Source: a virus
IMG/VR virus record: IMGVR_UViG_3300035216_000221
Span: 1 to 22,919 of that record
Direction: 5' to 3' (one strand)
Length of the DNA: 22,919 bases
The notes below the pieces were generated by a model, which was given only the letters and a program-made list of their open reading frames with translations, did not search any database and was not told where the DNA came from. Each line of letters begins with the position of its first letter. Position 1 is the stretch's first letter. The position numbers were made by a program, and so were the translations under genes. Shown here piece by piece: positions 1-22,919 of this stretch.

Positions 1-2270
1 GTGAATACGCCAGGAAGTTGAACAACATAATCTACACCACCAGGAATTTCTTCTCCACCACCTTGTCCAGGAGTAGTAACAGTGCCTCCACCACCACCTG
101 TTCCACCACCACCAGTGCCAGGTGTATCACCACCAGTGCCAGGATCAAATGGTTGGGGGTCAAGTGGGTTAAGGGTTCCATCATCCCCACCTACATCACC
201 TGGACCACCTCCTGGTCCACCTCCACCACCTGTTCCACCACCACCAGTGCCAGGTGTATCACCACCACCAGGTTGATCACCACCACCAGGTTGTGGCTCT
301 GTTATAACAACAGTGGTGGGTGGTAGTGTTACTACATCACCAGGATTGACAACGACAATTTCTCCAGGAGGAGCAGGAACAAGATAAGTTCCATCTGGTT
401 CTTTTACAACAGTATCATCAGGGTCTGCCCAAGTATATTCATTTCCTCCCTGACTACCATCAGGTCCAGGCAAGTATCCTGTACCTGGTTCATCAACAAC
501 AATACCAGTTACACCCTTTGTAATTGTTCCAGGAGGAAATTCATTCCTTGGATCAATAGTTGCTGGTAGATTGGTGGTGCGTTGTTGAGGATTATTAGGA
601 TTTATTACTTCAACATCTGAAACCACAGGTCTAATAACTGCGCCTACTCCTTTACCGCATCCATCATACACACTTGCAAATGCTCCCTCATCATATCCTA
701 CACCAAATGAGAGCATATCAATTCCCAATACCTCACCTGCTGCACCAATCACAAAATTACCTGCTGCTCCAAATCCACCTGAGATTTTGGGGATTGGTGG
801 TCCACATAAAAGTGGTCCAATATTACAAGAGTCAGCACCAAAAATATTATCAAAGTTTAAATCAAAATCAAAGTTATCAAGGTCAGTTGCATTTTCAAAT
901 CCTGCAGCAAAATTCTTTGCCTTTCCAACCAGTGAATCAATGTCACCAAAACTTACTGCAGCACCTCCACTGAGGATACTCCACTCATTAATCTTAGAAC
1001 ATTCTGGTTTATCATCACAAGAAAGGAATGAAAGTAAATCAGTGATCAGACCTAGAACATCACCAGCAATTGATGCTGCTTGACCTACAAGAGATGTGAT
1101 GGATGATAGTGCTTGTTCTACTGCATTAGATAACTTAGCCATAATTTGACCAAGTGTTGCTGCAATAAAGTTTTCTACAAAACACTCTGCAGCATTGATA
1201 ACTTTATTGACTGCACTAGTCAGGAAAGATTCAACCATTCCAAGAAGACCATCAATCAGTTTCCTAAACAGACAAGCAATCAAATCAAGAACAGTATCAA
1301 CTTTTTGCTGCAATAATGGTCTCTCATTAGGGAACAACAAATAATATGTGTTCTTCATTGCCTCACTAGTTTGCCTAACAAGAAACTTCTGTGCCTCAGT
1401 AAAGACCCATTTAATAGATTGTGCTATGAACTTTGATGCTTCTCCTATCTTCTTATTGATAAATGCCTGTATGTCACCAACTTGATTTTGCACTGCATCT
1501 CTATACTTATAGATAGATTTCTGTGCTTGTTGAATATCTACAATAACATTAGCAATCTGCCTTTGAATTCTACCAAGTGGTATCTTCTCACATTGAGATG
1601 ACTGAGAAATTGGTTGTCTCCTTTTATCTTTTTGATATGAAGATTCAGAAGCAGCACTATTTTGACTGTTGTCACCATTTACACTTTCTGTTCTAGTAGC
1701 ATTGATAGATGATCCAGCAACAGAACCAGCAGCCTCAGTCTCCTTTCCTACACCCTTTTTCTGTGCTCCATCCTGTTGAACAAGAGTACCACCTGTATTT
1801 GCCTTCTGTGAATACCAGGCAACATAATCATTCTCTGTGTAACCACTGATAGGTAAGAACCTGGCAGGTGGAAGGTTCTTATTGACTGCGTTGTAATCAT
1901 TGTATCCTATACAACCAAAGACAACTGGTAGTTGTGCATTCTCACCATCTAAAAAGAAACCAAATACAAAGTTTCCTTGAGTTAAGTTAGCAGATTGTGA
2001 TGAACTTCTACCTCCACCACCTGCTGTCACAGGATACATTACATACGCCCATGGCAATTCTTCATCAGGTATTTCATTAATGTTAGCAGTATGGTAACCC
2101 ATAATCCTAACTCTATATCTCTCACCAAATCCTTTTATCTCACTATTATCATCTAAAGGAAGACCAGGAATATTCTCTTTCCAGGATATCTCGCTAGCAA
2201 TCTGACCAATCCACCAAATGAATCCGTCTCTTCCAACAAAATGCTTTTCAAATAGTCCTTGATCAAACAT
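1..2270 (-). CDS. 5: Baseplate central hub/spike protein gp5-like (partial, C-terminus outside the window)
   Basis: The frame is open from the ATG at 2268-2270 to the left edge, at least 756 codons, so the C-terminus is missing. The first ~110 residues look like the gp5 OB-fold: FVGRDGFIWWIGQI, then LPWAYVMYPVTAGGGG, then GNFVFGFFLDGENAQLPVVF, which parallels T4 gp5 (LPWMSVIQPIT...VYGHFLDKW). In T4 this domain docks on the gp27 trimer and gp5 forms the membrane-piercing spike. After it come a Ser/Gln-rich linker, a long amphipathic helical middle, and a Gly/Pro/Thr-rich tail with repeats. I see no T4-lysozyme-like domain in the visible part. The start overlaps the stop of the gp27-like gene by one base (TGATG), which fits coupled translation of hub partners. 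The gp5 assignment rests on the N-terminus and gene order. The length and the central helices are not T4-like. Confidence 0.8.
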   Translation of the reverse strand, partial: MFDQGLFEKHFVGRDGFIWWIGQIASEISWKENIPGLPLDDNSEIKGFGERYRVRIMGYHTANINEIPDEELPWAYVMYPVTAGGGGRSSSQSANLTQGNFVFGFFLDGENAQLPVVFGCIGYNDYNAVNKNLPPARFLPISGYTENDYVAWYSQKANTGGTLVQQDGAQKKGVGKETEAAGSVAGSSINATRTESVNGDNSQNSAASESSYQKDKRRQPISQSSQCEKIPLGRIQRQIANVIVDIQQAQKSIYKYRDAVQNQVGDIQAFINKKIGEASKFIAQSIKWVFTEAQKFLVRQTSEAMKNTYYLLFPNERPLLQQKVDTVLDLIACLFRKLIDGLLGMVESFLTSAVNKVINAAECFVENFIAATLGQIMAKLSNAVEQALSSITSLVGQAASIAGDVLGLITDLLSFLSCDDKPECSKINEWSILSGGAAVSFGDIDSLVGKAKNFAAGFENATDLDNFDFDLNFDNIFGADSCNIGPLLCGPPIPKISGGFGAAGNFVIGAAGEVLGIDMLSFGVGYDEGAFASVYDGCGKGVGAVIRPVVSDVEVINPNNPQQRTTNLPATIDPRNEFPPGTITKGVTGIVVDEPGTGYLPGPDGSQGGNEYTWADPDDTVVKEPDGTYLVPAPPGEIVVVNPGDVVTLPPTTVVITEPQPGGGDQPGGGDTPGTGGGGTGGGGGPGGGPGDVGGDDGTLNPLDPQPFDPGTGGDTPGTGGGGTGGGGGTVTTPGQGGGEEIPGGVDYVVQLPGVF
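91..267. repeat. Direct repeat of 45 bp within the gp5-like gene
   Basis: The 45 bases at 91-135 recur exactly at 223-267, 132 bp apart. They lie in the Gly/Thr/Pro-rich coding tail of the gp5-like gene and encode a GDTPGTGGGGTGGG-type segment. The DNA between and around the copies is also built of CCACCA-type triplets. Identity at the base level suggests recent slippage or unequal recombination rather than selection on the protein alone. Confidence 0.9.
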
Positions 2271-3577
2271 CAGAATCCCTGCTTCTTACCAAATGAATCT
2301 CTTACAAGTGAGAGTGACGTGAAACTTTCTCTTGAGGTGAGATTATGACACACACTTGCTACCATATATATGCCACCAGTCTGCTTGTTTGTCTCTTTAT
2401 TCTTCTCACCCATCACTGCTGGAAAGTCACACATTACAATATCACCTGCCTTAATACTTATGTCTAGACCAATAGTAATGTTAACTTTAATAGAGAACAT
2501 TTGATTGTATCTCATAACAGGTTGAACCATTGCATTCTCTGCATCATAGTTAGGTTCTTGTGGAGCATCTTTCCAAGCATCTAATTGATCATCACCTGTT
2601 CCATTAGGATTAACTCCAATGTCAAACACATGTGTCATCAATCTAGTTGGTGCCTGTGTGAATTCCTTTGCCACCATATCAGCACCAAATGTTTTGCCTG
2701 ATATGCCCAGTTCATCAGGCACATACTTATATTCTTTTACAAAGTAATTCATAGCAAAGAAGTCAAAGTAGACAGACCTATTGTTGTAAGTTCCCAAGGT
2801 CATATTCTGTTTGAGTTCTACATCCTGGTCTATAGTATAGGATAGGATATTTGTATCATATCCCTCAGGAAGAATACCAGTATTGTTATAGATTAATTTT
2901 TTAACTGGTTCCTGTTCAAACAAAGAATCAATAGATCTAAAATTATATCCATTCCTCGTCTGATAGAATAGATATGCTGCCCTACTTCCAATATCCTTAT
3001 CAGGAATTGCCTTTGTTGCTAACCAAGTGCAAGTATAAAATGGTTTTCTATCATTACCAACAAAATTATATGTAGATGATGTGACGTCAATCTTCTCAAT
3101 CCTAGCGCCAATTGATTGTAAGATTTGACCAACATGCTCAGAGATTTTGCCCTCATATCTTGCCATAACTCTGATTTGCTCATTAGCAAAGTATTCTTTA
3201 GGAGCAAAGTCTAAGAAGTAAACATCCTTTGATGTGCCAGGAGATGCATTCCTTACTCTATTAACATACAATCCATTAACATCAAATCTAATTTTATTAT
3301 TCTTATTATCTTCAATAACAATATCAGTTCTCTCACCACCTCTGATAGGTAAACTGTCTAGTATTGACTTAGTGCCCTCAACTTTCTCACCATCTACCTC
3401 AAATCCAGTCTCAACAATGGTAGCAGTTGCAGTGATATTATTTGACAACACGCTCTCATAGTACCTAAAATCTACCACACCTCCACCAAAATCAACTGCT
3501 CTGTTGTTAGTGTTGGATGATATTTTAAACTTAGATATGTTAGCTGCACCTTCAGGTGCATTCTTTGGTTCTGCCAT
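2270..3577 (-). CDS. 27: Baseplate hub protein, gp27-like
   Basis: A 435-residue protein directly upstream of the gp5-like gene, the place of the hub ring gene in contractile tails. The N-terminal part reads like a hub beta-barrel (YYESVLSNNITATATIVETG, then IVIEDNKNNKIRFDVNGLYV). The C-terminal part has the layout of the second barrel of T4 gp27: KVNITIGLDISIKAGDIVMC, then GGIYMVASVCHNLTSRES and SFTSLSLVRDSFG, compared with T4 FNLTPGVKIIF...[22 protein letters not shown]. The expected role is a trimeric hub linking the tube to the gp5 spike. The length is close to T4 gp27 (391 residues). Overall identity to T4 looks low, so the call rests on position and these patterns. The start overlaps the preceding stop by one base (TAATG). 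Confidence 0.65.
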   Translation of the reverse strand: MAEPKNAPEGAANISKFKISSNTNNRAVDFGGGVVDFRYYESVLSNNITATATIVETGFEVDGEKVEGTKSILDSLPIRGGERTDIVIEDNKNNKIRFDVNGLYVNRVRNASPGTSKDVYFLDFAPKEYFANEQIRVMARYEGKISEHVGQILQSIGARIEKIDVTSSTYNFVGNDRKPFYTCTWLATKAIPDKDIGSRAAYLFYQTRNGYNFRSIDSLFEQEPVKKLIYNNTGILPEGYDTNILSYTIDQDVELKQNMTLGTYNNRSVYFDFFAMNYFVKEYKYVPDELGISGKTFGADMVAKEFTQAPTRLMTHVFDIGVNPNGTGDDQLDAWKDAPQEPNYDAENAMVQPVMRYNQMFSIKVNITIGLDISIKAGDIVMCDFPAVMGEKNKETNKQTGGIYMVASVCHNLTSRESFTSLSLVRDSFGKKQGF

Positions 3578-6114
3578 TATCCTTGCTTATATAAGTTAGC
3601 TAACAGTTGAGCTTTGTAGTAACTATTTACCATACTAATTGTAGAACCACCCACCATAGAAACACCAGACCTATTTGACATAACTGGAGTTTGTTGTTGA
3701 TTGGGAGATGGAAGAGGAACAACTACTTGAACATCTCCTTGGTCCTCATAAGATGCTGACCTTGCGACTGAAGGGGCTTGTTGTTGTGGTGCTGTAGTGA
3801 TCTTTGGTTGTGCAGGTGTTTGTCCTGAATAACCAGATGCCTCTGTTGCTGCCTTCTGTTCTGCCAGTTTCTGCTGCATCTGTGCTGGGGTGATACCACT
3901 TGTAGTTACAGGTTGTGTAACAGGAGTTACTGATGAAGGTGATGCTTGAGCACCAAAGTCAGGAACATTACCCTGAACATTACCACTATAATTCCAATCC
4001 CACCCAAAGTAATTGTTCTTTCCACCAGTTGATCTATAAATCTCACTCCTTCTATTTGTTTTGGTATAGTTTGTAAAGTCAGTCCTTCCAGCAACAAAAT
4101 CTCTTGCATTCTTTTGGAGAGTGGGGTTCATAATCTCTCTTGCAGCCTGCTCCACAAATGCAACAGATCGACCTGTAGCAGCTGCAGCTGTCTGTGCATC
4201 TACAATACCAAGCCACTCAGAGTTTGCCTTCTCGCCATTAGGATTCTTCCTTGGATAATCCCAAGTGGGTTGATACTGCCCATCAGCAATAATAAGTTCC
4301 CTTATATTTGAACTACTATAGGCACCAGATGCTGCTCTGTTATAGATTGACTGTGCTATGTCTGCTCTGGATTGGGCGTCACCATCTTCCAGTGAGGCAA
4401 CTGCTGTCAGTGTCCAGAAGTCTGCATTCCCACCAGTAACTGTACCAGTGGGTCCATCACCAGGGGCAGTAGGAGATGTAGCACCAGTGGCTTGTCCTGT
4501 AATTGAATCTGTTACACCATATGATATGACAGTGGGTGGTGATGTTCCATCTTGAGGTGGGAACAATGCATTCTTCATCAGACCAATGTTTTCCTTTATG
4601 TTTCCGAAGAGGAACCCTGGATCAGGAACTGCACCAATTCCAAAATTCATCTTTGGCAGACTAGCATAGTATCTGGTCCATGAGTCCTTCATATATTGCG
4701 CAAAGTTAGCTCCTGATTGAAGAGTATTCTTCCAGTCCTGAGCCATTTTAGATTGTACTCCTGCTATTCCACCACCTTCTAAGAAACTATAGAGCAAGTC
4801 ACCACCATACTCACCAATCAAACCACCAAGAATAGTTCCAACAACTGGAATGGGGATGAGTGTGCCAAGTGCTTCGCCAAGTCCAGTACCAACTGACTTG
4901 AACAATGTTTGCTTGACTGGATCGCCAGAAAGCATTGATCCAATTGCAGCAATAAAAGGACCTATAATAGGAATTCTAAATCCCTTTACGCCTTTGAATA
5001 TATTTTTAAATAATCCTTTATTTTGTGCTATAGCTTTTGCTTCTTTCTTACCAAAAAGTTTCTGCAAAAACTTATTTGGTTTGCCTGGTAATTTAGTAGC
5101 TTGCCCACTTGGTTTTGATACATTACCTTTAAATCTTCTCTTTGCTGCTTCATCTCCATATCTTTGAGCATATCTTTTCCTTGCTACCTTAGATGATGTA
5201 GCAGTCCTTTGTTTCTGATTTAATCTTATTCCAGGTGTTGTTGAGTTTCTACCACCTCTTCTACCAGGTTTGCCAGGAAGAGGAGGTTTGCCTGCTCTTA
5301 ATCTGATAGCATTGATGGCACCTCTAGCAAAATCTACAATGGCATCACCAAGTCTAGTAAATCCAAACTTAAATAAACTACCAAGACCTCTTGCTGTTTT
5401 AAGAATCAGTTTGCCTGTGGTTTTGATTGCTGTTTTAAACAGTCTGGCACCTAAACCAAGTGTCCCCTTTAAGAATCCCTTGAGACCAACTAACCCAAGT
5501 CTTAAACCACTAAAAATTAGATAAAGATTAGAACTATATTTGTTAAGGAACCCTCCAATCTGTTCAAGATTGTTAAAAGTAAGAAGAGCAAGTCCACCCA
5601 ACAAAGTGTTGAGCAAGAACTTACCAATCATATCCATAAAATTAAAGCTTGATGCCTTACCTAAGGCACTGCCAAGGAGATTGCCACCACCTTTTTTCTC
5701 TAAATTCTTCTCTCTTTTTGCTGCCTTGTCTTTTGATAGTGCAGATTTCTTCTTCCTTGAATTAGCAAGTTCTTCCTTATACTCTTTCTTTAAAACTTCA
5801 TCAAGTTTAGATGTGTTCTGAATAAGATTATCTAATTGAGTTTTAAGTGACTCTTGGTTGGATTCAGTTTCTACTTTTACTTGCTGACTCTCTGATTTAA
5901 AATCAGAAGCAGAAATCTTTTTCTGTGACGCTACCTTTGAGTACATTGCCTCACTGGTGCCAACAAAACTTGCCTTATTTTCTACCCTAGGTTGATTATC
6001 TCTTGCTTGTTTAATCTTTGCATCCTTAGTTTTAACAAGCGCACCATCAGTCTTCTTGGATTTACCTCCAAGAAGTCCTTTCATCATAGCACCAGCAATC
6101 ATAGGTAATGCCAT
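3577..6114 (-). CDS. Tape-measure-like tail protein with SleB-type cell wall hydrolase domain
   Basis: 845 residues. The N-terminal ~150 residues are charged and probably coiled-coil (KKKSALSKDKAAKREKNLEKK). A hydrophobic stretch follows (~155-190, MIGKFLLNTLLGGLAL at 162), then a basic Gly/Lys/Arg-rich region (~200-370) and two more apolar segments (~377-395 and ~404-436). At about 565-690 is a domain like SleB/Hydrolase_2 cell wall hydrolases: TAVASLEDGD with candidate catalytic Glu576, the helix ADIAQSIYNRAAS (586-596) and GQYQPTW (612-618). The C-terminus is Gln/Pro/Thr-rich and low-complexity. The coiled-coil plus the NTLLGGL segment also occurs in the neighbouring upstream gene, so the two look like tandem paralogues. 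A role as tape measure or hub component that digests peptidoglycan on injection is inferred from domains and position between chaperone and hub genes. Confidence 0.6.
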   Translation of the reverse strand: MALPMIAGAMMKGLLGGKSKKTDGALVKTKDAKIKQARDNQPRVENKASFVGTSEAMYSKVASQKKISASDFKSESQQVKVETESNQESLKTQLDNLIQNTSKLDEVLKKEYKEELANSRKKKSALSKDKAAKREKNLEKKGGGNLLGSALGKASSFNFMDMIGKFLLNTLLGGLALLTFNNLEQIGGFLNKYSSNLYLIFSGLRLGLVGLKGFLKGTLGLGARLFKTAIKTTGKLILKTARGLGSLFKFGFTRLGDAIVDFARGAINAIRLRAGKPPLPGKPGRRGGRNSTTPGIRLNQKQRTATSSKVARKRYAQRYGDEAAKRRFKGNVSKPSGQATKLPGKPNKFLQKLFGKKEAKAIAQNKGLFKNIFKGVKGFRIPIIGPFIAAIGSMLSGDPVKQTLFKSVGTGLGEALGTLIPIPVVGTILGGLIGEYGGDLLYSFLEGGGIAGVQSKMAQDWKNTLQSGANFAQYMKDSWTRYYASLPKMNFGIGAVPDPGFLFGNIKENIGLMKNALFPPQDGTSPPTVISYGVTDSITGQATGATSPTAPGDGPTGTVTGGNADFWTLTAVASLEDGDAQSRADIAQSIYNRAASGAYSSSNIRELIIADGQYQPTWDYPRKNPNGEKANSEWLGIVDAQTAAAATGRSVAFVEQAAREIMNPTLQKNARDFVAGRTDFTNYTKTNRRSEIYRSTGGKNNYFGWDWNYSGNVQGNVPDFGAQASPSSVTPVTQPVTTSGITPAQMQQKLAEQKAATEASGYSGQTPAQPKITTAPQQQAPSVARSASYEDQGDVQVVVPLPSPNQQQTPVMSNRSGVSMVGGSTISMVNSYYKAQLLANLYKQG

Positions 6115-6117
6115 GTC

Positions 6118-8577
6118 TTATCCTACTATGTTGTAGATAGATTTAACAACCAGTGACTCAAGATTATTTGGGTCTTCTGGATTGATAGATGGAACTTGTT
6201 TTTGAAGTCCCCCAGAACTACTTGACTCTCCCTGAGATGATTGCCCATTAGCTGAAACATATAATGGTTGAATGGTTGGAGGTTTTGGTGCTCCAGGTGG
6301 AAGGGGAAGTGTCTTTTGCCTACTTATTTGTGGAGATTGTATAGCAGGAGCAGATTGAGATGAAGTAGGATGAGCTCTTGGAGCACCAGATAAACCAGAT
6401 GCCATTGAATTCAATACCCTTCTTGCCAATGCTTTTGAATGTTCCCCCTTAGTCTTATTCTTAACCTCACCTAAGAATGGTGCAATGGCAGGACTGTCAA
6501 TCCTATCAACTTCAAGGATAGTACCACCTGCTGCTGTCACACCATAATCTTTATGACTGACAGGATACTTGCCAAAGACACCAGCCATTGATCTATCAAC
6601 TGCTGATACATTGTTTGATGATGGGAAGATGACACCAGGTCTACCATTCTTTCTAGCATCAAAGTGTATGTCAACAAATTGTGTGCCACCATTCTTCTCA
6701 ACATCTCTTGGCACACCAGACAATCCACCATAAGAGTAGATGTTCTGGAATGAAATTCTTTGTCTTAGATTTTGATCAGCACTAACAATCTGCTGCATTG
6801 TTTTGACAAGATGTCTGGTTGCTTCCCATTCATTAACACCTGTCCCATAGTCTTGTGTGCCTTGTACTGACCTACCATCAGACCCTAAGGGAATACCTTT
6901 AAGTGCATTCTCTTCTGTTGGAGCATGACCAGCACTGATAACAAGATTACTTACAGCACCACCATCTTTCATGGTCTGGATATCCTCAGAAAGACCAAGT
7001 CCCATACCTGGCATCTGTATTGACCCATACTTAGCAGTATTATTACCACCAACAGCAGCAAGCAGCCGATCAGTACCAATTTCCTCAACAAAGTTGCGCG
7101 GGAGCATGAATTCACCAGGTTCAGCAACAACTAGTTGGGTGTCAACACCAAATCCTTTTATCTTATTAGATGAAGTACTCTCAATCTTACCACCCTCTCT
7201 GATATCAATAGGAACTGGTGCTGCCATAGGTGATTCACCCATAACTTCACCACCACCAGTCTGCTGCTGAACTTGCTGCTGTGCATTAGTGGGTTCTAGT
7301 TTTAAAATTCCTGGAATTGGAATTTGAATCTGTGGTGCTTCTAAAGCAGGCAATCTAGGACCAGGGTCCATGGGTGCTTGCTTAAAGAATGCAAGGGCAT
7401 CATTAATTGCATTTTCAATATTCTGAAGACCAGCATTCAATCCAGTAGCAATACTGTTGTACATATTATAAGGTATATCTACAACAAACTGTACAGTGCT
7501 TTCAATCCACTTAATTATATCAATAAAGAATTGTTTGATTGGATTGAGATACTTGTGAGGATCATTGATGATATCCATCACTCTCAATATCAATCCACCC
7601 AATAGTGTATTGATAATAAATTTCTCAATCATCCCAAACAAATCACTAACTGGTTTGGCAATCCTGTTTAAGGCACCAGACATAAATCCACTTTTACTTT
7701 TACCACCCTCTAACTTTGCTTCCCTTTTTGAAGCCTTGTCTTTATTGGCAAGTCTTTCATCTCTATCAGACTCTTTCTTCTCAAGATCATATTGTTTCCT
7801 GAGTGTGTCAAGAATACTTTGAATGTTCTCATCAATTTTTTGAAGAGAAGGTGCAAGAACTTTCTGATTAAAACCATCCTTCTCTTCAACCTGTGCTTCT
7901 TGCTCCTCCTCAACTGTTTTACTAATCTTCTGTGCTGATGGCAACAAACCAGCAGGAGTTACAACAGGTTTGTCAGTCTCTACATCTGCTGCTTCACCTC
8001 TATCAAAGAAACTATCTGCACTGACAGTCTTCTTGTTTACCTTAAATCTACCAGTCTTACTCTTTACTCTCTTGTATTCATCAGTAAGAAGTTCTACTTC
8101 CTCAGTAGGCATCTGACTGTCAGTCATCCTGCCAGCCATCATCTTCTCTTTCAGAAGAGTTTTATATGTATCATAGTCAATATCAACTACATCTTCAAGA
8201 CCAAGTAGTCTGAGGATGACGTCATCTACATCCTCACCTACCAAGTCCTCTTCACTTGCTGCATCTGTTGTTTGAGGAATTACTGCAAGAGCAGTTGAAC
8301 CACCACCCTCCTCCTCTATAACATTCTCAGTTAAATCTTTTAGTCCCTGATTATATTCTACTTCATCATAGTGTCCTGAAAGTCCTAGGCATACATCAAT
8401 GAAGTCATTGTCTTCACCAGTAATAATTTTAAGATCTATATCCTGCTGCTCATCCTCTGACAAATTCTCGTAGTAAAACCCTAACTTTTTGAGACGATCT
8501 TCTGTAAGTTTGGAAAGCAAATCCTTTCCAGTCTCGTTCTCATAAATTTTTAGTAGTTTTACTACCTTACTATCCAT
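6118..8577 (-). CDS. Tape-measure-like tail protein with amidase-type domain
   Basis: 819 residues, the first large gene after the tail assembly chaperone, where the tape measure normally lies. The N-terminal ~290 residues are acidic, then a charged coiled-coil (ANKDKASKREAKLEGG) leads into a hydrophobic segment MIEKFIINTLLGGLILRV from residue 316, matching the next gene's NTLLGGL region. At about 540-710 a domain resembles zinc-dependent N-acetylmuramoyl-L-alanine amidases (Amidase_3): VISAGHAP with His551, NEWEATRHLV with Glu583/Glu585, VDIHFDA with His638, and ILEVDRIDSP with Glu689, in the order of metal ligands and catalytic Glu. The C-terminal ~100 residues are Pro/Ser/Gln-rich. The role as tape measure and/or murein-degrading tail protein is inferred. 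T4 gp29 is the positional counterpart, but I see no convincing sequence match to it. Confidence 0.6.
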   Translation of the reverse strand: MDSKVVKLLKIYENETGKDLLSKLTEDRLKKLGFYYENLSEDEQQDIDLKIITGEDNDFIDVCLGLSGHYDEVEYNQGLKDLTENVIEEEGGGSTALAVIPQTTDAASEEDLVGEDVDDVILRLLGLEDVVDIDYDTYKTLLKEKMMAGRMTDSQMPTEEVELLTDEYKRVKSKTGRFKVNKKTVSADSFFDRGEAADVETDKPVVTPAGLLPSAQKISKTVEEEQEAQVEEKDGFNQKVLAPSLQKIDENIQSILDTLRKQYDLEKKESDRDERLANKDKASKREAKLEGGKSKSGFMSGALNRIAKPVSDLFGMIEKFIINTLLGGLILRVMDIINDPHKYLNPIKQFFIDIIKWIESTVQFVVDIPYNMYNSIATGLNAGLQNIENAINDALAFFKQAPMDPGPRLPALEAPQIQIPIPGILKLEPTNAQQQVQQQTGGGEVMGESPMAAPVPIDIREGGKIESTSSNKIKGFGVDTQLVVAEPGEFMLPRNFVEEIGTDRLLAAVGGNNTAKYGSIQMPGMGLGLSEDIQTMKDGGAVSNLVISAGHAPTEENALKGIPLGSDGRSVQGTQDYGTGVNEWEATRHLVKTMQQIVSADQNLRQRISFQNIYSYGGLSGVPRDVEKNGGTQFVDIHFDARKNGRPGVIFPSSNNVSAVDRSMAGVFGKYPVSHKDYGVTAAGGTILEVDRIDSPAIAPFLGEVKNKTKGEHSKALARRVLNSMASGLSGAPRAHPTSSQSAPAIQSPQISRQKTLPLPPGAPKPPTIQPLYVSANGQSSQGESSSSGGLQKQVPSINPEDPNNLESLVVKSIYNIVG

Positions 8578-8740
8578 TCTGACGTGCCTTTGCTTTTTGT
8601 TCTTCTTCTTCTAGGTGTTGTTGTAGAAGTCCAACATAAACATCACGCTCCCACGGCATCATGTTTTCAATCTCAGTTAATGAATATTTATGGTACTGCA
8701 TCAAGGCAAAATTTAACCTGTAATAACTTTCAAGGTCCAT
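8570..8740 (-). CDS. Small -1-frame ORF downstream of gp26; likely the frameshift extension of the tail assembly chaperone
   Basis: 56 codons from the ATG at 8738-8740 to TAG at 8570-8572, overlapping the next gene start by 8 bases. The protein begins MDLESYYRLNFALMQYHKYS and continues LTEIENMMPWERDVYVGLLQ, ending in a Glu/Lys-rich tail. The pattern of a short helical region followed by a three-part 'start a helix, MPWER, YVGLL' motif is what the T part of lambda-type GT tail chaperones looks like. The frame is open upstream of its ATG and continues in phase into the -1 frame of gp26 at the slippery site 8758-8764 (intervening residues RIGLSH). It may therefore be made mainly as a gp26 fusion of about 300 residues. 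No good Shine-Dalgarno precedes the ATG. T4 gp51 occupies this position, but I do not claim homology. Confidence 0.75.
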   Translation of the reverse strand: MDLESYYRLNFALMQYHKYSLTEIENMMPWERDVYVGLLQQHLEEEEQKAKARQNG

Positions 8741-8751
8741 ATGGGAAAGAC

Positions 8752-9471
8752 CTATCCGAAAAAACTTGATAACCCTTCTAGTACAACAATGCTAGCCACA
8801 TCAGTGACTGGATTCACCACTTCCAAAGTATGTGAAAGTTTAGGCATAGTCTCAAAGAACTTTTCAACATCCTTAAATTGAGTAGAACTCATTTGATTAA
8901 GGAACTCAACCACTTCTTTCTTTGTACAGTCAGCAGTAGACCAAACTTCATCTTCATTATAGATTTTATCAATACAAGATGCAATCAACTCAAATGACTT
9001 GTCAACATTGCTTGTATCAACCTGATCAAAGTTATTCTTAATGAACTGATCAAGAGATGGATACTTCATCTCCATCATCAATGAATCATCAAGTCTAATT
9101 TGTTTAGTGTGGTTTTCATCCTCAACAACTTTAATATCATCAAGATTAATGCTGACAGGGATGGGTGTTGTACCATCATCTGGAGCAATAATACTAATCT
9201 CCACCTCTTCACCAACAGACTTGCCTCTAATATTCAGGAACAAAAATTCAATATCAAAGGTAGGAAGATCTTCAACCTTCACTCCTCTTGTAGGGATACA
9301 AGACTTGATTACTGTCTTGATAGCATTAGTAATTTGCTTAGTATCTTCACTCTCCAATGCAAGAACAAGTAACTTCTCTTCCTTAACTAAGAAAGGTCTA
9401 AACTTAATCTTTTGTTTTGTTGATGGCAACTCCAAGTCATATGTTGGTGTGGCAATTTTTGGTAAAGGCAT
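8752..9471 (-). CDS. 26: Baseplate hub subunit gp26 / tail assembly chaperone (T4_baseplate family)
   Basis: 239 residues. The opening MPLPKIATPTYDLELPSTKQ, then IKFRPFLVKEEKLLVLAL, then LPTFDIEFLFLNIRGKSVG are hallmarks of the T4 gp26 family (Pfam T4_baseplate). Members precede the tape measure gene and probably act as chaperones for it, as G/GT proteins do in lambda. It lies between gp4 and the first tape-measure-like gene. The C-terminus SSFFG overlaps a U UUU UUC heptamer two codons before the TAG stop, so a minor frameshifted product of about 300 residues is predicted. A late-promoter-like AATAAATA lies about 20 bases upstream of the ATG. No strong Shine-Dalgarno is seen. Confidence 0.85.
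   Translation of the reverse strand: MPLPKIATPTYDLELPSTKQKIKFRPFLVKEEKLLVLALESEDTKQITNAIKTVIKSCIPTRGVKVEDLPTFDIEFLFLNIRGKSVGEEVEISIIAPDDGTTPIPVSINLDDIKVVEDENHTKQIRLDDSLMMEMKYPSLDQFIKNNFDQVDTSNVDKSFELIASCIDKIYNEDEVWSTADCTKKEVVEFLNQMSSTQFKDVEKFFETMPKLSHTLEVVNPVTDVASIVVLEGLSSFFG
8758..8764 (-). promoter_or_regulatory. Candidate -1 programmed ribosomal frameshift site (T TTT TTC)
   Basis: On the minus strand gp26 ends AGT TTT TTC GGA TAG. The heptamer T TTT TTC is in the exact X XXY YYZ register for tandem -1 slippage. After slippage, reading goes CGG ATA GGT CTT TCC CAT ATG into the small ORF at 8570-8740 without a stop. Two possible short downstream hairpins are visible (AGGTC with GACCT, or CTTTC with GAAAG around CCATATGG), 4 to 8 bases after the heptamer. 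Frameshifting itself is inferred. Confidence 0.7.
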
Positions 9472-9490
9472 AATATTATTTCAGTCGTTA

Positions 9491-9498
9491 TATTTATT
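9491..9498 (-). promoter_or_regulatory. T4-type late promoter candidate upstream of gp26
   Basis: The minus strand reads AATAAATA, one mismatch from the T4 late core TATAAATA, about 20 bases before the gp26 ATG. It overlaps the last codons of gp4. Start of transcription would be near 9484, giving a leader of about 13 bases. Confidence 0.45.
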
Positions 9499-9973
9499 TG
9501 CGTTTTTTAGACTTTTTTGGGGGTGCAATTCCTAAATCATTTTCAGTCAAGACCTTGAACTCAATACCATTATCTTTGGCAAAGGCATCAGCAGCTCTCC
9601 ACTTTGCCTGATTCACAGCATATGTTTTTGCTTCAGTAATGAATGTCTTGGTCATCCTAGCAGGTTTCTTTGGTTCAGAGCACTGTCTAGCAGGTTTGAT
9701 CTCAATAATATATCTCTTGATCTCACCATTCTTGTGCCTGATTTGCACAATACCATCAGGATAATACCTGTGGGTTCTGTTGTCAACAGGACTTACATAT
9801 GGAATGCTGAACTCTTCTGCTGCATACTTCAACACAGCATCATTTCTGTCACACCATCTTAGAAAGTGAAGTTCCCAACTACTTCTATACACAATGTTAG
9901 AAGTATCTCCCATATACTTCTCTGGGAATTGTGGGTGAAACCTACCTTGGTGCCACTTGTTTCCCTTTGGCAT
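9494..9973 (-). CDS. 4: Head completion protein gp4 (PD-(D/E)XK nuclease fold)
   Basis: 159 residues, close to T4 gp4 (about 150). It aligns by eye along its length: PEKYMGDTSNIVYRSSWELH with T4 PHKYVGDHTNIIYRSSWERA, FLRWCD with FMRWCD, and RYYPDGIV...RYIIEIKPA with RYFPDFFV...KYLIEVKPF. Pro72-Asp73 and Glu91-Ile-Lys93 give the PD...(E)xK active-site pattern. In T4 gp4 is needed to complete filled heads before tail joining. The end is a very basic KKSKKRK. It is the first gene of the leftward late operon and diverges from the gp54-like gene across a 37-bp gap (9974-10010). That gap holds only TATAC/TATTTA-like hexamers, none of which is a convincing promoter. Confidence 0.88.
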   Translation of the reverse strand: MPKGNKWHQGRFHPQFPEKYMGDTSNIVYRSSWELHFLRWCDRNDAVLKYAAEEFSIPYVSPVDNRTHRYYPDGIVQIRHKNGEIKRYIIEIKPARQCSEPKKPARMTKTFITEAKTYAVNQAKWRAADAFAKDNGIEFKVLTENDLGIAPPKKSKKRK

Positions 9974-10010
9974 CAGTTATACATAGTAATGATGGTAGTA
10001 ACGTATTTAG

Positions 10011-10793
10011 ATGCCTTTCCCTGCTGGTGGACCTGCACCAGGTCCAATTAAAACAAGTGCTATTAAGAGTAGGATTCTAAACATTGCTACTCCCAATAAC
10101 TACCTAGTAAAAATACAACCACCAGGTAATGTCACATCTTTACTAGAACAAAGAGGCATTCCATATGGTGTTGATGGTCGTGATATTGAACTAAGATGTC
10201 ATAGAACAACTCTTCCTGGTTCAGCATTTTTGACGCACTCAGTTAGTGCTGACATTCAAGGACAAGTAGAGGAGATTCCTTATAGAAGAGGTTATGATAC
10301 AGAAATTACAATGTCATTCATTGTAGATACTGAGTATAAGGTTATCAATTTCTTTGAAGCTTGGATGGATTATATGAGTGGTATGGCAAATAGTGAAGGA
10401 GATAATACTGTATCTTACTATGCTCCTGGTGCTGTATATCGTCCCAACTATTATAATGATTACATTTCTGACAACATCTTTATCACTAAATTTGAGAAAG
10501 ATACTGGAACATCCTATAAGGGAAATAGAATTCAAAAACCAGAGATTGAAGTAAAACTAATCAAGGCATACCCCAAACAAATGCAACAAATTGAATTGAG
10601 TTATGGTCCTGCTGGAGAATTTTTAAACTTGGATGTATCATTTGGATACTCAAGATATGTGAAGAGAAATGTAAGTGTAGTAACTAGTGGACCAATCTTA
10701 GGTGACCCCACTCTTGGTCAGAATGATACTGTCCCAGGTCCTGGTCAACCTCCAACCACAATATTAAACCCTAATCCAGGGTCATTTGCGTAA
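10011..10793 (+). CDS. 54: Tail tube initiator, gp54-like
   Basis: 260 residues with the layout of tail-tube-fold proteins. A short Pro/Gly-rich start is followed by NYLVKIQPP, a TTLPGSAF loop, RRGYDTEITMSFIVDTEYKV, FFEAWMDYMSG, and the closing strands IEVKLIKAYPKQMQQIELSY and FLNLDVSFGYSRYV. The 'pattern of TLPG - RxxY - FEAW - VKLIKAYP - FxYSRYV' is shared by T4 gp54/gp48/gp19 type tube proteins. gp54 is preferred because gp48 and gp53 lie in the same operon and the main tube gp19 is usually shorter and elsewhere. The Pro/Gly-rich C-terminus (PGPGQPP) is unstructured. A diverged gp19-type tube protein is the alternative. Confidence 0.6.
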   Translation: MPFPAGGPAPGPIKTSAIKSRILNIATPNNYLVKIQPPGNVTSLLEQRGIPYGVDGRDIELRCHRTTLPGSAFLTHSVSADIQGQVEEIPYRRGYDTEITMSFIVDTEYKVINFFEAWMDYMSGMANSEGDNTVSYYAPGAVYRPNYYNDYISDNIFITKFEKDTGTSYKGNRIQKPEIEVKLIKAYPKQMQQIELSYGPAGEFLNLDVSFGYSRYVKRNVSVVTSGPILGDPTLGQNDTVPGPGQPPTTILNPNPGSFA

Positions 10794-10799
10794 TAAATA
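10792..10799 (+). promoter_or_regulatory. T4-type late promoter candidate
   Basis: AATAAATA, one mismatch from TATAAATA, lies 13 bases before the ATG at 10812 and follows the gp54-like stop (TAA at 10791-10793). The predicted start of transcription is near 10805. Confidence 0.45.
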
Positions 10800-10811
10800 A
10801 CTAAAAAAATA

Positions 10812-11369
10812 ATGAAGTCTTTCTACCAATTCCAAGAGGATGCAGCAGGTGCAACCAAGGCTGCAATATCTGCATCAGGTTCCTTTGAAGGTTCATCAAG
10901 CGCTAACACAATTGATGGCAGTGGAGAGAACAAGTCAATTGATTGGATTGGTAAGAGAAAGAATGCAAAAGAGAAGAGAGAGAAGGAACAACAAGATATT
11001 AAGAAGAAACCATTAGCAACCAAACCTGATGGTCCTGGTAAGCAGAAGGATAGAAAACCACAGAAGTATAGACAGGCAAACAAGACTGCATCACCTAAAC
11101 CTGAGAAGGGTGGTGCTATTACCAAGGCATCACAACCACAGAAGAAACCTGCTCAGGATTCAATGGTGGCAAAGAAAACTGCTGCTTCTAAGCAACCACC
11201 TCAACATAAACAAGTTGCTGCTAGACCTGTATCAACTGCAATGGCAGGTGCCAAAAAGAAACCTGCTATCAAAGCAGCACCTGAAAAGAAAGCAATCTCT
11301 GCTGCTCCTGCCAGACCACAAATAAATCCACAAGCAAACAGAAAAGCACTGCCAGCAAGTCGTGGATGA
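10812..11369 (+). CDS. Lys/Ala/Pro-rich basic protein, possible internal head protein
   Basis: 185 residues of low complexity. The N-terminus MKSFYQFQEDAA resembles the capsid-targeting sequence of T4 internal proteins (MKTYQEFIAEA), which is cut by the prohead protease after Glu. After a Ser/Gly-rich stretch (13-45) the protein becomes a run of KKP, AKK and KPA blocks with many Lys and few acidic residues, as expected for a DNA-binding or disordered protein. The T4 internal proteins IPI-IPIII are basic and injected with DNA. A similar fate here is inference only. A late-promoter-like box precedes it, and its stop overlaps the next gene. Adjacent genes are tail genes, so a tail-associated role cannot be excluded. 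Confidence 0.6.
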   Translation: MKSFYQFQEDAAGATKAAISASGSFEGSSSANTIDGSGENKSIDWIGKRKNAKEKREKEQQDIKKKPLATKPDGPGKQKDRKPQKYRQANKTASPKPEKGGAITKASQPQKKPAQDSMVAKKTAASKQPPQHKQVAARPVSTAMAGAKKKPAIKAAPEKKAISAAPARPQINPQANRKALPASRG

Positions 11370-11766
11370 AGAACTAGAACTATATCAGAATAGCACTATT
11401 GATAGATTCTCAGAGTCAGTAGTCAATGACATCATTCTCAAAACAGATGTGGATGATATGATGGTAGAGATAGTTGGAATACTTGAAAGTGGGGACAGAG
11501 AGATGTCTGTTGATACTGTCCCTCTTCCTGGAAAGTTCTACACCTATGTGTACCAACCAAAGACACCTAGGATTGAGTATGATGAACACCCTCTGATTGC
11601 TTGTATGGCAGTTGAGAAGTGGGGGTTCAGAGGATTGAACTATCACTGGGGAACTTGGAGAAACTATTCTTGGGAGGAGATTGTAGGGTATCCCTACATC
11701 ATATATCCCTCAGAAATTAAGACTATGAGACAGATTCCATATCAAAAATTCAAACTAAATATCTAA
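11362..11766 (+). CDS. Conserved structural-region protein of unknown function
   Basis: 134 residues starting at GTG 11362, overlapping the previous gene by 8 bases. The next in-frame ATG is ~30 codons later, within DDMMVEIVG, so the start is uncertain. No strong Shine-Dalgarno is visible. The central part PGKFYTYVYQPKTPRIEYDE, HPLIACM and WGFRGLNYHWG recalls a 'YxPKT..YDxxPL...GFxGLNxH' pattern that I have seen in small proteins of T4-like marine phages. No catalytic motif is recognisable. Its place between the basic protein and gp48 suggests a virion or assembly role. I do not assign a function. Confidence 0.65.
   Translation: MDEELELYQNSTIDRFSESVVNDIILKTDVDDMMVEIVGILESGDREMSVDTVPLPGKFYTYVYQPKTPRIEYDEHPLIACMAVEKWGFRGLNYHWGTWRNYSWEEIVGYPYIIYPSEIKTMRQIPYQKFKLNI
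11754..11761 (+). promoter_or_regulatory. T4-type late promoter candidate upstream of gp48
   Basis: ACTAAATA overlaps the last codons of the preceding gene, 26 bases before the gp48 ATG. It matches the CTAAATA variant of the late core. Between it and the ATG is ACGGAGCTCC, which holds a GGAG that could serve as Shine-Dalgarno at a long spacing. Confidence 0.45.
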
Positions 11767-11786
11767 ACGGAGCTCCAGTAAACACA

Positions 11787-13373
11787 ATGGCAGAAATTTT
11801 CCAAAGTAGTGAATGGAATGGAGTAGCAGTAGACACCTATACTGATACCACCACTGGTGCTATCAAAGTATACCAAAAAGGTTTTGCACCACTAGGTGGC
11901 CTTGGTGGCGTGCTGATTGCAGAATCTGTGCCAGCAAATGGTAAGAGCGATTGGACTCTAACCAATAGAGACAGATATATGAGAGCAATTAATACAGAAA
12001 GAGATAAAAAGGGACAAAGTATTTTAAGTCAACCAGAATTTGACGAACAGTTCTTTTCAAACGGTGCTAGAAAATTTAATAATGACAGAGCAGCAGTTCT
12101 AAACAAAGATGGAACCTTAAGCACAGAGGAGAGGCAGGGTTTCTTTGACAACAGAGTACCATTTACATCTAATCCAGATGGCAATAAAGAAAGAGTTAAC
12201 TTTGACCAAACTATAACAACTGTAAAAGTTGTAGATGAGCTAGCTCAACCTGATAAAAATGGTAATGGTAATGGTGATGGATCTACAGATGTGAAGTTAG
12301 AAGAAGTAATACCACCACCTAGTGCTGCCACAGATGAAAGTGATAAGATTAATGTAGGCACTGACCCAGATGGTTCTGGTGGTTCTGGTGGTGCTGGTGG
12401 TGCTGGTGGTGCTGGTGGAGCAGATGGTTCTGGTGGTGCTGGTGGAGCAGATGGTGATGGAAGTACTAGTACCACCACTACTAGTGATACAAATGAAGAA
12501 GCATTTTTAGACTCAAATAAGGTAGATGGCAAAAATGAACTACTTAAATATCCTTCCATTGCACCTCCACCTGGAATGCAGTTTGATTACATTCAAATCA
12601 CTGCCTATGAATATACACCTTCTGGTTTAAATCCATCAAAAAACAGAGCAGTATCAGCACTTAAAGGTAAAGAATATGAAACTGTCCAATTGCCCATGCA
12701 ACCAACCATAACAGAATCAAATGCTGTAAGTTGGACCAATGATACTATCAATGATATTCAAAGAGGATTAGCTAAGGTATCAGAAGGAGCTATTAAGTTT
12801 ATGGGTGATGGTAGTAAAGAGGCTATAGAAAAAGCTTTAGCAGGAGGAGCAAATGATGTAACAAATTTACTTAGATCAGATACAGCAAAGAATGCTCTTA
12901 TTGCATTCTTTGCTGGTCAAGCAGTTGGTGCCAGGTTAATGGGGAGATCAACAGGTGCAATCATTAATCCTAATCTTGAATTGCTGTTTAGTGGTCCTGG
13001 TCTTAGAACATTTAATTTTACATTCAAACTTACTCCAAGGAATAAAGAAGAGTCAGAAGTTATAAGAAAAATTATTAGAGCATTCAAAAGAAATAGTGCC
13101 GTCCAAACAGTAACTGCTGCATTTTTTCTAAAATCTCCTAGAATTTTTAAACTAGAATACATTTATAAGGATGGTGGTCAACACCCCTACCTAAATAAAT
13201 TTAAACCCTGTGCTCTTACTAATTTTTCTGTGAACTACACACCAGATGGATCATATATGGTGTTCAATGACACAGGTTCGCTCACTGCATATGATATTCA
13301 ATTATCATTCACTGAAATTGTACCAGTATATGCTGATGATTATAATGGTCCTGATACAGACATGGGATTCTAA
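11787..13373 (+). CDS. 48: Baseplate tail tube cap gp48
   Basis: 528 residues. The C-terminal ~280 residues are the conserved gp48 part: PPPGMQFDYIQITAYEYTPSG, AIINPNLELLFSGPGLRTFN with FTFKLTPRNKEESEVIRKII, RAFKRNSAVQ, and YLNKFKPCALTNFSVNYTPD followed by YDIQLSFTEI. In T4 gp48 caps the baseplate hub and, with gp54, starts tube growth. T4 gp48 is 364 residues. The extra length here is an N-terminal ~160-residue domain of unknown fold plus an Asp/Gly-rich linker (~155-235) with a tandem Gly repeat. It lies between an unknown gene and gp53, matching the usual baseplate grouping. A late promoter candidate precedes it. Confidence 0.85.
   Translation: MAEIFQSSEWNGVAVDTYTDTTTGAIKVYQKGFAPLGGLGGVLIAESVPANGKSDWTLTNRDRYMRAINTERDKKGQSILSQPEFDEQFFSNGARKFNNDRAAVLNKDGTLSTEERQGFFDNRVPFTSNPDGNKERVNFDQTITTVKVVDELAQPDKNGNGNGDGSTDVKLEEVIPPPSAATDESDKINVGTDPDGSGGSGGAGGAGGAGGADGSGGAGGADGDGSTSTTTTSDTNEEAFLDSNKVDGKNELLKYPSIAPPPGMQFDYIQITAYEYTPSGLNPSKNRAVSALKGKEYETVQLPMQPTITESNAVSWTNDTINDIQRGLAKVSEGAIKFMGDGSKEAIEKALAGGANDVTNLLRSDTAKNALIAFFAGQAVGARLMGRSTGAIINPNLELLFSGPGLRTFNFTFKLTPRNKEESEVIRKIIRAFKRNSAVQTVTAAFFLKSPRIFKLEYIYKDGGQHPYLNKFKPCALTNFSVNYTPDGSYMVFNDTGSLTAYDIQLSFTEIVPVYADDYNGPDTDMGF
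12372..12460 (+). repeat. Tandem GGT-GCT-GGT microsatellite in gp48 linker
   Basis: Nine-base units of the type GGTGCTGGT and GGTTCTGGT, with a GGAGCAGAT variant, are repeated across about 90 bp. They encode Gly-Ser-Gly, Gly-Ala-Gly and Gly-Ala-Asp triplets joining the N-terminal and conserved parts of gp48. Near-identical codons show slippage at the DNA level. Confidence 0.85.
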
Positions 13374-13375
13374 AA

Positions 13376-14044
13376 ATGTCACAAAATTATTTCAGTTATA
13401 TTCCTGACTTTAATTATATTAGTAGAACTCCTGGTGCTAGGATTATTGATCAATATACTAAGGTAAAAAATCTTTTCAAGAGGGGTATTATAAATCCTGA
13501 CTTGCTTGGAGATATTGCAAACTTTGTTCAGTACAAAATTGTAGGTGATGAAAGACCTGATAATGTAGCAGAAAAATATTATGGTGATTCAAACTTAGAC
13601 TGGTGTATACTTTTAACTAATAATATCCTTAACATAGAAACTGAGTGGCCTCTTGCACAGGAAAGTTTCTATAACTATATGATTGATAAGTATGGAACTG
13701 AGTCAGAATTTGAACAGGTACATCATTATGAGACAGTAAGAATTCTTGATAGTCAGGGTGATCTAATTACACCTGGCGGATTAGAGGTGTCTAGTGATTT
13801 CTCTGTCACTTTCTTTGATGATGGCATTCAACAGCAACAGACTATAAAAAGGTTGAATACAATAACAAACTTACAATATGAGACTCAGAAAGAGGAAAGA
13901 AAAAGGAATATATTTTTACTTAAAGATTACTATGTTGGCATCATCATTGATGAGATGGAAACATCAATGCCATACAAGAAAGGTTCTTCCCAGTATGTCT
14001 CACCTGATTTGGTAGAAGGCGAGAACATTAGATTGTATCCATAA
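13376..14044 (+). CDS. 53: Baseplate wedge subunit gp53
   Basis: 222 residues, close to T4 gp53 (196). The conserved core is visible: YKIVGDERPDNVAEKYYGDS then LDWCILLTNNILNIETEWPL and SFYNYMIDKYG, compared with T4 YYIKGSPRPEELANAIYGNP, LYWVLLMCND and SQEAAYQASIQKY. This LysM-like region in T4 helps wedges join around the hub. The C-terminal ~90 residues are lineage-specific, with a charged helix (QKEERKRNIFLLKDYYVGII). It starts two bases after the gp48 stop, so translation is probably coupled. It is the last gene of the rightward late block and faces gp32 across a shared terminator. Confidence 0.85.
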   Translation: MSQNYFSYIPDFNYISRTPGARIIDQYTKVKNLFKRGIINPDLLGDIANFVQYKIVGDERPDNVAEKYYGDSNLDWCILLTNNILNIETEWPLAQESFYNYMIDKYGTESEFEQVHHYETVRILDSQGDLITPGGLEVSSDFSVTFFDDGIQQQQTIKRLNTITNLQYETQKEERKRNIFLLKDYYVGIIIDEMETSMPYKKGSSQYVSPDLVEGENIRLYP

Positions 14045-14054
14045 AAAAGTAATA

Positions 14055-14083
14055 GGGCAAAAAAAATCCCAGGAATTTTTTCC
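14055..14083. terminator. Bidirectional intrinsic terminator between gp53 and gp32
   Basis: GGG-C-AAAAAA at 14055-14064 pairs with TTTTTTCCC at 14075-14083, around an inner TCCCAGGA. The A-tract and T-tract flank the GC part on both strands, so it can end both convergent transcripts. It lies 10 bases after the gp53 stop and 31 bases after the gp32 stop. Confidence 0.5.
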
Positions 14084-14114
14084 CAGGATCTTGTAATCAA
14101 TTATTGAATTTCAC

Positions 14115-15053
14115 TCAGCTATCAGCGAGTTTTGCAAAGTACGACATAGGATCATCATCGTCATCAACAGAGGATGTTTTTGTGACAGATGGTTCCTTTG
14201 CTGCCTTGTAAGAGTCTTCAAGTTTTTGCATGACTTCCTCTTCACTAACTGACTTACGTTCAGTGGCAGCATAATTATCATACTCTGTCTCCTGTGCTTC
14301 TTGACGTGCTTGTGCTTTATTACCCAAAACATAATCAAGACGCTTCTTCAGTTCATCATAAGACTTGAACTGATCATCAGCAACAAAAGCAGTTAGTGAA
14401 TGCTCTTGCTTCCAGATGGATTCCATTGCATCATCATCATCCAGCAGTGGGCTAGTTGATGCGAATTCAGATGCGTCATAGTTCCAGTAACCTGCAACTT
14501 TCTTCAACTTCAGTTTGAAGTTTGCACCCTGCCAGAAGTCAAAAGGATTGATTGCGGTCTCATCCTCAAACTCAGGTTGCATTGCTTCCATGACCTTATC
14601 AAAGATCTTCTTACCAAACTTATACAGGAAGACTTTGCCTTCATTCTGTGGGTTGGCTTTGTCCTGTACAACATAGATGTTTGCATAGAAGGACAGTTTG
14701 CGTTTTTGCTTACGCACAATCTCTTTGTTTGCTTCACTACCACTGTTCCACAACTCACGATTGAGTTCACCAATAGGATCTTTGCCACCAACAGTGGTCA
14801 AAGAATTCTCAATGTACCAACCACCAGGTCCCTGGAAGGCGTGGGAGAACAGTTTTACCCAAGGGAGATCTTCTCCATCAGGTGCTGGAAGGAAACGAAT
14901 AACTGCATATCCATTACCACTTTTGTCCATCTCTGGTTTCCAAAGGCGGTCATCTGCACCACCTCCTCCTTTGTTTGATTTTTCTACTTCCTTAACAAGC
15001 TTTGCTGTTAGAGAACCAAGAGAAGACTGTTTTTTTAGGTCTGAAAAACCCAT
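14115..15053 (-). CDS. 32: Single-stranded DNA-binding protein gp32
   Basis: 312 residues, similar to T4 gp32 (301). The N-terminus has a Lys/Ser-rich self-association region (KKQSSLGSLTAKLVKEVEKS). The core contains YAVIRFLPAPDGEDLPWVKLF, GGWYIEN, RKQKRKLSFYANIYVVQDKA and NPQNEGKVFLYKFGKKIFDK, matching T4 [20 protein letters not shown] and VFKYRFGKKIWDK. The C-terminus is acidic (SSVDDDDDPMSYFAKLADS), as needed for contacts with partner proteins. It coats single-stranded DNA at the fork and works with gp59 (encoded in the same cluster) for helicase loading. The T4 zinc ligands His64-Cys77-Cys87-Cys90 have no counterparts between FSHAF and KRKLSFYAN. It has its own sigma70-like promoter, and GAGGT lies 7 bases before the ATG. 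Confidence 0.92.
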   Translation of the reverse strand: MGFSDLKKQSSLGSLTAKLVKEVEKSNKGGGGADDRLWKPEMDKSGNGYAVIRFLPAPDGEDLPWVKLFSHAFQGPGGWYIENSLTTVGGKDPIGELNRELWNSGSEANKEIVRKQKRKLSFYANIYVVQDKANPQNEGKVFLYKFGKKIFDKVMEAMQPEFEDETAINPFDFWQGANFKLKLKKVAGYWNYDASEFASTSPLLDDDDAMESIWKQEHSLTAFVADDQFKSYDELKKRLDYVLGNKAQARQEAQETEYDNYAATERKSVSEEEVMQKLEDSYKAAKEPSVTKTSSVDDDDDPMSYFAKLADS

Positions 15054-15086
15054 TTGTATTACCTCGTATTAGATGTATTTGGTTTG

Positions 15087-15119
15087 TGCCCTTTGCTTGG
15101 TGGAGGATCAGGCAGCCTC
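15087..15119 (-). promoter_or_regulatory. Possible H-type pseudoknot in gp32 leader
   Basis: In the mRNA sense, GAGG (15119-15116) can pair with CCUC (15106-15103), and the loop sequence UGCCU (15114-15110) can pair with GGGCA (15091-15087). An A/U-rich unstructured stretch with the ribosome site follows. T4 gp32 represses its own translation through a leader pseudoknot of this layout. The predicted start of transcription from the adjacent promoter (near 15114) would cut off the first arm, so the structure may form only on longer transcripts. Confidence 0.3.
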
Positions 15120-15120
15120 T

Positions 15121-15149
15121 AATATAGGATGGATGGGGTGGGGTGTCAA
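15121..15149 (-). promoter_or_regulatory. Sigma70-type promoter for gp32
   Basis: The minus strand has TTGACA (15149-15144), a 17-base spacer and TATATT (15126-15121). The -35 box contains the TGA stop of the upstream 110-codon gene. It would start transcription near 15114, giving a leader of about 60 bases before the gp32 ATG. Such host-type promoters drive early genes in T4-like cyanophages. Confidence 0.7.
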
Positions 15150-15478
15150 CCCTCACCCAAGGACTTTTTCATGTTGTCCACAATGTGTGTCATGTTATTG
15201 AACACATATGCTAGATCAACATCAGAAGGGAATCCAAGTTGCTTTGCAGACTCAAGGATACTATCCTTCATTGTCTTTGCTTCAGGATCATCAGACAAGC
15301 TCAGTCTAGTGTAAAGAACTTGCTGCTTCTTGAGAAGTTCTTCAAGCATTTCAACATGATCTATCTTGTCCTGATTGGACATAGTAGCAAATTCAAATAC
15401 TTTCATATAGATTTGTTCTTGAAGTTCAGCGATCTCCTTCATCTCAGCTTGAACTATTTCTGATTTGAAAAAACTCAT
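15146..15478 (-). CDS. DUF1825-like small protein
   Basis: 110 residues, almost entirely helical by eye. The opening MSFFKSEIVQAEMKEIAELQ and the middle KQQVLYTRLSLSDDPEAKTM match my recollection of DUF1825 proteins, which are found in cyanobacteria and cyanophages and have no known function. It overlaps the following small gene by 4 bases and ends inside the -35 box of the gp32 promoter. Its place between gp59 and gp32 suggests co-expression with replication proteins. The family call is from memory and not confirmed by search. Confidence 0.7.
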   Translation of the reverse strand: MSFFKSEIVQAEMKEIAELQEQIYMKVFEFATMSNQDKIDHVEMLEELLKKQQVLYTRLSLSDDPEAKTMKDSILESAKQLGFPSDVDLAYVFNNMTHIVDNMKKSLGEG

Positions 15479-15681
15479 CCCTCTTCTACAACCTCAGTAG
15501 GTGTGACTTCAGCAGATTCTGTGTCTGCAGGTGTAGGATTGTTTGTCTCTTCAATTTGTTGAAGAACTTCAATCGCACCACAAACTTTCAGGTACATTTC
15601 TCTGCTTCCTTCTAGTGACTTTTCAAGTTCACTTCTCTGACTAATCAGATTTTCAAGTACAGTGCTGTTTTCAAGTGCCAT
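15475..15681 (-). CDS. Small coiled-coil protein of unknown function
   Basis: 68 residues. The first ~45 form a heptad-like helix (VLENLISQRSELEKSLEGSR then MYLKVCGAIEVLQQIEE). The rest is an acidic Pro/Thr/Glu tail. It overlaps gp59 by 11 bases and the next gene by 4, and a GGAG lies about 10 bases before the ATG. Such overlaps point to coupled translation with gp59. No function can be assigned. Confidence 0.65.
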   Translation of the reverse strand: MALENSTVLENLISQRSELEKSLEGSREMYLKVCGAIEVLQQIEETNNPTPADTESAEVTPTEVVEEG

Positions 15682-16282
15682 GGATAATAATCTCCTTCAG
15701 TATTTTGCGAAATTTAAATACATCAATATGTATAAAGGAATCATACTTATTGATTCTCATAGATAAGAACTTCCACACAGGGTCAGTCAACTTCTTATCA
15801 AAGTTTTCTTTAAACCCAATGATCTTGTTCAAAATAACAAAAGTTTCTAGAGAAATGTTCTTTCCCAGATGCTCTTTGATAATTTGAGGGTGTTTAGTTC
15901 CCTCAATTTTAAACATAGCATCAAAGTCTTTATCTGTAAAGACATCTCCAATCTCTGACTTGAAAGTGTATGACAGAGACTGTAGTCTCTTCTTCCAGTC
16001 AGTATAATTTTGCTCACCATTCCTAACAATCTCACCAATCCATAGGGACTGTGGGTCATCACAGGTGACAAAATTTGACACAAAAAATTCAACAACTTCT
16101 GTGTCATTCTTTTGCCTGCTAAGTTTCTCAAAGAAAAACCTATCACGCCTCTTATAAAAAGAGTCTAGGGATGCCCTAGACTTTCCACCATAACGATGGT
16201 AATCATATGTGTCTTTGGTAAAGTGATTTTTCAATCCAAGATAGTTCTTGTACACATCAAAGGGTTTCACTTTAGGAATCAT
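15671..16282 (-). CDS. 59: Helicase loader gp59
   Basis: 203 residues (T4 gp59: 217). Shared features with T4 gp59 are the N-terminal VYKNYLGLKNHF (T4 VYKLYLMIKQHM), YKRRDRFFFEKLS (T4 YQKRRDKYFFQKLS), VVEFFVSNFV and ISLETFVILNKII (T4 ISFETFILLDSFL). gp59 binds fork DNA and gp32 and loads the gp41 helicase. Finding it two genes upstream of gp32, next to gp33, parallels T4 (33-59-32 neighbourhood). The ATG overlaps the stop of gp33 (ATGA). Confidence 0.88.
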   Translation of the reverse strand: MIPKVKPFDVYKNYLGLKNHFTKDTYDYHRYGGKSRASLDSFYKRRDRFFFEKLSRQKNDTEVVEFFVSNFVTCDDPQSLWIGEIVRNGEQNYTDWKKRLQSLSYTFKSEIGDVFTDKDFDAMFKIEGTKHPQIIKEHLGKNISLETFVILNKIIGFKENFDKKLTDPVWKFLSMRINKYDSFIHIDVFKFRKILKEIIIHGT

Positions 16283-16548
16283 ATGGGAAGTTTAGCATGA
16301 GATGTCTTCTTCAACAGGTTCAATTCTGTTGCCTCTGCTCTCAACTTATCTTTCAATGGTTTTGATATCAACTTGGGAATTGATTCAACATCAATGTTGT
16401 TCCTTTCACAGAACAAGACAATAGAATCCATATACTTCATACCTCTATTCTCTTTGGCGATCTTTTCAATCTCCTCAGAGAATCTACGTGTGCAGTAGAA
16501 CTTATTTTCTATGATCTTATCTACACTTAGATCTTCAGGCTTTTTCAT
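16279..16548 (-). CDS. 33: Late transcription coactivator gp33
   Basis: 89 residues from the ATG at 16546-16548. A longer frame to 16629 would overlap the nuclease by 95 bases, and its first 27 residues (MKNMTRKSTSTYSQN...) look non-conserved. The core FSEEIEKIAKENRGMKYMDS, IVLFCERNNIDVESIPKLIS, LKDKLRAEATELNLL follows T4 gp33 (FIIEKMVEEFGMSYLEATTA, FLEENSIPETQFAKFI, IIEKIQSEAIDENLL). In T4 gp33 links RNA polymerase carrying gp55 to the gp45 sliding clamp to activate late promoters. The candidate late promoters in this window fit its presence. The T4 C-terminal hydrophobic/acidic clamp-binding tail is not obvious here (ends SHAKLPI). Confidence 0.75.
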   Translation of the reverse strand: MKKPEDLSVDKIIENKFYCTRRFSEEIEKIAKENRGMKYMDSIVLFCERNNIDVESIPKLISKPLKDKLRAEATELNLLKKTSHAKLPI

Positions 16549-17218
16549 ATTCCTGTAATTTGAATTCAACAAATTCTCTAATATATTTTGAGAGTAAGTT
16601 GATGTACTTTTTCTTGTCATATTCTTCATAGATTTCTACCTCCCCATTTTCACAGGTCATAATGATTACAAATTTTTTGACTATAAGACCCTTCATCTCA
16701 TACAACATACAAGCATATGCTGCACACTGAACAAAGTAGTCTTCAATCCACTCTCTTGGTTTAGGTGCTTTAGAAGTCTTGAAATCAATGACAGACAACT
16801 CACCATCAAACTCAGCAATACAGTCAACAGAACCAGCAATACCTAGTTCAGTACTGTACAATGCTGTCTCTTGACATAGGATATTATCAATCCTATTCAA
16901 GTCAGGTTTGGCTTGTTTGAATAGGTATTGAGATAAAGGAAGAACATCAGTGAAAGTATCTGAGTTGTTCAGATACTCTTCAATCAATGTGTGTGCATCA
17001 GTACCACGATGGGTAGCCTTACGAGTAATGTTGTTGGCTTCTTGTTCACCAACTTTCTTTCTCCATGCCTTAAACTTGTTTCTATTCCTCCAACCAATCA
17101 CTGATGTGATAGATGGCATCTTAACAAGTTCTTCAGTTCCAAATACTTTGTAGTAACGAACTCCTTCAATAGTCTCTCGTTCAATAGGAACGAAAGGAAC
17201 ATCCTGATGTTTAAACAT
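16535..17218 (-). CDS. PD-(D/E)XK exonuclease
   Basis: 227 residues with a complete RecB/Cas4-like PD-(D/E)XK nuclease motif set. RGTDAHTLIEE (His76) and QETALY (Glu117) come first. Then GSVDCIAEF (Asp132), SVIDFKTSK (Asp145-x-Lys147) and QCAAYA (Gln164-x3-Tyr168) follow. Likely a metal-dependent DNA exonuclease in replication or recombination, or in breakdown of host DNA. It lacks Cas4-type Cys clusters. It overlaps phoH by one base (TAATG) and gp33 by 14 bases. Nucleases are commonly seen at this position in T4-like cyanophages. Confidence 0.82.
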   Translation of the reverse strand: MFKHQDVPFVPIERETIEGVRYYKVFGTEELVKMPSITSVIGWRNRNKFKAWRKKVGEQEANNITRKATHRGTDAHTLIEEYLNNSDTFTDVLPLSQYLFKQAKPDLNRIDNILCQETALYSTELGIAGSVDCIAEFDGELSVIDFKTSKAPKPREWIEDYFVQCAAYACMLYEMKGLIVKKFVIIMTCENGEVEIYEEYDKKKYINLLSKYIREFVEFKLQEYEKA

Positions 17219-17982
17219 TACATACCCAGTTCAAGTTTAGCCACAATGTACTCTTTAACAAGTCCACTTCTACAAATGTCCTCAGCACAGAACTCAATTG
17301 TATCAAAGGATGGCATATTTTGCAAGATTCTCATGAAGTCTGCAATACCATTCCTCTCATTCTGTTTGGTCAAGTCAGACTGAGTTGCGTCACCACAGAA
17401 ATGAATCTTAGAATTCTCACCTACCCTAGTAATCATTGAATCAAGTTCATGAAAATTTAGGTTCTGGAATTCATCAACAATTACAATCACATTATCAAGA
17501 GTTGTACCCCTGATAAAAGATGTGGACCAGAAAGAGATAGTACCCTGTGCTTTGAGATTTGCATAGAGCATATCAAAAGAAGGGTCATCAGGCATCTCAA
17601 ACATATACTTCACCATATTTTTGTATGGTATCTGGTATAGGGATGATTTATCTTCATGATCACCTGGAAGGAAACCAATCTCTCTAGTGGGCACAAGAGA
17701 CCTGACAATGTAGATCTTCTCATAAGGTGTCTTTGGATCCAAGACATCTAGGAGAGCATTGTAGAGGGTGATAAAGGTCTTACCTGTACCTGCACACCCA
17801 TAAGCAACAAGATTTTGTTGCTGCTTGTACATCTCAAAAAAAGTAGTCTGATTCTGAGTAAGAGGTTCAATCTTCTTAATGTAATCAAGATTGATTGGCT
17901 TCTTTCTCTTCATGACTTTGTTACTCATACCAAAGGGCACTGGATTGGTGCTTCCAATTCCTGATTTCTTCTTTGCTGGCAT
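17218..17982 (-). CDS. phoH: PhoH-like ATPase
   Basis: 254 residues. Walker A GCAGTGKT at 62-69, Walker B VIVIVDEFQN with Asp170-Glu171, and the PhoH signatures RSLVPTREIGFLPGD (94-108) and GENSKIHFCGDATQSDL. The first ~45 residues are a basic tail. PhoH proteins are P-loop ATPases whose phage role is unclear. An RNA/DNA helicase-like function and a link to phosphate stress have been proposed. The gene is nearly universal in marine T4-like phages. I do not see a clear Pho-box upstream. It sits between a small conserved gene and the nuclease, in the replication operon. Confidence 0.92.
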   Translation of the reverse strand: MPAKKKSGIGSTNPVPFGMSNKVMKRKKPINLDYIKKIEPLTQNQTTFFEMYKQQQNLVAYGCAGTGKTFITLYNALLDVLDPKTPYEKIYIVRSLVPTREIGFLPGDHEDKSSLYQIPYKNMVKYMFEMPDDPSFDMLYANLKAQGTISFWSTSFIRGTTLDNVIVIVDEFQNLNFHELDSMITRVGENSKIHFCGDATQSDLTKQNERNGIADFMRILQNMPSFDTIEFCAEDICRSGLVKEYIVAKLELGM

Positions 17983-17986
17983 AATA

Positions 17987-18277
17987 TTAATCGTAATGTT
18001 TCAGTGTACTACCTGGTTGTTGTTTAGCTTTACCTATAACGTCTTTCCAACCTGGATGTTTGGTGTAAATTTTACTTAAAGGATCTCCAACTGATTCAAT
18101 TCCAAGACAAGGGGCATTTTCTGGTGTGTAAAATCTTTCCCAGGATGGATTATCTTCACGCCACTTGTCCCAGTCATGAATACTCATCTGGATTTCTTTC
18201 TCTTCACCAGTCTCCTTGTTTTTTACTGGATAAGTTGCCACGGTTTCCTCCATTGTATAGAAATATTTAGTTACCAT
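17987..18277 (-). CDS. Small conserved protein of unknown function
   Basis: 96 residues. The segment YPVKNKETGEEKEIQMSIHD followed by WREDNPSWER resembles small cyanophage proteins with a 'NKxTGE...M....DNP' pattern. No metal-binding Cys pairs are present, so it is not a typical FmdB-like zinc ribbon. The frame overlaps thyX by 7 bases. An alternative start at Met9 (18253) gives 88 residues and would be preceded by CTAAATA, a possible late-type box, but neither start has a Shine-Dalgarno. Function unknown. Confidence 0.65.
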   Translation of the reverse strand: MVTKYFYTMEETVATYPVKNKETGEEKEIQMSIHDWDKWREDNPSWERFYTPENAPCLGIESVGDPLSKIYTKHPGWKDVIGKAKQQPGSTLKHYD

Positions 18278-18906
18278 TCAAGAGCTTCTGCAATTACAGG
18301 GAACTGCTCTTTGAAAATCTCCTTACATGAGTTAGCAAGGTCTATATGTTCCTTCTGTGTTCCATTAGATGTTCTCAGTTCAATGTAATGAATCCAAGAA
18401 CGAATTGAGCCTGTCATGTACATTTTTGTAGGTACTGCCAATGGGAGTACAAAACGAGCACACTCCTTTGCAACTCCTGCAGATAGCATCTGATTGTACA
18501 AAGAGTATGCAGAACTGAATAAGGTAACCATCTGACGATTAATTTTATCAACAGTCTCAGGATCAAGATCATCAATACTATTCTGACGATTCTTATCATC
18601 CTGACGTCTGAGTTCAGGAAGTTCAATCTCACTACTCAATAGACCAGTGCTTGCATATCTCTGTGAGAATTCTTGAAAAGTAAATGACCTATGACGAAGC
18701 ACTTGAGCTGCCAGACCTCTTGTGGTCTCAACTTCAAGAGACATGAATGCCTGCTCAAAGATAGACCAATGTTGATGTTTAATACAATACTTCAGAAGTC
18801 CTGCAAACTTCTCACTCTCTTGGTTGTTTGGATTAGAAACACGTGCACAGTATGCAATATGTTTCTCAGCATCAGGAGTGACTGAGATTAGTTTGGCTTG
18901 ATTCAT
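18271..18906 (-). CDS. thyX: Flavin-dependent thymidylate synthase ThyX
   Basis: 211 residues, usual size for the family. The signature RHR-x7-S-x-R is exact at residues 71-83 (RHRSFTFQEFSQR), followed by the Tyr of SQRY. HQHWSIFEQAFMSLEVE and the C-terminal MTGSIRSWIHYIELRT (ThyX FAD/dUMP site) are also present. It makes dTMP from dUMP with methylene-tetrahydrofolate and FAD, supplying dTTP for phage DNA synthesis. It belongs to the same operon as phoH, nuclease and gp33/59, which suits a DNA metabolism block. The preceding 51-codon ORF overlaps its start by 35 bases. Confidence 0.93.
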   Translation of the reverse strand: MNQAKLISVTPDAEKHIAYCARVSNPNNQESEKFAGLLKYCIKHQHWSIFEQAFMSLEVETTRGLAAQVLRHRSFTFQEFSQRYASTGLLSSEIELPELRRQDDKNRQNSIDDLDPETVDKINRQMVTLFSSAYSLYNQMLSAGVAKECARFVLPLAVPTKMYMTGSIRSWIHYIELRTSNGTQKEHIDLANSCKEIFKEQFPVIAEALEW

Positions 18907-19027
18907 CTTTGTGTTTAATCTTTAGTTGTTTACGTTCTTGTTTAACTCTTTCTACATAGACTCTTTCACCTTCACTAAAAAGTTCAGGATGTTTGAGAAT
19001 GTACTTGATTGCTTTTTTTGTTTTCAT
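18872..19027 (-). CDS. Small basic protein of unknown function
   Basis: 51 residues, from ATG 19025-19027 to TGA 18872-18874. It starts MKTKKAIKYILKHPELFSEG and continues ERVYVERVKQERKQLKIKHK, a Lys-rich helix. It overlaps the previous ORF by 44 bases and thyX by 35. Read-through of conserved hydrophobic/charged spacing in the first 40 codons supports coding. The last ~11 codons overlapping thyX look like by-product sequence. No known family. Confidence 0.5.
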   Translation of the reverse strand: MKTKKAIKYILKHPELFSEGERVYVERVKQERKQLKIKHKDESSQTNLSHS

Positions 19028-19235
19028 TATTGAAATATGTATTGAAATAGGAAACTATTCCATTACTTAACTGGTTACCTTGTGAAACCCAAGTGTCTAC
19101 ACATTCGTAAATGTCTTGAGTACTATATGATTCTTCTTCTATCTTGGTTCTTCCATACTTATTTAACAAGATACTAAGACACTGTTGACGAAGTTTCATT
19201 CTGTCTTCAGAGTATCTCCAATCATCATTCATCAT
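18984..19235 (-). CDS. Small protein of unknown function
   Basis: 83 residues when started at the double ATG at 19230-19235, next to the TGA of the preceding gene (19225-19227). The frame extends to 19304, but the extra 23 codons would lie wholly inside that gene. GAGG lies 9 bases before the first ATG. The sequence DDWRYSEDRMKLRQQCLSIL with LNKYGRTK and a Tyr/Asn-rich C-terminus is mostly helical. No family was recognised. Confidence 0.55.
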   Translation of the reverse strand: MMNDDWRYSEDRMKLRQQCLSILLNKYGRTKIEEESYSTQDIYECVDTWVSQGNQLSNGIVSYFNTYFNNENKKSNQVHSQTS

Positions 19236-19383
19236 CTTCAAATACCTCATCATAGTCAGGGAGTGGTGGAAGATACTCTGTTGTTTCAGTATATGATTCA
19301 ACATTAGAATATACTTCTGTCTCTAAGGCACTGACAATGACTTTCAATTGCCTTAGGATTGCTTTAAGATTATCTTTCTCCAT
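19225..19383 (-). CDS. Small acidic protein, first gene of the thyX-phoH-gp32 operon
   Basis: 52 residues from the ATG at 19381-19383: MEKDNLKAILRQLKVIVSAL, then an acidic Tyr/Pro-rich tail ending DYDEVFEDDE. An ATG 15 codons upstream (19428) would put the whole terminator hairpin in the coding region and would lie upstream of the predicted transcription start (~19406), so the inner ATG is preferred. The ATG follows directly on a run of eight T bases, with no Shine-Dalgarno. Function unknown. Confidence 0.6.
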   Translation of the reverse strand: MEKDNLKAILRQLKVIVSALETEVYSNVESYTETTEYLPPLPDYDEVFEDDE

Positions 19384-19412
19384 AAAAAAAAGGGAGGATA
19401 TAGAGTCCTCCC
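19384..19412 (-). terminator. Intrinsic terminator abutting the next start codon
   Basis: In the minus-strand sense GGGAGGA (19412-19406), loop, TCCTCCC (19398-19392) and eight T (19391-19384), then ATG at 19383. A 7-bp GC-rich perfect stem with a T-tract is a textbook intrinsic terminator for transcripts coming from the upstream small-gene cluster. Confidence 0.8.
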
Positions 19413-19441
19413 ATTCTAAACTATTCAATTGTGATTGTCAA
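19413..19441 (-). promoter_or_regulatory. Sigma70-type promoter interleaved with terminator
   Basis: TTGACA (19441-19436), 17-base spacer, TAGAAT (19418-19413). The -35 box directly follows the TGA of the DUF4278-like gene. The first arm of the terminator fills -6 to +1, so RNA started here (near 19406) lacks that arm and should not terminate. It drives the operon from the 52-residue gene through thyX and phoH. Confidence 0.65.
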
Positions 19442-19609
19442 TCACTTTGAATAAGCACGACCACGGTAGCAAAAGGCGCCATGAGTCTCTTTAGACTCTA
19501 CACAACGTGTCATATACTCAACACCACGATATGAGGTGTGATTAATTTGTGCGTCATGCAGGGCAGATGCCTTTTCAATTTGCTTTTTGATGATGTTAAG
19601 GGTGTTCAT
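19442..19609 (-). CDS. DUF4278-like small protein
   Basis: 55 residues from the ATG at 19607-19609, chosen because AGGAG lies 9 bases upstream; a longer frame to 19678 would overlap the preceding small gene. MNTLNIIKKQIEKASALHDA is a helix, then TSYRGVEYMTRCVESKETHG and AFCYRGRAYSK give a YRGVxY...CYRGxxY arrangement like the DUF4278 family, found in cyanobacteria and many cyanophages. It is short, basic and has two Cys. Function unknown. It ends at the promoter/terminator at 19384-19441. Confidence 0.7.
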   Translation of the reverse strand: MNTLNIIKKQIEKASALHDAQINHTSYRGVEYMTRCVESKETHGAFCYRGRAYSK

Positions 19610-19653
19610 TGTAGGTACTCCTAAAGTAGTAGAGGGTTTTAATCCCCGTTCCT

Positions 19654-19821
19654 TCAGTCGTGTGCGTCCCAGTACCACTCACATTCTGGTGATGAGTCCT
19701 TAAGGGTCTCAACTAACTCAACCTTTAGAAAATTACTAATGTTTGGGTTTGTCTCAATCTTCAGCATGATAGCATCAGTTTGAGTACAAGTGAGTGTTGT
19801 ATAGAATAATAGTTCTAGCAT
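19654..19821 (-). CDS. Small conserved cyanophage-type protein
   Basis: 55 residues from ATG 19819-19821 to TGA 19654-19656. The sequence MLELLFYTTLTCTQTDAIML, then VELVETLKDSSPECEWYWDA, resembles a small protein recurrent in cyanophages ('...LTCxQADAI...KVELVEVLKESTPEC...WDAN'), from memory. The N-terminal ~17 residues are apolar. It is preceded by a structured leader (19822-19901) and a sigma70-like promoter. A GGAG 11 bases before the ATG lies in a hairpin loop. Confidence 0.7.
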   Translation of the reverse strand: MLELLFYTTLTCTQTDAIMLKIETNPNISNFLKVELVETLKDSSPECEWYWDAHD

Positions 19822-19901
19822 GGGATGAACGACTCCGTTCCGCGACTTACTTGCGTCTCCTAATCAAGTCCAAATTTGTTCCAAATTAGGAGATGAACGA
19901 C
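19822..19901 (-). promoter_or_regulatory. Structured 5' leader
   Basis: In RNA sense the leader holds CUCCUAAU (19892-19885) pairing with AUUAGGAG (19864-19857), a competing AAUUUG-GAA-CAAAUU hairpin inside it, and GAACG-GAGU-CGUUC (19840-19827) just before the AUG. The word GUCGUUCAU occurs twice, at the 5' end (19901-19893) and next to the AUG (19833-19825). The remaining 19902-19933 holds the promoter. Confidence 0.5.
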
Positions 19902-19907
19902 AGGTCT

Positions 19908-19937
19908 AGTATAGACCATTGTAACTATTTATGTCAA
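19908..19937 (-). promoter_or_regulatory. Sigma70-type promoter with palindrome over -10
   Basis: TTGACA (19937-19932), 18-base spacer, TATACT (19913-19908). The TGA stop of the upstream gene lies within TTGACA. The -10 box is inside the perfect palindrome GGTCTA-TAC-TAGACC (19903-19917), a possible operator. Transcription would start near 19901. Confidence 0.6.
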
Positions 19938-20128
19938 GCTCTTTCTTTTTTTGTCTTGAAGTAAAGTTTGTAATATGGCTTCTTCATTTGATTAATGATC
20001 TCAGCATCCTCTTTGAATCCCATATATTTTAATTGCTGGTAAGAACCTTCCAGTTCTGAGAGGAGCATCAGAATATACTCAGGGTCTCTGGGTCTTCCTC
20101 CTGGTTCATAGTGATCACTAGGAATCAA
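19934..20128 (-). CDS. Small protein of unknown function (TTG start)
   Basis: 64 residues: IPSDHYEPGGRPRDPEYILM, then a helical LLSELEGSYQQLKYMGFKED and a basic C-terminus KTKKERA. The start is TTG at 20126-20128, overlapping the upstream TGA as TTGA. AGGAGG lies 7 bases before it and there is no nearby in-frame ATG, so the TTG start is well supported. The stop is inside the next promoter's -35 box. No family was recognised. Confidence 0.65.
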   Translation of the reverse strand: MIPSDHYEPGGRPRDPEYILMLLSELEGSYQQLKYMGFKEDAEIINQMKKPYYKLYFKTKKERA

Positions 20129-20316
20129 AACCCTTCCTCCTGTGCCTCCTCAATCATTTTAGAGACTATATTTTCTGTACCATCCATAGTCTTTACAACA
20201 AAAAGACTTGACCTCTGATACTTCTTCACCTTCTTATACTTCTTTAGAAGTTCTTGGACTTGATCTTTTGGTACTTCAAACTCAACATCAAATCCTTTAT
20301 CTTTATCAATATTCAT
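20125..20316 (-). CDS. Small charged protein of unknown function
   Basis: 63 residues: MNIDKDKGFDVEFEVPKDQV, then QELLKKYKKVKKYQRSSLFV and a C-terminal helix IVSKMIEEAQEEGF. The ATG overlaps the upstream stop by 4 bases (ATGA) and its stop overlaps the next TTG. Beta-alpha alternation suggests a small folded domain. Function unknown. Confidence 0.6.
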   Translation of the reverse strand: MNIDKDKGFDVEFEVPKDQVQELLKKYKKVKKYQRSSLFVVKTMDGTENIVSKMIEEAQEEGF

Positions 20317-20573
20317 TTCTTTTTAGATGATTTCTGAATTTCTTCCTGCGATTTCCACAGTTTAGGATTGGCAGTACCATCTGACTGTTGGATATCAATT
20401 AGATCTTTCTTATACTTGTCATAATAATGATCAAAAATTTCTACCTTCTTACTGGATATAACAAGGTCATACTTTTTCTCCTCTCCCACACTGTAAGAGA
20501 CAAGGAAAGCATTATTAGGCAGTGATTTATCTGTGGCTACTTCAGGATCACATGCCTCATTCAAAATTCTCAA
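20313..20573 (-). CDS. Small protein of unknown function (TTG start)
   Basis: 86 residues. It starts with TTG at 20571-20573 overlapping the upstream TGA (TTGA); GGGGAGG lies 7 bases upstream. The sequence contains NNAFLVSYSVGEEKKYDLVI, SSKKVEIFDHYYDKYKKDL and a Lys-rich tail KSSKKK. I recall similar proteins in cyanophages without known function. It belongs to a chain of four overlapping small genes. Confidence 0.65.
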   Translation of the reverse strand: MRILNEACDPEVATDKSLPNNAFLVSYSVGEEKKYDLVISSKKVEIFDHYYDKYKKDLIDIQQSDGTANPKLWKSQEEIQKSSKKK

Positions 20574-21037
20574 GATCTACCTCCCCAATTGATATCAGGA
20601 TATGCTGCTTCAACATTTGCCTTAGTGATTTTATACTTAGAATTAAGTGACTTGTCTTTCACAAGACACACAATGTCTGCCTCATGAGGATGCAAACCTT
20701 CAAGCATTTGAATGAACATACTCTCTCTACGTGTCTTAGAGAGACTGTCATTACCACCTCTTACAAAGTGATAAAGGTTTCTCCATTCTTTACGCAATGA
20801 AGTATGATCTGTTCCCACAGGAACATCATTTCTTTCATAAGGAACTGTACCCTCAGGGAGTAGTGAGATAACAGTGTCATCAAAGTTCCAAATTAGGAGT
20901 GACACAACAGCATCACACCTATGTTCTTTCAATACTTCCACCTTCTTAGTAGCACTTCTTTGCTTTGAGATTTCCTCAAAGATTTCATGCACAAAAGGAT
21001 TAGGTGGAAGTTTTGTATTTTTAGTTGATGTAGGCAT
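20570..21037 (-). CDS. DUF6433-like conserved phage protein
   Basis: 155 residues from ATG 21035-21037; the frame extends four codons to a TTG, but ATG is preferred. FVHEIFEEISKQRSATKKVE, LLPEGTVPYERNDVPVG, LYHFVRGGNDSLSKTRRESM, FIQMLEGLHPHEADIVCLVK and DKSLNSKYKITKANVEAAYP give the layout of a family widespread in T4-like phages (named DUF6433 from memory), with no known activity. Mostly helical, no catalytic motif seen. First of the chain of overlapping small genes, possibly driven by the GATAAATA box upstream. Confidence 0.7.
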   Translation of the reverse strand: MPTSTKNTKLPPNPFVHEIFEEISKQRSATKKVEVLKEHRCDAVVSLLIWNFDDTVISLLPEGTVPYERNDVPVGTDHTSLRKEWRNLYHFVRGGNDSLSKTRRESMFIQMLEGLHPHEADIVCLVKDKSLNSKYKITKANVEAAYPDINWGGRS

Positions 21038-21066
21038 TGTAGTAATCAATTTAATTCAATATAGGA

Positions 21067-21074
21067 TATTTATC
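21067..21074 (-). promoter_or_regulatory. Weak late-promoter-like box
   Basis: GATAAATA on the minus strand, one mismatch from TATAAATA, 30 bases before the ATG at 21037 and just after the stop of the membrane protein gene. Short AT-rich boxes of this kind arise by chance in this genome. Confidence 0.25.
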
Positions 21075-21082
21075 AGGAGAAG

Positions 21083-21307
21083 TCAATCTCCATCTTCAGT
21101 AAGGTCTTCCATAGTATTTTCAAACCTCACTGCCAATACGTCATCAGGAATGATTTGACCATTCTCATCAAACATCTCTGGGTGCATAGGAATATACTGA
21201 GAAGTTCTGTCAATAGCATATCCTTTTAGAAGGTATCCAACAACACCTCCAACAATTAGAAACATAACAGAAATCAGTGTAGTGAACGTGAGTGTAACTG
21301 CTAACAT
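21083..21307 (-). CDS. Small single-span membrane protein
   Basis: 74 residues. One strong membrane segment at about 4-29 (TLTFTTLISVMFLIVGGVVG, YLLKGYA), then a soluble tail with YIPMHPEMFDENGQIIPDDV and an acidic end. The MHPEMFDENG motif is familiar from small cyanophage proteins of unknown role. GGAGAACTAAA gives a good Shine-Dalgarno before the ATG, and the start lies one base after the previous stop (TAA-A-ATG). The role is unknown. Topology is expected to be N-terminus anchored with the tail in the cytoplasm. Confidence 0.7.
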   Translation of the reverse strand: MLAVTLTFTTLISVMFLIVGGVVGYLLKGYAIDRTSQYIPMHPEMFDENGQIIPDDVLAVRFENTMEDLTEDGD

Positions 21308-21308
21308 T

Positions 21309-21527
21309 TTAGTTCTCCTTTTTCCTTACATCTATGTGGGTGTCTAGAAAAAATTCCACTCTCTTTCCAAAAATGGAGAGTGATTTCCCAAACTTTAACT
21401 GAAAAGTCTTAGGTGGTTCCCTCCTTTTTTTATTTCTTAGAAGCAATTCAAATCCCCTATTCATCCTAGGAGTATCTAAATCTTCTTTATTTAGTGAGCT
21501 TTCTTCTTCTTCCTGATCTTTTTTCAT
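21309..21527 (-). CDS. Small basic protein of unknown function
   Basis: 72 residues as drawn: an acidic start MKKDQEEEESSLNKEDLDTP, then MNRGFELLLRNKKRREPPKT and FQLKFGKSLSIFGKRVEFFL. The first ~14 codons overlap the upstream gene by 41 bases, so the start may instead be the ATG of MNRGFELL at 21464 (51 residues). Neither start has a clear Shine-Dalgarno. No family was recognised. Confidence 0.5.
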   Translation of the reverse strand: MKKDQEEEESSLNKEDLDTPRMNRGFELLLRNKKRREPPKTFQLKFGKSLSIFGKRVEFFLDTHIDVRKKEN

Positions 21528-21837
21528 TCATGTACCTACATGCATCATTGATGATACTCTCAAGATAATTTTTTATTTTACGAGCCTCAGGTTTTCCAAG
21601 GTGACCATAACCCTCTCTCAACTGCTTGTGTAAGTTGTCATCACCACCCTCTAAGTATCCTTCAAGGTCTAATATGATACTCTTTATCTCTGCTGCAGTA
21701 CAGCTCATCAGGAACTCTTCTACAACAGTTCTAGTAGATTTATTGCTCTTCAGATACTCATACATATTCATCCTAAATTTGCCCTGAAAGGCATAGTCTA
21801 TAGTATGTTCAACTGCATCGTAGAGATCTAAATCCAT
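21487..21837 (-). CDS. Conserved cyanophage-type protein of unknown function
   Basis: 116 residues: MDLDLYDAVEHTIDYAFQGK, FRMNMYEYLKSNKSTRTVVE, LEGYLEGGDDNLHKQLREGY, then a basic C-terminus RSGRRRKLTK. Largely helical. I recall similar sequences next to glutaredoxin genes in cyanophages. Its ATG overlaps the last base of the glutaredoxin stop codon region, so the two are probably translated together. No activity can be inferred. Confidence 0.65.
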   Translation of the reverse strand: MDLDLYDAVEHTIDYAFQGKFRMNMYEYLKSNKSTRTVVEEFLMSCTAAEIKSIILDLEGYLEGGDDNLHKQLREGYGHLGKPEARKIKNYLESIINDACRYMNEKRSGRRRKLTK

Positions 21838-22088
21838 CAGACCAAATTATTCTCTTTGAGATATTTAACAGTTTCAGAACATCCACCAACAACTTTACCA
21901 TCTACTGACACTTGTGGGAAGGTAGAACCTTGACCAAACTGCTCATAAAATTCTGGTTTCTCATAGTCTCTACCTAGTTTATATTCTACAAACCTCTGCT
22001 CTGATAACTTAAGAGCACTTATCACTTTAGTACAATAAGGACAACCAATCTTTGTGTATACTGTGAAATTGTTCATTGTGTTTTTCAT
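21837..22088 (-). CDS. grx: Glutaredoxin
   Basis: 83 residues, typical for a monomeric glutaredoxin. The dithiol CPYC is at 16-19, with the cis-proline motif STFPQVSVDG and the glutathione-binding GGCSET following. It reduces disulfides using glutathione. In phages it can serve ribonucleotide reductase, which is not in this window. AAGGAGGAAACTAA lies before the first ATG, a strong Shine-Dalgarno, so MKNTMNN is the start. TATAAATT 20 bases upstream could be a -10 or late-type box, but without a clear partner. Confidence 0.92.
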   Translation of the reverse strand: MKNTMNNFTVYTKIGCPYCTKVISALKLSEQRFVEYKLGRDYEKPEFYEQFGQGSTFPQVSVDGKVVGGCSETVKYLKENNLV

Positions 22089-22116
22089 TTAGTTTCCTCC
22101 TTTAATTTATACGTGA

Positions 22117-22602
22117 TCAATTATTCCTTAAATGTAGTTTGTATGCAAGACTTACTCTCATAGGTGTATCCTGATAGGAATATGAATATCCTTTATGTTG
22201 GATTCTTCCATCAAATAATAACAATCTTTTTTGCAGTGGTGGAATAATATATTGATCAGTAGGAGAGTATACAATCTGTGTGAAACCACCCCAGTTAGTA
22301 TTGTATTCACTTATGTAAATGAGTGCTGTAATATCACATCTATCAGAGTGCAACTCCCCTTCTCTGCCACTATGTTGGCCATTAAAATATACTCTTTCAA
22401 GTTCCAGGTCAATCCCTATCTCTTCTTCAAGTTTCTTATACAATTGATTTGAAAAGTAATCAATATGTCCTACATCACAATAAAGAAATTGTAATGAACC
22501 TTGTTTACTTGTTTGTATGTTCCATCTTGCTTCAGTTAGACAACCATTTATATAATTTAATTCATCATCTGATAGAAAGTTATCTACTATTTTTGGTTGC
22601 AT
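22117..22602 (-). CDS. 2OG-Fe(II) oxygenase (prolyl 4-hydroxylase-like)
   Basis: 161 residues of a compact double-stranded beta-helix dioxygenase. The iron ligands are His85-x-Asp87 (GELHSDRCD) and His136 (IQHKGYS), with Arg149 (MRVSLAYK) to bind 2-oxoglutarate. The N-terminal VDNFLSDDELNYINGCL is the usual lead-in. Such enzymes hydroxylate proteins, nucleic acids or small molecules and are frequent in cyanophages. The substrate is unknown. The ATG directly follows a seven-T tract of the upstream terminator, with no Shine-Dalgarno. Confidence 0.85.
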   Translation of the reverse strand: MQPKIVDNFLSDDELNYINGCLTEARWNIQTSKQGSLQFLYCDVGHIDYFSNQLYKKLEEEIGIDLELERVYFNGQHSGREGELHSDRCDITALIYISEYNTNWGGFTQIVYSPTDQYIIPPLQKRLLLFDGRIQHKGYSYSYQDTPMRVSLAYKLHLRNN

Positions 22603-22625
22603 AAAAAAAGAGGAGTAACCTCCTC
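22603..22625 (-). terminator. Intrinsic terminator abutting the oxygenase start
   Basis: In the minus-strand sense GAGGAG (22625-22620), loop, CTCCTC (22615-22610), seven T (22609-22603), then ATG at 22602. It ends transcripts from the membrane-protein gene upstream. AATTTT follows on the plus strand, so it could act weakly in that direction too. Confidence 0.75.
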
Positions 22626-22626
22626 A

Positions 22627-22655
22627 ATTTTATCATTCTTCAGTTTGCTTGTAAA
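22627..22655 (-). promoter_or_regulatory. Sigma70-type promoter interleaved with terminator
   Basis: TTTACA (22655-22650), 17-base spacer, TAAAAT (22632-22627), lying across the end of the upstream gene. Position +1 falls near 22620, the last base of the terminator's first arm, exactly as at 19384-19441. The leader would be about 18 bases. Confidence 0.55.
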
Positions 22656-22851
22656 GGTCTTCTAGTTTTTCTCTAGAAAGATCAACATACATCAACTCTT
22701 CACCTGCTTGTGGTGCTTCAGGATGCTTTGGTTTGGGAGTCCTCATCTCTATGTTAATAGATTGAATGTTAGCCCACATCATAGCGAAGGCACCACCAGC
22801 AATGAGAGCAAAGCATATAAAGTATAGTGCGACTTCAAAACTATTCATCAT
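22633..22851 (-). CDS. Small single-span membrane protein
   Basis: 72 residues. One membrane helix at about 5-30 (FEVALYFICFALIAGGAFAM, MWANI), then a soluble tail KPKHPEAPQAGEELMYVDLS and a charged end REKLEDLYKQTEE. The 'HPE.P..GEELMYVD' pattern recurs in small cyanophage proteins of unknown role, from memory. Two adjacent ATG codons (22849 and 22846) can start it; the first overlaps the upstream TGA by one to four bases. The stop lies in the spacer of the next promoter. Confidence 0.7.
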   Translation of the reverse strand: MMNSFEVALYFICFALIAGGAFAMMWANIQSINIEMRTPKPKHPEAPQAGEELMYVDLSREKLEDLYKQTEE

Positions 22852-22919
22852 GCTTCCTGTAAAGATTGAACTGTGTTGTGAAGTTCTCCAATGTCTAGAA
22901 GACCTTCAGCACTGAACCA
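22848..22919 (-). CDS. Unknown protein, C-terminal fragment (partial)
   Basis: The frame is open from the right edge to TGA at 22848-22850. The 23 visible residues are WFSAEGLLDIGELHNTVQSL followed by QEA. The stop overlaps the next ATG (ATGA), as in the other junctions here. Too short to name. The other two minus frames in this stretch are interrupted. Confidence 0.45.
   Translation of the reverse strand, partial: WFSAEGLLDIGELHNTVQSLQEA

Follow-up and report, generated by a model that had tools for sequence, protein, structure and literature searches.

This locus raises the question of whether gp26 and the small open reading frame (ORF) that follows it are two genes or one gene joined by a programmed -1 frameshift. 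A reading made from the sequence alone had proposed the frameshift and had likened the pair to the lambda G/GT tail chaperones. The window is the whole stretch of viral DNA that was analyzed (22,919 nucleotides; IMG/VR record IMGVR_UViG_3300035216_000221).

The gp26 junction

The features of the region are given below in window coordinates.

9471..8752, minus strand: gp26 ORF, 239 aa, PF12322 and phrog_150; proposed short tail assembly chaperone (TAC-N), the equivalent of lambda gpG.
8773..8778, minus strand: Shine-Dalgarno (SD)-like GAAGGG, a possible stimulator, 8 nt upstream of the heptamer; of the GAGGGA type in relatives.
8764-8758, minus strand: slippery heptamer T TTT TTC in X XXY YYZ register, with UUU in the P site and UUC in the A site.
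8570..8764, minus strand: stretch read in the -1 frame after a slip, up to the stop codon; would form the C-terminal extension in the proposed long chaperone (TAC-NC, the equivalent of lambda gpGT; fusion of 300 aa).
8741..8757, minus strand: linker RIGLSH, read in the -1 frame only.
8754-8752, minus strand: 0-frame stop TAG of gp26, separated from the heptamer by a single codon (GGA).
8733..8753, minus strand: weak stem-loop predicted with ViennaRNA, 6 bp with a 9-nt loop, 4 nt past the heptamer and covering the small-ORF AUG.
8740..8570, minus strand: small ORF, 56 aa, in the -1 frame relative to gp26; annotated elsewhere as "gp51."
6118..8577, minus strand: next gene, 819 aa; proposed tape measure protein and chaperone client, from weak profile matches and the P-TIM68 counterpart.

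The 3' end of gp26 reads GTA CTA GAA GGG TTA TCA AGT TTT TTC GGA TAG on the minus strand of the window. The sequence-only reading had placed T TTT TTC in register in the last five codons, and the sequence, coordinates, and frame were as it claimed. After a slip, the -1 frame reads CGG ATA GGT CTT TCC CAT ATG GAC CTT GAA ... and is open to the small-ORF stop at 8570. The -1 peptide from the slip is FFRIGLSHMDLESYY...QNG, with 64 residues, for a predicted fusion of 236 + 64 = 300 residues. The stop-free passage into a 56-codon ORF and the product sizes of 239 and about 300 residues given earlier were reproduced (239 and 300).

The ORFs of the window were scanned for in-register heptamers in which X was any base and Y was A or T. 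The 27 ORFs examined contained 26 X XXY YYZ sites. Only the gp26 site was followed by a long -1 frame, which ran for 64 codons; the next best of the 26 sites had 21.

The small ORF is present in the -1 frame as described, but it is not new. It belongs to the family annotated as gp51 or "baseplate hub assembly catalyst" (phrog_634; E = 4.6e-28), which it matches over profile positions 63 to 117 of 121 only. A second match is to the C terminus of phrog_150 (E = 4.5e-5).

Two other ORFs flank the region. The ORF upstream of gp26 (window 9494-9973) matches a TnsA-like endonuclease (PF08722) and the phrog "head closure" (gp4-type) family. The downstream ORF (window 3577-6114) encodes 845 aa and partially matches an "endolysin" family (phrog_12490; E = 1.6e-9). 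Neighboring counterparts in RN05-S are annotated as endolysin or peptidase M23. The 845-aa protein is possibly a tail-associated hydrolase.

Conservation of the junction and status of the small ORF

A search with the window gp26 protein retrieved 80 metagenomic viral loci, and the gp26 stop was readable in 79. T TTT TTC was in register in all 79 of these close relatives. Five further scans with gp26 of S-PM2, pf16, S-H34, PVA23, and Vibrio YC, together with annotated phage regions, brought the set to 288 readable junctions. These came from metagenomes and phage genomes, and the identity of the 0-frame proteins fell as low as about 20%. A heptamer in the correct register was present at 284/288 junctions as TTTTTTC, TTTTTTT, or, once, TTTAAAC. 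The relatives that carry it include Straboviridae CC2 and PVA23, Menderavirus, pf16, and rhizobial phages. The four junctions without it were from Vibrio YC (two records), D495, and phiA8-29. All 275 complete junctions had a stop-free -1 frame of 120 nt or more.

In Rhizobium phage RHph_I1_18 (locus L088, about 2160-2235), U UUA AAC replaces U UUU UUC at the equivalent place. Several more 0-frame codons follow the slip site in this phage before the stop is reached.

Dereplication at 90% gp26 identity left 121 junctions. The heptamer and the stop were exactly one codon apart in 100 of them. The codon preceding TTT ended in T in 121/121 junctions (T ends about 58% of such codons across gp26), and FF was encoded by TTT TTC in 109/121, both counts being inflated by kinship among the junctions. 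The remaining FF positions had TTT TTT or the TTTAAAC site. The conserved internal FF of gp26 was encoded by TTC TTT in 58/105 cases and by TTT TTC in only 6/105. The codon preceding TTT was AGT (41), GAT (29), TCT (28), AAT (19), or one of GCT, ACT, and TTT (4 together), and the residue before FF varied among S, D, N, A, F, and T. A T that stays fixed despite changes between unrelated codons would be hard to account for except as conservation of a slip site.

Seven Ackermannviridae-type junctions (Vi01, Kevin, Menlow, VAP7, YC, phiA8-29, and D495) keep the -1 tail and have no canonical heptamer. They contain a short run of 3 to 5 T before the stop, for example, ATT TTC ATT TAA. This run suggests that a single Phe tRNA could slip from UUC to UUU. 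The -1 tail is unannotated in Vi01 and Menlow.

Within -1 codons 1 to 16, 38/121 dereplicated relatives had no ATG, GTG, or TTG, and 16 more had GTG or TTG only. Tails that lack a start include that of CC2 (FFRITLVNHTIYDHF...) and many of the FFRISLFHNSLENYY... types. In the window's clade, the residues preceding the small-ORF ATG are kept as protein. Over -1 codons 4 to 7, which run from the gp26 stop to this ATG, dN/dS was 0.30 in the -1 frame versus 2.03 and 1.27 in the other frames. It was 0.17 for the tail in the -1 frame. Because starts are missing in about a third of the relatives and the linker before the ATG is selected as protein, ribosomes must come from upstream. On these grounds of sequence, the small ORF is a C-terminal extension of gp26 and not an independent gene "gp51."

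An alignment of the junction in relatives, with a search for members without a small-ORF start, had been suggested as a check on the frameshift. Both came out in its favor. Codon bias falls far short of explaining how well the heptamer is kept, the -1 relation holds throughout, and about one-third of the dereplicated relatives lack any ATG, GTG, or TTG. Loss of the site with retention of the small-ORF start had been named in advance as the pattern that would count against the frameshift, and the reverse was observed.

In the window's clade, a free 56-aa tail may be made from the ATG at -1 codon 8 (and from codon 5 in some relatives) in addition to the frameshifted long chaperone. The ATG is near-constant in the close clade, at a fixed distance after the gp26 stop, and lies in or beside the predicted stem-loop. 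Elsewhere its position holds just a hydrophobic or variable residue (M, N, E, I, or T), and there is no clear Shine-Dalgarno sequence ahead of it. We consider a second, free product unlikely.

Reading the small ORF as part of gp26 would set right an error that is widespread in the annotation of cyanophages and their relatives, in whose genomes "gp51" is the gp26 extension and several records omit or truncate the tail. The tail is mis-annotated through the frameshift in RN05-S, which has a 30-aa stub only (L300:4312-4401), and in S-PRM1 and CC2, which have none.

gp26 as a predicted tail assembly chaperone

gp26 matches Pfam T4_baseplate (PF12322) with an E value of 6.3e-72 and 242.3 bits (curated cutoff, 24.5). 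It also matches phrog_150 (E = 1.6e-77). The AlphaFold2 model of gp26 had a pLDDT of 86.7. Its best fold neighbor in the PDB was 2ob9, the HK97 tail assembly chaperone (84 residues; rmsd, 4.1), with a Z of 7.8, which is moderate and within reach of common arrangements. It was followed by 3fgx (Z 7.7) and 3klu (Z 7.2), which we take to be prophage tail chaperone-type proteins likewise; the next neighbor had a Z of 5.3. Foldseek alone gave an E value of 1.4 for the model against 2ob9, which is not significant. A PDB sequence search with the gp26 profile found nothing relevant.

The 819-aa product of the next gene is probably the tail tape measure protein. It had been called tape-measure-like from sequence alone. 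The window's own protein matches weakly (phrog_35029, E = 1.1e-12; tape-measure phrog_4200, E = 0.029), and the counterpart in P-TIM68 matches phrog_35029 (E = 4.6e-29) and the tape-measure family phrog_4197 (E = 2.7e-7). This counterpart and the fold, with HK97 gp13 as the top PDB match, support the analogy to lambda G/GT.

The junction has an open -1 ORF, a heptamer in register, an adjoining tape-measure-like gene, and a chaperone-like N-terminal fold, as in the G/GT class. We predict with high confidence that gp26 is a G/GT-type tail assembly chaperone with a long form made by programmed -1 frameshifting. Database names instead make gp26 a structural baseplate hub subunit, in which case the fusion would be a minor hub variant and not a chaperone. 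The chaperone fold of the model, the position of the gene before a tape-measure-like gene, and a short/long pair like that of known tail chaperones argue against this. T4 gp26 and gp51 have also been proposed as chaperones or cofactors (PMC9024508). A structural role of this kind is very improbable.

Under the chaperone reading, most ribosomes would halt at TAG and yield the 239-aa short form. We infer that a minority would shift one base backward at U UUU UUC, where both Phe tRNAs could re-pair with UUU, and would yield a 300-aa product that ends in the "gp51" tail. Short forms in large numbers would, by analogy to the lambda gpG/gpGT pair, coat the tape measure protein encoded by the neighboring gene, and a few long forms would recruit tail tube subunits through the tail. 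Both forms would be expected, again by analogy, to be absent from the finished virion.

Slippage may be aided from both sides of the heptamer. Among relatives, the Glu codon of the SD-like element was GAG in 56/86 cases versus 902/2,877 (31%) elsewhere in gp26, and its Gly codon was GGA in 57/119 versus 197/737. These codon choices are suggestive only of a Shine-Dalgarno-like stimulator (GAAGGG or GAGGGA). The folding energy downstream of the heptamer was below that of shuffled sequences, with median z values of -3.3 for S-PM2 relatives, -3.5 for S-H34 relatives, and -1.2 for the window clade. The hairpin differs in form between clades. By prediction, a downstream stem-loop is a possible stimulator. 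S-PM2 (locus L082, about 2220-2255) has a strong AT-rich hairpin, TTCTATAATAAT...ATTATTATAGAA, about 11 nt past the heptamer. A hairpin whose loop holds the AUG (GGTCC-ACAT-GGACC or GATCC-ATAT-GGATC) is striking in some close relatives. It was rejected as a conserved stimulator; the window and other relatives in that clade break it.

Two further explanations concern the joining of the frames. In one, the small ORF would be translated by itself as gp51, from its own ATG and by coupling to the gp26 stop, with the T run being incidental. Many cyanophage records annotate it in this way, and the distance from stop to ATG is fixed in the window's clade. The 38/121 relatives with no start, the protein-level selection on the linker in the -1 frame, and a heptamer fixed against codon preference leave this explanation with scarcely any credibility. 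Transcriptional rather than ribosomal slippage on the homopolymer of six T is extremely improbable: six T is short for polymerase slippage, the codon register and the fixed preceding T suit tRNA re-pairing, the Ackermannviridae-type junctions keep the arrangement with 3 to 5 T only, and RHph_I1_18 has TTTAAAC.

Relation to known chaperone systems

The lambda tape measure protein is bound by gpG and by gpGT, the frameshifted form, whose T part brings in tube subunits (Atkins et al. 2016, PMC5009743). The same review gives G-T frameshifting as widely conserved in long-tailed phages "except T4." Some T4-like phages have one short gene and one fused long gene in place of frameshifting (PMC10885494). 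In T4-like phages, tail assembly chaperones were identified by Vladimirov, Gautam and Davidson in 2022 (Virology 566:9), according to the title of that paper and to PMC10885494 and PMC12846349. The latter credits the same paper with poly-T slippery sequences in the TAC-N genes of T4-like phages.

The sequence-only reading knew of no description of a frameshift for T4-like gp26. A literature search for a cyanophage account found none among the papers covered, and one may still exist; for T4-like phages more broadly, tail chaperones were described in 2022 (PMC10885494, PMC12846349). Because these chaperones and their poly-T slippery sites are already credited to Vladimirov et al. 2022, the cyanophage gp26 frameshift is less novel than first thought and is possibly contained in that work. 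With it, the abundant marine T4-like phages would join the standard rule for long-tailed phages, in which a frameshift sets the chaperone ratio.

T4 gp51 matches PF12322 over residues 1-201 (E = 3.9e-52, 177.5 bits) and phrog_634 over residues 147-246 (profile 2-103). T4 gp26 matches PF12322 only (215.6 bits). Profiles from the cyanophage tails and gp26 proteins single out gp51 and gp26 among the T4 ORFs. From these matches, T4 gp51 is an in-frame version that consists of a gp26 domain and a homologue of the -1 tail, and it belongs to the same family as T4 gp26. T4 gp26 was rejected as a frameshift site, with no heptamer at its 3' end. T4 thus resembles the window phage in having PF12322 in gp26 and gp51 and a gp51 C terminus homologous to the cyanophage -1 tail. 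It differs in encoding the short form and the long form by separate genes, which lie on opposite strands, whereas the window phage has one gene with a proposed frameshift.

Frameshifting may be the ancestral route to the chaperone pair across T4-like phages and Ackermannviridae. Ackermannviridae would then use a looser slip by a single tRNA (U UUC to U UUU), and the T4 subfamily would have lost the frameshift through gene duplication and fusion of one copy to the tail. We put this scenario forward tentatively, with somewhat more doubt than belief. If it is true, the T4 ratio is set by the expression of two genes and not by slippage. T4, with its two genes, shows how a frameshift could be dispensed with and offers a natural experiment on the importance of the ratio.

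The closest known tail assembly chaperone systems are lambda gpG/gpGT, P2 E/E+E', and HK97 gp13/14. The lambda slippery site is G GGA AAG. The window phage differs from lambda in its heptamer (U UUU UUC), in its larger N part (239 aa, PF12322), and in being a T4-superfamily phage, and its frameshift is predicted. The chaperones of Vandenendeviridae and Andersonviridae (phage Adele, PMC12846349) are similar in that the -1 frame is universally open, a T-rich motif is invariant, and the tail is unannotated. They differ in their motif, GTTTTT, and in the phage families to which they belong (PMC12846349).
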